A stretch of DNA of 64,000 nucleotides from Gemmatimonadota bacterium (GTDB taxonomy: Bacteria; Gemmatimonadota; Gemmatimonadetes; Gemmatimonadales; GWC2-71-9): assembly GCA_025357945.1 (NCBI GenBank), contig JANYLJ010000054.1, positions 1 to 64,000 on the forward strand, read 5' to 3'. Shown here in pieces: positions 1-64,000 of the stretch. The notes under the pieces were generated by a model. That model did not search any database, was not told the DNA's origin, and saw only the letters and a list, made by a program, of their open reading frames with translations. The position numbers and the translations under genes were made by a program. Numbering within the stretch: the first letter of the stretch is position 1; each line of letters begins with the position of its first letter.

Positions 1-360
1 GTCCCGCACCGTCTCGCCCTCGATGAACGGCATGACGTAGTACAGGAAGCTGATGGCGTGCGCATCGCCCATCGATGCTCGCTCATCGATGATCGAGGGC
101 GCCATCGCCTGCCCCGAATCGAAGAGCGGCAGGATGTGCGGATGCTGCAGATTCGCGGTGGTCTTGATCTCCTTGAGGAACCGCTCCGCACCGATCACCG
201 CCGCGAGTTCCGGACGCAGCACCTTGATCGCCACCTGGCGCTCGTGCTTGAGGTCGTGCGCGAGATAGACCGTGGCCATTCCGCCCGCGCCGAGTTCACG
301 CTCGATCCGGTAGCGGTCGGCCAGGGCCGTAGCGAGGCGGCTTGCGGCGTCAATGGTCAA
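1..360 (-). CDS. Ser/Thr protein kinase, N-terminal part (runs off left edge)
   Basis: Minus-strand frame from a TTG at 358-360 reads RLATALADRYRIERELGAGGMATVYLAHDLKHERQVAIKVL..., parallel to the next kinase, ending ...LYYVMPFIEGETVRD at the window edge. Confidence 0.85.
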   Translation of the reverse strand, partial: MTIDAASRLATALADRYRIERELGAGGMATVYLAHDLKHERQVAIKVLRPELAAVIGAERFLKEIKTTANLQHPHILPLFDSGQAMAPSIIDERASMGDAHAISFLYYVMPFIEGETVRD

Positions 361-889
361 TCGTTGCCCCGCGGGTCAGGCGTTGTGGCGCATGGGACGA
401 GAGTGCTTCGGGGGGATGGCAAGGCGTAAATATGCCGCTGAAGTGGTGGGTGGGTAAGGGAAACCGCCTGCCATCCAGGCACCTCCTCCGCTTACGACGC
501 AGCCACGCCCGCGATTTCCGCTGCCTCGGACGGCGCCGGGTGCCCCCCGGGCGGTCAGGGGGGTCGGTCCGTGCGAGCCCACAGACCGCACCCGACCCGA
601 GATCGGCTACAATCGCCAAACCGTAGCGCCAAGTAGTGCAAAAAGTAGTGCAACACCCACGAGTACTGGCGAGCGCCCACGGGGCAGGTTCCCAAGCTGA
701 GCGTCGCGGGCGGAGCTGCGCCCGCTGCGCGGGCTCGCTCGCCTGCGGCTCGAGCCCCGTCGCCCGCTTCAGGTAGACGAGCCCCCCGCAACGATCATTG
801 TCGCTGCGGCGTTGCTCGCGTCACCATATCAATTCAGACTGGTCGTGCAAATTGGGGGCAGTGGCCTTGCCGCCGATCGATCCCCGGGC

Positions 890-2809
<1,920 letters not shown>

Positions 2810-2828
2810 TCAAGGCCCCCGGTCGAGC

Positions 2829-3467
2829 GTGGCGGAGCGTTCGGCGATGGCTGAGAGGAAGCGGAATGACCATTCGAATATGCTGCCGATGCCGTGGAGG
2901 GGTAGGGGCAACCGTCGCGCGGCGGCGCTTGTCGGCGCAATGGTATCGCTGGGTCTTCTGACGGGCACGGCGGCCGCGCAGTGCGTCGGAACCGCTTGCA
3001 CGGTGACGATCAGCCTCCCCGTGAGCGATGTCATCCGACTGGACTTGAGTACTTCGACCACGGCGCTCGGCAGCCCCGGCCAAGCGGATTTCATCGCCGG
3101 TTGGCTGGTCGCGCCGGGAGATGGACCGACGGCGGCGGTCAAGGCAAACGGGCCGTATACGCTGTCGGTGACGGGGAATGCACCCAGCTTCTCGTACGCT
3201 GGATCGTTTACGAATCCGAACAAGCCGAGCTCCGCCCTGACCTGGGCACCCGGAACCGGCGCCGCGCCGGGCACGTGCACCGGTCTCGCGACATTCGGCA
3301 ACAGCATGGGGACGGCTGCGACGTTGCTGTCCGGAAGCAGCGGGGGCCCGGCAATTGGCGTGTCGGCTCCATCGAAAAAAATCTGTTACCGCACGTTGTG
3401 GTCGTTCACGTCCTCACCGCCAGGCACGTATCGTCTGGTCGTGAATTTCACGTTGTCAGGCCCATAA
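2829..3467 (+). CDS. Secreted hypothetical protein
   Basis: Signal-peptide-like N-terminus (RRAAALVGAMVSLGLLTGTAAAQ) then Ser/Thr/Gly-rich beta-type sequence. Confidence 0.6.
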   Translation: MAERSAMAERKRNDHSNMLPMPWRGRGNRRAAALVGAMVSLGLLTGTAAAQCVGTACTVTISLPVSDVIRLDLSTSTTALGSPGQADFIAGWLVAPGDGPTAAVKANGPYTLSVTGNAPSFSYAGSFTNPNKPSSALTWAPGTGAAPGTCTGLATFGNSMGTAATLLSGSSGGPAIGVSAPSKKICYRTLWSFTSSPPGTYRLVVNFTLSGP

Positions 3468-3579
3468 CCACTGGCTGGCTTCGACACTTACCCGGAATTG
3501 GGGGTCGGTTCCGGCGTGCCGGGTCCGCCGACACCGAGGTTCAGCGGCTCGCATGGGCCTGAAACGGCGAGCCGCCTCG

Positions 3580-4857
3580 TTACATCACGATCACCGTCCC
3601 TGTCATCGTCGGGTGGATGGAACAGTAGTAGTTGTAGGTCCCGGGCTGCTCGAAGGTATGGGAATAGCGCTCACCCGTATCGAGCACCTTCGACGGCAGA
3701 AATTTCAACTGTGTGTTCACAACGACGTGCGGTACATCGTCCGCGTTGATCCACGTCACCTGCGTTCCGCGCTTGACCGTCAGCACCTTGGGCGTAAAGG
3801 AGAAGTTGTCGATTCCCACCTGGTTGGCGGCGAGCACCAGCGTCGCCTTCGCTTTCCCGGTTGACACCTCGTCGTGGCCCATCGCGAAATCGCCGATCGG
3901 TTCGCCCGAAAGCGTCGAGTCCACCGTGGCCAGGGTGCTCCGCCCCTCGATGTATGTCGCGTGCGATATGCCCAGAAAACTGCGGAGCCGTTTGGCAGCC
4001 ACGGTCATCGGGCCGGGTGATGGCGCCGAACCGGGGGCCGGCTGCGGGAATGCCGTCGAAAGCGCAGTGTGAAAGGTGATGTGCCCTTCGACTTTCTGCA
4101 TCACTTGATGAATGTGGCCATTCAGCACCGTCACGCTCCCGAATCGCCGGAGCAGCACGAGCGCCTGTTCACTGTCGTCGGTCCCCCACCCCCATTGCGG
4201 GTAGACTGCCCAGAGCGGGATGTGCGCGAACACGACGATCGGCGTACTGTTGGACAGCCGGCTCACGTCGCGCTTGAGCCACGCGAGCTGCGCCGGGCCC
4301 AACGCACCAAGTCCGCCGGCCTTCAAGTTCAGGACGTTGACGAGCCCGATGAAGTGCACGCCGCTGTGATCGAAGCTGCGCCACCCGTCGCCAGTCGTGC
4401 CCTTGCCGTACCGCCGCAAGTAGGACGCACCGTTGTCGCTCAGGACATCGTGCTCGCCCGGGACAAAGAAGATCTTCTCCGACTTGAGCGACCGCAGCAC
4501 CTGGTCCGCCGTGTCGAATTCCTCGGCTTTCGACAGCTGGCTGATATCACCCGTGTGCAGGATGAAGGCGGGGGTTTGCGGCAGCGCATTGAGCTTGTCG
4601 ACCGCCGCCTGCAACGTCGCCGTCACGTCGGTGTTGGCTGCTTTGCTGAAGCCGATGTGACTGTCGCTGATCTGCGCGAAGAACAGACTCTTGCGTTGCG
4701 AGTCTGTCAGCGCATCGAGCGCGCCCAGGGCATACGACTTGGGTACCCCATCGGTGAGCGTCCAGAGCACGCCGGTTCCGGTCCAGGCCATGCACTTGAG
4801 GAAGCCGCGGCGGTCAACGCCGTCGTTGCTGGTGTTGTGGTCGATAAGCTTGGACAT
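3580..4857 (-). CDS. Tat-exported metallophosphoesterase with C-terminal plastocyanin-like cupredoxin domain
   Basis: RRGFLK twin-arginine motif; metallophosphoesterase motifs (ISDSHIG, HTGDISQ, GEHDV, NGHIHQ); C-terminal cupredoxin YYCSIHPTMTGTVIVM; start trimmed to ATG at 4857. Confidence 0.85.
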   Translation of the reverse strand: MSKLIDHNTSNDGVDRRGFLKCMAWTGTGVLWTLTDGVPKSYALGALDALTDSQRKSLFFAQISDSHIGFSKAANTDVTATLQAAVDKLNALPQTPAFILHTGDISQLSKAEEFDTADQVLRSLKSEKIFFVPGEHDVLSDNGASYLRRYGKGTTGDGWRSFDHSGVHFIGLVNVLNLKAGGLGALGPAQLAWLKRDVSRLSNSTPIVVFAHIPLWAVYPQWGWGTDDSEQALVLLRRFGSVTVLNGHIHQVMQKVEGHITFHTALSTAFPQPAPGSAPSPGPMTVAAKRLRSFLGISHATYIEGRSTLATVDSTLSGEPIGDFAMGHDEVSTGKAKATLVLAANQVGIDNFSFTPKVLTVKRGTQVTWINADDVPHVVVNTQLKFLPSKVLDTGERYSHTFEQPGTYNYYCSIHPTMTGTVIVM

Positions 4858-4858
4858 C

Positions 4859-5245
4859 GTGTCCACCGACGAACACAGTGTGAAGCCCTGGTTTGACGGC
4901 AGAGTGCCGTTCGCACCCGACGTGGCTCGTCTTGAGGACGTTGGCTTCCCGCTCGCCGGTGGACGGGTGGACACGGTCGGCCACGAACCAACTGCGGCGC
5001 TCGTGTATCGCCGTCGCAAACACGTGATCAACGTCTTTACCTGGCCGGCGCATCCCGGGGCTCGTGCCAGCGACGACATCCTCAGCGACACGGAGCACGG
5101 ATATCACGTCTTGCGCTGGACGCGAGGCGACATGCAGTTCGCGGCCGTTTCGGACCTCGCCACGATCGAGCTGCGCGAGTTCGTCGATGCGTTCCGGCGA
5201 AGCCGTTCCACCGCGCCGATCGAGGCCGAACAGCCGAAGCGATAG
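4859..5245 (+). pseudogene. 5'-truncated anti-sigma factor (C-terminal domain only)
   Basis: Reads VSTDEHSVKPWFDGRVPFAPDVARLEDVGFPLAGGRVDTVGHEPTAALVYRRRKHVINVFTWPA, typical of the extracytoplasmic end of ECF-associated anti-sigma factors; N-terminal zinc-finger and TM parts absent; only a GTG at 4859 is available. Confidence 0.65.
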
Positions 5246-5446
5246 AGCCCGGCAGACAGGCGGATCTTCGCTCAGACATGCACGCCGCACGTCACGCCGG
5301 GAATTCCCGTCGCCTGGCCGGTGCGCTTCCCACCCACCCAGCACCCGCCCGGTCTCCCATCGACGTCTGGCGCACGGCGTGGGGCCGTCGCATATTCGCC
5401 TGGCCGCGATCGACATTCCAAGCCACTACCCACTATCTGGTCACCT

Positions 5447-6295
5447 ATGGCAACTCGAGAACAGGCTCGGCGGGGGCTCGCGATCTACTTCACGGTAGTG
5501 GTCGTCGTGTCGGCCGCCCTCGAGTGGTGGATCATCACTCACGGGGGGTTGACCGGACCGGCGGGCGGGCTGGTTCTCCCCCTGATGTATACGCCGGCGT
5601 TGGCGTCGGTGGTGGCGCGGATCGCGGGGCACGAGGGGATGCGCGACATCTCCTTCCGATGGGGAGGCGTGGTCGGCACTCGCGCATCGATTTCCGCGTG
5701 GCTGCTGCCGGTGGCCGTCGGTCTCGCAGCGTACGGTGTGGGCTGGGCCACCGGGCTGGTTGGCTTCGCCGCGCCGGTTCAGGGCGGGTTGAAAAGCATC
5801 GCGAATCCAGCCGTTCGGCTGCTGGCAACGATTCCGCTCGCCCTCACGATCGGGACGCTGGTGAGCTGTGTGTCGGCCTTCGGCGAGGAACTCGGCTGGC
5901 GCGGGTACATGGTACCGAGGCTCGTCGAAGCGGAGGTTCGCGCGCCGGATGTGGTGAGCGGCTTGATCTGGTGCGCGTGGCACGTGCCGCTCATCCTGTG
6001 GGGTGGCTATGCTGTGGGCAAGTTTCCCGCGTTGTCAGTCCTGCTATTCGTCCTCACCATACTGCCGGTGGCGTTGCTGTACTTCCGGTGGCGCATGGCG
6101 AGCGGAAGCATCTGGCCGACGGTGATTGCCCATGGCACGTGGAACGTGGTGATTCAGGCCGTGTTCGACACGTACGCACATGGGGAAGGGGCGGCCATCT
6201 GGGTGGGCGAGTCGGGTGTGCTGACGGCGGCGGCGATGTGGGGTGCGTTCGTGCTGATGCGACGGGCGCGGTGGGCGGGGACAGTGGCGCCGTAA
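5447..6295 (+). CDS. CPBP family intramembrane metalloprotease
   Basis: Multi-pass membrane protein with FGEELGWRGYMVPRL and WHVPLILWGGY motifs. Confidence 0.85.
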   Translation: MATREQARRGLAIYFTVVVVVSAALEWWIITHGGLTGPAGGLVLPLMYTPALASVVARIAGHEGMRDISFRWGGVVGTRASISAWLLPVAVGLAAYGVGWATGLVGFAAPVQGGLKSIANPAVRLLATIPLALTIGTLVSCVSAFGEELGWRGYMVPRLVEAEVRAPDVVSGLIWCAWHVPLILWGGYAVGKFPALSVLLFVLTILPVALLYFRWRMASGSIWPTVIAHGTWNVVIQAVFDTYAHGEGAAIWVGESGVLTAAAMWGAFVLMRRARWAGTVAP

Positions 6296-6526
6296 GGTCG
6301 TCGCTCGGACATCCGTGGCGCGCGGACTGTGCGCGGATCTCTTTCGATACCGCTCGCCGAACACGACGTGATGACAGCTGAAGCCAACCGGGTGGAACTT
6401 CGGCGTGTGTTGGCCGAGCAATTCCCGGCCTCGAATCACCAGCTCGCGCCGGTGGAGACCTTGGGCGTGCGCTGGCGCCCGGCTTCAAGACGCATGCGTT
6501 CAACGTGCTGTTCGACTGAGGGACCG

Positions 6527-7576
6527 ATGGCCAAAATGGTGCTCACACCAGATCTGCTTCACTCGCCCACTCGCCTCGCCACGCGAATGATCGCCCGCTC
6601 GCGTCTGCTGGCGGTACTCGAGGAAGCCGCGCACCTCGAAGTGGGCGCCGCAGGTTCTGGCGCGCACCACGCCGCCGCCGAGCGCAGCGAGGCTGAGCAG
6701 GTCAAGGCTGTGCATGATTTCCGGGTGGCGCTCCGGCGCCTCCGCAGCTGGCTGCGAGCCTACCGTCCGTTTCTCGATGACACAGTCACCCGCCGGACCG
6801 AACGGCGACTGGGTCGACTCTCACAGCTCGCCGGCGAGGTCCGCGATCTGCAAGTCGAGGATGCCGCGCTCCGCGCCATCGGGTCGAATCCGCGCGCCTC
6901 CGGTGGCGGTGGGGCGCGGTGGCTCGCCGATCATCTGCGCATCGGCGTGCCGCGTGCCCGACGCAATCTCATCGCCGCCCTCGCCGGCCAGCTTCCCGGC
7001 GCCGCGGCGACGCTGTCACGCCAGCTCCAGCGCTACGTCATCGCCGTCGATCTCGACGCCATGGACGATCAGGACGACACCATGGCGGCGACGACCGCGA
7101 GCCTGATGCAGCGTCACGCCGACGCCTTGCAGGGGAAGCTGCGCGACTGGCGCCGGCGTCCCAACAGCACGGCCGCTGCCCACGCGACGCGGATCGCGGC
7201 GAAGCGGCTCCGCTACCTCCTGGAGGCCTTCGGCGAATCGTCTCGACTCGCCGCCACCGCCGCCCGCCATCTTGGCAACTTGCAGGATGCGCTTGGGCGC
7301 GCGCATGACGCCCAGGTCGTGGTGACTTCCCTGGCCGAAGCCACCGCCGGCGCCGGCAAGTCGCTTCCCCCGCGAAGGACGGTCGCCGCACTTCGCCGGA
7401 CACTGCGTGCGCAGACGCGTTCAGCATTGCAGGAAGCCCACCGGAAGGCGGGGCCGCGCGGGCTTGGCATGGCGCTCACGGCCACCACGCGACTGCAGCA
7501 ACGGCTTCGTCACGATCATCGCGCGCCCCGTGACGGCGTTACCCTGGGCGCGCCCACGCGTGGTACGGGTGGCTGA
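6527..7576 (+). CDS. CHAD domain-containing protein
   Basis: VHDFRVALRRLRSWLRAYRPFL ... ATRIAAKRLRYLLEAFGE ... HLGNLQDALGRAHD. Confidence 0.9.
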   Translation: MAKMVLTPDLLHSPTRLATRMIARSRLLAVLEEAAHLEVGAAGSGAHHAAAERSEAEQVKAVHDFRVALRRLRSWLRAYRPFLDDTVTRRTERRLGRLSQLAGEVRDLQVEDAALRAIGSNPRASGGGGARWLADHLRIGVPRARRNLIAALAGQLPGAAATLSRQLQRYVIAVDLDAMDDQDDTMAATTASLMQRHADALQGKLRDWRRRPNSTAAAHATRIAAKRLRYLLEAFGESSRLAATAARHLGNLQDALGRAHDAQVVVTSLAEATAGAGKSLPPRRTVAALRRTLRAQTRSALQEAHRKAGPRGLGMALTATTRLQQRLRHDHRAPRDGVTLGAPTRGTGG

Positions 7577-8018
7577 CGAGGTTAACGTTGAAATAGCGCG
7601 GATCGTCCGACACCTCACGCCCGGCCCATGGCGGCACCGCGACCCGGGCGTCGGGTGCAGGCAATTCGACCTCGGCGAGAAGCAGACCCTCGTTCTCGCC
7701 TTCGAATTCGTCGACCTCCCAGATGCGGCCACCGAACGGGACACGAAATCGCCACTTCTCGATCAACGGCGAGATACAGAGCCGTTCGAGCATGAACTCC
7801 GCATCCGCCGGCGGGACCGGATATTCAAACTCGGTGCGCGCAATCCCGGCCGGGGGTCCCTTGATGGTCAGGAAGGCATCGGCTCCCGCGAGGCGTACTC
7901 TGACCGCACGTGCCGGATCAATCGACAAGTATCCCTGTCGGTAGCGAACGCCGGGCGCTGCATCGCGGCGCCATAGCTCGCCGCGTACCAGAAACTTGCG
8001 TTCGATTTCAGTCGCCAC
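7539..8018 (-). CDS. CYTH domain-containing protein (TTM superfamily)
   Basis: N-terminal EIERKFLV motif, RQGYLS, VRVRLAG, LTIKGP, EFEYPV, VDEFEGENEGLLLAEVEL. Confidence 0.92.
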   Translation of the reverse strand: MATEIERKFLVRGELWRRDAAPGVRYRQGYLSIDPARAVRVRLAGADAFLTIKGPPAGIARTEFEYPVPPADAEFMLERLCISPLIEKWRFRVPFGGRIWEVDEFEGENEGLLLAEVELPAPDARVAVPPWAGREVSDDPRYFNVNLVSHPYHAWARPG

Positions 8019-8320
8019 TGCAAGCCGCGTTGTTCATTCTTTGCCGTCTGCTCGCTTGTCGCCGCTGCCCGGTGGCGTCCGGCATCAACCGGAGGGCAGT
8101 CCCGGCTACGTCGGGCCGGAGTTCGTGGGGGCCGTCGTTGGAGGTATTCGCCACGTTGAGGAAGCTAGGCGCCCGGGCCCGATCACGGCTTTTCGCCGTT
8201 CCAGACCGGTCCGGACAGCCCGGCCGATCTTTCCCATGCGAACTCGCTTGAAGTGGACACGCCTAACCCTTGTCCCCAGCGATACATAGGCGCATATTTG
8301 CGCATGGAATTGCGACCGGG

Positions 8321-9610
8321 ATGGCGGCTGTGATCAAGGTGACGGAGGTGGCGGTCGGCTCGATCGGCGAAGCAATCGGCTTGGTCCCCGACACCGACCT
8401 GATCTCGGTTGACGGGCAGGAACTCGACGACTTTCTCGACTGGGAGTTCCTGACCGCCGAGGAAGACTTTTCGCTGGTTTACCGTACGCCCGGCGCAACG
8501 GAAGAGTTCGAGGTCCAGGTCGAGCGACCGATCGACGAGCCCCTCGGCGTCGCGGTCGAGCCGCCGCGAATCAAGCGGTGCGCCAACCGGTGTGACTTCT
8601 GCTTCGTCGAGGGCAACCCCGACGGCGTGCGTCAGGTCCTCTACATTCGCGACGACGACTACCGTCTCTCCTTCCGCTACGGCAATTTCGCGACGCTGAC
8701 CAACCTCAAGCAGCACGACATCGACCGGATCATTCGCTACCGCCTGTCGCCGCTCTACGTGTCCGTGCATGCGACCGATCCGCAGGTCCGCCGCTGGGTG
8801 CTGCGGAATCCCCAGGCTCCCGAAGTGCTGCCCCAACTGCGGCACTTTGCCGATCACGGCATCGAGTTCCACACCCAGATCGTGATGGCGCCCGGCGTCA
8901 ACGACGGTGCCGTGCTCCGCCAGACGCTCGACGACCTGTGGCAGTTCGGCCCGGCGGTCCTTTCCGTATCGGTCGTCCCGGTCGGATTGACCGAGTTCAG
9001 CAAACATCACCTGGTGCGTGAACCCGACGCCGCCGAATGCCGTGCCGCGGTCGTCGAGGTCGAACGGGTGGCGGCGCGGGCGCTCGCCGAACGCGGCGAA
9101 CCATGGGCGCAGGGGGCTGACGAACTGTATATCCGGGCGGGCATGGAACTGCCGCCGGCGGCGGCATACGGCAGCTTCGACCAGGTCGAGAACGGCGTCG
9201 GGTCGGTGCGCTGGTTGCAGGAGCAGGTGCGCGCGGGCAGTGCCGCGTTGGGCGGCTGGTCTGGCCGGCGCATCGCCGTGCTGACCGGAACGTCGATGGG
9301 ACAGCTACTCCCGATGGTCATTGCGCCACTCGCTGCAGCGACCGGCGCGACATTCGAACTCGTTCCGGTGGCGAACGACATTTTCGGGCCGCGGGTGACG
9401 ACCGCCGGACTGCTCTCGGGCGCCGGCCTGGGCACCGCGCTGCACCAGTTGACAGGCATCGACCTCGCGCTCCTCCCAGGTGAGGCGGTGAACGATGACG
9501 GACTCTTCATCGATTCAATCAGCGTGGCCGCCGTGGCCGCCGGCGCACCGATGCCGATCCGCATCTCGAAGACCTTCGTCGACGCCCTCACCGAACCCCT
9601 TGCGACATGA
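8321..9610 (+). CDS. DUF512 family radical-SAM-like protein
   Basis: PDZ-like N-terminus, RCANRCDFCFVEGNPDGVRQVLYIRDDDYRLSF, YVSVHATDPQVRRWVLRN; ORF open from 8270. Confidence 0.88.
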   Translation: MAAVIKVTEVAVGSIGEAIGLVPDTDLISVDGQELDDFLDWEFLTAEEDFSLVYRTPGATEEFEVQVERPIDEPLGVAVEPPRIKRCANRCDFCFVEGNPDGVRQVLYIRDDDYRLSFRYGNFATLTNLKQHDIDRIIRYRLSPLYVSVHATDPQVRRWVLRNPQAPEVLPQLRHFADHGIEFHTQIVMAPGVNDGAVLRQTLDDLWQFGPAVLSVSVVPVGLTEFSKHHLVREPDAAECRAAVVEVERVAARALAERGEPWAQGADELYIRAGMELPPAAAYGSFDQVENGVGSVRWLQEQVRAGSAALGGWSGRRIAVLTGTSMGQLLPMVIAPLAAATGATFELVPVANDIFGPRVTTAGLLSGAGLGTALHQLTGIDLALLPGEAVNDDGLFIDSISVAAVAAGAPMPIRISKTFVDALTEPLAT

Positions 9611-10929
9611 ACAAGCCGACCGTGGCGATCGTTGGGCGACCGAATGTCGGCAAGTCCACACTCTTCAATCGGCTGGTCGGCGGCCGCGAGGCGATCGTGT
9701 CGGACCGCGCCGGTACGACGCGCGACCGCCACTTCGGCGACGCCACCTGGAACGGTCGCGATTTCTGGGTCGTCGACACCGGCGGTCTCGTGCCCGATTC
9801 CCAGGAAACGATGGACCGGGCGATCCGCACCCAGGTCGAACACGCGGTGAACGAGGCCGACGTGGTGCTCCTGCTGGTCGATGGCGCCGAGGGAATCAAT
9901 CCGGTGGACGAGGACATCGCGCGGCGCCTGCGGAGCTCGGGTCGCACCGTGATGCTCGCCGTCAACAAGCTCGATGATCTCAGCCGTCACGATGCGCGCT
10001 TTCCGTTCTATGCCCTCGGGCTCGGCGAGCCGTGGCCAGTGTCGGCAAGCGTCGGCCAGGGAAGCGGCGACCTGCTGGACGCCCTCGTCGCCGCGCTGCC
10101 GGCGGCGGCGAACGACGAAGACGTGGAGCTCGTGCGGGTGGCCATCGTTGGCCGCCCGAACGTCGGCAAGTCCTCGATCGCCAACAAGCTGCTCGGCGAA
10201 GAACGCCACGTGGTCACGCCGATCGCCGGCACCACACGCGACGCGATCGATTCCACGCTCGTGTATCATGGCAAGTCGATCCGGTTCATCGATACTGCCG
10301 GGCTACGGCGCAAGGCCAAGGTGCAGGACGATGTCGAGTTCTACTCGAACATCCGCACCGAGCGTGCCCTCGGACGGGCCGACGTCTGCCTCCTGGTCGT
10401 CGACGCGGCCCTCGGCCTCCAGAACCAGGACCTGCGAATCGCGAACAGTGCGTGGGAACGCGGCTGCGGGTTGATCGTCGTGGTCAACAAATGGGACCTG
10501 GTCGAGGCGAAGGAGACCAATACGGCCGAACGCGGACAAGCACTCCTGATCGAAAAGGCGCCGTTCCTCGAAAACGTGCCGTTCATTTATGTGTCGGCAT
10601 TGACCGGGCAGCGAGTGCGAAAACTTTTCGACCTGATCCTCGAGGTCGCCCAGGCGCGCACGCAGCGGATCGCGACCGCCGACGTCAATCGCGTCCTGCA
10701 GGACTTGCTGGCCCGGGCCGCGCCACCGCAGAAGGAGGGCCAGGAGGTCAAGCTGCTGTACGCCACGCAGATCGGCACCAGTCCGCCGGCCTTCGTCATC
10801 ATCGGCAACCGCCCCGATGCCGTGCCGGAATCGTATCAGCGCTACCTGCTGCGCGGGTTCCGAACGGCGTGGGGATTCCTCGGCGCGCCGGTACGACTCA
10901 AGATCAACCGACGCGGAGGCAAGGAGTGA
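9607..10929 (+). CDS. der: Ribosome biogenesis GTPase Der (EngA)
   Basis: Two GTPase domains: GRPNVGKSTLFNRL ... DTGG and GRPNVGKSSIANKLLG ... DTAGLRRK, NKWD; KH-like C-terminus. Confidence 0.98.
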   Translation: MNKPTVAIVGRPNVGKSTLFNRLVGGREAIVSDRAGTTRDRHFGDATWNGRDFWVVDTGGLVPDSQETMDRAIRTQVEHAVNEADVVLLLVDGAEGINPVDEDIARRLRSSGRTVMLAVNKLDDLSRHDARFPFYALGLGEPWPVSASVGQGSGDLLDALVAALPAAANDEDVELVRVAIVGRPNVGKSSIANKLLGEERHVVTPIAGTTRDAIDSTLVYHGKSIRFIDTAGLRRKAKVQDDVEFYSNIRTERALGRADVCLLVVDAALGLQNQDLRIANSAWERGCGLIVVVNKWDLVEAKETNTAERGQALLIEKAPFLENVPFIYVSALTGQRVRKLFDLILEVAQARTQRIATADVNRVLQDLLARAAPPQKEGQEVKLLYATQIGTSPPAFVIIGNRPDAVPESYQRYLLRGFRTAWGFLGAPVRLKINRRGGKE

Positions 10930-11552
10930 CCGCGCGCATGGCTCTCGCCATCGTCGCCGCGTACTTGCTGGGCGCGATCCCGACGTCCTATCTCGTCGCG
11001 AAGTGGGTCAAGGGTATCGACCTCCGAACCGTTGGCAGCGGCAGCCTCGGCGCCACCAATCTCTACCGCGTCCTCGGCTGGCGATTCGCGATTCCGGTCG
11101 GCATGTTCGACGCGCTCAAGGGAGCGACGCCGGTGGCGGTGTTCGGCCCGTGGGCCGGAACGACCACGACGGGCGCCTTGCTGCTCGGCGGCACGGCAGT
11201 GCTCGGTCACGTGTTCTCCGTCTTCATCAACTTCAACGGCGGTAAGGGTGTGGCGACCAGCGCCGGCATCGTGCTCGGCCTGGCGCCCGGTGCCTTCGGT
11301 GTCACGCTCGCCGTCTGGGGCATCATTCTGTCGATCTCCGGGTACGTCTCGCTGGCGAGCATCACCGCGGCGCTCGTCCTCCCGGCCGCGATCTGGCTGG
11401 TACAGCCGTCGCGTCGCAACATGGTGCTCTGGTTCGCCGGGCTCGCGGTCGTCGTCGTGTGGTTCCACCGCGCCAATATCAAGCGCCTCCTGAATGGCAC
11501 CGAGCATCGCTTCCGCGCCGGCGCCGCGATCCCGCCCGCGGGCCGCGGGTGA
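10926..11552 (+). CDS. plsY: Glycerol-3-phosphate acyltransferase PlsY
   Basis: LLGAIPTSYLVAKW, GSGSLGATNLYRVLG, NFNGGKGVAT; starts GTG 10926 or ATG 10938, overlapping der. Confidence 0.95.
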   Translation: MTARMALAIVAAYLLGAIPTSYLVAKWVKGIDLRTVGSGSLGATNLYRVLGWRFAIPVGMFDALKGATPVAVFGPWAGTTTTGALLLGGTAVLGHVFSVFINFNGGKGVATSAGIVLGLAPGAFGVTLAVWGIILSISGYVSLASITAALVLPAAIWLVQPSRRNMVLWFAGLAVVVVWFHRANIKRLLNGTEHRFRAGAAIPPAGRG

Positions 11553-12544
11553 GCACCAGCGTCGCCGTGCTCGGCGCCGGCAGTTGGGGCACCGTTCTGG
11601 CCGACCTGCTGGCACGGAAGGGACACAACGTCCATCTCTGGGCATATGAATCCGATGTCGCGCGCTCGATCACGCTCGGCCATGAGAACACAGCCTTCCT
11701 GCCGGGCGTGGCACTCGCGCCAACCCTCCGCGCCACCGATGACCTCACCGCCGTGGTCCGTGGCGCATCCGTCATCTGTTCCGTCGTGCCGAGTCACGTG
11801 TCGCGCAGCACGTGGATGACCATCGCCCCGCAGGTCGCCCAGGGTACTCGCCTGGTGTGCGCCAGCAAGGGAATCGAGACGGACTCGCTCTGCCTCATGG
11901 GCGAGGTCGCCGCGCAATCCTTGCCGCACGCCGTGTTCATCGCGCTGTCCGGCCCGAGCTTCGCCGAAGAGGTACACGCGGGACACCCGACCGCGATTGT
12001 CGCTGCGTCGCGCGACGCGGCGGCCGCCGCCGAAACGCAGCAGCTGTTCTCGACACCCACGTTCCGCGTGTACTCGAGCGATGATGTCGTTGGGGTCACC
12101 CTCGGTGGTTCGCTCAAGAACACGATCGCAATTGCCGCGGGGATTCTTGACGGCCTCGGCCTTGGCAACAATCCGCGCGCTGCGCTGCTTACGCGCGGAC
12201 TCGCCGAGATTGCCCGCCTCGGCGCCGCGCTGGGCGCCAATGCGGCAACGTTTGCCGGACTCGCGGGGATGGGTGACCTGATCCTCACATGTACCGGGGC
12301 GCTGTCGCGGAACCGCCAACTCGGTGTCGCGCTCGCCGGCGGAGCCACGCTCACCGAGTATCAGGCAACGCACCGTACGGCCATCGAAGGCGTGAACACC
12401 ACGCTCGCGGCATCACGCCTCGCGGAGCGCCATGGCGTCGAGATGCCGATTACCCGTCAGGTCGCGGCGGTACTGTTCGAACACGCGTCGCCGCGCGAGG
12501 CAATTCAGGCGTTGATGGAACGGACCCTCAAGGCGGAGCGGTGA
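11549..12544 (+). CDS. gpsA: NAD(P)-dependent glycerol-3-phosphate dehydrogenase
   Basis: VAVLGAGSWGTVLADLLARKGHNVHLWA, LSGPSFAEEV, GGSLKNTIAIAAGILDGLGLGNN; GTG start overlapping plsY stop. Confidence 0.97.
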   Translation: MSTSVAVLGAGSWGTVLADLLARKGHNVHLWAYESDVARSITLGHENTAFLPGVALAPTLRATDDLTAVVRGASVICSVVPSHVSRSTWMTIAPQVAQGTRLVCASKGIETDSLCLMGEVAAQSLPHAVFIALSGPSFAEEVHAGHPTAIVAASRDAAAAAETQQLFSTPTFRVYSSDDVVGVTLGGSLKNTIAIAAGILDGLGLGNNPRAALLTRGLAEIARLGAALGANAATFAGLAGMGDLILTCTGALSRNRQLGVALAGGATLTEYQATHRTAIEGVNTTLAASRLAERHGVEMPITRQVAAVLFEHASPREAIQALMERTLKAER

Positions 12545-13035
12545 GCATGACGTTACCGCAACCGATGCAACAGTTCTTCTCAATCGGTGAGGTCTGCGCA
12601 CTCACGGACCTCAAGCCCCACGTCCTGCGGTATTGGGAGAGCCAGTTCCGGTTTCTCAGCCCGGCGAAGAACCGCTCCGGCAACCGGGTGTACAAGGCGC
12701 GCGAAGTCGAGCTGATCATGCTCGTCAAGCACCTCCTCTACACCGAGAAGTTCACGATCGAGGGCGCCCGTTTGCGCCTCGATCAGTATCGCCGCACCGG
12801 CGACCTCAAGACAGCCGGTAGGCAGGCGATGCGATACGAGACCGTCCGCGAAGTGCGGCGCGGCCTCGATGACGTGCTTGCGGTGCTCGACGGCCGCGAG
12901 CCGGCCGTCCGGCCGATGCGCGCCGAAGCGGTCCTAGCGCCGGCGGCACCGGCTGTCACTACCGCGAAAGCCGGTCCCACGCTGGTGCGCGACCAGGCGT
13001 CCACCGGCAGCGAAGAGCAGCTCAGCCTGGCGTGA
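12541..13035 (+). CDS. MerR family transcriptional regulator
   Basis: FSIGEVCALTDLKPHVLRYWESQFRFLSPAKNRSGNRVYKAREVELI; start GTG 12541 or ATG 12547. Confidence 0.92.
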   Translation: MSMTLPQPMQQFFSIGEVCALTDLKPHVLRYWESQFRFLSPAKNRSGNRVYKAREVELIMLVKHLLYTEKFTIEGARLRLDQYRRTGDLKTAGRQAMRYETVREVRRGLDDVLAVLDGREPAVRPMRAEAVLAPAAPAVTTAKAGPTLVRDQASTGSEEQLSLA

Positions 13036-13041
13036 CCGGCG

Positions 13042-14034
13042 TCAGGTTTCAGCGGTGGACTTCTTGGCGTCTCCCATAAGCAGCAGCGCCATCAGCCCGA
13101 TCGCCATCCACGCCAACTCGCGCACCCGGCTCAGCAACGCCGCCGACGTCCCCATCTTCGGGTCGAGGCCGAGCCAGGCGAACACCAGGTACGCGCCCCC
13201 TTCCTTCGAACCCATCTCGAACGGCATGAAGAAGAGCAGGTTCGTGATGAGGGACGACATATTCGCCACCACGTACGCTCGCGGGAAATCGAGGCCGAGG
13301 CCGAGGCCGTAGAAGATGATCGTGTACTCGAACGTGCACAGGATGCGGCCAGCCACCTCGGTCGCCAGTGCCCACTTGAACTGGCCTGGCGCCGCATGGA
13401 TCGCCGTGAGCTCGCGATCGAGTTCCTGCAGACGCCCGCGATTCTGCTCGAGACGCGTCGCCAGCCGGCGTAACGGCCCCAGCCTCCCGAGTAGCGCCAC
13501 GCCTCGCTCAAAAATGCCGTCACGATGCTGCGACAGCAGAAAGAAGGCCGCCCCGGTGAAGGCAAGCGTCGCCGCGCCGAGCATCGCGAAGATCGCCGGC
13601 GTGTGCGGGAGCAGGATCGCGGCCGGGATCACCGCCGTGAGAAAAACGATGATATGCGATGTGGCGTGCAGGAAGCGGAAGCCGACCACTGAGCCGACTG
13701 CGCACCGGGTGCCGAGCAATGGGGTCGCCCCGGCCACCTTGAGCGGTTCGCCGCCCAGCGAGAACACCGGAGTGGCGTAGTTCATCGCGAACGAGCTGAT
13801 GGAGAGGAGGTAGGCCCGCCAGAAGGTAAATTCGGGCGGTCGATTCGGAATCAGGAGCTGCCAGGCTCGGGCGTTGCAGGCGTAGACCAATCCCCACAGC
13901 GCAATCAACGGACCGACCACCCAGGCGGAGTCGCGGAGACTGTGCCAGAGCAGCTCCGGCCCGCTGTGGATGATGACGACCGCCAGCACGACGGCACCGA
14001 GAACAAACGCGCCGATGCGGACGAACTTGTTCAT
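13042..14034 (-). CDS. Flippase-like (lysylphosphatidylglycerol synthase TM region / UPF0104) membrane protein
   Basis: Multi-pass protein with ALWGLVYACNARAW, FSLGGEPLKVAGATPLLG, LLFFMPFEMGSKEGGAYLVF. Confidence 0.75.
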   Translation of the reverse strand: MNKFVRIGAFVLGAVVLAVVIIHSGPELLWHSLRDSAWVVGPLIALWGLVYACNARAWQLLIPNRPPEFTFWRAYLLSISSFAMNYATPVFSLGGEPLKVAGATPLLGTRCAVGSVVGFRFLHATSHIIVFLTAVIPAAILLPHTPAIFAMLGAATLAFTGAAFFLLSQHRDGIFERGVALLGRLGPLRRLATRLEQNRGRLQELDRELTAIHAAPGQFKWALATEVAGRILCTFEYTIIFYGLGLGLDFPRAYVVANMSSLITNLLFFMPFEMGSKEGGAYLVFAWLGLDPKMGTSAALLSRVRELAWMAIGLMALLLMGDAKKSTAET

Positions 14035-15038
14035 CCGAACGTGACCCGACGCCCCTCGGCGGACGATCGAGACGCGGCGTCCAGCAGCGTGGCGACCCGT
14101 TCGATCTCCATCAGGCTCGCCTCGCTCTCGCCCCGATCGATCGCGTCGGCAAAGTCGCCGAGAATCCGGCTCATCCAGCCGGCGTATTCACGCTTTTCCA
14201 ACTGGGTGCTGAAGTCGGTCGTCTCGGTACGGCCGTCGCGCCGAACGAGACGCAGCAGTCCGCCCACCCACTCTACCATCCCTTCATCGCCAATGAAGCG
14301 GATCCGATTCTCCCGCTCCTGGCCCGCCCACGTCAACGTCAGTGTGGCGGTGCGCTGCCCGTAGTCGATCAGCAGGTGCGCCGTGTCTTCCACATCGTAA
14401 CTGCTGTGGCCCAAAGAGGTAAGGTGAGCCAGCATGGCATCCGGCATCCCGGCGACGTCGAGCAGCAGGTACAACAGGTGCGTGCCATGATCGAGCAGCA
14501 CACCACCGAGGCTGTTCTCTTTGCGCCCCCGCCAGGGCACACCGCCAGCGATCGCGCCGCGATCCGCCTCGGCGCGGTAGACGTGAAACTCCGCCAGGTG
14601 CCAGCGTCCGATGGCGCCAGCATCAAGCAACCCGCGCAGCGCAATCCAGGCCGGGTTCTGGCGGTACTGATGACAGGGGAAGAGGACGCGGTTCGCGGCC
14701 CGCGCGGCAGCAGCGAGTTCCCGCGCTTCGGGTGCATTCACGGCGACCGGTTTCTCGCAGAACACGTGCAGCCCGCGCGCGAGCGCATCGAGCACCAGAG
14801 CCCGGTGCGTGGCGGTTGGCGTGCAGATATCCACGAAGTCGATCGGACCAGTCGCCGCCGCCGCACTCAGTGACGCGTAGACCGGAAGACCACCGAGCTC
14901 GGGTGCCGGTTGGCGCGAATCCACCGCGCCAACGACCCGGAGCCGCGACGCGATCTGTGCGTCGTGGGTGTAGGCGGGGACGTGTGCCAGTCGCGCGACG
15001 CCACCGGCGCCGACGATTACTCCCTGCCGCAGCGTCAC
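14031..15038 (-). CDS. Gfo/Idh/MocA family oxidoreductase
   Basis: Rossmann VIVGAGGVARLAHVPAY; DICTPTATHRALVLDALARGLHVFCEKPVA; GGVLLDHGTHLLYLL; start set at GTG 15038. Confidence 0.9.
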   Translation of the reverse strand: MTLRQGVIVGAGGVARLAHVPAYTHDAQIASRLRVVGAVDSRQPAPELGGLPVYASLSAAAATGPIDFVDICTPTATHRALVLDALARGLHVFCEKPVAVNAPEARELAAAARAANRVLFPCHQYRQNPAWIALRGLLDAGAIGRWHLAEFHVYRAEADRGAIAGGVPWRGRKENSLGGVLLDHGTHLLYLLLDVAGMPDAMLAHLTSLGHSSYDVEDTAHLLIDYGQRTATLTLTWAGQERENRIRFIGDEGMVEWVGGLLRLVRRDGRTETTDFSTQLEKREYAGWMSRILGDFADAIDRGESEASLMEIERVATLLDAASRSSAEGRRVTFG

Positions 15039-15928
15039 TATGCCGCCTGGGCCAGCCGTTGCGCATCCGGGTGGAGGACCATCGCGGCGTGTCGTTCGTG
15101 GACGACGAGGATCGCGACGAGCACGCCGGACATTGGCACCAGCGTCACCCAGAGGAAGGCCGCAGGATGGCCGGGAACGACCGTCACCGCCAGCAGCAGG
15201 AACCGGATGTTCTGGCCGATCCAGGCGCATTGACGAACGACCGGCCGCTGCAGTTCAGCCCACCGGTCGGCCAAATCGGGGACGCGCAGGCCCGAGCGCA
15301 GGCGACGCACCAGCTCGAGCGATCGCGGTACCATCCTACCGGTGCGCTCCAGGTAGTTGTGATAGAAGCGGAGCTGCGCCGCCGCGACCGCGGTGTGCGC
15401 CGGGATGGCCGCCATGTCGTCGGCCAGGTTCAACTCGCCGCGGCCGCCCTCGGCAAGGTAGAGGTACAACTGCCGGATGTAGTCGACGGCGCCGCTCTGG
15501 CGGGCGTGGGCGAGTCCGGCCGCCACGCCCAGCGGTACGACCAGCCACCACGCCGCACCGGCGACGATCAGCCGGGCAATGAGGTGGCAGTACATGTTCG
15601 TGAAGCGCGCTCCGTCGGAGATGCCGTCAAGGATCTTTCCGAATCGGGTCGCGGTGCCGCGCATGCGGGCGAGCTGGCCATCGGCGCTGTCGAAGATATC
15701 GGATACGACAAACAGCGCGACACCGAGCGCGTTGAGCGCGACGCTGTTGTAGAAAAGCAGATGCCCAGCGGCCAGGCCAACGAGCAACGCCACCAGCGTC
15801 ACCTGGTCGGGGGAAACCGCCGTCGGCAGGCACGCCCGCGCGATCCGCAACCCGATTGGCCGGAAGAAGACTGTGTCAGTCCACTCCTCGATGGCCGGAC
15901 CCTTATCGAACGAGGCGTTCACTGGCAT
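15038..15928 (-). CDS. CDP-alcohol phosphatidyltransferase family protein
   Basis: DIFDSADGQLARMRGTATRFGKILDGISD matches the DGxxAR...GxxxDxxxD signature; multi-TM. Confidence 0.9.
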   Translation of the reverse strand: MPVNASFDKGPAIEEWTDTVFFRPIGLRIARACLPTAVSPDQVTLVALLVGLAAGHLLFYNSVALNALGVALFVVSDIFDSADGQLARMRGTATRFGKILDGISDGARFTNMYCHLIARLIVAGAAWWLVVPLGVAAGLAHARQSGAVDYIRQLYLYLAEGGRGELNLADDMAAIPAHTAVAAAQLRFYHNYLERTGRMVPRSLELVRRLRSGLRVPDLADRWAELQRPVVRQCAWIGQNIRFLLLAVTVVPGHPAAFLWVTLVPMSGVLVAILVVHERHAAMVLHPDAQRLAQAA

Positions 15929-17243
15929 CGCGGAGGACTCCTTCCATGATGGCGAGCGCCTCGAGCGCATCGCTCTCTTCAATGACGAGCGGCGGATTGA
16001 TGCGGACTTCCGGACTGTACAGCATCGAGAGCACACCGCGGGCGAGCAGCGCGTCGAAGATCTCCCGGGTGATCGTGCGGTCGAGCAGCTTGCCGGTCGC
16101 CGGATGCACCAGGTCCATGCCGATCATCAGCCCGCGTCCGCGCACGTCCCGCACGATCGGGATGTCACCTTCCCACGCCCGCATCACTGCGAGCATCTTC
16201 TCGCCGATGCGGTGGGCGCGGGACGGCAGGTCTTCCTCGAGCGTGATACTGATCGCGGCGAGGGCGGCCGCGGCCGCCAGCGGATTGCCACCGTAGCTCG
16301 ACGAGCTGCCGCTCGGATTGGCCCACGGCATCGAGAACGCGACCTTCTCGGTGGCAATGACACCGCTCATCGGGAAGCCGCCGCCGAACGCTTTTCCCAC
16401 GGTCATGATGTCGGGCACGATGCCATCGTGCTCGACGCCGAACAGCTTGCCGGTCCGCCCAAAGCCGGTGATCATCTCGTCGGCGATCAGCACGGCGCCG
16501 AGTTCGTCGGCGAGCTTGCGCAGTTCGCGGAGGAACCCCGGGGCCGGCACAATGTTGCCGGCGGTGCCCTGGATCGGCTCGACGATGATCGCGGCGACGT
16601 TGTTGGTGGTTTCCAACTGGATCTTGCGCCGCAGGAAGTGGATCGCGCGCTGGAGGCATTCCTGCGGCGACGCCGAGTTGAACTCATCGCGGGACGGGCT
16701 GGCATACGGCGAGAGATAGCAACCGGGCATCAGCGGCCCGAGGTCGTGCTTGAACGGGCCACCGAGCAACGGAAGCACACCACCGGTCTTGCCGTGATAG
16801 CCGCCCCAGAACGCGATCACCTCGGTCTTCTTGGTGTGCGACTTGGCCAGCCGGAGTGCGGCTTCCACGGCCTCGGCGCCGCTGGAGTAGAACTGGGTCC
16901 GGTTGCAGTCGCCGGGCGTGATGCTGGCAATCAACTTCACCAGTTCCGCGCGGTGCGCGGTGGCGAAGCTGCCCACATGCAACCGGGCCACCTGCTTTTG
17001 CAGCGCGGCGACATACTTCGGGTGACCATAGCCGAGACTTGCGACGCAAATACCGGCCATCAGGTCGATGTAGCGGTTGCCATCACGGTCCCACAGGATG
17101 GCTCCTTCGCCGCGATCGAACGCCAGCCGGCTGAAGAGCGCGACGCCCTGGGTGCCGGGTGCCGCGAACTCTGATTCTGCGGCAAATGTTGCCAGGGACT
17201 GCGGACCGGGCACGGTCGCGATCGGCGCCGTCGAAGTGGTCAT
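15903..17243 (-). CDS. Class III PLP-dependent aminotransferase
   Basis: GNRYIDLMAGICVASLGYGHPKYV, FYSSGAEAVEAALRLAK, IADEMITGFGRTGKLF, TVGKAFGGGFPMSGVI, SSSYGGNPLAAAAALA. Confidence 0.93.
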   Translation of the reverse strand: MTTSTAPIATVPGPQSLATFAAESEFAAPGTQGVALFSRLAFDRGEGAILWDRDGNRYIDLMAGICVASLGYGHPKYVAALQKQVARLHVGSFATAHRAELVKLIASITPGDCNRTQFYSSGAEAVEAALRLAKSHTKKTEVIAFWGGYHGKTGGVLPLLGGPFKHDLGPLMPGCYLSPYASPSRDEFNSASPQECLQRAIHFLRRKIQLETTNNVAAIIVEPIQGTAGNIVPAPGFLRELRKLADELGAVLIADEMITGFGRTGKLFGVEHDGIVPDIMTVGKAFGGGFPMSGVIATEKVAFSMPWANPSGSSSSYGGNPLAAAAALAAISITLEEDLPSRAHRIGEKMLAVMRAWEGDIPIVRDVRGRGLMIGMDLVHPATGKLLDRTITREIFDALLARGVLSMLYSPEVRINPPLVIEESDALEALAIMEGVLRDASERLVR

Positions 17244-18070
17244 CGAATGCTCCGTTGCATGGCGGAAGCCTCGGCGAGTTGTGCGATCGCGGCGGCGGCC
17301 TCCTGGCGCACCGGCGCGAAACTCGGCCAATCGTTGAGATCGACCAGCGTCGGGTGAGTCGGTGAGGGCACGACGGCGTCGCCGCCGAACACGTTCAAGC
17401 CGACCACCCGCGCCGCCGCAAAGGCGAGGCGGCGCAGGACGTTCAGATCCACCGTGTCGCTGTCCACCGGACGCCCATCCTCGCGAAAGGCGTGGAACAG
17501 CGAGCCATCACCCACGCCATAGAATTTGAGTACCGGACCGGGCACGTGCGCCTGCACCGCCACTTGCTTCACGCCACGGGCTCCGAAGCCCGCCAGAACC
17601 GACGCCAGTTCGTCGCGGCTGGTACGGACCACGTCGGTCGCTTGTTGCGCATGCACGTCGCCACGCTTGACCCAGAACTCGCCATCCGGCAACTCGGTTT
17701 CGAACATCGGCGCGTCGGTCGTCGGCAGCATCACGGTCAGCGGGAAGGGAAGGCCCGACGCGTCGAGCGTCCGCACCAACCGGTGACGGTGACATCCGAG
17801 GACAGTCGACGGCCGGTTGAGGATGCATGCGCCGCGTTCCTCGAGGTCGAGGAGATGCATCGAGGCGGCGCTCCCCTGGCACATGTTGAGGTAGAGATCC
17901 GCATCGGGAATGATGCCGGCTTCGACGTCGCGCTCGCCCAGCCGCTCGACCGCCCAGCCATTCTCGGCCAGTCGCGCCGTCGTCGCGTCCATGATCGCGG
18001 CGTCATTGTTCCGATGCCGGCCCGGTGAATACGTCGCGCTTCGGTAAATCGCCAACACCCGCATGGTCAT
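17240..18070 (-). CDS. ATP-grasp-like protein, function unknown
   Basis: ATP-grasp-like pattern: ERGACILNRPSTVLGCHRHRLVRTL, FWVKRGDVHAQ, VLKFYGVG, PTLVDLNDWPSFAP. Confidence 0.6.
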   Translation of the reverse strand: MTMRVLAIYRSATYSPGRHRNNDAAIMDATTARLAENGWAVERLGERDVEAGIIPDADLYLNMCQGSAASMHLLDLEERGACILNRPSTVLGCHRHRLVRTLDASGLPFPLTVMLPTTDAPMFETELPDGEFWVKRGDVHAQQATDVVRTSRDELASVLAGFGARGVKQVAVQAHVPGPVLKFYGVGDGSLFHAFREDGRPVDSDTVDLNVLRRLAFAAARVVGLNVFGGDAVVPSPTHPTLVDLNDWPSFAPVRQEAAAAIAQLAEASAMQRSIR

Positions 18071-18762
18071 GCCAGTTCTCTCCCGATCAGAGCGAGCGCG
18101 GCGTCCAGATCCGCGTTGGTATCGACGTCCACGATCTTGCGCACTTCGATCGCGCGGACACGATGCTTCCCTGCAATCAAACCGGCGAGAAATCCCCGCA
18201 GTCGTAATACGCCGGAGTCCACCGCACTGGATGCGGCCACCCGCGCAGCAGGCCCGAACCAGTAGACCCCGCCGGTCACCAGCGCCCGGGTCCCCCGCTG
18301 GCCGAATGCCCGCACGGTGCCATCGCGCGACACATCAGCCCAGAGCGGCGATTCATCCGCGACGAATGGCGTCACGGCGACGACCGCGTCTGCGTTACCC
18401 AACGCGACCAGCGCATCGCGATGCGCCGCGTCCCAATCCGCCGCCGGCATCACCGTGTCGACCAGCGTACAGAGGACGTCGCCGGTACCGATGGCCCGCA
18501 ACCCCGCAACCAGCGTGTGCAGGGACGTTGGCGTGCGAACCGCCACCACCTGCACCCGCGAGTCCGCAATCGCCGCGGCGACGGCGACGGCGAGATCTTC
18601 GCGCACCGCACACGTCACCGTCTCGCAGCCGACCCGGCGACATGCCGCAACCATCCGTGCCACCTGCGCCCGTCCGCCAATCGGCACCAGCGCCTTGGGC
18701 ACCGTCACACCGGTCGCCGCCAGGCGCGAACCTTCCCCGCCCGCCAGGATCAGCCCGTGCAT
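18067..18762 (-). CDS. Sugar-phosphate nucleotidyltransferase-like (NTP transferase) protein
   Basis: LILAGGEGSRLAATGVTVPKALVPIGG signature at N-terminus. Confidence 0.9.
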   Translation of the reverse strand: MHGLILAGGEGSRLAATGVTVPKALVPIGGRAQVARMVAACRRVGCETVTCAVREDLAVAVAAAIADSRVQVVAVRTPTSLHTLVAGLRAIGTGDVLCTLVDTVMPAADWDAAHRDALVALGNADAVVAVTPFVADESPLWADVSRDGTVRAFGQRGTRALVTGGVYWFGPAARVAASSAVDSGVLRLRGFLAGLIAGKHRVRAIEVRKIVDVDTNADLDAALALIGRELA

Positions 18763-19439
18763 CAGGCCGCCAGGACCATCGGGACCTGGTCGAAGCGCGC
18801 CACCCGCGCTGTCGGCGCAATCCCTACCGGCGATCGCCCGACCGGAGCCACCCAGCAGGTTCGCATGCCGAGCGTTGCCGCAGCGGCAATGTCGTTCGAC
18901 GGACTATCGCCGATCATCCAGCAACTCGCCACGTCGCGGTCGAGCGCGGCCAGCGTGACGTCAAAGATCCGGCGATCCGGCTTTCGGGCGCCCACCACTT
19001 CGGAGTCCGATACCACGTCAAACAGGTCGCCAAGTTCCAGTTCGTCGAGACACGGCTGCAGGTTCCCCTGATAGTTCGACACCACCGCGAGCCCGAAGTC
19101 GTCGGCCAGCTCCGCCAGAATCAGGCGGTTCCGTCCCGCGACCGCGACCGCGTCGGCGACGAACCGGGAGCGGACGGCGGCAGCGTCCAGACACCCGCCG
19201 TCGGGCAGTAACGCCGCAAGTAGATCCGCCTGGGCCGCGACGGTCGCGGAGTAGTCGAAACGCGCCACGCCAGGGAGCCGTGCCAGCTGTTCATCCGACT
19301 CGGCGAACGCCGTCCGGAACCGATGCCGGTCCGCTACGCCACCGGCGCGGACGTACAACCGGAAAAACCGGTCGACCCAGGGCTCGCCATCCGCGTCGAG
19401 CGTCCCGCCAAAGTCGATCAGCAGCGCGTTCGGGCCCAC
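18762..19439 (-). CDS. HAD family hydrolase
   Basis: LLIDFGGTLD, VVSNYQGNL, ARKPDRRIFDVTL, WMIGDSPSNDIAAAATLGMRTCWV. Confidence 0.93.
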   Translation of the reverse strand: MGPNALLIDFGGTLDADGEPWVDRFFRLYVRAGGVADRHRFRTAFAESDEQLARLPGVARFDYSATVAAQADLLAALLPDGGCLDAAAVRSRFVADAVAVAGRNRLILAELADDFGLAVVSNYQGNLQPCLDELELGDLFDVVSDSEVVGARKPDRRIFDVTLAALDRDVASCWMIGDSPSNDIAAAATLGMRTCWVAPVGRSPVGIAPTARVARFDQVPMVLAA

Positions 19440-19485
19440 AGTTCTCCGTCGCGTAGGTCAACAGCCCCACCGCTATCTTGGGGCG

Positions 19486-20241
19486 ATGCATATCCTAGTT
19501 GCAAATGATGACGGGATTCTGTCACCGGGCCTCCAGGTGCTGGCTGAGGCCTGCCAGACGGTTGGCCACGTCACGGTGGTGGCCCCGGACCGGGAGCAGA
19601 GCGCCCAATCGCACGCGCTGACAATGACCCGGCCCCTGCGGCCGATCGTCCGGCCCGATGGCAGCTGGCAGGTCGACGGGACGCCCACCGATTGTGTGCT
19701 CCTGGCCCTCGAAGCGCTGATGCCCCAACGGCCGGCCTTTGTGTTCAGCGGGGTCAATCACGGGCCGAACATGGGCGAGGACGTCCTCTACTCCGGCACG
19801 GTTTCGGCGGCAATGGAGGCCGTGGTCCTGGGGATTCCCGGGGTGGCCATTTCGTTCGCCGGGCACCGCGACGACCTGCTGGCGGGATACCGCGAGCGGC
19901 TTGCCGGCTTGGTGGGCCGGATCTGCTCGCTCACCGATTTCCCGAGGAACACGCTGCTGAACATCAACATCCCCCCGATCCCCGCCGACGAAGTGCGCGG
20001 CGTGCGGGTGGCGCGGCTCGGGTCACGGTTCTTCTCGGAGTCGGTTGCCCGGCAGAAAGACCCGTGGGGCAGGGAAGTGTTATGGATCGGCGGCGGCAAG
20101 ATCACCTGGACCGGCGACGAGGATACCGACCACGCAGCGGTAGCCGCCGGTTTTATCAGCATCACGCCGCTCCAACTCGACCTGACCAATCACCAGCTGC
20201 TCCAAACCGTTCGCGACTGGCGGCTTGAGGGTCCCGCGTGA
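19486..20241 (+). CDS. surE: 5'/3'-nucleotidase SurE
   Basis: ILVANDDGILSPGLQVLAEA, VVAPDREQSAQSHALTM, SGVNHGPNMGEDVLYSGTVSAAMEA. Confidence 0.97.
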   Translation: MHILVANDDGILSPGLQVLAEACQTVGHVTVVAPDREQSAQSHALTMTRPLRPIVRPDGSWQVDGTPTDCVLLALEALMPQRPAFVFSGVNHGPNMGEDVLYSGTVSAAMEAVVLGIPGVAISFAGHRDDLLAGYRERLAGLVGRICSLTDFPRNTLLNINIPPIPADEVRGVRVARLGSRFFSESVARQKDPWGREVLWIGGGKITWTGDEDTDHAAVAAGFISITPLQLDLTNHQLLQTVRDWRLEGPA

Positions 20242-20894
20242 CCGACGGGTTCGTCGGGTACCGCTCGCAGTTGGTCGAAACGCTGCAGGGGAAGGGTGTT
20301 CGCGACATGGCGGTGTTGCGGGCCGTCGCCACGATTCCCCGGCATCTCTTCGTCCCCGATCCGTTGCGACATCAGGCATACGACGACGTTGCACTGCCCA
20401 TCGGCAACGGGCAGACGATCTCGCAACCGTATGTCCAGGCGCGGTCGTGCGAACTGATGCGGCTGACCGGCCGCGAGCGGGTGCTCGAGATCGGCACCGG
20501 ATCGGGCTACCAGACCGCGCTGCTCTCGATGCTCGCAGAGAGCGTGTTCTCAATCGAGCGGATCGCCGATCTTGCGCGCCATGCGCATGAGGTGATTCGC
20601 GCCCTCGGACTCGACAACATCACCATCATGCACGGCGACGGCTCCCTCGGTTGGCGGCCGAATTCACCGTATGATGCGATCGTGGTCGCGGCGGCAAGCC
20701 CGGCGATTCCACAACCGCTCGTCGAACAGCTGGCGCCGGGTGGCCGTCTGGTCATTCCCGTCGGACCCCGGGATGCGCAGGTGCTCACCCTGGTAACGCG
20801 CCATCGGGAGGACACCGGCTATGAGTCAACGCCGGTCCACGACGTCCGTTTCGTTCCGCTTCTCGGCCAGTTCGGCTTCGCCGGGACCGGTTGA
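20238..20894 (+). CDS. pcm: Protein-L-isoaspartate O-methyltransferase
   Basis: PRHLFVPD, GNGQTISQPYVQA, VLEIGTGSGYQTALLS, PYDAIVVAAASPAIPQPLVEQLAPGGRLVIPVG. Confidence 0.96.
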   Translation: MTDGFVGYRSQLVETLQGKGVRDMAVLRAVATIPRHLFVPDPLRHQAYDDVALPIGNGQTISQPYVQARSCELMRLTGRERVLEIGTGSGYQTALLSMLAESVFSIERIADLARHAHEVIRALGLDNITIMHGDGSLGWRPNSPYDAIVVAAASPAIPQPLVEQLAPGGRLVIPVGPRDAQVLTLVTRHREDTGYESTPVHDVRFVPLLGQFGFAGTG

Positions 20895-21557
20895 ATGAGC
20901 GCGATTCACGCCTTTGTGGATTTCGTCCTGCACCTGGACCGGCACCTCGACGGGATCCTGCGGGACTACGGCGGGTGGACCTACGGCATCCTCTTCCTGA
21001 TCGTCTTCTGCGAGACCGGGCTGGTCGTCCTGCCGCTCTTGCCTGGGGACTCGCTCCTGTTCGCTGCCGGCAGCTTCGCCGCCCGCGGTTCACTGGATCC
21101 CTGGGTGCTCTTTGGCGGGCTCGCCCTCGCCGCGGTGGTGGGAGATAATCTCAATTACTGGATCGGCCGCCATATCGGACCCCGGGCGTTTTCGGGCAAG
21201 GTTCGCTTCTTCAAGCTCGAATATCTGGACCGCACCCGGAGGTTCTTCGCCAAACACGGCGCCCGGACGATCGTGCTGGCACGGTTCGTCCCGATCATCC
21301 GGACGTTCACGCCGTTCGTGGCCGGGGTAGGAGCGATGCCGTATGGCCGCTTCCTGGCCTACGACGTCGGCGGCGGGATCCTCTGGGTGGGGCTCTTCGT
21401 GTGGGCGGGATACTTCTTCGGAAACCTGCCGGTGGTACACCGAAACTTCTCGATCGTGATCATGGCGATCATCGTGATCTCGGCGTTGCCAATGACGATT
21501 GAGCTATTGCGAAACCGCCGGCGAACGACCGTTGAGCGCGACGAGAAAGTGGTTTAG
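20895..21557 (+). CDS. DedA family membrane protein
   Basis: FCETGLVVLPLLPGDSLLFAAGSFAA, GDNLNYWIGRHIG, ARFVPIIRTFTPFVAGVGAMPYGRFLAYDVGGGILW. Confidence 0.95.
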   Translation: MSAIHAFVDFVLHLDRHLDGILRDYGGWTYGILFLIVFCETGLVVLPLLPGDSLLFAAGSFAARGSLDPWVLFGGLALAAVVGDNLNYWIGRHIGPRAFSGKVRFFKLEYLDRTRRFFAKHGARTIVLARFVPIIRTFTPFVAGVGAMPYGRFLAYDVGGGILWVGLFVWAGYFFGNLPVVHRNFSIVIMAIIVISALPMTIELLRNRRRTTVERDEKVV

Positions 21558-21603
21558 GTCGTTCTCATGTAATGTAAATTGATATGTTACAATATCTTGC
21601 TGG

Positions 21604-21620
21604 TTTTACATCTAGTAAAA
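21604..21620. repeat. Inverted repeat TTTTAC-atcta-GTAAAA in an AT-rich island upstream of tRNA-Arg
   Basis: Perfect 6-bp stem, 5-nt loop, within the AT-rich stretch about 21565-21625. Confidence 0.7.
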
Positions 21621-21751
21621 GATGACGTGTTGTCCAGCGCGATCCTGGGCCGTTCTCATCGGCAGCCAGCCGTTCGGTCCGCCGATCGCGGCATTTGGGC
21701 CGCTTGTTCTTCGACGGGGCGCCGGGCGTTATTTCCGGCGCGTCGCTGACC

Positions 21752-21825
21752 GCCCCCGTAGCTCAATTGGATAGAGCAGTGGCATCCTAAGCCGAAGGTT
21801 ACAGGTTCAAGTCCTGTCGGGGGCA
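21752..21825 (+). tRNA. tRNA-Arg (anticodon CCT), no encoded CCA
   Basis: Acceptor GCCCCCG/CGGGGGC, D stem GCTC/GAGC, anticodon loop ATCCTAA, T arm ACAGG TTCAAGT CCTGT. Confidence 0.95.
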
Positions 21826-21945
21826 CTACGCGCTGGGTCCTAGGGGCCGGGCGCTGATTAACAACGAGCCGGCCATCCACTCGGATGCCGGCTCCAACAT
21901 GATCAGCATCCAGCTCCCAGACCCATCGCTCCCCGACGCCAGCCC

Positions 21946-23256
21946 TCAGTTCGGCGAGTGAACGCCCTGCGCCGGGAGTTCGATGACAATCCTGCCCAAC
22001 TTGTAGGCGCTCGCGACCAAGCCGCTGGTGGTACCCCGGAACACCTGACGGACGCTGCCCGCGAACGGCGTGATGCGGGCGTTGCCGCCGAACGGGTCGG
22101 TGTACCAGACCATCGAGGCCGAACCGGGCAGCACCAGCCGGTTGATCGCCACCCGCCGCGTCGCCCCGTTGAACGGCGACCGGGTGTCGTCCCATTTGAT
22201 CCCGAGAATCGTCCCGCGAGCGGTGGCGGCACGGCAAGCGACGCCGCCGGCGGAAGCCGCGGCGATCGTTCCCGCGTTGCAGGCGTCCATCGGACGGAGC
22301 ACCAGTCCCGCGATCGACGGATCGTAGCCGCGGGACGGCAAGGCGACGTTGAAGTACGGATTGAAATGCGCCAGGAGCGCACCGCGGGGCGTCCGCGCTG
22401 CCGGTGCGACACGGATGCTGGACGACGTATTCCACTCCTCGTCCACCTTGCCCTTTTGGATGCAGTCGGCGTCCGGAATCCTCCGCTTGCCATTCCCGTT
22501 CGGGGAATTGGCCGGCGTTGCAGGCCCGACGATTTCGACCACGTCCGCGTCGCGCACGCAGGCCTTGATGAACTGGCCGGGATCGCCGATGGCGGTAAGG
22601 AACGTCGCGTAGGCGAACACACCGTCGCTGCACTTCGCCGCATACACCAGTTCGTGCAGGTTATTGGTGAACGCATCCTTGGAATGCGTCCCCTGATGCA
22701 GCTTGACCAGCACATCGCAGGTGATCGACGTCGAGTGGCCGAAGGTGTCCACGACGGGGACCACATCGGCCCATGCCACCTTGTGGCCCACGTGGTCCTC
22801 GTGCCGCGGCGACCCCGGCGACCAGGTGTCGAGCGCTTCGTTTGCCACGCCGAACGGCAGCGGACCGAGCAACTGGTACAACGCCGATCCGGTCGGATTC
22901 ATGCCGTGCTCGTGTCCGAATGAACACCCGCTGATCGGATCGGTCGCCGGATGCCAGGTCGGGTACCACTTGCCGTCCGGACCAAGCGCCCGGTAGGCGT
23001 CATGAACCGCCGGACTGCAGGTATCCAGCCGACCCGGGGTCCAAATGCCCATTGCGGCGGAATTGAGGCCGTTCGATGCGGCGATCGGGAAGGGGAGCGG
23101 GAGCGGACCGGTCGCGATGATCGGCGCTGACCCACCGCCCGCGTCCAGTGGGTCGCCGGGCGAGACGGTTCCGATCGGCGCTCGATCGGGGCTGCAGGCC
23201 GCCAGCGCCAGTGCGATCGCGACCGGGCCGAAAACGAGGTGGTGGGCGAACGGCAT
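21946..23256 (-). CDS. Hypothetical lipoprotein, His-rich centre
   Basis: Lipobox-like ALALAACS signal; HEHG and HEDHVGHK segments; no recognised family. Confidence 0.7.
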   Translation of the reverse strand: MPFAHHLVFGPVAIALALAACSPDRAPIGTVSPGDPLDAGGGSAPIIATGPLPLPFPIAASNGLNSAAMGIWTPGRLDTCSPAVHDAYRALGPDGKWYPTWHPATDPISGCSFGHEHGMNPTGSALYQLLGPLPFGVANEALDTWSPGSPRHEDHVGHKVAWADVVPVVDTFGHSTSITCDVLVKLHQGTHSKDAFTNNLHELVYAAKCSDGVFAYATFLTAIGDPGQFIKACVRDADVVEIVGPATPANSPNGNGKRRIPDADCIQKGKVDEEWNTSSSIRVAPAARTPRGALLAHFNPYFNVALPSRGYDPSIAGLVLRPMDACNAGTIAAASAGGVACRAATARGTILGIKWDDTRSPFNGATRRVAINRLVLPGSASMVWYTDPFGGNARITPFAGSVRQVFRGTTSGLVASAYKLGRIVIELPAQGVHSPN

Positions 23257-23441
23257 GGGACAACTCCGGCAAGCATGGGGTCGGCGTCCAGTCAGGATCG
23301 GTACGAGGGGCTCAGTTGCAAGACGCTACTTCACCCGGGACGTTAGGTTGCTGGCCAACTGGCGCACTCCTCTAGCGCCCACCACCCGATTCTGCCATTT
23401 TTGCGGGCTGGCCCAGAAGATCACTCTTTCGAGCGAACAGA

Positions 23442-24113
23442 ATGGCAAAGACTGCTACGAGCGCAACACCAACGCCCATCGCCCCGGCCGACCTCGCCGA
23501 GGGTCAGCCATTCCTCACGCCGCAACGGATCCGGATCCTCGGCATCGGTGGCGCGGTGGTCCTGGTGGTCGCGTTGGCGGTGTGGTTCACCATTACGGCC
23601 GGGCGCCGCAAGCAGGCCTATGCGTCGACGGCGCTCGACCAGTGTCGGGATGCCGCCGCCCAGGCCAACTTCGGCGTGGCGGTCCAGTGCTACACGCGGG
23701 TGGCGGCTTCGTACAGCGGCACACCGGCGGCCTATGAGGCGACACTGGGCGTCGCACAGACGCACCTTATCGCGGGTCAGAATGAGCTCGCCATCACCGG
23801 GCTGATCGATTTCCTTCGCACGAATCCGCCGCCGGAGGCCGCCGCGCCCGCGAACAGCCTGCTCGGCACCGCGTACGAGAATGTCGGGAAGTTCTCGGAA
23901 GCCGAGGGCGCCTACCGCAAGGCCTCGGATCTGGCAGGGGTGGAATACCTGAAGGCGAGCGCGCTGCTCGATGCGGCGCGCGCGGCACTCCTGGGTAACA
24001 AGGTCGCCGAGGCGAAGGCGATCTACAACGAGATCATCACCAAGTACTCCACGTCCGGCGCGATGACCGAAGCACAGGTCCGGCTTGCCGAGATCACGGC
24101 CCGATCCACGTAA
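23442..24113 (+). CDS. TPR-containing membrane-anchored protein (YfgM-like)
   Basis: N-terminal TM (ILGIGGAVVLVVALAVWFTI) followed by TPR repeats. Confidence 0.75.
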   Translation: MAKTATSATPTPIAPADLAEGQPFLTPQRIRILGIGGAVVLVVALAVWFTITAGRRKQAYASTALDQCRDAAAQANFGVAVQCYTRVAASYSGTPAAYEATLGVAQTHLIAGQNELAITGLIDFLRTNPPPEAAAPANSLLGTAYENVGKFSEAEGAYRKASDLAGVEYLKASALLDAARAALLGNKVAEAKAIYNEIITKYSTSGAMTEAQVRLAEITARST

Positions 24114-24135
24114 CAGCCGCTGGTTCGCCCGCGCC

Positions 24136-26427
24136 TCAATAGATGATCTGGTAGTTCAGCCGGAATCCGCGCCCGGGCTGGGGAAGGAAGTCCTTGACCA
24201 CCGATAGATTGTCGCGATACACCGTGTTGAACGCGTTGTCGACGTGGAAGCTCAGGTTGTGCACGACACGCGACTGGAGCAGGCGGACGCCAAGACCGAG
24301 ATTCATGATCGCGTATCCGCGCGTCGGCGTGTCGCCGTCGCCGAGTCGCGTCTGGCTCGCCGCAAACCGCGCTTCGACCGTCGCGGTGTACCGGTTGTCC
24401 TGATAGGTGGCGCGCACCAAGCCGCGGAGTGGGGGGATGAACGGGAGCGGGACGTTCCGCTTGGTGTCTTCGGCGTTCACGTAGTCCGAACTCGCCCGAA
24501 TGGCGACGTGCTTCGCCGCCTGAACCGTCACGACCGCCTCGAAGCCGGCGAGCCGGGCGTCGGTTGCCGCAAACTGGCGCACCGGAAAATCCTGGATCGT
24601 ATCGCCGCGCAAGAACCCGAAGATCTCGTGGCGGATATAGTTGACGTACGGCGAAAACTCGAACGCCACCGTGTTGAAACTTCCCTTGAGAGAAACGTCC
24701 ACGCCGACGCCGTGTTCGGGTTCGAGTGTTGCCGTGCCGATCGAGTAGGTCCCGCTCGCGGCGTCGAGACCGTTTGCGAACAGCTCCTGCACGGTGGGGG
24801 CGCGGAAGGAGCGCGCGACCGAGAACGAAGCCGTGACCTCGGACGTGATCCGGTGAACGGCGCCGACCGACGCGGTGACCGCGTTCGACAGCCGCGATGC
24901 CTGCAAGGTCTGGAATACCGGGTCGGTGGACGCCGGGAACGGATTAGTACGGATCCGGTTGTAGTCGTACCGGACGCCGGCCTGCAGGCGGGTGGTCGGC
25001 GAGGCGAGGTATTCCTCATACGCATAGCCGGCCAGGCCAGTGGTCACGGAGTTCGGCCCCAATGGCTGATCGCCTGCGATCGTCAGGTTTTCGATGTCGG
25101 TCCACAGCCCAAGGGTGCCCTGCAATTTCCCGAACTGATGGTGTTGCAATTGCAGCACGACGTTGAAGGTCTGCTTGTGGAAGTGGTTCGCTTGCGGGTC
25201 CGACACGCCGGTGGAGTCTTGCGCGGTAGGGAATTCAGAATGGTTGTAGTCATTGAAGCTCGCGTTCAGTTTGACCTGCTTCACCAGCGAGCCGCGGACA
25301 TTGAGCAGGGTGCGCAGTTCGATCAGGTTGCGCGTCTGGGCGATGCGCGAAGTGGTCGGCGGGATAGTGAGCCAATCCGGGTTCGGCGGGTCGCCCGGCA
25401 CACCGTAGTTCATTTCGAAATGCTTGGCACCGATGCCGATCATACCGAAGTCCGCGTGGTATGAGTAGCCGGCGCCCGCCTCGGCACTGCGGTCGAATGT
25501 CTGCGGCATCCGCGCGAGGTTGAAGACGCCACCGCTGCCGGGGTCGGTGTACGTGCCCGAAGGGATGCGGATGTCACCGCTGTGCCGCCCGCCCGCCGAC
25601 ACGCGCAACGCCTGGTGTCCGCCACTGAAGACGGTGTTGAAGAAGCCGGCGTACTGATCGCTGACGCTATTGCCCTCCATCGACGCCGTGCCGGAGACCG
25701 GGTGGTCCGAGAGCGCCGGGACGATGTCGGTGATCACGTTCACCAGCCCGCCAATCGTGTTGGGCCCGTACAGAATGGTCGACGGTCCGCGGACCACGTC
25801 GATCTGGGACACACCGATCGCCTCGATCGGCGTCGCGTGGGCCGGATCGTACGTGGCGATGTCGCCGACCCGCAGGCCGTTCTCGAGCACCAGCACTTCG
25901 TTGTCGCTGAGACCGCGAAGGATCGGCCGACTTGGGGCAGAGCCGTTGCCACGGACGGTTACACCGGGGAGGTCGGCGATCTTTTCGGCGAAACTCGCCC
26001 CGGGACTGTTTTGGAAGTCGATAAGGGACTTCGAAGAAACCGATTGATACTGGTCGTCGTCGGTCCGGGCGACCGGGGACGCCGACACGACAATTTCCCT
26101 GAGCGCCGTCGCCGAAGCGGTCAGCTCGAAGCCGGTCATGGCGGTCCCATTGGCGACGTCGATACTGTTGGTCGACACCGCGTAACCGGCGGCTTGAACG
26201 AACAGGTGGTAGGTCCCCCGGGCCAGATTGGGGAAGGAGAACTCTCCCTTCGAGCCGGTGCGCACGGAGCGGTCAAGCTCCAGAAGTCGCACCGTCGCGC
26301 CAACGATCGGGTACGAACCGCTCCGGACGGTGCCGGCGATGGCTTGTGCCCGTGCCGCCGGCGCCAACAACAGCATCGCAACGCAGGCGAACGCCGCCGC
26401 CGTACCATGCGAGCGAGTCAGCTGCAT
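24136..26427 (-). CDS. TonB-dependent receptor with N-terminal carboxypeptidase-regulatory-like domain
   Basis: Signal peptide; AGTVRSGSYPIVGATVRLLELDRSV...; plug VRGNGSAPSRPILRGLSDNEVLVLENGLRVGD ... VDVVRGPSTILYGPNTIGGLVNVIT; terminal beta strand GRGFRLNYQIIY. Confidence 0.95.
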   Translation of the reverse strand: MQLTRSHGTAAAFACVAMLLLAPAARAQAIAGTVRSGSYPIVGATVRLLELDRSVRTGSKGEFSFPNLARGTYHLFVQAAGYAVSTNSIDVANGTAMTGFELTASATALREIVVSASPVARTDDDQYQSVSSKSLIDFQNSPGASFAEKIADLPGVTVRGNGSAPSRPILRGLSDNEVLVLENGLRVGDIATYDPAHATPIEAIGVSQIDVVRGPSTILYGPNTIGGLVNVITDIVPALSDHPVSGTASMEGNSVSDQYAGFFNTVFSGGHQALRVSAGGRHSGDIRIPSGTYTDPGSGGVFNLARMPQTFDRSAEAGAGYSYHADFGMIGIGAKHFEMNYGVPGDPPNPDWLTIPPTTSRIAQTRNLIELRTLLNVRGSLVKQVKLNASFNDYNHSEFPTAQDSTGVSDPQANHFHKQTFNVVLQLQHHQFGKLQGTLGLWTDIENLTIAGDQPLGPNSVTTGLAGYAYEEYLASPTTRLQAGVRYDYNRIRTNPFPASTDPVFQTLQASRLSNAVTASVGAVHRITSEVTASFSVARSFRAPTVQELFANGLDAASGTYSIGTATLEPEHGVGVDVSLKGSFNTVAFEFSPYVNYIRHEIFGFLRGDTIQDFPVRQFAATDARLAGFEAVVTVQAAKHVAIRASSDYVNAEDTKRNVPLPFIPPLRGLVRATYQDNRYTATVEARFAASQTRLGDGDTPTRGYAIMNLGLGVRLLQSRVVHNLSFHVDNAFNTVYRDNLSVVKDFLPQPGRGFRLNYQIIY

Positions 26428-26606
26428 TCCGTCGATCCTCGGTACAGGTTGGGATCCCGCCGACCGGGAAAGGCCGTGCCCAGCTGGCCCGCAGCGGTGC
26501 CAGTTCTGGGCGTGCCCACCGGGGTCAGGGCCTAAGTTACGCCGGGGCTACAGGTTGCGGAAGCCGGCAAGACGATCACTGTCGCCGGTTATGTTGTCGA
26601 TTACTT

Positions 26607-26634
26607 GTGATGTATAATGTATATTATGTTAAGT
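26607..26634. other. dif: dif site: XerC/XerD chromosome dimer resolution site
   Basis: GTGATGTATAA-TGTATA-TTATGTTAAGT versus E. coli dif GGTGCGCATAA-TGTATA-TTATGTTAAAT: 22/28 identical overall, 20/21 over the last 21 positions, identical 6-bp spacer; intergenic between two minus-strand genes. Confidence 0.93.
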
Positions 26635-26725
26635 AAGCCCGTGGATAACTGTGGGAAACTCCTGCACTCCACCCACCCAATGCCAACCCACGCCAAAAGC
26701 TGGCCCAGCCGACAGCACCAACCCG

Positions 26726-27607
26726 TCAGCGGTCCAACCACACCCCTCGAGCCACCACGCGTCCCTCGCCGCAGAGCCAGACGTCGCGCCCTGTGCTGCC
26801 GTCTAGCCGAGCGCTGACCGACAGCACCTTCCCGCTCGCGGACAGTACCGGGAGCGGCAGCTCGGCCAGCCCCATGTCCGCGAGCGCCAGCGCACCCGCC
26901 ACGGTCCCGGTACCGCAGGCGAGCGTCTCCGCCTCGATTCCACGTTCGTAGGTTCGGATCGCCCAGGCCGGCGCGAGTGGATCGGTTGAGGTTCCAGTGG
27001 AACGTGAGGTCCGACTCAGGAAGTTGACGTTGGCCCCGCCAGGGCCACACTCCGGATGGAACCGGAGCGTCCGCCCCCGCCGATCTACATCCACCGCGGC
27101 GACGTCGTCGACGAGGACGATCACGTGGGGGACGCCCACGGTGCCGAGACGGATCCAGTGCTCCCCCGCCTCGAGATTGACGTTGATGACGACGGGAACC
27201 GCTGCGTCGGGCAGGTGGAGCTCGGCCAAGTCTCCCGGCCCCACGCACCGCGTCGAGAAGGTCGCCGCATCGGTGACCAGCGTCATCCCGGCCGGATCGG
27301 CCATCTCCAGCCGGCACGCGAGGCGGGTCGAACAGAGCGCCGCGTTGCCGCACATTGGCGCCGGCGACCCGTCGCTGTTGTAGTAGGTCATCCGCACCGT
27401 GTCCTGCCCGGCCGGCGTGACGAAAACCAGGCCGTCGCCGCCGACGCCGTTGCGACGATCGCAGATCCGGGCGATTGTCTCGCGGGGCCAGTCGGCCGGG
27501 CTTGAGGTGCGCCCGTCAATCATGACGAAGTCGTTCCCCGACCCGGTCATCTTGTGGAAGACGATGGTCAGCCGAGCCGCCCGAGCAGCGCCTGCAGGCG
27601 GAGCCAC
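26726..27607 (-). CDS. dapF: Diaminopimelate epimerase
   Basis: FHKMTGSGNDFVMIDGR, RNGVGGDGLVFV, SDGSPAPMCGNAALCS, ETLACGTGTVAGALAL; true start uncertain (overlaps upstream gene; CTG or internal ATG possible). Confidence 0.92.
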   Translation of the reverse strand: MAPPAGAARAARLTIVFHKMTGSGNDFVMIDGRTSSPADWPRETIARICDRRNGVGGDGLVFVTPAGQDTVRMTYYNSDGSPAPMCGNAALCSTRLACRLEMADPAGMTLVTDAATFSTRCVGPGDLAELHLPDAAVPVVINVNLEAGEHWIRLGTVGVPHVIVLVDDVAAVDVDRRGRTLRFHPECGPGGANVNFLSRTSRSTGTSTDPLAPAWAIRTYERGIEAETLACGTGTVAGALALADMGLAELPLPVLSASGKVLSVSARLDGSTGRDVWLCGEGRVVARGVWLDR

Positions 27608-28290
27608 CAGACCATCCAGATTGCCTCACGCACAATGCGGCCGTTCATCTTGCTGCGACCCTCCATCCGGTCAGTGAAGATGATCGGCAGTTCCTTGATC
27701 CGGAATCCCTTCCTCCACGCCCGAAAACTCATCTCGATCTGGAAGGCGTAGCCGTTGGACCTCACCTTGTCGAATGGCATCGCCGCGAGCACTTCACTGC
27801 GGAAACACTTGAAGCCGCCGGTGGCGTCGGTGAGCGGCAGCCCGGTGATCCAGCGCGCGTACTTGTTCGCGAACCACGACAACAGGAGCCGGCTCATCGG
27901 CCAGTTGATGACGTTCACGCCGCTGGCGTAACGCGACCCGACAATGAGGTCTGCATCCGTTGCCGCTTCGATGAAGCGCGTCAGGTTCTTCGGGTCGTGC
28001 GAGAAATCGGCGTCCATCTCGAACACGTACGCGTAGTTGCGCTGCAGCGCCCAGGCAAAACCGGCCAGGTAGGCCCGGCCGAGCCCCTCCTTGTTGGCGC
28101 GATGCAGCACGTGCACGCGGGGGTCTTGCGCGGCGAACACGTCGGCGATGGTACCGGTGCCGTCCGGTGACCCGTCGTCCACCACGAGAATCTCGACCCG
28201 TGGATCCTGGGCCAGGATCGCCGGCACAATCTGCGGCAGGTTCTCGCATTCGTTGTACGTCGGTATGACGACCAGTGCCAGCTCAGGCAT
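27568..28290 (-). CDS. Polyprenol monophosphomannose synthase (GT2)
   Basis: LVVIPTYNECENLPQIV, ILVVDDGSPDGTG, EMDADFSHDPKNL, GSRYASGVNVINWPMSRLLLS. Confidence 0.92.
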   Translation of the reverse strand: MPELALVVIPTYNECENLPQIVPAILAQDPRVEILVVDDGSPDGTGTIADVFAAQDPRVHVLHRANKEGLGRAYLAGFAWALQRNYAYVFEMDADFSHDPKNLTRFIEAATDADLIVGSRYASGVNVINWPMSRLLLSWFANKYARWITGLPLTDATGGFKCFRSEVLAAMPFDKVRSNGYAFQIEMSFRAWRKGFRIKELPIIFTDRMEGRSKMNGRIVREAIWMVWWLRLQALLGRLG

Positions 28291-30700
28291 CGACGGTCCG
28301 GGGTCGCAGGCGATCCGAGAACAGCAACCCCGCCGTCAGTACCAGCGCGACGAGCGTGATCCATTTCCCCTGGTGATAGGTCGCGACATCAAAGGTGAGT
28401 ACCACCTCTCTGGCACCTGGCGGGAGTTCCACGCTCAGCAGTGCACCATCGGCGCGGTGCGCCGGCGCCGGCTTGCCGTCGATCGTGGCGTGCCAATCGG
28501 GGTACCAGTTCTCAGCGACGAGCAGGTAGGTGATGCGGGTATCGCTGCCATCGAGCTTGACGGTCATCGCGCCGGGCGTCCACGATGTCAGCGAAGCAGT
28601 CACCGGCGTCGGCTCCGGTGTGACCATCCCCTTGGTTGGCGCGACCGCCTTGGTGCTGGTCGAGTCCGGGAAGAGTACGTACGTGTTTACCGGGAAGCCA
28701 TTGGCCGCGACAGTGGGCGGAATCTGTTCTTCCGGCACTTTGACCGCACCCGGTACTACCCGCACCCAACGCGGCGTGGAATCACGCTCCATGACAACCG
28801 CCGCGAGCTCGCGCTGTCCCGGTGGCGCTGCGAGCCCAGTGAGGTCGTCCAGTTGCGCCGGCCCGAGCACCTTGTGATAGCCGGGTGTGCCGACCGGTTC
28901 CTGCGTCTCGATCAGGTACTTGACCGCGTACAGGTCCCAGAGGTTGGGTGCCAGCTGATACTGCCAGATGTTCTTGCCGCCGAGCAGCGCGTCGAAGAAC
29001 CGGCTTTCCATGCCGTGATAGCCGAGCAGCGTTGGCACGCCGCGGGCCATCAGCGCCGATGCGTAATACACGGTCAAGGCGTTGATCTGGGAGCCCCCGG
29101 CGTCTGGGGCACTCGGGCTGTAGGTCCGAAATGGCAGCGGTGTCTTCTTCATCGCCGTGGTGAGCACATCATCCGCGAAGGTAACCGACGCCGGTGGCAG
29201 CCAGGTCGGGAACTCGCGCAGGATCGACCAGTTGTCGGCACCGACGGCAATCAGCAACGCGGCCGCTGCTCCGATGCCCCGCAAGAAACGGCGCTGCACC
29301 AGGAGCAACACCCCGCCTCCGGCCAACACGGCGACCAGCAGGCGAACACCACCGGTCTGCAGCTCGAGGGCATTCCCTTGGGCGCGCGGCAGGAATTGCG
29401 GCAGCACCAGCGCCTCGGTGACGCCCTGGAGGAGTCCGCCGGCCGCGAGGAGCGCGATGCCGCCGAGGACACCGAGCACGGTGAAGAGTGTCCGGCGCTT
29501 GATCTCGCCGTCGAGCAGGCGATCCACGCCGAAGCCCGCGAACACGCAGGTGACGAGCGCCACCATGAAGAAGGCGAGTCCTGGCGCCCGGAACTGGCTC
29601 ATCTTTGGCAACAGGTACCAGAGCCGGTAGAACGGCGAATCGTGGCCCCATGCCACCATGAGGAACAACACCGCCAGCCCACCGAGTGGCAGGAGCAGGC
29701 CGCGCTTGCGCGCGGCCGGAATGCCCAGGAGCATCAACGTGACGACGATCGCGCCAAGGTACTCGGTGTGATCCTTGAACGAATTTGCACCCCAGTAATT
29801 GTGCAGGATGCCGTTGAACTGTGGCAGGATCGCCGTCATGATCTCCATCGGCGGCATCCCCCAACTACTTGCGTACTGATACCCGCCACTGTCGCCACCC
29901 GCCGCGCGCGGTGTGAAGGCCACCATGTGCTGCACCGGCAGGAGTTCAATCGCCGCGATGCCGAGACCGATCGCGACCGCCACCGCCGTCATCACCAGCG
30001 GGACGACTGGCGAACGGTCGCGCACTCGCTCCGGATCGAGAAAGACGAGCCAGAGCGTGAACAATGCGCTCGCGACCAGCATGTAGTACGCGGCCAGATA
30101 GTGCGGCGTGAGCATCACCAGCCCGACCACCAGCGCGAACCAGCCAAAGTTGGCGGTACGCCCGTGGCGAATCGCCCGCAGGAGTGCGACGAAGGCGAAG
30201 GGCACCAGTGCCGCTGCGAAGAGCTTGCCGTCGTGGCCGGGGCTCAACTGGGAGGCGAGGATGCCGGAGAGTTCGTACGCCAGCCCGCCGACGACCGACG
30301 CCGTCCAGCTGGCGCGCAGCGTCCGCAGCAGCGCATACATCGCGATGCCGGCCACGACGAGATGAATGAAGAACGCGAGCGTGAGCACCCGGTCGCCCGC
30401 CATGAACCAGCGCAACCACGCCGTCGGGTAGAACACGTCGAAGTGTCCGGGGATGGCCCACAACGGCATCCCACCGAAGATGAACGGATTCCACTGGGGA
30501 ATGTGCCCGGTGCGCTGCATGCTCTCGGCGGCAAAGTTGCGCAAGGCGTAGCCGACGTTGATCTGGTCTGATCCGCCGATGATCTGGCCCGAGAACATCG
30601 GGTACATGAGCGACAGCGCGGCGAGGATGAAGACCGCGGCGGCAATCACCAGTGGGAAACGCGGCTGGAAGCGGGACGGGACCTGGTCAGGTGATGTCAC
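28283..30700 (-). CDS. YfhO-like multi-pass membrane protein
   Basis: Many TM segments, YAVKYLIE, LLVAENWYPDWHATIDGKPAPAHRADGALLSVELPPGAREVVLTF. Confidence 0.85.
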   Translation of the reverse strand: MTSPDQVPSRFQPRFPLVIAAAVFILAALSLMYPMFSGQIIGGSDQINVGYALRNFAAESMQRTGHIPQWNPFIFGGMPLWAIPGHFDVFYPTAWLRWFMAGDRVLTLAFFIHLVVAGIAMYALLRTLRASWTASVVGGLAYELSGILASQLSPGHDGKLFAAALVPFAFVALLRAIRHGRTANFGWFALVVGLVMLTPHYLAAYYMLVASALFTLWLVFLDPERVRDRSPVVPLVMTAVAVAIGLGIAAIELLPVQHMVAFTPRAAGGDSGGYQYASSWGMPPMEIMTAILPQFNGILHNYWGANSFKDHTEYLGAIVVTLMLLGIPAARKRGLLLPLGGLAVLFLMVAWGHDSPFYRLWYLLPKMSQFRAPGLAFFMVALVTCVFAGFGVDRLLDGEIKRRTLFTVLGVLGGIALLAAGGLLQGVTEALVLPQFLPRAQGNALELQTGGVRLLVAVLAGGGVLLLVQRRFLRGIGAAAALLIAVGADNWSILREFPTWLPPASVTFADDVLTTAMKKTPLPFRTYSPSAPDAGGSQINALTVYYASALMARGVPTLLGYHGMESRFFDALLGGKNIWQYQLAPNLWDLYAVKYLIETQEPVGTPGYHKVLGPAQLDDLTGLAAPPGQRELAAVVMERDSTPRWVRVVPGAVKVPEEQIPPTVAANGFPVNTYVLFPDSTSTKAVAPTKGMVTPEPTPVTASLTSWTPGAMTVKLDGSDTRITYLLVAENWYPDWHATIDGKPAPAHRADGALLSVELPPGAREVVLTFDVATYHQGKWITLVALVLTAGLLFSDRLRPRTVDA

Positions 30701-31613
30701 GCGGCTGGCTCCGGAAGAGCAGGAACGGCAGCGCCGCTCCGACTTGGTTGACTGTCAATACGACCCGGGACGCGGCGGCGAGCGCGGCAGCCGGGCCAAC
30801 GCCGATCGACGGCGTCAGGATCGTGATCATGACCGCTTCCCGCACGCCGAAGCCGGCGGGAAGGAGCACAAACACGTATCCGATGACGTACGAGGCAGCG
30901 AACGCCCCGGTTGCAGTGGACCACGACAGCTCGACACCGTGCAGGGTGCCGAGCCCAAGGAGTTGCAGCGCGATCCCGTAGCCGGCCCAGGCGACCAGGT
31001 TGGCGACGAGCGCCCCGGCCAGCGCGCCTGGTTCCACGGGTCGAACGGCATCGGGGCGGCGCAGGAGGAAGCCGATCCGGCGCGTCAACGACGGCGACGT
31101 CAGCGCCACCGCGCCAATCAGCGTGACCGCGGCGAGGATCATCGCGGCGATCGATCCCCATCCGCCAAGGACGCGGTCGAGAAGCGGTGTACCGACGAGG
31201 ACGAGCGCGATCATCGCACCGGTGGCGATCGATATGAGCTGCATGATCACCGCCGAACCGGTGGCCGCGGTGCCCGACACGCCTCGCTGCTGTGCCATCA
31301 ACGCCATGCCGGCGATCGACCAGACCTTGCCGGGGATGTAGCCGCCAAGGCTCGAGATCGTCCAGATTCTCGCCGCGTCGATGATACGGAGCGATTCGCG
31401 CCAGCCCTCGAGCACCGTGCGCCAGCCCCAGATCAGCACGCCGTACATCGCCCAGGTGACGATGAGCGAGGCGGCGATGAACTCCCAGTGGAGGTCCCAC
31501 TGAATCGGTTGGTCCTGGACCTTGTGCCAGTTCTCGAGAAACTTGCGCACCAGGAAGAACAGGATGATGGCACCAACGACCGCCTGCGCAATCCGCCAGC
31601 TTGTCTTACGCAT
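30687..31613 (-). CDS. Flippase-like (lysylphosphatidylglycerol synthase TM region) protein
   Basis: Multi-pass; ISSLGGYIPGKVWSIAGMALMAQQRGVSG, GYVFVLLPAGFGVREAVM. Confidence 0.8.
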   Translation of the reverse strand: MRKTSWRIAQAVVGAIILFFLVRKFLENWHKVQDQPIQWDLHWEFIAASLIVTWAMYGVLIWGWRTVLEGWRESLRIIDAARIWTISSLGGYIPGKVWSIAGMALMAQQRGVSGTAATGSAVIMQLISIATGAMIALVLVGTPLLDRVLGGWGSIAAMILAAVTLIGAVALTSPSLTRRIGFLLRRPDAVRPVEPGALAGALVANLVAWAGYGIALQLLGLGTLHGVELSWSTATGAFAASYVIGYVFVLLPAGFGVREAVMITILTPSIGVGPAAALAAASRVVLTVNQVGAALPFLLFRSQPRDIT

Positions 31614-32754
31614 TGAGTGCTCGCTGGTACCAGCTGAGACAGCGTTGAGCAACGAAGTCCGGGGCGAGACGTTCGCGCCACTGAATCCCCTCGGCGCGCG
31701 CGGCATCGCGCGCACCGGCATCGCCGAGCAGGTCGATGACCGCCGAAGCGATCGCGGCGGCGGCGGGCCGGACCAGACGACCGGCGCCGGTTGACGGTAC
31801 CAGGTCGCAAAGGCCCCCGCCGTCGAGGCACGCCACCACGGGCACACCCTGCATCAGCGCCTCCGCCGCCGCGAGTCCGAACCCTTCACCCCTGGCCGGC
31901 ATGATGCAGCATACCGCCGTCGCGAACACCACGGGTATGTCGGCCGGTGCCACCGCCCCGACAAAGCGGACGGCATCAGCGACACCCAGCGCGATCGCCC
32001 GCTGCTCGAGCGCGAGCATGGCTGGGCCGTCGCCCACGATCACCAGTCGCCACGGGGTACCGCGCCGCATCGCGACCGCCGTCGCTTCGATCGCCAGATG
32101 CACGCGCTTTTGTCTGGTCAGCCGCCCAACGACCACCACGTCACCCGACCCGTCACTCCACCGTCGTTCACCCGGGGTCACGGGCATCGGTTGCACGCCG
32201 TCATCGGCGACCGCGACGCCGGTCTGACGCCGCACGATCGCGGCGAGCGTACGCGACACGGTCGTCACGACGCGGGCCCGACGAAAGGTCGGCCGCGCCA
32301 GCCAGCCTGCGAACGGGATCCGCTCGAGGAGGCGAACGTCGGTGCCATGACACGTCAACACTAGTGGTACGCCCATCGGCGCCGCGAGCCCGCTCGGCAC
32401 CCACCAGTGCGCGTGCACCAGCGCATCGCCGGACGCTCCATTCAACTCCTGCTCTGCACCCGCCCGCAAGGCGGCGCGGAGGCGGTTGAACGCGAACGCG
32501 GCACGCGGCGAGCGCAGCGCGTCCGTCATGGACCCCCGGTAGGCCAGGCGCTCATCCGCAGCGGTGCCGTATCGCACACGGCGAATCGGCACGCCATCCA
32601 GTTCGTCCTCTCCCCCCTGCCCCGCATCGCTGGGCGCCACGACACGGACGTCGACGCCGTGCTGACGCAGCGCCACCGCGAGCGGGTGAAGGAACCCGCC
32701 AGCAACGTCGCCCGGGTGCCGCGGGTAGTTGTGGGTCAGCCAGACCACGCGCAT
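31606..32754 (-). CDS. GT4-family glycosyltransferase
   Basis: VWLTHNYPRHPGDVAGGF, VVVGRLTRQKRVHLAIEA, IMPARGEGFGLAAAEALMQGVPVVA. Confidence 0.93.
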   Translation of the reverse strand: MRVVWLTHNYPRHPGDVAGGFLHPLAVALRQHGVDVRVVAPSDAGQGGEDELDGVPIRRVRYGTAADERLAYRGSMTDALRSPRAAFAFNRLRAALRAGAEQELNGASGDALVHAHWWVPSGLAAPMGVPLVLTCHGTDVRLLERIPFAGWLARPTFRRARVVTTVSRTLAAIVRRQTGVAVADDGVQPMPVTPGERRWSDGSGDVVVVGRLTRQKRVHLAIEATAVAMRRGTPWRLVIVGDGPAMLALEQRAIALGVADAVRFVGAVAPADIPVVFATAVCCIMPARGEGFGLAAAEALMQGVPVVACLDGGGLCDLVPSTGAGRLVRPAAAAIASAVIDLLGDAGARDAARAEGIQWRERLAPDFVAQRCLSWYQRALNA

Positions 32755-32758
32755 CAGG

Positions 32759-33712
32759 TCAATCGCGCCGGCTGGACTGGAAGCGCCGCAGCAGCTCCCG
32801 CTGGTCCTCGCGCACACCGGCCAGCATCTCCCCGATAAAGCCGAACCCGAATAGCACGAATCCGCTCACGACCATCATCTCGACGAGGGTAAGCAACGGC
32901 CGGAAGCCAGTTTTCAAGTCGGCGAACCCCAGCAGGTAGCCGTACCGAAGCACCAAGGCGATCATCCCAGCAACGAATCCGATGAGGAAGAGGACGGCGC
33001 CGGCGATCCCGAAGAAGAGCATCGGCTTGCGGCCGAAGCGGAGCTGGAACCACACCGACAACAGGTCGAGGACGCCCACCGGAATCCGGCGCCAGGTGAA
33101 CTTCGACGTGCCGGCATTACGCGGATACAGCGGCACCGGTGTCGACGTCAACCGGAAGCCTTCCGCCGCCGCAATGACCACCATGTAGCGGTGGAAGTCG
33201 GGCCGCAGCGGTTGCACCAGCATGACATCGCGACGGAACGCCTTGACGGAGTTCAGGTCGGTGACCCTGATCCCGAACAACCAGCGGCACAGCGCGTTGT
33301 ACACCGACGAGACGAACGCTCTCTCATACTTGCCCTGCTTCGTGCCGGTGACGATGTCGGCGTCGTTCGCCAGGATCGGCGCGACCAGGCGTCCGACGTC
33401 TTCCGGGCGATACTGCAGGTCGGCCGGATAAAACACCAGCACGTCACCGGTCGCGGTATCCGCGGCGCTGCGGAGCGCGTCGGCGATGCCGCGCTGGCGC
33501 AGGTGGGTCACCACGTGGAGGAATGGATACCGCGCCTGCAGATCGTGCAGCACGGTGGCGGTCGCGTCGCGAGATCCGTCGTCAACCACGACGACCTCGA
33601 ACGGCACGCCGATCCCCGGCAGCGCCTCGGCACACTGCCGCACGAACTCCGGCAGGTTCTCCGCTTCGTCTTTGGCGGGAACCAGCAACGAGACCCGGAC
33701 GAGGCCCGTCAT
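32759..33712 (-). CDS. GT2-family glycosyltransferase with C-terminal TM helices
   Basis: SLLVPAKDEAENLPEFV, VVVDDGSRDATA, FYPADLQYRPEDV. Confidence 0.93.
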   Translation of the reverse strand: MTGLVRVSLLVPAKDEAENLPEFVRQCAEALPGIGVPFEVVVVDDGSRDATATVLHDLQARYPFLHVVTHLRQRGIADALRSAADTATGDVLVFYPADLQYRPEDVGRLVAPILANDADIVTGTKQGKYERAFVSSVYNALCRWLFGIRVTDLNSVKAFRRDVMLVQPLRPDFHRYMVVIAAAEGFRLTSTPVPLYPRNAGTSKFTWRRIPVGVLDLLSVWFQLRFGRKPMLFFGIAGAVLFLIGFVAGMIALVLRYGYLLGFADLKTGFRPLLTLVEMMVVSGFVLFGFGFIGEMLAGVREDQRELLRRFQSSRRD

Positions 33713-35244
33713 ACGCGCTTGCGCATCCGTGCCGGGAGGATGCCGAGCTGGTCGCGGTACTTGGCGACCGTGCGGCGGGCGATCTGGATGCCCTGTTCCT
33801 CGAACAGATGCACGATCTGCTGGTCGGTCAGCGGTTTCGCGGGCTTCTCCTCCGCCACCATTTTCTCAAGCTTTGCCCGGATCGAGCGCGCTGAGGCGTC
33901 TTCGCCCGAGGTCGTGGACAGGGCGCTCGAGAAGAAAAACTTGAGTGGGAGCACGCCACGGGGTGTCTGCACGTACTTTTCGTTGGTCACTCGGCTCACC
34001 GTCGACTCATGCATCGAGATCACTTCGGCGACTTCCCGCAGGGTGAGCGGCCGCAGGAATTCGATGCCCTTCTCGAAAAAGTCACGCTGCCGGTCGACGA
34101 TGAAGTTCATCACCTTGAGCATGGTCTGGCGGCGCTGTTCGATCGCCTGGATCATCCACGTCGCGCTGTTCATCCGGGACGCGATGAAGTCGCGATTCTC
34201 CGCCGTCATCTTGGCCCGATCCCGGGCGATCTCCTGATAGGCGCGCGAGAGGCGCAGCCGGGGCACGCCGGTGTCGTTGAGGAACACGTGGTACCGCCCG
34301 TCGATCTTGTCGACGATCAGGTCCGGCGTGATGTACGCGTCACCCTGATCCGAATACTTGAGCCCGGGCTTGGGGTCGAAGCGCGAGAGCGCGTCGGCTG
34401 CCGTCTGCGCCGCCTTCGGCTCGACGCCAAACTTGCGGGCCAGGTCGTTCCAGCGGTGGGCAATGAGGTCGGCAAACGCCTCGTTCACAAACCGGTAGGT
34501 GAGGGATGCGGCGTCCCCGGCGTCCTTGAGCTGCAGCAGCAGGCATTCGCGCAGATCGCGCGCGCCCACACCGGCCGGATCGAGCGCCTGCACGACGGTC
34601 AGCGCGGCCTCGAACTCCGGCACCGTAAACAACAGCACGCCCGGCGGGAGGGCTGACCCATTGCCGTTTCCGTTGGTGCCGGGCGTGTCAACGGCCGCAT
34701 CGTCGTCGCTGTCGAGCGGATCATCCTGGTCCGGCTGGTTCGCGCCCGGATTGTTGGAGAGCAGCCACTGATTGACGGATTCGAGGATTTGCTCGGTTGT
34801 CGCCGTGACATACCCGTCCTCGCCGATGTTCCCGATGATCTCCTCGCAGAGAAGCCGCTGACGCGGCGGGACCTCGAGCATCTGTAGCTGATCACGAAGA
34901 TGGTCGGCAAGGTCACGCGTCTCCACCGAGACTGGCTCGACGTATTGCAGGGACTCGAACTGCTCGCGTTGCCCGCCGACATCGAACCCGTTGATCAGGA
35001 TTTCCTCCCAATCCACCTCGTCATCCTTCTTGGCGGACTCCTGCTCCTGCTCGGTGGTCTTCTCGGGGACCGCCTCCTCCTCCGGCTCCTCCAATTCGAG
35101 GAACGGATTGTTGAGCAGTTCCTGTTGCAGGTGCTGCTGCAGGTCGAGCATCGGCATGTACAGCATGTCCATCGCCTGATACAGGCGAGGGTTGATTCGC
35201 AGTTCCTGACGGAGTCCCGTCTGCTGATGCAGGCCGGTCTTCAC
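33709..35244 (-). CDS. rpoN: RNA polymerase sigma-54 factor
   Basis: QQTGLRQELRINPRLYQAMDMLYMPMLDLQQHLQQELLNNPFLE; LREVAEVISMHESTVSRVTNEKYVQTPRGVLPLKFFFS; RpoN box variant ARRTVAKYRDQLGI. Confidence 0.98.
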   Translation of the reverse strand: MKTGLHQQTGLRQELRINPRLYQAMDMLYMPMLDLQQHLQQELLNNPFLELEEPEEEAVPEKTTEQEQESAKKDDEVDWEEILINGFDVGGQREQFESLQYVEPVSVETRDLADHLRDQLQMLEVPPRQRLLCEEIIGNIGEDGYVTATTEQILESVNQWLLSNNPGANQPDQDDPLDSDDDAAVDTPGTNGNGNGSALPPGVLLFTVPEFEAALTVVQALDPAGVGARDLRECLLLQLKDAGDAASLTYRFVNEAFADLIAHRWNDLARKFGVEPKAAQTAADALSRFDPKPGLKYSDQGDAYITPDLIVDKIDGRYHVFLNDTGVPRLRLSRAYQEIARDRAKMTAENRDFIASRMNSATWMIQAIEQRRQTMLKVMNFIVDRQRDFFEKGIEFLRPLTLREVAEVISMHESTVSRVTNEKYVQTPRGVLPLKFFFSSALSTTSGEDASARSIRAKLEKMVAEEKPAKPLTDQQIVHLFEEQGIQIARRTVAKYRDQLGILPARMRKRV

Positions 35245-35993
35245 GCGGGTTGCTCCATCCGTCCGCGGAGGCGCGCCGTGAGCGTCGGGCCGAGATACAG
35301 GTCGGCCACGCGATCGTTCCAGACCAGGTGTTCAACGGAGCCGGCGGCCTGCACGGTGCCTTCATGCATGATGTAGGCGCGGTCCACGATCTCCAGGGTC
35401 TGCTCCACGTTATGGTCGGTGATGAGCACGCCGATGCCCCGGTCGCGCAACGACGCCACGATGGTCTGAATATCGTGCACGGCGATCGGGTCCACTCCGG
35501 CAAATGGCTCGTCGAGCAGCATGAACTTCGGATTCGTCGCCAGCGCGCGCGTGATCTCGAGGCGGCGGCGTTCGCCGCCGCTGAGCGTATAGGCCTGCGC
35601 GTGACGCAAGGGCGTGAGGCCGAGTTCGGCCAGCATGGTTTCGAGTCGCTGCAGGCGCGCGGCCTTGGTCAGATCGAGCACTTCAAGGATCGCCAGGACA
35701 TTCTGCTCCACCGTCATCCGCCGGAAGATCGACGGCTCCTGCGGCAGGTATCCCAGCCCGCGGCGCACCCGCTTGTACATCGGCAACCCGGTAATGTCGG
35801 CATCGTCGAGGTGAATGGTGCCGCGGTCGGGCCGAATCAGGCCAGTGATCAAGTAGAACGTCGTGGTTTTCCCGGCGCCGTTTGGCCCGAGGAGACCGAC
35901 AATCTCACCCTGCGCCAACTCGAGGGCGACGTCGTTCACGACCGCGCGCCGTTTGTAGGTCTTGCGAAGGCCGTCGGCACGAAGCACGCTCAT
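35241..35993 (-). CDS. lptB: LPS export ABC transporter ATP-binding protein LptB
   Basis: GLLGPNGAGKTTTFYLITGLIRPDRG, YLPQEPSIFRRMTVEQN, LSGGERRRLEITRAL, LLDEPFAGVDPIAV. Confidence 0.97.
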   Translation of the reverse strand: MSVLRADGLRKTYKRRAVVNDVALELAQGEIVGLLGPNGAGKTTTFYLITGLIRPDRGTIHLDDADITGLPMYKRVRRGLGYLPQEPSIFRRMTVEQNVLAILEVLDLTKAARLQRLETMLAELGLTPLRHAQAYTLSGGERRRLEITRALATNPKFMLLDEPFAGVDPIAVHDIQTIVASLRDRGIGVLITDHNVEQTLEIVDRAYIMHEGTVQAAGSVEHLVWNDRVADLYLGPTLTARLRGRMEQPA

Positions 35994-37396
35994 GGGCGAT
36001 CCTTGGGGAGTGCCACCTTGGCGCTATCCGCTTTCGGTTTGAGGAGCGATGCGGTCTCCAATTGCAGCCCGCTCACGTGACCGTACGCCTGAACCGAGGC
36101 GACCCCGGTGGAATCACCGCTGTTCATCCGCACCAGTATCGTATCGGCAAAGGTGTAGTTGATCGACGGCGAACGCCGCCCATCCCGGGCGACCTCTGTC
36201 CGTGCGAAGAGCGATCGCGCCTGATTGGGCTGTTTGCCGAACGCCTGCAGTCCGCGCAGACGGGTGGCGAGCGTACCGGCCGAGTCAACCTGGTCGAAGC
36301 GGGCGATGATCCGGTCGCCCCACAGGGTATTACGCGTGCTGTCCAGTGCGGTGGTGTCGCCGGCCACGCGTGGAACCCCCGCCCCAACCGTGTCGCGCGG
36401 ATTCTGGATCATCCCGCGCCGGAACACCCGGATCTCGTGCAACAGCTCGCCGGGGGACTCCACGGCCAGCGAATCCCCAACCACGTCGTAGCCGGCGCTG
36501 TGCAGCGTGGCGCCGTCCTTGTGATTCCAGGCCAGTGTCAGCGCGAGCTTCTCGCTCACGAACGACAGGTGCAGCGTGTCGCCCGTGATGTCCGTCCTTC
36601 CGCGCGTGACCCTCGCCGTGAGAAAGGCGCGGAGGTCGCGAATCGTATCGTTCTCCGACCGGAGGCGGATCTCCTTGCCGAACACGGCGAACGAATCGGC
36701 CCCACGGCGGCGCAACTTGGCCGGCACGCCAATCAGCTGCGCCACGCTGGTCTTGCCACGGTCGAAGGCCAGGGAGTCTCCCTCTCCGTGCAGGGAGTCG
36801 CGGTCGATTGTCACGGTTCCGCTCCCCGACAGGCGGGATTGACCGAATCCCTTCAGCTTGTCGCCGACCAGGATGTAGGGCGTCCGGTTCGCCGTGTCGC
36901 GGACCGAACCGCTGTTGAAGTACCGCACGGTGGGTCGCAGCAGCGCCTCCACCCGGGCACTATCGTTGACGCCCTTGACCGCGCGCCAGTAGTCGACCCA
37001 CGGCCCGGTCAGTGTCGAGCCGGCGGCCTTGTCGAGAACAGTCACGTTCGCGCGCGCTTCGAGCTTCTCGGTGTGAATAATGTAGATCATCGTGTCGGCG
37101 ACAAATTGATACGCCGAATCACGGTACACGACATGTCCGTACAGCCGAACGTAATCGCCGCTCAGCGCGCTGATCGAGTCGCTGTTGAGGAATACCTGTT
37201 GCTTCTGGCAACGCAGCCGCACATGCCCGGCCGCATCGTACTGAACGTTGCTGCCATTGTTGAAGAGGTCGTTCTGCGTGGACTTCCGGTCCACGTTGAG
37301 CACCTCCATCAGGCAGCGGGGCGCCGGCGCCCGGCCAGGGGCCACACCGGCGGTCCCGATCAGTCCTGCGGCGAGGACGGCGACAAAGGACTTCAT
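35990..37396 (-). CDS. OstA/LptA-like protein (LPS export)
   Basis: Signal peptide; OstA-like repeats (GHVRLRCQKQQVFLNSDSISALSGDYVRLYGHVVYRDSAYQFVADTMIYIIHTEKLEARANVTVLDKA); between lptB and lptC. Confidence 0.85.
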   Translation of the reverse strand: MKSFVAVLAAGLIGTAGVAPGRAPAPRCLMEVLNVDRKSTQNDLFNNGSNVQYDAAGHVRLRCQKQQVFLNSDSISALSGDYVRLYGHVVYRDSAYQFVADTMIYIIHTEKLEARANVTVLDKAAGSTLTGPWVDYWRAVKGVNDSARVEALLRPTVRYFNSGSVRDTANRTPYILVGDKLKGFGQSRLSGSGTVTIDRDSLHGEGDSLAFDRGKTSVAQLIGVPAKLRRRGADSFAVFGKEIRLRSENDTIRDLRAFLTARVTRGRTDITGDTLHLSFVSEKLALTLAWNHKDGATLHSAGYDVVGDSLAVESPGELLHEIRVFRRGMIQNPRDTVGAGVPRVAGDTTALDSTRNTLWGDRIIARFDQVDSAGTLATRLRGLQAFGKQPNQARSLFARTEVARDGRRSPSINYTFADTILVRMNSGDSTGVASVQAYGHVSGLQLETASLLKPKADSAKVALPKDRP

Positions 37397-37947
37397 GGCT
37401 TGCCTGCCCCGGACTGGCCGGGCAGCAATATCCCCTTGCCCTTCTGCAGCCCCTTCATGCGGTCGACGATCACATGCTTGAACCCTGGGTCGGACACGAA
37501 CGAGGCTCCGGAAGCGTTGCCCTGGGGCGACGTCACCTTGAACGCCGAGTCGGCGCTGATCTCGTTCCTGTTCTTGTCATAGATCAGGTGCTCCGTCTTG
37601 AGCACCTTGCCGCCCGACGAGGTGGCGACCACGTGCCCGCGGGCGTCCAGGCTCTGTTCCCGCATGTGGTAGATCCCTTTGTCGGCCACGATCGTCGAGA
37701 TCTTCGCCCCACTCGAATCGAACATCGTCACCGTCATGCCCTTGAGGTCGAACAGCTGGCGGGCCTGATACATCCACGCCGAGTCGGCGTACACGTTTGA
37801 CTGTCGCACGCCGTCGCGCTCGATCGTCGTGGTCATCCCCGAATAGATCTGGTCCGCGCTGTCCGCGCCGGCCGTGCGCCGCGGTTGGACCCCGTGATCC
37901 GTACTGCACGCGGCGACCAGTACGAGCAGCGTCACGGCATGCCTCAC
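37393..37947 (-). CDS. lptC: LPS export protein LptC
   Basis: Lipobox VLVAACS; QLFDLKGMTVTMFDSSGAKISTIVADKGIYHMREQSLDARGHVVATSSGGKVLKTEHLIYD. Confidence 0.88.
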   Translation of the reverse strand: MRHAVTLLVLVAACSTDHGVQPRRTAGADSADQIYSGMTTTIERDGVRQSNVYADSAWMYQARQLFDLKGMTVTMFDSSGAKISTIVADKGIYHMREQSLDARGHVVATSSGGKVLKTEHLIYDKNRNEISADSAFKVTSPQGNASGASFVSDPGFKHVIVDRMKGLQKGKGILLPGQSGAGKP

Positions 37948-38894
37948 CCGGCACCGGACCGGAGCAAGTCGTGCAGGTGCACGATGCCGACCACGCGCTC
38001 GGCCTCATCAAGCACGGGGGCCGCCATGATGCTGTGCCGCTCGAACTCACCGAGCGCATACGCTGCAAGATCGCCGGCATGCACCACTCGCGGCGCCGAC
38101 GTCATGGCGGACTCCGCTCGCACGCCAAGATATTCCGCCGTTCGCTCGATGATGCGAGTGAGGTCACCGGCCGTGATGACACCGACCAGGGTGTCGCCGT
38201 TGATGATCGCCACAATTCCGCGGCCGTGCGCGAGCCCGACCACCACCTGCTGCATGGTCGCGGTGGGCGGCAGCGTACGCTCCGCGGGCACCATGACATC
38301 CTGTACCCGAAGCAAGAGCTTCCGACCGAGTCGCCCGGCCGGGTGCAACGCAGCGAAATCGTCGCGTCCGAACCCCTTCCGCTCGAGCAGGGCCATCGCC
38401 ACGCCATCGCCGAGCGCAAGCGCCACCGCGGTACTTGTGGTGGGGGCCAGGTCGTGTGGGCAGGCTTCCTCACGGACACTGGCATCGAGCACGAAGCGCG
38501 CGGCGCGACCCAGCGTGGAGTCCCTCGCGCCCGTGATGGCGATCACCGGGACACCGAGCCGCACCAGCGCACCGAGCAACCCGAAGAGCTCTTCGGTCTC
38601 GCCACTCTTGCTGAGCAGGATGGCGACGGAATGGCGGTCGACCAGGCCGAGATCGCCGTGAAGCGATTCAACCGGGTGCACGTAGCTCGCGGCGGTGCCG
38701 GTCGAGGTCAGCGTCGCGGCGATCTTCTGCGCGATGACGCCCGACTTGCCGATGCCGCTCACGATCACGCGGCCGCCGGAGGCGAGCAGGTCCACTGCCC
38801 CGGCCAGGGCGTCATCGATGCGTTCGCTCGCGGCGAGAATCGCCTCGCCCTCCATGCGCACGGTGCGCCGGGCGGTGGCAACGGCATCTGTCAC
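37944..38894 (-). CDS. kdsD: D-arabinose-5-phosphate isomerase (KpsF/GutQ family)
   Basis: SIS domain VIVSGIGKSGVIAQKIAATLTSTGTAASYVHPVESLHGDLG; two CBS domains. Confidence 0.95.
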   Translation of the reverse strand: MTDAVATARRTVRMEGEAILAASERIDDALAGAVDLLASGGRVIVSGIGKSGVIAQKIAATLTSTGTAASYVHPVESLHGDLGLVDRHSVAILLSKSGETEELFGLLGALVRLGVPVIAITGARDSTLGRAARFVLDASVREEACPHDLAPTTSTAVALALGDGVAMALLERKGFGRDDFAALHPAGRLGRKLLLRVQDVMVPAERTLPPTATMQQVVVGLAHGRGIVAIINGDTLVGVITAGDLTRIIERTAEYLGVRAESAMTSAPRVVHAGDLAAYALGEFERHSIMAAPVLDEAERVVGIVHLHDLLRSGAG

Positions 38895-39434
38895 GACGGC
38901 GCATCCCCACCAGCAAAGAAGTCGGCCACCGCCGCGTCGAACTCGCCGCGCGACTTGAGCAGTCGATCGATCACCTCGCGCACTGCGCCATGGCCGCCGC
39001 GCGCGTCGGTCACGTAGCGGCAGATGGCCTTCACCTCGTCGCGGGCGTTCGCCACCGCAATTGGCAGGGCGACGCGCCGCAGCACCGGCATGTCCGGGAT
39101 ATCATCGCCCACGAACGCCACCTCATCCCAGCCGATCTTCTTCTCGGCCAGGACGGCGGCGAACGCCGGCACCTTGTTGAAGGCCTCGACGGTGACGACG
39201 GTCGTGACCTTCAGCTCCGCGGCACGCATCAGCGTGGACGGCGACTTCCGCCCCGTCACCCAGGCGACTTCGATCGGGCCACCGCGCAGCAGACGAATGC
39301 CGAAGCCGTCCTGGATGTCGAAGCGCTTGAACTCGACACGTTTGTCGTCGATCTCGCCGATCCAGGCGTCGTTCTCGGTGAGGACACCGTCGACGTCAAA
39401 GCCGACCAAACGAATCCGCTTGGCGATGGTCGCG

Positions 39435-39448
<14 letters not shown>
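38891..39448 (-). CDS. kdsC: KDO-8-phosphate phosphatase (HAD-IIIA)
   Basis: VGFDVDGVLTENDAWIG, FKRFDIQDGFGIRLL, WVTGRKSPS, DEVAFVGDDIPDMPVLRRVALPIAVANA. Confidence 0.95.
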
Positions 39449-42669
<3,221 letters not shown>

Positions 42670-42754
42670 CCCACAAACTATCTGGTGTGCGGCCCGGTGT
42701 CAAAATGCGTGCCGGAGATCGGCAGCGCTGCCTAACCTCTTGACAAACAATCGA

Positions 42755-43348
42755 TTAGCACCCAACCCCGGCGAGCCCGAGAAAGTTGGTCAACAACCGT
42801 TTGCCGGCCGACGTCCCGACCGACTCGGGGTGGAACTGTACTCCCCAGACCGGATACTCCGCGTGCCGAAGCGCCATGATCTCCGCGCCCTCGGTACGGT
42901 CGCCGGACCAGGCGAGAACCCTCAGCTCGGCGGGCAGCGTCTCTCGCGCGACGATCAGGGAGTGGTACCGCATGACTGGGACGGGCGACGCGATGCCGGC
43001 AAAGAGCGGATCGCCGGTGTGCACCACGTCGGTCATCTTGCCGTGCATCTGCCGATCGGCCCGGACGACTTCCCCCCCGAACGCCTCGCCGATGGCCTGA
43101 TGGCCGAGGCAAACGCCAAGGAGCGGGATCCCGGCGAGCGCCGCGGCCCGCGTCAGCTCCACCGAGATTCCCGCCTCGGCGGGGGTCTTGGGGCCCGGCG
43201 AGATGACAATCGCGCTCGGGCGCTTGGCGATCGCCGCGGCCACGGTGATCCGGTCGTTCCGGTGTACCTCCGGGTCGGCGCCGAGTTCGCCCAGGTACTG
43301 AACGAGGTTGAAGGTGAACGAGTCGTAGTTGTCGAGGACCAGCAGCAT
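42755..43348 (-). CDS. Aminodeoxychorismate/anthranilate synthase component II (glutamine amidotransferase)
   Basis: LLVLDNYDSFTFNLVQYLGELG, ISPGPKTPAEAGIS, LLGVCLGHQAIGEAFGG, VWGVQFHPESVGT. Confidence 0.95.
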   Translation of the reverse strand: MLLVLDNYDSFTFNLVQYLGELGADPEVHRNDRITVAAAIAKRPSAIVISPGPKTPAEAGISVELTRAAALAGIPLLGVCLGHQAIGEAFGGEVVRADRQMHGKMTDVVHTGDPLFAGIASPVPVMRYHSLIVARETLPAELRVLAWSGDRTEGAEIMALRHAEYPVWGVQFHPESVGTSAGKRLLTNFLGLAGVGC

Positions 43349-43353
43349 CGCGT

Positions 43354-44262
43354 TCAACCCCGGGGATGGAATCGGTGGTGCACTGTTCGAAGGTAGTCGC
43401 GATCGACGTGGGTGTAGATCTGCGTCGTGGTGAGGTCGGCGTGGCCGAGCATCTCCTGCACGGCACGCAGGTCCGCGCCGCCCTCGAGAAGGTGGGTGGC
43501 GAAAGAGTGGCGCAGCGTGTGCGGCGTCACCCGCTTGGTGATCCCCGCCTGTTCGGTGCGCTTCTTCACAATCCCCCACGCGCCCACCCGCGATAGCGGC
43601 TCGCCGCGGGCGTTGAGGATGAGCCGTCCCTTGGACGCGCCCTGGTCGAGCAGCGGTCGAATGGTGTGCAAGTAGACCGACACCGCCGACACGACGGCGC
43701 GGCCGATCGGCACCAGGCGTTCCTTCTTCCCCTTGCCATAGGCCCGCACGAGGCCGTCGCCGATCAGCAGATCGGTGAGCACGAGATTGCACAACTCCGA
43801 CACCCGCAGGCCGGCGCCGTAGGCGAGCTCCAGCAAAACCCGATCTCGCCACGCCAACGGCTCTTCGACGCGCGGGGCTTCGAGCAGGCGGACCATCTCG
43901 TCAACCGAGAGCACATCCGGGAGGGTGCGCCAGCGCTTGGGCGTTTCCAGCCGATCGCTCGGATCACGATCGACGAGGCCTTCGGCGGCGAGAAAACCGA
44001 ACCAGGTCCGGACCGCCGAGATGTTGCGGCGAATAGTGGCGCCGCTCAGCCCAAGGTCCTTGAGGAGAAAAACGAATTCACGCAACACCGGCGTGGTGAG
44101 TTGGCGCGGATCGCGGACACCCTTGCTGACCGCGAACTCCGCCAGCCGCAGCAGGTCGCGCTGGTAGGCCTCGATGGTGTTCTTGCTGTGCCCAGCCTCC
44201 AGCGACAGATAATCCCGGAACGCCGACAGGTGAAACGCGGCGACGTCGTCGCTGGAGATCAC
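43354..44262 (-). CDS. xerD: Tyrosine site-specific recombinase XerD-type
   Basis: Catalytic R...H-x-x-R...H...Y: YGAGLRVSELCNL, TPHTLRHSFATHLLEGGADLRAVQEMLGHADLTTTQIYTHV; GTG start 44260-44262 gives a normal-length 302 aa protein. Confidence 0.92.
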   Translation of the reverse strand: MISSDDVAAFHLSAFRDYLSLEAGHSKNTIEAYQRDLLRLAEFAVSKGVRDPRQLTTPVLREFVFLLKDLGLSGATIRRNISAVRTWFGFLAAEGLVDRDPSDRLETPKRWRTLPDVLSVDEMVRLLEAPRVEEPLAWRDRVLLELAYGAGLRVSELCNLVLTDLLIGDGLVRAYGKGKKERLVPIGRAVVSAVSVYLHTIRPLLDQGASKGRLILNARGEPLSRVGAWGIVKKRTEQAGITKRVTPHTLRHSFATHLLEGGADLRAVQEMLGHADLTTTQIYTHVDRDYLRTVHHRFHPRG

Positions 44263-44293
44263 CGCAGGTGCAGGCGGCGTGTCACCTGCTCGT

Positions 44294-44773
44294 TCATCGC
44301 GCCGGCACCAGCGTCGCGACCGCGAAGACGGCGATGCCTTCGCCGCGACCGATGAAACCCATCCCTTCGTTGGTCTTCGCCTTGATCGAGACGGCCGACC
44401 CCTCGGCGCCAAGCACTTGCGCCAGACGCGTCTGCATGGCCGCCGCGTGCGGTGCGAGCTTGGGTACCTCAGCCACCACCGTGATGTCGGCTTGCTGCAG
44501 CGCCCACCCGCTCGCCCGCACCCGGCGCGCCACCTCGGCGAGCAAGAGCATCGAGTCGGCGTCCTTGTGAGCGGGGTCGCTATCCGGAAAGAGCCGGCCG
44601 ATGTCTCCCAGGCCGAGTGCGCCGAGCATCGCGTCGGCCAAGGCATGGGCGACGGCATCGGCGTCGGAATGGCCGGTGAGTCCTTGCGAATGGGGGATCG
44701 TGACGCCGCCGAGGACCAGGGGACGGCCGCTCGCGAACCGGTGCGAGTCGTAGCCGATCCCCACGCGCGTCAT
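44294..44773 (-). CDS. ispF: 2-C-methyl-D-erythritol 2,4-cyclodiphosphate synthase
   Basis: RVGIGYDSHRFASGRPLVLGGVTIPHSQGLTGHSDADAVAHALADAMLGALGLGDIG. Confidence 0.97.
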   Translation of the reverse strand: MTRVGIGYDSHRFASGRPLVLGGVTIPHSQGLTGHSDADAVAHALADAMLGALGLGDIGRLFPDSDPAHKDADSMLLLAEVARRVRASGWALQQADITVVAEVPKLAPHAAAMQTRLAQVLGAEGSAVSIKAKTNEGMGFIGRGEGIAVFAVATLVPAR

Positions 44774-45834
44774 GCGACGGCCGCCAGCCGCTCTTGCAGA
44801 ATCGAATAGTCCTGGCGACGCCGGAGCGGTGTGTACCCGGCATCGCGGATCGCGCGCTCCATCTCCGCGATGGTGGCGCGGTGGGTCGTTCCGGCCGCAG
44901 AGACGACGTTCTCTTCCATCATCAGCGAGCCGAAATCATTGGCGCCGAAGCGCAGCGCCACCTGCCCCACCTTGAGGCCCATGGTCACCCAGCTCGACTG
45001 CAGGTTCGGCACGTTGTCGCAGATGATCCGGGCCATGGCCAAGGTGCGCAGGTAGGTGACCGAATCGGTCTTGACGCGATCGCTCATCCCCGGCGTGCCC
45101 TCGGGCTGGAGCGGCCAGCAGATGAACGCCGTGAAGCCGCCAGTGCGGCCCTGCAACTCGCGCACGCGGAACAAGTGTTCGATCCGATCGGCGTTGCTCT
45201 CGCCAAGCCCGTACATCATTGTCACCGACGTCTTCATTCCCTGTCGATGTGCCTCTTCTTGCACGCCTAGCCATTCCTCCGTCTGCGCCTTCTTCTTCGC
45301 CACGCGCGCGCGAACCGCATCGACCAGGATCTCGCCGCCGCCGCCCGGGATCGAGTCCAGCCCGGCGTCGCGCAGCTCACGAACCACCTCGGACACCGTC
45401 AATCCAAAGCGTTCCGAGAAGAAGACCACCTCGGACGGCGAGAAGCCATGGATGTGGATCGGATGATGCTGCTTGATGTAGCGCATCAACTCGAGGTACC
45501 AATCGAACGGGATGTACGGGTTGTGCCCACCCTGCATCAGGATCTGCACGCCGCCGAGGGCCTTGCACTCGTCAATCTTGGCGCCGATCTGCTCGAACGA
45601 GAGCACGTACCCCGACCCGTCCTTCGGTCGGCGAGCGAAGGCACAGAACGCGCAATCGGCGACACAGACGTTGGTGTAGTTGATATTACGATCGATGATG
45701 TACGTCACGACATCGTCGGGATGCAGTCGGTACCGCTCGCGCTCGGCGAGTGCGCCGAGTTCGAGCAACGGGGCGTTCTCGTACACGTCGAGGTAGTCGC
45801 GAAACTCGGCGCTGTCGCGATTGACCGTGTCCAT
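44770..45834 (-). CDS. mqnC: Cyclic dehypoxanthine futalosine synthase
   Basis: NINYTNVCVADCAFCAFARRP radical SAM motif; ILMQGGHNPYIPFDWYLELMRYIKQ; IPGGGGEILVDAVR. Confidence 0.95.
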   Translation of the reverse strand: MDTVNRDSAEFRDYLDVYENAPLLELGALAERERYRLHPDDVVTYIIDRNINYTNVCVADCAFCAFARRPKDGSGYVLSFEQIGAKIDECKALGGVQILMQGGHNPYIPFDWYLELMRYIKQHHPIHIHGFSPSEVVFFSERFGLTVSEVVRELRDAGLDSIPGGGGEILVDAVRARVAKKKAQTEEWLGVQEEAHRQGMKTSVTMMYGLGESNADRIEHLFRVRELQGRTGGFTAFICWPLQPEGTPGMSDRVKTDSVTYLRTLAMARIICDNVPNLQSSWVTMGLKVGQVALRFGANDFGSLMMEENVVSAAGTTHRATIAEMERAIRDAGYTPLRRRQDYSILQERLAAVA

Positions 45835-46655
45835 CAGGCCGCCGTGAGAAATGTGAGTGAGCCGTCGGGCACGAGGCCGTCCTTGGCAAGTCGTCCGAAG
45901 AATTCGGTCAGTCCGGCCAGGTGCCGATAGGACAACTGGTAATCCAGGTCGCCCAGGTACGCCCGGCACGTGATGCGCGGAATGCCGGTGCGGGCCGACG
46001 CTTCGTCGGCGATCAGGTCGAGGTGCTGAACGCCCCATGCGCGGGATTCCAGCAGTCGCTGATGGACCTGCAACGCGCCGGTGCGGTCGGCGTCGCGGCG
46101 TGCCGCCCAGACAGCAAAGACGAACGGCAGCCCCGTCCACTCTTTCCACGCGGCGCCGAGGTCCGCGAACACGGGGTAGATGCCGCTGGCGCGCAGGTGC
46201 AACGCCGCGTCGCCAATGACCAGTACGGCGTCGTGCGGCAGGCTCTCGAGTGCGGTCAGGTCGTTCGCCTCCGCGCGCGCGGTGACGAAGTTGGGCGCGA
46301 CCTGCCAGACGTGGCGACAAAGCAGCGCGAGGAGGAGGTGCGAGGTGCGGGACGACGCGGTGCGCAGCACGGTGCCCCCGTTCAGCTCCGATACCGGGCG
46401 CTTGCTGAAAAGGGCGACGCTGTGGACGGGACCGTCACACGAGATCGCCAGACCAGGCAGGAGATGGTAGGCGGCTGCATCGCGCGCGTATTCCACCGCC
46501 GACACGACGCTCAGGTCCAACTCCCCGGCGGCGAGCAGATCGTTGAGCTCGGCGGCGGTCGCCGACACGATGGTCGCTGGCGCGGGGACGAGACCGCGGT
46601 CCATCGCGGCGTACACAGGCGCCGCATTGATCCATGGGATCCGGCCGAGTCTCAT
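45834..46655 (-). CDS. mqnA: Chorismate dehydratase
   Basis: RLGRIPWINAAPVYAAMD, LLAAGELDLSVVSAVEYARDA, LVIGDAAL; between mqnC and mqnE. Confidence 0.93.
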   Translation of the reverse strand: MRLGRIPWINAAPVYAAMDRGLVPAPATIVSATAAELNDLLAAGELDLSVVSAVEYARDAAAYHLLPGLAISCDGPVHSVALFSKRPVSELNGGTVLRTASSRTSHLLLALLCRHVWQVAPNFVTARAEANDLTALESLPHDAVLVIGDAALHLRASGIYPVFADLGAAWKEWTGLPFVFAVWAARRDADRTGALQVHQRLLESRAWGVQHLDLIADEASARTGIPRITCRAYLGDLDYQLSYRHLAGLTEFFGRLAKDGLVPDGSLTFLTAA

Positions 46656-47872
46656 GCCGCGTGCACCACCGGCAGGGCAGCCCGGCGATCACCGCCCCGG
46701 GCTTGTCCCAGGCCGCTGAAGTCGCTGCGCACCGACTCGTAGAGCGAGTTCCGTTCGACCGGCGTTTTGCCGGCGTCACGGATCAGCGCAACGAGGCCCT
46801 CGTACGCCATGCCCATGTCGGTATGCGCGCCGGCTTCGTGATAGATCCGTTCGAACACAACGGTGCCTTCGACGTCATCGCACCCGAACGCAAGCGCGAT
46901 TTGCGAAATAAAGGGCGTCACCATCGGCCAGTGCGTCTTGACGTGGGGAATCGAATCGAGGAACAAGCGGCCGATGGCGATGTTCTTGAGGTCCTCGTAA
47001 CCGGTCGTCGCCGTGCCGACCCGGCCAAGCTGCTCGCCGAGCTCGTTGTGTTCGGTGTGGTACGCGAGGGGAATGTAGGTGAGGAAGCCCCCGGTCTCAT
47101 CCTGCAGGTCGCGCAGCATGGTGAGGTGTTCGATGCGATCATCCGCCGTCTCGACATGCCCGTAGAGCATGGTGCAGTTGGTCGGGATGCCGAGCGCGTG
47201 CGCTTCGCGGTGCACGGCAATCCACTCGGTGCCGGTGAGCTTCCGCTCGGCGATTGTGGCGCGCACCGCGGTCGAGAACACTTCCGCTCCGCCGCCGGGG
47301 AGCGAGGTCAGACCGGCCTCCTTGAGCGCGACGAGGGCGTCGCGAACTGAGACCTTCTCGATCCGCGCGAGGTGCGCGATCTCGACGGCCGTGAGCGCCT
47401 TGATGTGCACACCGGGATGCCGTTCCTTGAGGCCGCGAATCATGTCGGTGTAGTAACTGAGCCGCAGCTTCGGATGGAGGCCGCCGACGATATGGAACTC
47501 GCGGGTCGGTGATCCGACCGCTTGCGCCGCTTCGTGGTAGACCTCTTCGAGCGACCGGGTGTAATGCCCGTCTTCTTTCGGCATCCGGGCGAACGAGCAG
47601 AAGGTGCAGGTATTGCGGAGAATGCAGACGTTGGTCGGGTTGATGTGCTGATTGGCGGAGAAAAAGACCCGGTCGCCGTTCCGACGGGCGTTGGCGAACT
47701 CGGCGAGGGTGCCCAGGCCGATCAGGTCGCTGGTTGCGTAGAGGACGCGAGCGTCCGCCGCGTCGAGACGGCGGCCCTCCCCCACCCGGTTGGCAATCGG
47801 GCGGAGGGCCGGGTCGCGGATCCGGTCGAAAGCGAGCGTTGGGGCGGGTGCGCTGGGGCTGCCAGGTGCCAT
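46652..47872 (-). CDS. mqnE: Aminodeoxyfutalosine synthase
   Basis: NPTNVCILRNTCTFCSFARMPKEDGHY, FHIVGGLHPKLRLSYYTDMIRGLK, LPGGGAEVFSTAVR. Confidence 0.95.
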   Translation of the reverse strand: MAPGSPSAPAPTLAFDRIRDPALRPIANRVGEGRRLDAADARVLYATSDLIGLGTLAEFANARRNGDRVFFSANQHINPTNVCILRNTCTFCSFARMPKEDGHYTRSLEEVYHEAAQAVGSPTREFHIVGGLHPKLRLSYYTDMIRGLKERHPGVHIKALTAVEIAHLARIEKVSVRDALVALKEAGLTSLPGGGAEVFSTAVRATIAERKLTGTEWIAVHREAHALGIPTNCTMLYGHVETADDRIEHLTMLRDLQDETGGFLTYIPLAYHTEHNELGEQLGRVGTATTGYEDLKNIAIGRLFLDSIPHVKTHWPMVTPFISQIALAFGCDDVEGTVVFERIYHEAGAHTDMGMAYEGLVALIRDAGKTPVERNSLYESVRSDFSGLGQARGGDRRAALPVVHAA

Positions 47873-47984
47873 GCTGGAATTTACCGGAAGCCCGACTCCG
47901 GTGGTACCGGCGGACCTCAACCAGGCGTCAGCCGGCTCGCCCGCGGAACGGCTCCCCGCCCTTCGGGGGCGTACCACCAATCGT

Positions 47985-49769
47985 ATGGTGCCGCCATCTT
48001 TTGCACCGATGCCCACCCCGTCCCTGATGCCACTGCCGCCCGCGCCCGGGGCCGTGCTTCCTCTCTCGGGCGCCACGACCGTCACGATCGGCTCGGTGGA
48101 CAGTTCGACGTTGCACCTCGAAGTGCCCGGCGTGGCCCCGCACCACGCGGCCATCGAGTCACGCGACGGCGCCTGGTGGATCCGGCCGATCGGCGGAACG
48201 GTAGAGCTCAACGGCGTGCCGCTGACAGGGGCGGCACGACTGAGCGACCGGGATCAGCTCCGGATCGCCGCCAATCTGTACTACGAATTCGCCACCGGCG
48301 AGCGGCGCACCCGGCGGATGGAATCGGCGGCGGACATGATCGCGCGGCCTCGCAAGCGGAGCTCCGGTAGGCTGCCGGGCGCCCGACGCAACGTGTCGCT
48401 CGCCGCTATCGCCACGGTGGTGATCGCGGTACTCCTGGTCGTCGGGGCCGCCGGCGTGGCGTGGTACGGCATCTTCCGCGCAACCAAGTCGATCGTCGTC
48501 CTCGACGATCGCCAGGCGGCAGAACTCGACACCCTGCTCGTGATCGCCTACGACCATGTGGAACGGGGCGGCACGCTGCTCGAACTGGGGCTCGGTGACG
48601 GAGCCAGCGACGAATTCGCCAAGGCCGTGACCACCCTCGAGCTGAGCGACCTGCGGAATCATCCGCTCGTGAAGCCGAGAATTCAGGCGCTCGCTGCGTC
48701 GGTCGCCGCCATCTATCGCGAGCGAAGCCTCGCGGTGCCGAGCAATTACGCCAACGCGACCTCGCCCCTCACCGCCGAGCAGCTCAAGACCGCGTCACTC
48801 TCGGCCGACCAGTTCGCCGGCAACTTCGCGCTGATGGCCGCCGGGTTCGCGGCGAAGTTCGGTCACCAGATCGTCATCTCCGGACGCGACCACGCCGAGC
48901 ACGTGATTCTGTACGGCAAGGGAGGAGCAATGGACCTGAGCATCAAGGATATGAACCCGGCCGAGGTGCGTTTCATTATCGAGCAGTCGCACGGCCGACA
49001 CATCCGTGTGAAGGACTTCTCGCAGGACTCGGTACTGCGTCGCCAGGTGGCGAATGCGATCAGGGCTGGCCTGCTTTTCGAGGCGGGAACCGGCCTGCAC
49101 CTGCACATCGATCGCTTCGCCAACCGGCGGGATCGGTGGACCACGCTGCGGACTACGCCATCACGGGAGCGACCGGCGGAGTTCTTCGAGCGAAGGGCGC
49201 CGGGAGGCGGACTAGCGACTGCGTCTGCGGCGGGCGGCACCGACGCCGGAGAGCGCCAGAAGTCCGGTTGCGAAGAGCGTCATGGTCGCGGGCTCCGGCG
49301 TCACTGCCACCGCGGGAGTCCCGAAGAACTGAAAATCCGAAGCGCCGTTGTTCGCAGCACCGATGGTATAGGCGCTCACCTGCCACTTGACGTACCGAGC
49401 GGTGAACGGGGTAAGCACCGAAGCGGTGCTAATGGATACACCACCATTGGAGTAGCCGGTCGATCCGGTCAGGCTGCTGAAGTCGGTTTGGTTGCTGAAG
49501 CGCAGATTGAAGCCGGTCACGTCGCCGCTGCAGTTCGTGCCGGTGTAGCCGATCGAAGAAAAAGCGATCGCCGCGCCGAAATCGAAGGCAATGAAGGTAT
49601 TCGTCCCGCCCGATTCGGTGCAGTAGACCGTCGCGGCCCCGAGGGCGTCGATGGCGTTCGAGAGCTGATAGAAGGCGTTCGAGTTGTCGTTCGGAAAGCC
49701 AGGCGTACCGCCGAAAATGGCGACGCTGGCGTTATTGATGAGCTGGGCGCTGAGCGTCGTGGGAATTGA
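47985..49769 (+). CDS. N-terminal FHA-like domain, TM segment, extracytoplasmic M15-like peptidase domain; C-terminal ~190 aa is read-through antisense to the PEP-CTERM gene
   Basis: FHA-like VTIGSVDSSTLHLEVPGVAPHHAAIESRDGAWWIRPIGGTVELNGVPL; TM AAIATVVIAVLLVVGAAGVAWYGIF; SGRDHAEHVILYGKGGAMDL and GTGLHLHIDRFANRRDRW; paralogous to 55075-56334. Confidence 0.75.
   Translation: MVPPSFAPMPTPSLMPLPPAPGAVLPLSGATTVTIGSVDSSTLHLEVPGVAPHHAAIESRDGAWWIRPIGGTVELNGVPLTGAARLSDRDQLRIAANLYYEFATGERRTRRMESAADMIARPRKRSSGRLPGARRNVSLAAIATVVIAVLLVVGAAGVAWYGIFRATKSIVVLDDRQAAELDTLLVIAYDHVERGGTLLELGLGDGASDEFAKAVTTLELSDLRNHPLVKPRIQALAASVAAIYRERSLAVPSNYANATSPLTAEQLKTASLSADQFAGNFALMAAGFAAKFGHQIVISGRDHAEHVILYGKGGAMDLSIKDMNPAEVRFIIEQSHGRHIRVKDFSQDSVLRRQVANAIRAGLLFEAGTGLHLHIDRFANRRDRWTTLRTTPSRERPAEFFERRAPGGGLATASAAGGTDAGERQKSGCEERHGRGLRRHCHRGSPEELKIRSAVVRSTDGIGAHLPLDVPSGERGKHRSGANGYTTIGVAGRSGQAAEVGLVAEAQIEAGHVAAAVRAGVADRRKSDRRAEIEGNEGIRPARFGAVDRRGPEGVDGVRELIEGVRVVVRKARRTAENGDAGVIDELGAERRGN
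49111..49203. repeat. 93-bp direct repeat, copy A (end of FHA/M15-like domain)
   Basis: 89/93 identical by eye to 50156-50248: atcgc(t/g)tcgccaaccggcgggatcggtggaccacgctgcgg... Confidence 0.92.
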
Positions 49770-49814
49770 CAGCCCACCGGCCAAGCCTGCGAGAAGCATG
49801 AGGTGGCGTTTCAT
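49212..49814 (-). CDS. PEP-CTERM sorting-domain protein
   Basis: Signal peptide MKRHLMLLAGLAGGLSIPTTLSAQ; C-terminal TPEPATMTLFATGLLALSGVGAARRRRSR tripartite signal. Confidence 0.9.
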   Translation of the reverse strand: MKRHLMLLAGLAGGLSIPTTLSAQLINNASVAIFGGTPGFPNDNSNAFYQLSNAIDALGAATVYCTESGGTNTFIAFDFGAAIAFSSIGYTGTNCSGDVTGFNLRFSNQTDFSSLTGSTGYSNGGVSISTASVLTPFTARYVKWQVSAYTIGAANNGASDFQFFGTPAVAVTPEPATMTLFATGLLALSGVGAARRRRSR

Positions 49815-50155
49815 GGACCAAGTCCCTCCAGATGCAATCGGTTGGGTCACCGGAACAAGCGGGACAGAGGCAAGATTCATGCGGCGCCGAGCGTTGCGAT
49901 CAGCAATGGCGGCCGGGAGCACCGCGATTCCAGGAAAAGGTTCAATCCATGCAGGCTGGCGCAGTCTTAAGTCCAATCGTTCCGAACTTCCGAACCGGAG
50001 AAATGTACTCTCGAAGCGGCGTCAGGGTGTGGTGCCAGGGCAACGATTCTGATGCGAGCGATCCGCAGTTATTCCCCGTGCCTTGGCGTTCGTTCATGCC
50101 ACCAGCCGCACGATAGCTGATCGGCGAACGACAACCGCTGGGGACAAGCTATTGC

Positions 50156-50248
50156 ATCGCGTCGCCAACCGGCGGGATCGGTGGACCACGCTGCGGGCTA
50201 CGCCGTCACGGGAGCGACCGGCCGAGTTCTTCGAGCGAAGGGCGCCGG
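50156..50248. repeat. 93-bp direct repeat, copy B (carries the 3' end of the kinase gene and a displaced FHA/M15 3' end)
   Basis: See copy A; plus frame continues ...ERRAPAGIVAPGRNDGV stop at 50286; minus frame ends the kinase RRPSLEELGRSLP stop. Confidence 0.92.
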
Positions 50249-50859
50249 CGGGGATCGTCGCTCCGGGCCGCAATGATGGCGTCTGAAGCGGCATCACCGA
50301 GCAGCGCAGCGAGTGTCATCGCCACACCGTAGACATCGACCGCCGGCGACACAACGCCCGTTGCGTTCTTCCGCAACTCTGGCGCTGACCACGGTGGCGT
50401 GCCGACTTCATCCTCTTGCCAGCCATCCGGCAGCGCGCGTGGCGGGTCACCCCAGGCGGCGATCCCGAAGTCCGCCAAGCGGAGTGCGTCACCCACAAAA
50501 AGCAGATTGGACGGCTTGATGTCCCGGTGTGTGACACCCCGTGCGTGGCACGCCGCGACGACGGCGAGCAGCTCGCTCGCGATGCGCTTGCGGTTGCCCA
50601 GGGACAGCCCGCCGCGCAGTCGGTCGTGAAGCGAGCCTCCGTCGGCAAACTCGAGCAGGAGCGTGAGCGGCGCCTGCCGTACCTCGAGCAGCCGGATCAC
50701 CCCGGGCGTCCCGGCGAGGTGCAAGAGTACGTCCGCTTCGTTCTGCAGCCGCAGGGCGAAGTCCTCGCGCATGGCGTCTTCGGGGCGGAGCTGCTTGAAG
50801 GCACAAGGATTTCCCCGCGCATCCATCCCGCGAGTGATCAGCGACGTCGCCTGCGTCAT
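50206..50859 (-). CDS. Compact Ser/Thr protein kinase
   Basis: CAFKQL lysine, VTHRDIKPSNLLF, RLADFGIAAWG, GTPPWSAPE; glycine-rich loop poor. Confidence 0.88.
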   Translation of the reverse strand: MTQATSLITRGMDARGNPCAFKQLRPEDAMREDFALRLQNEADVLLHLAGTPGVIRLLEVRQAPLTLLLEFADGGSLHDRLRGGLSLGNRKRIASELLAVVAACHARGVTHRDIKPSNLLFVGDALRLADFGIAAWGDPPRALPDGWQEDEVGTPPWSAPELRKNATGVVSPAVDVYGVAMTLAALLGDAASDAIIAARSDDPRRRPSLEELGRSLP

Positions 50860-51773
50860 CAGATGATCAGGAACTTGAACCGCGCCATCCCCGCGAGCGA
50901 AAACTCATCACCGTCTTCGAGCGTGCGGTGTTCGCCGCGATCGAGCAATTCCTCGTCCATGTAGGTGCCGTTCAGCGATGAGTCGATCAGGAAGTACTTG
51001 TCGTTCTTGCGGACGATAGTGCAGTGATAGCGTGAGATGAACGCATCGGCATCGCTGAGAATGAGGTCGTTCCTTTCCTCCGGCCGATCCGATACCGCCG
51101 AGCCAATGCGAAACACCGGCCGATCGATCGTGTACATCTTGCCGCGCCCGATGCCATCGATGATTTCCAGCATCGCCTTCTGTTGCGACGCATCAGCCCG
51201 CCGCCGGGCCAGCTGCCGCTGGTGACGGGCGGCCAGAAGTCTGGCACCGACGGCCACGATGAGCGCGAGGAGCAGAATCGAGCCCGCGATCGTGAACAAG
51301 GTCGTCCGCAACTGGCGCGCTCGGGCGAGGGCGACGATGCGATCGCGAAACGCCAGCGCGCGCTGGTTGTCGGGTTGCGCGGCAAGGATGCCATCGACCG
51401 TATGGCGCGCGCCAGCAAGATCCCGCGACTGAATCGCACGCTGCACTGCGGCGAGCCGCTGATCGATGGCGTTGCCCGCCTGGCGCACCGAATCGGACTT
51501 CACCGCCGCGTCGTAGTCAGCCACCGCCGCCCGATAGCCGGCGTCCACCGTCGAATCGCCCATCCCCTGCAATTGCATCCGCTTCCAGCAGTCGGTCCGG
51601 TCACGGATACTCTGCATCGTGTGGTCGGCCGATTGGTCCATCTGCTGGCAGAAGTGGCGCAGCGTAGTCTTTTCCTGCTCGCGTTGTCCACTCGTGCCGG
51701 ATGGGCTGACTCGCCCCTGGGCCATCAGTACCGCTGGGAGGAAGGACAATACCGCGAGGACCCGACTCAGCAT
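50859..51773 (-). CDS. Transmembrane protein with signal peptide, extracytoplasmic domain, TM helix and C-terminal FHA domain
   Basis: [85 protein letters not shown]; paralogous to 56212-57132. Confidence 0.9.
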   Translation of the reverse strand: MLSRVLAVLSFLPAVLMAQGRVSPSGTSGQREQEKTTLRHFCQQMDQSADHTMQSIRDRTDCWKRMQLQGMGDSTVDAGYRAAVADYDAAVKSDSVRQAGNAIDQRLAAVQRAIQSRDLAGARHTVDGILAAQPDNQRALAFRDRIVALARARQLRTTLFTIAGSILLLALIVAVGARLLAARHQRQLARRRADASQQKAMLEIIDGIGRGKMYTIDRPVFRIGSAVSDRPEERNDLILSDADAFISRYHCTIVRKNDKYFLIDSSLNGTYMDEELLDRGEHRTLEDGDEFSLAGMARFKFLII

Positions 51774-51813
51774 GGCGGGAAAGGTGGTGCGAACGGTTGC
51801 CCGGGTCCAGCCG

Positions 51814-53112
51814 TCACCGGCGGAGCGCGGTTCGGCGCGCCGTCTGATGAGTGATGTCTTCCGGCTGCCGGGGTGGTCCTTCTTCGGTCGTGACACCGGC
51901 GGCCCCGGTCCGCGTGGTGGTCGAGCGTTCGCGTGCGGTGGGCGCCGCGACCGTCGATTGACGCCACCCGACGCGCAGGGCCAGCACCCAGATTCCGGCC
52001 ACCAGGACTGCCATCAGCAACGCGACAACTGGGCGGTTGCTGCCGGCACCAACACCAAGAAGCAGCGCCTCTCGAAGTGCCGGGCTCAGTGCCGATGGCT
52101 CCGCGACCGCCTGAAACGCCGGCATCGCGATGAGCGGCGGCCGCCACGCCAACGCTGCGACCGCAGCCCGCGTCGCGCCGACGCTCAGTGCCGCCGACCC
52201 GATTGCGGCTGTCCGACCCAGTGCCGCGGTCCCGAGTGCGCCAACACCGAACGTCAATTCGCGCGCGCCGATAAACTCCCGGGCAATGGCCGCGAGGCGG
52301 AGCGCGATAGCGTTCGGATCGAGCGCTACGGAGTAGGCCGAGCCGGCGGGACCAGCCAGCGCATGAAGTTCGGCCATGGGCGCATTCACGCTGAGCGCCA
52401 GAATCCAGATGCGCGGCCCGGCGGAGCCCACTCCAGCCGCGGCCTGGCTCAACCCGGCAGGCCCGGCAAGCAGGTCCGCCGCATCCTTCCCCCGCCCCAG
52501 GTCGTTGCGACCCATGCTGATCACCAGCAGACCGGCATTGCCGCCGAACGCGCCGTCACTCGCCGCCGCAACGCGCTGCGCACCGCGCAGGATCGCGCTG
52601 TACAGCGGCGATCGTCCCTTGGACGCCGGCGCCCGCAGGGTGTCAACCGATGCGATCGCCGACCCAGGCGAGTGGAACGTGGCGTCGGCAATTTGCCGCG
52701 GCAGATCTCGCCCGTCGAATCCCACCACGGCGACCTTGATGGCGGAGGTATCAAGAGTGGCAAGCCAGGACTTCAGCGCAATCCGGGTGAACGCAATCCC
52801 TTCTCCCGACATCGCGGCGCCGCGATCGATCAGGATCAACAGCCGCGTTGGCAGCACCTCGGCCGGTGCCGCGCCGAGCCCTGGGCCGACCAGCGGGTGA
52901 CCAACAATTTCGCCGCTCCACGCTGCGTTTTGCCAAACGGAATCCAGCGCCCCCACCGCGGCGCGCGCGGACGCATCAAGCGTTACGCGGGCTCGCAGGC
53001 AGGGGGCATCACTGCCGGCTGTGCAGCGCACCAGTTCGAGGCGCGCGGGGACCTGCGCCATCCCCACGCGCGCCACGGTGATGCCGAGGACCGCGAGCAG
53101 TGCTCGTCGCAT
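51814..53112 (-). CDS. VWA-like domain secreted/membrane protein
   Basis: RLLILIDRGAAMSGEGIAFTRIALKSWLATLDTSAIKVAVVGFDG pattern; C-terminal TM VVALLMAVLVAGIWVLAL. Confidence 0.65.
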   Translation of the reverse strand: MRRALLAVLGITVARVGMAQVPARLELVRCTAGSDAPCLRARVTLDASARAAVGALDSVWQNAAWSGEIVGHPLVGPGLGAAPAEVLPTRLLILIDRGAAMSGEGIAFTRIALKSWLATLDTSAIKVAVVGFDGRDLPRQIADATFHSPGSAIASVDTLRAPASKGRSPLYSAILRGAQRVAAASDGAFGGNAGLLVISMGRNDLGRGKDAADLLAGPAGLSQAAAGVGSAGPRIWILALSVNAPMAELHALAGPAGSAYSVALDPNAIALRLAAIAREFIGARELTFGVGALGTAALGRTAAIGSAALSVGATRAAVAALAWRPPLIAMPAFQAVAEPSALSPALREALLLGVGAGSNRPVVALLMAVLVAGIWVLALRVGWRQSTVAAPTARERSTTTRTGAAGVTTEEGPPRQPEDITHQTARRTALRR

Positions 53113-53948
53113 CACGGCGCCCGGAGCACTCGAAGGTGGTACCGGGTCCGACCGACCGCGATCGTCCCGGACGCCGCAATGAACGTCGGGTGCCGAACGT
53201 TGTGGCCGGACGCGACGACACCGCCCGCCGGCGGATAGAGCGCGATGCGCCCGCTCACGCAGGCGACCTGCGCCTCGCCGAGCGCGAGCACCTTCCCGTC
53301 GTGGAGTGGCCATTCCCGGAGCGTCAGCAGGCTCGGCTCCTCACCGCGGGCCGGCAGCAGTTCGATCGTCGCGGTCGCGTGCCAAAGCTCCGGGCCTGAA
53401 ACCGCGAAGCCGACTGTACCACCGAACCAGAGCGATGCGACCGCCTGCCACACGTCCGTAGCGCCAGGAAGGGTGAAGATCACGCCGGCGATTGCGCCAC
53501 CGCCGCAGGCGATCAACGCACTTTCCGCGATCCGTCGCGACGGGCGGCCGTGGATGAATGCCGCCAGGAAGGTCGTTGTTCCACCGGCGGAGAACGCCCA
53601 GGCGGCGACACGCTCGATCAGGAAGATTCGCGCCGACGCCGACGTGTGGATGAAGGCGAGCAACGACGCGCCGCAGAGCGCGCCGACGCCGCCGAACAGC
53701 GCGCCGGCGACGGCGTTGAAGACCACATCCTGACGCTGTCGGAATGCGCGGGCCGCGATCACGGCGCCCCCCACCACTCCGCCGACGACCAGCGCCGCAA
53801 TTTGGTCGAGCCGGGTGTAATCGACGGTCACCACCGGGCCGAGCCCGTTGAGCAGCCAGCCGCAGGCTGCGGCGGCGATACCGATCACGGTGGAGGCGAG
53901 CACGCCGTGCGGCAGGCGCGACGCGCCAGCACCGGTCGCCGCGTTCAT
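53112..53948 (-). CDS. Multi-pass membrane protein with C-terminal cytoplasmic beta-rich (FHA-like?) domain
   Basis: Several TM segments; C-terminus EEPSLLTLREWPLHDGKVLALGEAQVACVSGRIALYPPAGGVVASGHNVRHPTFIAASGTIAVGRTRYHLRVL. Confidence 0.6.
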   Translation of the reverse strand: MNAATGAGASRLPHGVLASTVIGIAAAACGWLLNGLGPVVTVDYTRLDQIAALVVGGVVGGAVIAARAFRQRQDVVFNAVAGALFGGVGALCGASLLAFIHTSASARIFLIERVAAWAFSAGGTTTFLAAFIHGRPSRRIAESALIACGGGAIAGVIFTLPGATDVWQAVASLWFGGTVGFAVSGPELWHATATIELLPARGEEPSLLTLREWPLHDGKVLALGEAQVACVSGRIALYPPAGGVVASGHNVRHPTFIAASGTIAVGRTRYHLRVLRAP

Positions 53949-55012
53949 CGGGCGAGGTCGCGAATCTTGTTGGCGGCGTCCTTGTTGCCCTGTGCTGCGG
54001 CCTTGCGATACCACTCCAGCGCCTTCGCTTTGTCCTTCGCGACGCCGAAGCGTCCCTTTTCGTACGCCTCACCGACCGCGAACGCCGCCTCGGCGTGCCC
54101 CGCGTTACCGGCGCGCGAGTACCAGTCGAAAGCCGCCGCTTGGTCCTTCTTCAATCCACGGCCGCGGTCGTACGCGACGGCGAGCTGGAACATCGCCTCG
54201 CGATCGCCGTTGCGCGCCGCCTGCACGAACCAGCGCGCGGCACTGTCATCACTCTGATTGACGCCATTGCCGCGTTGGAACAGCAGGGCCACGCTGCGCT
54301 GTGCCACGGCGCTGCCAGCCTGCGCCGCATGGGTGCACGAACCGTACGCATCGCGCCACGACGCACTCGCCATGTTCTGCCGGCAGGCGGCATCGTCCGC
54401 CCCACCGCGCTTGAGCGTGGGCGCGGGAGCCGGAGCGGCTGGCACCTTGGACGGGCGGGCCGGCACGAGCTTGGGCGACCAGGCGAAGTGTTGTCCGGCG
54501 GTGACCTGCACCGTGTCGGTCCGGGGGAGATAACCGGGCTGCGATACGTCGAGGACGTGGCGACCGACGGTTACAGCGAGGCGGCGTCGCGAGGTCCGCT
54601 TTCCGTCGACCTTCATCACCGCGTTCCTGGGGAGTGCGGTCGCGATGATCGCCGCCGCCGCCGGTGGCGGAGGTGGCGGAGGTGGTGGAGGTGGCGGGGG
54701 TGGCGGGGGTGGCGGCGTAGCCTTCGGCGACGCAGCAGCCTGCACAGGTGCGGTCACCGGCGTGGGTGGTGGCACGGCGGCAGCGACGGGCGGCGTCGCG
54801 ACCACGGCTGCCGCTGGTGAGTGCGGCGCGCCAGCCGGCGGGGCGGCGGGGCGCGGCTCTTTTCCCGTCGGCAACGTGAGAAGTACCACGGCGAGCGCGA
54901 TCAGGCCGAGTGCCGTGGCGACGGTGACAACCCGATTGCGTCCGGCGAGGCCTGGGCTGGCGACGGGTGACGGCGGCAGTGGCACTTGCTCGGCGGGCGC
55001 CGTTTCAGGCAA
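53945..55012 (-). CDS. PEGA-like and Sel1-repeat protein with TM segment and long polyproline tract
   Basis: Sel1 repeats (AVAQRSVALLFQRGNGVNQSDDSAARWFVQAARNGDREAMFQLAVAYDRGRGLKKDQAAAFDWYSRAG...), PEGA-like VTVGRHVLDVSQPGYLPRTDTVQV. Confidence 0.85.
   Translation of the reverse strand: MPETAPAEQVPLPPSPVASPGLAGRNRVVTVATALGLIALAVVLLTLPTGKEPRPAAPPAGAPHSPAAAVVATPPVAAAVPPPTPVTAPVQAAASPKATPPPPPPPPPPPPPPPPPPAAAAIIATALPRNAVMKVDGKRTSRRRLAVTVGRHVLDVSQPGYLPRTDTVQVTAGQHFAWSPKLVPARPSKVPAAPAPAPTLKRGGADDAACRQNMASASWRDAYGSCTHAAQAGSAVAQRSVALLFQRGNGVNQSDDSAARWFVQAARNGDREAMFQLAVAYDRGRGLKKDQAAAFDWYSRAGNAGHAEAAFAVGEAYEKGRFGVAKDKAKALEWYRKAAAQGNKDAANKIRDLAR
54662..54717. repeat. GGN triplet microsatellite encoding polyproline on the minus strand
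   Basis: cggtggcggaggtggcggaggtggtggaggtggcgggggtggcgggggtggcggcg. Confidence 0.85.
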
Positions 55013-55074
55013 CGATCCTCCCGAAGTCAGTGGCTCGGTGGCGAGGCGCGAAGAATAAGCGCAGTATTAGGAGA

Positions 55075-56334
55075 ATGCCGCAACCCGCCCTGACCCCTGT
55101 TCTTCCGACGCCAGGTCGGGCCGTCGCGCTCGGAACGCGGTCGCCGGCCTGGATCGGGAGCAGTGCCGATAGCGTAATCCAGGTCTTTCTTCCGGGCGTG
55201 GCCGACCGTCACGTGGCACTGGTCGAACGGGAGGATGGTTGGTGGGTCAGCGAGGGCCACGGCAGGGCGACGATCAACGGCGTGCAGCTCCATGGCACGG
55301 TGCACCTCGGTGACGGCGACACCATCGAAGTCGCCCCCGGGTACCGCTACCAGTTCACCAGCGGCGCCGTTTCCGCCGTTGACGAACGGCCGGTCGTGGC
55401 CGCCCCGCGCAAGAAGCGAAAGCGGCGGCGACCGTCACAACCGCCGGGCGTAGGCCGACCTTGGGCCGTGATCGGAGTGTTCGCCCTGATCGTGCTGTTA
55501 GGGGTCGGAGCGGTTTTCGGTATCTGGCGCGCTTCACGCAACGAAACCGCGTCGGCCCAGCTGACCGACGCCCAAGCAGAGGAGTTCGACAGCCTCCTCG
55601 TTGTTGCCTATGACCACGTCGAGCGCGGCAGCACGTTGCTCGAGATGGGACTCCGGGACGTCGCCGCGCAGGAGTTCGCGCGGGGCGTCAATACACTGGC
55701 GCTGAGCGACTTGCGATCACGGCCGCAGGTGCGGCCGCGGACGGAGGCGCTCGAAGCATCCGTCGCGGCGATCTACCGTGAGCGCCGGTTGGCAGTGCCA
55801 CGGGCCTATGCGGGCGCGCGGAGCACCCTCTCGCCGGAGAAGCTTCGCGCAGCGTCGCTTTCGGTCGAACAATTCGCCCGCGCCTTCGCCCAGGTCGAAT
55901 CAGCGTTCCAGGCCAAGTTCGGCGAGTCGATCTTCGTAAGCGGACGCGACCATGCGGAACATCTTTCGCTCTACGGCAGCGGCGGCGCGCTGGATCTTCG
56001 TACCAAGAGCATGACGGCGCAACAGGTGCAATTCGTCGTTGCGTCATGCGCGGCGCGCGCGATCCGGGTGAAGGACTTCTCCCAGGATTCGATCCTGCAG
56101 CGGCAGGTCGCCGCGGCGCTCGCCGCGGGGTTGCTCGATCGTGCCGGAACCGGCCTGCACCTTCACATCGACCGGTTTGCCAATCATCGCGATCACTGGA
56201 CCGTGTCGTACTCACATCAGCAGGAACTTGAAGCGGGCCACGTCAGCCACCGTGAACTCGGCGCCATCATCCAGGCGTTGGTGCTCACCCCGTTCGAGCG
56301 GTCCGTCGTCAAGCATCGTACCATTGAGGCTTGA
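55075..56334 (+). CDS. N-terminal FHA-like domain, TM segment, extracytoplasmic M15-like peptidase domain (paralog of 47985 gene)
   Basis: FHA-like region with GVADRHVALVEREDGWWVSEGHGRATINGVQL; TM VIGVFALIVLLGVGAVFGIW; SGRDHAEHLSLYGSGGALDLR...TGLHLHIDRFANHRDHW. Confidence 0.85.
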   Translation: MPQPALTPVLPTPGRAVALGTRSPAWIGSSADSVIQVFLPGVADRHVALVEREDGWWVSEGHGRATINGVQLHGTVHLGDGDTIEVAPGYRYQFTSGAVSAVDERPVVAAPRKKRKRRRPSQPPGVGRPWAVIGVFALIVLLGVGAVFGIWRASRNETASAQLTDAQAEEFDSLLVVAYDHVERGSTLLEMGLRDVAAQEFARGVNTLALSDLRSRPQVRPRTEALEASVAAIYRERRLAVPRAYAGARSTLSPEKLRAASLSVEQFARAFAQVESAFQAKFGESIFVSGRDHAEHLSLYGSGGALDLRTKSMTAQQVQFVVASCAARAIRVKDFSQDSILQRQVAAALAAGLLDRAGTGLHLHIDRFANHRDHWTVSYSHQQELEAGHVSHRELGAIIQALVLTPFERSVVKHRTIEA

Positions 56335-57132
56335 ATCGATCAGGTAAAACGCGCCCTCGCGTCGGATGATCGAGCAATGATATCGCGAAACGGCCGCGGC
56401 GGAGTCACTGAGGATGAGATCGTTCTTCTCCTCAGGCTTCGCCGAACTTGCGGCGCCGATCCGGAAGACGTCGCCCTCAATCGTGTACTGCTTGCCGCGC
56501 CCGATGCCGTCGATAATCTTGAGGATCGCTTTTCGCTGGGCGGCGACGACCTTCTGCTCCAGCACCTTCGACTGGTGTCTGGCGCCAAGTTTCTTGGCAA
56601 GGACGCCGAGACCCGCGACAATGACCAGGACGGCAACCCCGACGGCAATGAGCGTGATCTTGAGCTGTCGGGCACGCTTCAGCGCCAGAATGCGATCGCG
56701 GAAGGCCAACGCGCGCTGGTTTTGCGGCTGGATCACCAGCAAATCGTTCACCGAACTTTCGGCATCGTCGAGATTTCGCGTCTGGATCCCGCGTTGGACG
56801 GCAAGCATCTTCTGGTTGACCGCGGTGGTGCTTGAATCGGACGACTTCCGGACTGAGTCAGCAGCGACTGTCCTATCGTAGTCCGCCACGGCCGCCTGGT
56901 ACTTGGCGTCGACGACCGCATCGCCCATCCCCTCGAGTTGCATCCGCTTCCAGCAATCGGTGCGGTCCTTCGCTCCCTGCACCGTCGCGGGCGCACCCAG
57001 ATCGGTCTGCTGACAAAACCGGAGCAACGACGCCTTTTCCGTTTCGCGGACGACGGGATCCTGGGCAGACAGCGCCGCACCGGATGTCGCCAGCAGGCTG
57101 ACCGCGAGTAGCGCCACCCGGCAACCGCTCAT
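56212..57132 (-). CDS. Transmembrane FHA protein (paralog of 50859 gene)
   Basis: Shared FCQQ.D...[15 protein letters not shown] motif; TM; C-terminal [57 protein letters not shown]. Confidence 0.9.
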
Positions 57133-59805
57133 GCAGCGGTCACCGGCGGCGGCTCAGGCTTCGGCTTGGCAGCCGCCTGTTCGCGCAGCCGCACGACTTC
57201 CTCGCGAACCTCATCAGGCGTACCCACCAGGATGCTGATCTCCTCGCCCTCGGGTGTGAGCTGCACCAGGAAGCCCGGCTGTACCTCGCCGCTGATGATC
57301 AACCGGGACAGATCGGAGAGCACCATCCGGTCGATCGTCCGCTCGACCGGCCGGGCGCCATATGCCGGGTCGTACGCCAACTCCGCCAGCAACGCGACGG
57401 CAGGCTCATCCGCCTCGAGCACCGCCTGATGCTGCTCCGCCACCTGCGCCGCGATGCCACGAAGGTGGATTCGCACGATCTGCCGCAGCGTTTCGACATC
57501 GAGCGCGTTGAAGGGGATCACGCCACTGAGGCGATTGAACAGTTCGGGGCGCAGCGTGTTCTGCACGACCTGCAGGATGATGTCCTTGCGCTTGGCCAAG
57601 TCATCCGTCGCCGCCATCGCTTCCTTGACACCAAGGTTCGACGTCAACAGCACGATCGTGTTCGTGAAGTCGCAGAAACGTCCCTTCGCGTCGGTCAAGC
57701 GTCCTTCGTCGAGAACGCCGAGGAGGATGTCGATCACTTCCGGGTGCGCCTTCTCGATTTCGTCAAAAAGCACGATCGAATTCGGCGCGCGGCGCACCTG
57801 TTCGGTCAGGAAACCACCCTGCTCCGACCCGACGAGTCCCGGTCGCGAGCCGATCAGACCGGACACGGAACCGGAGTCCTTGTACTCCGCCATGTCGATG
57901 CGGATCAGCGCCGCATCGTCGTCGAACAGTGCGCCGGCGAGCGCCTTGGCAAGTTCCGTCTTGCCTACGCCGGTCGGCCCGACGAAGAGAAACGACGCCG
58001 GCTTCCGTTTCTTGCGCAGGTCCGCGCGCATCCGCCGCGCCGCCTCCGCAAGTGTGGTGACCGCGTCCGGCTGGCCGATGACACGTTCCGCCAGGCGCTC
58101 TTCGAGCTTGAGCAGGCGTTCCCGCTCGCTCTCCATCATTCGTGCGACGGGAATGCGGGCGCGCCGGGCGACAACGTCGGCGATGTCATCGGGACCGACC
58201 TCCTGCGGAATCAGGAGCCCGGCCCTCTTGAGCTCGTCCAGGCGTTCGACGAGCGCGGCTTCCTGGCGGTGCAGTCCCTCGATTTCCACGTGACGCAACC
58301 CGGCGACCTTGGCCACATCGCCGGCCGCCTCGGCGGCGGAAAGCTCTGTTTCCTTGCCAGCGAGAGCGGCCCGAGTCTGCTGCAACCCGCCGGACACCTC
58401 CTTCTCCGCGGTCCAGCGAACGAGCAAACCGTCGAGTTCGATCCGCTTGCTCGCGATCTCGTGGTCGACGGCGGCGATGTCGTCGGCCTTGCGGCCGGCG
58501 GTCTGGTACGCCTGCCGTCGCCCTTCCAGACGCACCAGTTCGCGCTCGAGCGTGTCGATGCGATCAGGCTTGGATTCGTGCTGCATGCGGAGTCGTGCGG
58601 CCGCCTCATCCAGCACATCGAACGCCTTGTCCGGGAAAAAGCGATCGCGCAAGTGCCGTCGCGCCAATTTGACCGTGGCCTGCAGCGCGTCCTCGGTGAT
58701 GTGGACACCGTGGTGCGCCTCGTATTTCGCCTTCACGCCGCGCAGCATGGCCAGCACGGTTTCATCATCCGGCTCGTCGACGACGACCTTCTCGAAGCGC
58801 CGGGCCAGCGCGCCGTCCTTCTCGATCGATTCGCGGTATTCCTCATGCGTCGTCGCGCCCACGCACCGCAGTTCGCCGCGGGCGAGCGGCGGCTTGAGAA
58901 TGTTTGCGGCGTCCATACCGCCCGCATTGCCACCAGCACCGACGAGCGTGTGCAGCTCGTCGAGAAAGAGGATGACATCCTCAGCCGCCCGGACCTCATC
59001 CACCACTGCCTTGATCCGCTCCTCGAATTCGCCGCGGTACTTCGCCCCGGCAACCAGCCCGGTCAGGTCGAGGGCGAGCACGCGGCAGTGCTTCAGCGAT
59101 TCCGGGACGTCGCCGGCCACAATGCGCTGGGCCAGGGCTTCGACGACCGCAGTCTTGCCGGTGCCAGGGTCGCCGACCAGGACGGGGTTGTTCTTCGAAC
59201 GGCGAAGCAACGTTTGCAGTACGCTGCGAAGTTCCGCGTCGCGCCCGATGACCGGCGAGAGCTTCCCCTCGCGCGCGGCTTGGGTGAGATCCTTGCAAAA
59301 GCGCTCGAGCTGGCTTCCCGATGCTGCCGCCGTGGCGGCGGCCGCGCCTTCCGCTGCCGGTTGATTCGCCTCGGGACTGTCGACGGCGCGACCGAGACGC
59401 TCGGGAGACCATCCCGCGTCGAGCAACGCGCGTCCCACGGCCAGCCCCGGGGACTCGGTGGCCGCGATCACCACGTCGAGCGGACCGACAATATGGGCAC
59501 CGCGCTTGTCCACGACCGCGATGGCGCGATCGAGCAGGTCGCGCAGGGCGCGACTGGCGATCGGCTGCTGGCCCGGTGCAACGCGGCCCTCGTTCTCGGC
59601 ATCGGTCACGCCGTCGATGTACCGCCGCGCCATTGCCGCATCGAGGCCTAACGTCGCGGCGATACGCGACAGTGCCCCGTCGGGGTCGAGCAGCGCGAGC
59701 AGCAGATGCCGCGGCCGGATGTATCCGGCACCCGCGCGGAGCGCGATGGTGCGAGCATGTTCGATCGCGGCGCTCAGGTCCATGGAGAGTCGGTTCAGGT
59801 CCATG
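57129..59805 (-). CDS. ClpV/ClpB-type AAA+ ATPase of the T6SS-like locus
   Basis: Clp-N repeats; [59 protein letters not shown]; adjacent to TssK/G/F-like genes. Confidence 0.9.
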
Positions 59806-59832
59806 CGGACGTCTCCGGGTCGCGTGAAGTCA

Positions 59833-61446
59833 TCACGAAGGTTTGCGGACGGTAATCTTCGGGACAGCGGACGGTGCACCCTGAGGTGCCACTGGACCTC
59901 GCGGCGGCGGACTGCTTGGCGGCATGGCATCCGGCATCGCGCCCGCCACGAGACCAAGCCGCCGCTGAAACAGAATGGCACCCCGGACGCGATGCGCCGG
60001 CTGGACCTGCGCGCTCAGCCCAGCGATGGTCGCGACATCGGCTGGTGTCTCGAAGGTGATGCCGAAGTTGCGCTGCCCTGGAATCTCACAGGTGGCAACC
60101 CGGGAAATCGGGCGCCCGGGTGCGCCCTCCGCGTTGATACGCAAGTCGACCCGCAGCTCGTCGCCGACTTGCCAGCCAGACACTCCCTCGGGATCACCGA
60201 GTAGCACCAGGCGGTACTCATGCCGACCAGTAAGCGAAAGCTGATTGAAGACGAACGTGATCAGATCGCCGTCACGCTGCGGATGGCCGGGTGTCGCGAC
60301 CGCGACATAGAACTGGTCGCCCTGGCGATCCAGCAGAAACTTGACTGCATCGACGGAACGATTGATCCGGTAGTCGATGTACTTCCCTTCGAGCGCCTCG
60401 ACCACCCGACGGATGCGGCGCAGGGTGTCGTCGGCACGCGCGAGCGACTGGCGCAAATCCTCGCGGACAGCGAGCTCGCGCCGAGCTGCGAGCACGCCGC
60501 GCTCCTCCTCGAGCAGGTCGTTGTACGTCGCATCGGCACCGGACAGCGTCTGAAAGTATGACTGCGTCGAACTGCTCAGGTCGAGCGCCAGTGCCACCCG
60601 GCGTCCGGCCCGATCCACCTGATCGAAGAAGATTCGCGGAGGGATTGCCGGATCGCCAATTTCGGACGAACAGTAATCCAATGCGAGCACGGCCCGCTCG
60701 GTGAAGGACAGCACGTCCAGGTCGGGACGGCTATCGACGCCCCGGCGCCCGACCTGTTCCGCGTAGCGGCCCACTGCTCGCTGCAGTTCACCGAAGCTGC
60801 CCGTCAGTAGTCCGAGTTCGGCTTGCAGGCGCGTCCAGCCAGCGTACAACTCGCTGTGCGCCATCATTGTCGCGCAGGCCGGGATGAAGGGGCTGTCCCG
60901 TTCGAACGCGAGCGACTCGCTCGCGCGGCGAAGCCGCCCGACGACCAGGGTGTGCGGCAACAGGTCAGCAGGCAGGCCGAAATGCACATCGTAGCGCGGC
61001 CGACGAAACGCCGCCATGGTTGGATTGGCGGTATCGGTGCCAGCGGATGCCGGGTCTTCCACCTGATCACCGGTACGCACCACGTAGATGAACAACTCCT
61101 TGGCTCCTGCCAGCTCGGCCTTCGATGATTCGCCACGCGCAGGCGCCGCCGACACGATCTCCACCGGCTCGCCTGCGCTGGTGATGCCGCGCGCCTGCAG
61201 GATGGTGACGCTCACCGTTCGTCCGTCGTCGTAGACGTCGAATTTCGGATCGTGCGCGCTGAGCCCGCGCTCGCCGGCGTCCATCCGGACGCCGCCCCCC
61301 ACGAGACCGGTCGCCGGAACGCAGTGACGCAGCAGCCATCCGAACGTCTGGTCGACAAAGCGGTCCTGTGCGTTGAAATGCGACGGCGTGAGCAGCATCC
61401 CTGAAATCCAGTTGACGGACTTCAGGCCATCTTCGTCTTGCGTCAT
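59833..61446 (-). CDS. T6SS baseplate protein TssK-like
   Basis: N-terminus [31 protein letters not shown] is TssK-like; position next to ClpV, TssG, TssF. Confidence 0.8.
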
Positions 61447-62363
61447 GCGGCCCTCCTGACTGGCGACGTCCCAAGATACGCATTGACGCCGAGCAGCGCG
61501 GGGCGCTCGGCGAGCCCGAGCACCGTGCCCGCGGCAGGATCACCGACCGACCAGCTTTCCGACACCGATGCGGACAAGTGGGCCGGCAGGATCAATGGAT
61601 ACAGCACTGTACGCTGCCGAGCGGACTCGGCATCCGCATTGCGTCGCCAGGCATCGAGCGTCAGCGGCCCGAACGTAATTGCAACATGCGCGTCGCCCAC
61701 GACACCACCGCCGAGGACGGCATCGAATCCCAGCCGCCCGTTGCGGGTCCCCAGTCGAACCACGCGCTCGGCGCCCACCGGTACCACGTCCTGCCTCACA
61801 TGCACTGTGGCGACCGGGAGACCGAAAATCGCGGCCATCGCGACACGCACCGCCGACTCCGTTCCACCCAGGGCGTGCAGCCGAGGGACCAGGCGGGCCA
61901 ACGCGTGCCAACGTTCCGCCGGCCACGGATCGACCGGGATCGCGAACAGGTCATCGAGCCACCGGCGGGCGGTGATCGGTTCGTCGGCCTGCAGCGCGAG
62001 ATATCCGCCACCATGCCGGAGAAAGAATGCGAGCTTGAGTGCGGGATTGTCGAAGATCGCGAAAAACCGATCGCCGCGCAGTTCGACTTCGCTTTCGTCG
62101 CGGAGCGGAAACGGCAGCAAGTCCATTGCGCCGCTGCCGCCGACGCGAAGCACAATTCGGGACACCTGGGTGAGTGTGGTGCCGGGCAACGGATCTTGCG
62201 AGATGACGGCCCCGCCGGGCTCGCCCGGTCCGGCGCACTCCAGAACGATATGGCCAAAGTCGATCCCGAGCCGGAGCAGCGTGAGCAGCGCGGAATCGAC
62301 GCGATGCCGGACGCTCCGCCTGATCCCGGCCAAGTCCGGCATGAGCACCAGTGGCTCAGCCAT
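61443..62363 (-). CDS. N-terminal PASTA-like domain fused to TssG-like baseplate protein
   Basis: PASTA-like: MPDLAGIRRSVRHRVDSALLTLLRLGIDFGHIVLECAGPGEPGGAVISQDPLPGTTLTQVSRIVLRVGG; TssG-like: LKLAFFLRHG..., RLGFDAVLGGGVVGDAHVAITFGPLTLDAWRR. Confidence 0.7.
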   Translation of the reverse strand: MAEPLVLMPDLAGIRRSVRHRVDSALLTLLRLGIDFGHIVLECAGPGEPGGAVISQDPLPGTTLTQVSRIVLRVGGSGAMDLLPFPLRDESEVELRGDRFFAIFDNPALKLAFFLRHGGGYLALQADEPITARRWLDDLFAIPVDPWPAERWHALARLVPRLHALGGTESAVRVAMAAIFGLPVATVHVRQDVVPVGAERVVRLGTRNGRLGFDAVLGGGVVGDAHVAITFGPLTLDAWRRNADAESARQRTVLYPLILPAHLSASVSESWSVGDPAAGTVLGLAERPALLGVNAYLGTSPVRRAA

Positions 62364-64000
62364 CGGCCACCACCGTTACCACGACCTCGAACCCCAGCAC
62401 GGCCCGCTCCTGCAAGTGCCGCGTGAGCTGGGCTTCGAGACGCGGCAACTCCGCCTCTGCGTCGGCGAAGTCGGCCGGATCCACCGACGCCGTGACCGAC
62501 TGACCTTGACGCGAGCGCCCCGCGGCAACCGACGTGATCGGCACAACACGGACGCAACGGACTCGGGGCTCAAAGGCGCGGACCGCAATCTCGGCGTCCG
62601 CCGCGGTGACCACCCGTTCACGGGTACGGACCAACTCCGCGAACCGCATCTTCGCTGGTGCGTATTCCGGTGGCGCCGTGCCGCCGCGCGACGGGACAAG
62701 GTTGGTCACTTTCGCGCCAACGTTGGCGAGCGACGCACCGATCTGGTTGATGGCACCGGGGTCGATCCCGTTGGCGCCTGTCCCATCGCAGTAGACCAGC
62801 CGGACCATTGCATACGTATCAAAGCGACCAGTTGCGTTCTGGGCCGGGCGCATGTCCATGCGACGGTCGCGATAGCGCCACCGTCCGACTCCGACGGGAA
62901 CGTCGAGTGCGGCGTCGGGGGCATACGCCGCACCCTGCTCCCCCGTGATTCCGAGCACGCCCATCAGGAACCGCCCCTTCCGGCCCTCCGGCTCCAATGT
63001 CACGACACTGCCCATTCGATCGAAAGGCACCTGTTCCGCGACGATCTCCATGTTCGACACCGTAACCGCGTTCACCGCGATGCGCTGCACCGCGCTCGCA
63101 ACGCCGCCGAGACCCGGGGCCAGCGGCACGTGCAACCAAACAAGTTTCTGGCTCAGCCCCCTGACCTGTTCGGGTGGCAGCAACGCCGGCATGCTCGCCG
63201 CGATCGCATCGGGCACGCCAGTTCGCCAGCGACGATCGACCGGTACCGGCGGAAACACGAACACTTGTTCGCCATATGGCCCGCCGGCGAGATCGGCGAG
63301 GTTCGCGATCGACTCGCTGACGCCAGCGGGAGTGACCTCGTCGAGCCACTCCAGTCGGCGCACACCACCCCTGCCTCGGCGCGCGCGCAGTGTACCATGT
63401 TCGTTTGCCGCACCCCGCTCGTCGAGCAGATGCCACGGACTCTGTTCAAGGGCGCGCGCCAGCGGGCCGCCGAGCGGCAGGGTGTCGATCATCAGGCCGA
63501 GCCCGCCCAGATGCGACCCATCGGGATCGAATGCCAGGAAGAGCGCCGGCGGCGAATCTCCCAGGGACAGCGCTGCAGTCGACGGCAGCATCAGCGCACC
63601 ATCGCGCAAGGGACGCGCACCAGCGATGGTCGTCAACCGACCGGACTCGTACACGGCCGCGAATCGCAATTCTGTCGGCGCCAGCTCGATCGACTCGTCG
63701 GGAACGAAGTCGAAGCGTTCGCCCGAACGCGCAGTACCCACAAGTTCCGTTTCGAGCGGCAACCGTTCCCGCTGCACGATCCCGCTGAAGGCCACGACCG
63801 ACTGCGCCGGGTGGGCGAGCCGAGGCGGCATGCCGAGACCGGCGAGCAGGTCATCGAGCACGCCAAGCGGGAACGCCTGTTCGGCTTCCTGGTACAATCG
63901 CCCGATCTGGGTGGCAAAGGTGTGAAAGAGTGTGGCAAGTACTGGATCTGGCTGGGCCTGTGTGCCGTAGCGCTGCTGCAGCGCCACGTCGAACTCTCGC
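62356..64000 (-). CDS. T6SS baseplate protein TssF-like (runs off right edge)
   Basis: ALQQRYGTQAQPDPVLATLFHTFATQIGRLYQEAEQAFPLGVLDDLLAGLGMPPRLAHPAQSVVAFSGIVQRERLPLETELVGTARSGERFDFVPDESIELAPTELRFAAVYE; 4-8 bp overlap with TssG-like gene; open past 64000. Confidence 0.7.
   Translation of the reverse strand, partial: REFDVALQQRYGTQAQPDPVLATLFHTFATQIGRLYQEAEQAFPLGVLDDLLAGLGMPPRLAHPAQSVVAFSGIVQRERLPLETELVGTARSGERFDFVPDESIELAPTELRFAAVYESGRLTTIAGARPLRDGALMLPSTAALSLGDSPPALFLAFDPDGSHLGGLGLMIDTLPLGGPLARALEQSPWHLLDERGAANEHGTLRARRGRGGVRRLEWLDEVTPAGVSESIANLADLAGGPYGEQVFVFPPVPVDRRWRTGVPDAIAASMPALLPPEQVRGLSQKLVWLHVPLAPGLGGVASAVQRIAVNAVTVSNMEIVAEQVPFDRMGSVVTLEPEGRKGRFLMGVLGITGEQGAAYAPDAALDVPVGVGRWRYRDRRMDMRPAQNATGRFDTYAMVRLVYCDGTGANGIDPGAINQIGASLANVGAKVTNLVPSRGGTAPPEYAPAKMRFAELVRTRERVVTAADAEIAVRAFEPRVRCVRVVPITSVAAGRSRQGQSVTASVDPADFADAEAELPRLEAQLTRHLQERAVLGFEVVVTVVADG

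Follow-up and report, generated by a model that had tools for sequence, protein, structure and literature searches.

We find that the protein encoded at positions 61443 to 62363 of the window, i.e. of the whole 64,000-nucleotide stretch of DNA from the soil-bacterium lineage Gemmatimonadota that was analysed, is a genuine TssG with a PASTA domain in place of the canonical N-terminus, and we consider it probable (roughly 0.6) that this domain serves as a cytoplasmic protein-protein module by the hub of a type VI secretion system (T6SS). The fold of the domain, the family of the protein, the replacement, the co-inheritance of the two parts and, as judged from sequence, the cytoplasmic location are established by the data given below, whereas the role of the domain is proposed. 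In the E. coli wedge structure the N-terminal region of TssG, a core component of the T6SS baseplate, is poorly resolved. The swap of this region for a compact and known fold therefore provides a handle on the role of the TssG N-terminus, and at the same time presents a clear case of a fold seen as a wall sensor at work inside a contractile machine.

The gene resides on the minus strand, for which the earlier note gave no indication; it starts with the ATG at 62363 and encodes 306 residues (the stop codon is included in the coordinates). The open reading frame translates without internal stops, so that the uninterrupted frame claimed before is indeed present, and a sequence scan identified neither a signal peptide, as had been claimed as well, nor a transmembrane (TM) stretch. 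There is an overlap of 8 nt (ATGGCTGA) between the start of the gene and the stop of the TssF gene, and one of 4 nt (ATGA) between the stop of the gene and the start of the TssK gene, so that it is a tightly coupled operon gene.

The proposal that the first ~75 residues constitute a PASTA domain is supported by Pfam, AlphaFold2 and Foldseek, which together delimit the domain to residues 8-76 (62136-62342, minus strand). When the whole protein was scanned with Pfam, PF03793 matched residues 8-75 over profile positions 3-63 of 64 (E = 2e-4), with a score (21.6 bits) just below the cut-off (23.2 bits). The N-terminal 81 residues by themselves, the check that had been suggested, scored above the cut-off (25.7 bits, E = 1e-5), with the match extending over the full domain, and so did the domain in a six-frame search of its own genome (24.6 bits); the best E-value for the isolated domain among the homologues was 1e-7. 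The modest score is likely owed to an insertion of six residues in the loop that joins beta1 to alpha1 (residues 15-20; 62304-62321, minus strand); this insertion contains two arginines, R16 and R19, that are invariant in the family alignment, and it is absent from the other PASTA domains that this genome encodes. The clear ones among these are found in a three-PASTA TM protein (G000:C49, L001) and in a PBP-like protein (G000:C32, L003), and either is a possible source of the PASTA domain of TssG.

At the structural level, the AlphaFold2 model of residues 1-83, made with six relatives, had a mean pLDDT of 83.7 and displayed the order strand-helix-strand-strand-strand, i.e. the beta-alpha-beta-beta-beta fold that defines PASTA. 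A Foldseek comparison of this model with the PDB returned PASTA domains for all 30 best matches (those of StkP, PknB, PBP2x, PrkC, PBP1 and PonA2), with probabilities of 0.82-1.00, after which the probability dropped to 0.06 at match 31; the TM-scores to 5nod and 3ouv were 0.76-0.77 (normalised by target). The N-terminus thus folds as PASTA and is not the ordinary TssG extension that had been named as the observation that would speak against the claim. The model of the full-length protein is weak (mean pLDDT 59), in contrast to the confident model of the isolated domain; the structure matches of the full-length model were a mixture of PASTA domains and baseplate proteins of contractile systems, with EAEC TssG (6giy_C) at rank 39. 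An extracytoplasmic location is usual for PASTA, although it is not part of the fold definition, and here the lack of a signal peptide and TM stretch, and the nature of the gene as a baseplate gene, indicate otherwise.

The remainder of the protein (residues ~82-298, about to 300; 61470-62120, minus strand), composed of helices and a C-terminal alpha/beta domain, was described before as TssG-like and this description is sustained by Pfam, hhalign and motifs. PF06996 matched residues 155-243 (E = 1e-5; 25.5 bits versus a cut-off of 24.6), and residues 98-305 paired in hhalign with residues 114-330 of canonical TssG (E = 1.7e-7). The equivalog cut-off of TIGR03347 was missed by a wide margin (28.4 versus 143.3). 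In canonical full-length TssG proteins the match to PF06996 begins at profile positions 1-5 (and runs to about 303), whereas in the PASTA-containing proteins it never begins before position 102, so that the canonical N-terminal segment (profile positions 1-100) has no counterpart. Because this segment is replaced by PASTA, the protein should be viewed as a variant and not as a canonical TssG; as judged from these alignments, PASTA takes the place of the first ~100 residues and is not an addition to a full-length TssG. In the EAEC wedge, TssG as modelled begins at residue 122, the N-terminus before it being unmodelled, and residues 122-177 form a three-helix bundle with TssF; the wedge also contains density without assignment (PMC6300606). 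It follows that PASTA occupies the place of the unmodelled region.

TssG binds TssK by means of two feet that carry the LG-repeat motif LGXXXXLGXXXXLG and that fit a W-L-F cavity motif in TssK (PMC8406304). Both feet are present in the protein described here, foot 1 as LGTRNGRLGFDAVLG (residues 204-218, the TssK-binding loop; 61710-61754, minus strand) and foot 2 as LGLAERPALLGVNAYLG (residues 282-298; 61470-61520, minus strand), and the family alignment contains two corresponding conserved blocks with some variation. The W-L-F triad was found at the published spacing in the TssK of all nine orthologues examined from these loci. Since both sides of the contact have been kept, the TssG-TssK contact itself is very likely to have been kept.

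The genes around this TssG make up a T6SS locus that covers 50206-64000 of the window and continues at L032:1-6052. TssF (62356-63999, minus strand, running on beyond the window end; TIGR02243, E = 7e-6; syntenic in 12/12 loci) and TssK (59833-61446, minus strand; TIGR03353, E = 8e-7), with its W-L-F cavity motif in the N-terminal part, adjoin TssG in all 12 loci examined. They are followed by a ClpB/ClpV-type ATPase (TssH; 57129-59858, minus strand; TIGR03346/TIGR03345 and synteny) and by an FHA protein with one TM segment (56212-57132, minus strand; PF00498, E = 8e-12; TIGR03354; TM scan), for which the predicted topology places the N-terminal part outside and the FHA domain inside. The order conserved in the loci examined is TssB, TssC, a small protein, an Hcp-like protein, a TssE-like protein, VgrG, TssF, the PASTA-containing TssG, TssK, ClpV, FHA-TM and a kinase, and close by lies another FHA-TM protein; some of the loci are cut by contig ends. 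TssC (PF17541, E = 6e-19) and the OB domain of VgrG (E = 8e-17) were clearly recognised and TssB (PF05591, E = 6e-4) fell just below the cut-off, while Hcp and TssE are named from their position, without profile support. The cluster therefore holds TssB/TssC, VgrG, TssK, TssF and ClpV, and represents a T6SS in the wide sense.

The second FHA-TM protein (55063-56334, plus strand; weak match to PF00498) is kept in the loci that reach that far and has a strongly conserved His/Asp-rich periplasmic domain with the motifs HLSLYGxGGAxDLR ... GLHLHIDRF, which may possibly be wall-binding or peptidase-like; a resemblance to peptidase M15 noted by eye found no support in Pfam. The kinase (50206-50859, minus strand; PF00069, E = 4e-28) is a soluble Ser/Thr protein kinase without PASTA and is kept in most loci. 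Several other genes in the neighbourhood deserve mention. A vWA-like stretch (LLILIDRGAAMSG) occurs in the protein encoded at 51814-53118 (minus strand), which has no Pfam match and adjoins tssB in most of the related loci that reach it. Duplicated modules of FHA-TM, vWA-like, TM53, PEGA-Sel1 and kinase genes flank the T6SS locus (50859-51896 and 56212-57132; G077 L034). A 105-residue protein without family match lies between TssC and Hcp (L032:3916-4233, minus strand), a position kept in several loci. Further away, LysM-like proteins surround a PAAR protein (L032:13417-14115, 14064-14753 and 14943-15776, minus strand, the last with PG_binding_1), next to an 877-residue protein of no assigned family (L032:15653-18286); this gene group is likely a spike-associated or effector module.

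The membrane complex that characterises T6SS subtype i was not recognised in the system. The profiles for TssL/DotU and TssM/IcmF gave no match in 15 of the 17 genomes that encode the PASTA-containing TssG; G316 was the sole genome of the 17 with TssM, and TssL was confined to G316 and G300; the contigs concerned also carry a second TssG, of the canonical type. In a control on canonical genomes the same search recovered TssL in 5/5 and TssM in 4/5. The branch thus appears to be devoid of recognisable TssL/TssM, where the profiles could miss very diverged copies, and this makes the attachment of the machine to the envelope a testable question. In other T6SS the membrane complex (TssJLM) is contacted by TssK through its C-terminal half. 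The Pfam match of the TssK in the locus ends at profile position 252 of 429, its C-terminal half being unmatched, so that the half facing the membrane complex has diverged; within the lineage TssK is well conserved, and this conservation extends into the C-terminal part as far as about column 500 of the alignment. TssJLM is not known from T6SS subtype iv.

The role we propose for the domain takes TssG as the single-copy backbone of each baseplate wedge. Going by motifs and profiles, its C-terminal part would dock two TssK trimers via the two LG-repeat feet and would pair with TssF. The PASTA domain would stand before the TssF-TssG three-helix bundle, in place of the former N-terminal segment, and from this position at the head of the bundle (TssF2-TssG), adjoining the tail hub, could act as a cytoplasmic protein-protein module, a role in keeping with its high conservation. 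By analogy with LysM domains elsewhere, it would most likely connect the wedge with either the hub or an adjacent wedge, and the sequence conservation of the insertion with R16 and R19 suggests that this loop may be its dedicated interface. LysM-type hub-wedge connectors include T4 gp53 and Afp7. In Alg7, the hub protein of an eCIS, the LysM domain contacts the wedges (PMC8894135). The earlier note left the choice between a repurposed domain and a baseplate that interacts with something unexpected; with peptidoglycan taken as an example of the latter, we infer that the former is the better supported, and the binding of peptidoglycan by the PASTA domain of TssG is not supported.

An unlikely alternative is that the domain has retained its usual class of ligand and that the baseplate senses or binds wall material, for instance cytoplasmic precursors of peptidoglycan, by which the machine would be placed or armed where the wall is made. 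Kinases and PBPs carry PASTA domains that are wall-related, the system needs another way of placing its baseplate as TssL/TssM are not recognisable, and besides its membrane FHA proteins and Ser/Thr kinase the locus includes LysM/PG_binding_1 proteins. However, without signal peptide and TM stretch TssG cannot reach the periplasm, it carries one PASTA domain whereas PASTA sensor proteins usually carry several copies, the insertion, conserved and specific to the lineage, suggests a special partner, and the LysM/PG_binding_1 proteins adjoin PAAR and may be cargo. It also seems improbable that the PASTA-containing TssG serves to dock the baseplate on the membrane FHA proteins that the locus encodes, in substitution of the TssK-TssJLM contact and under control of the kinase. 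Such docking would fit the failure to detect TssL/TssM, the unmatched C-terminal half of TssK and the presence of FHA-TM proteins in the loci reaching that far and of the kinase in most loci. On the other hand, the conservation of TssK within the lineage includes its C-terminal part, so that TssK may still do the docking, and FHA domains bind phosphothreonine whereas a phosphosite on PASTA is only hypothetical. We think it decidedly improbable that the lineage built a T6SS without TssJLM in which the PASTA domain of TssG reads cytoplasmic wall precursors and the kinase and membrane FHA proteins complete the circuit; if true, the weapon would be assembled or armed at the sites of wall synthesis.

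The notion that the N-terminus is an ordinary TssG domain, far diverged and PASTA-like by convergence, can be largely refuted and is very improbable. It has in its favour that the domain holds the equivalent place in the protein, ahead of the same helix bundle, and that the order of a helix followed by strands is loosely alike by eye. Nevertheless, an hhalign comparison of the PASTA profile with the N-terminal segment of canonical TssG yielded nothing beyond 11 columns, at a probability of 0.5%, and in a Pfam control PASTA was matched by none of 11 canonical N-termini, even with an E-value limit of 10, versus 11/11 isolated N-termini of the PASTA-containing proteins; the Foldseek result, with PASTA domains only among the best 30, points in the same direction.

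The distribution of the protein, obtained by the search for the same architecture in related genomes that had been proposed, is confined to one lineage. Among 399 Gemmatimonadota genomes (mostly drafts or MAGs) 17 encode the whole protein, and both PF03793 and PF06996 were matched in 17/17 homologues; the TssG family as such occurs in 77 of the genomes, of which about 58 have canonical TssG only. Five further weak matches concerned the PASTA region only, and one of them (L027) turned out on read-through to be an ordinary multi-PASTA protein. Although the assembly is a 75-contig draft, a chimeric contig or mis-called start that joined a PASTA gene to tssG is refuted by the occurrence of the fusion in 17 independent genomes of several families, with start region, junction and coupled frames alike. 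When TssC was used as the query, 17 of the 19 positive genomes had the PASTA-containing TssG and in the other two (G291 and G371) the contig ends before tssG, which leaves no complete locus of this TssC lineage without it among the 399 genomes. All 17 genomes share one divergent T6SS lineage in which PASTA is fixed across several families; most of them have no other T6SS.

Within the family the mean pairwise identity is highest for the PASTA domain (54.5%, versus 47-50% for the other TssG segments), and the pairwise distances of the domain correlate with those of the other segments (r = 0.81-0.91). Because the distances of the domain track those of the remaining protein, the sequences indicate a single old fusion that was passed on vertically together with the TssG part of the gene. 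A pattern scan of 85,462 species, a procedure that is poor at distant relatives, gave no matches beyond Gemmatimonadota; the scan with the family alignment recovered six loci, all within that phylum, and the scan with the single protein recovered no relatives. An origin from phage or plasmid was rejected, the protein having no matches in phages, plasmids or viral contigs. In a literature search, with most subscription journals outside its reach, no paper mentioned a PASTA domain together with TssG, and papers on PASTA in connection with T6SS or baseplates did not describe a protein of this kind; the PASTA mention in Salmonella SPI-21 concerns a separate ORF that is listed as not T6SS-linked (PMC2907695). 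No earlier report of PASTA on TssG was thus found.

In comparison with known systems, the protein shares its C-terminal domain, by profile, with EAEC TssG in the TssK-TssF-TssG wedge (PDB 6GIY; PMC6300606) and shares with the TssG of T6SSi the pair of LG-repeat feet that take up two TssK trimers and the W-L-F cavity on the side of TssK, and the order tssF-tssG-tssK is as expected for a T6SSi wedge. It differs from T6SSi TssG in having PASTA for the first ~100 residues and in the low identity of the body (20% in hhalign). The PASTA domain resembles those of the PknB, PrkC and StkP kinases and of the PBPs (PF03793) in its beta-alpha-beta-beta-beta fold, the (V/M)PD start and the core G-T-V-x-x-Q-x-P-x-x-G-T, but it is a single copy, cytoplasmic, and placed on a structural protein, and it has the six-residue loop insertion with the invariant R16 and R19. 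With Alg7 it would have in common the use of a wall-binding type of fold as hub-wedge connector in a contractile baseplate, yet in Alg7 this fold is LysM and resides on the hub protein instead of on the TssG/gp7 wedge protein (PMC8894135). Like the T6SS subtype iv of Amoebophilus (PMC8894135), the present system is T6SS-like and contractile and appears to lie outside the classical subtypes i-iii, and it differs from that subtype in possessing a TssBC pair as well as genes of the TssK and ClpV types.
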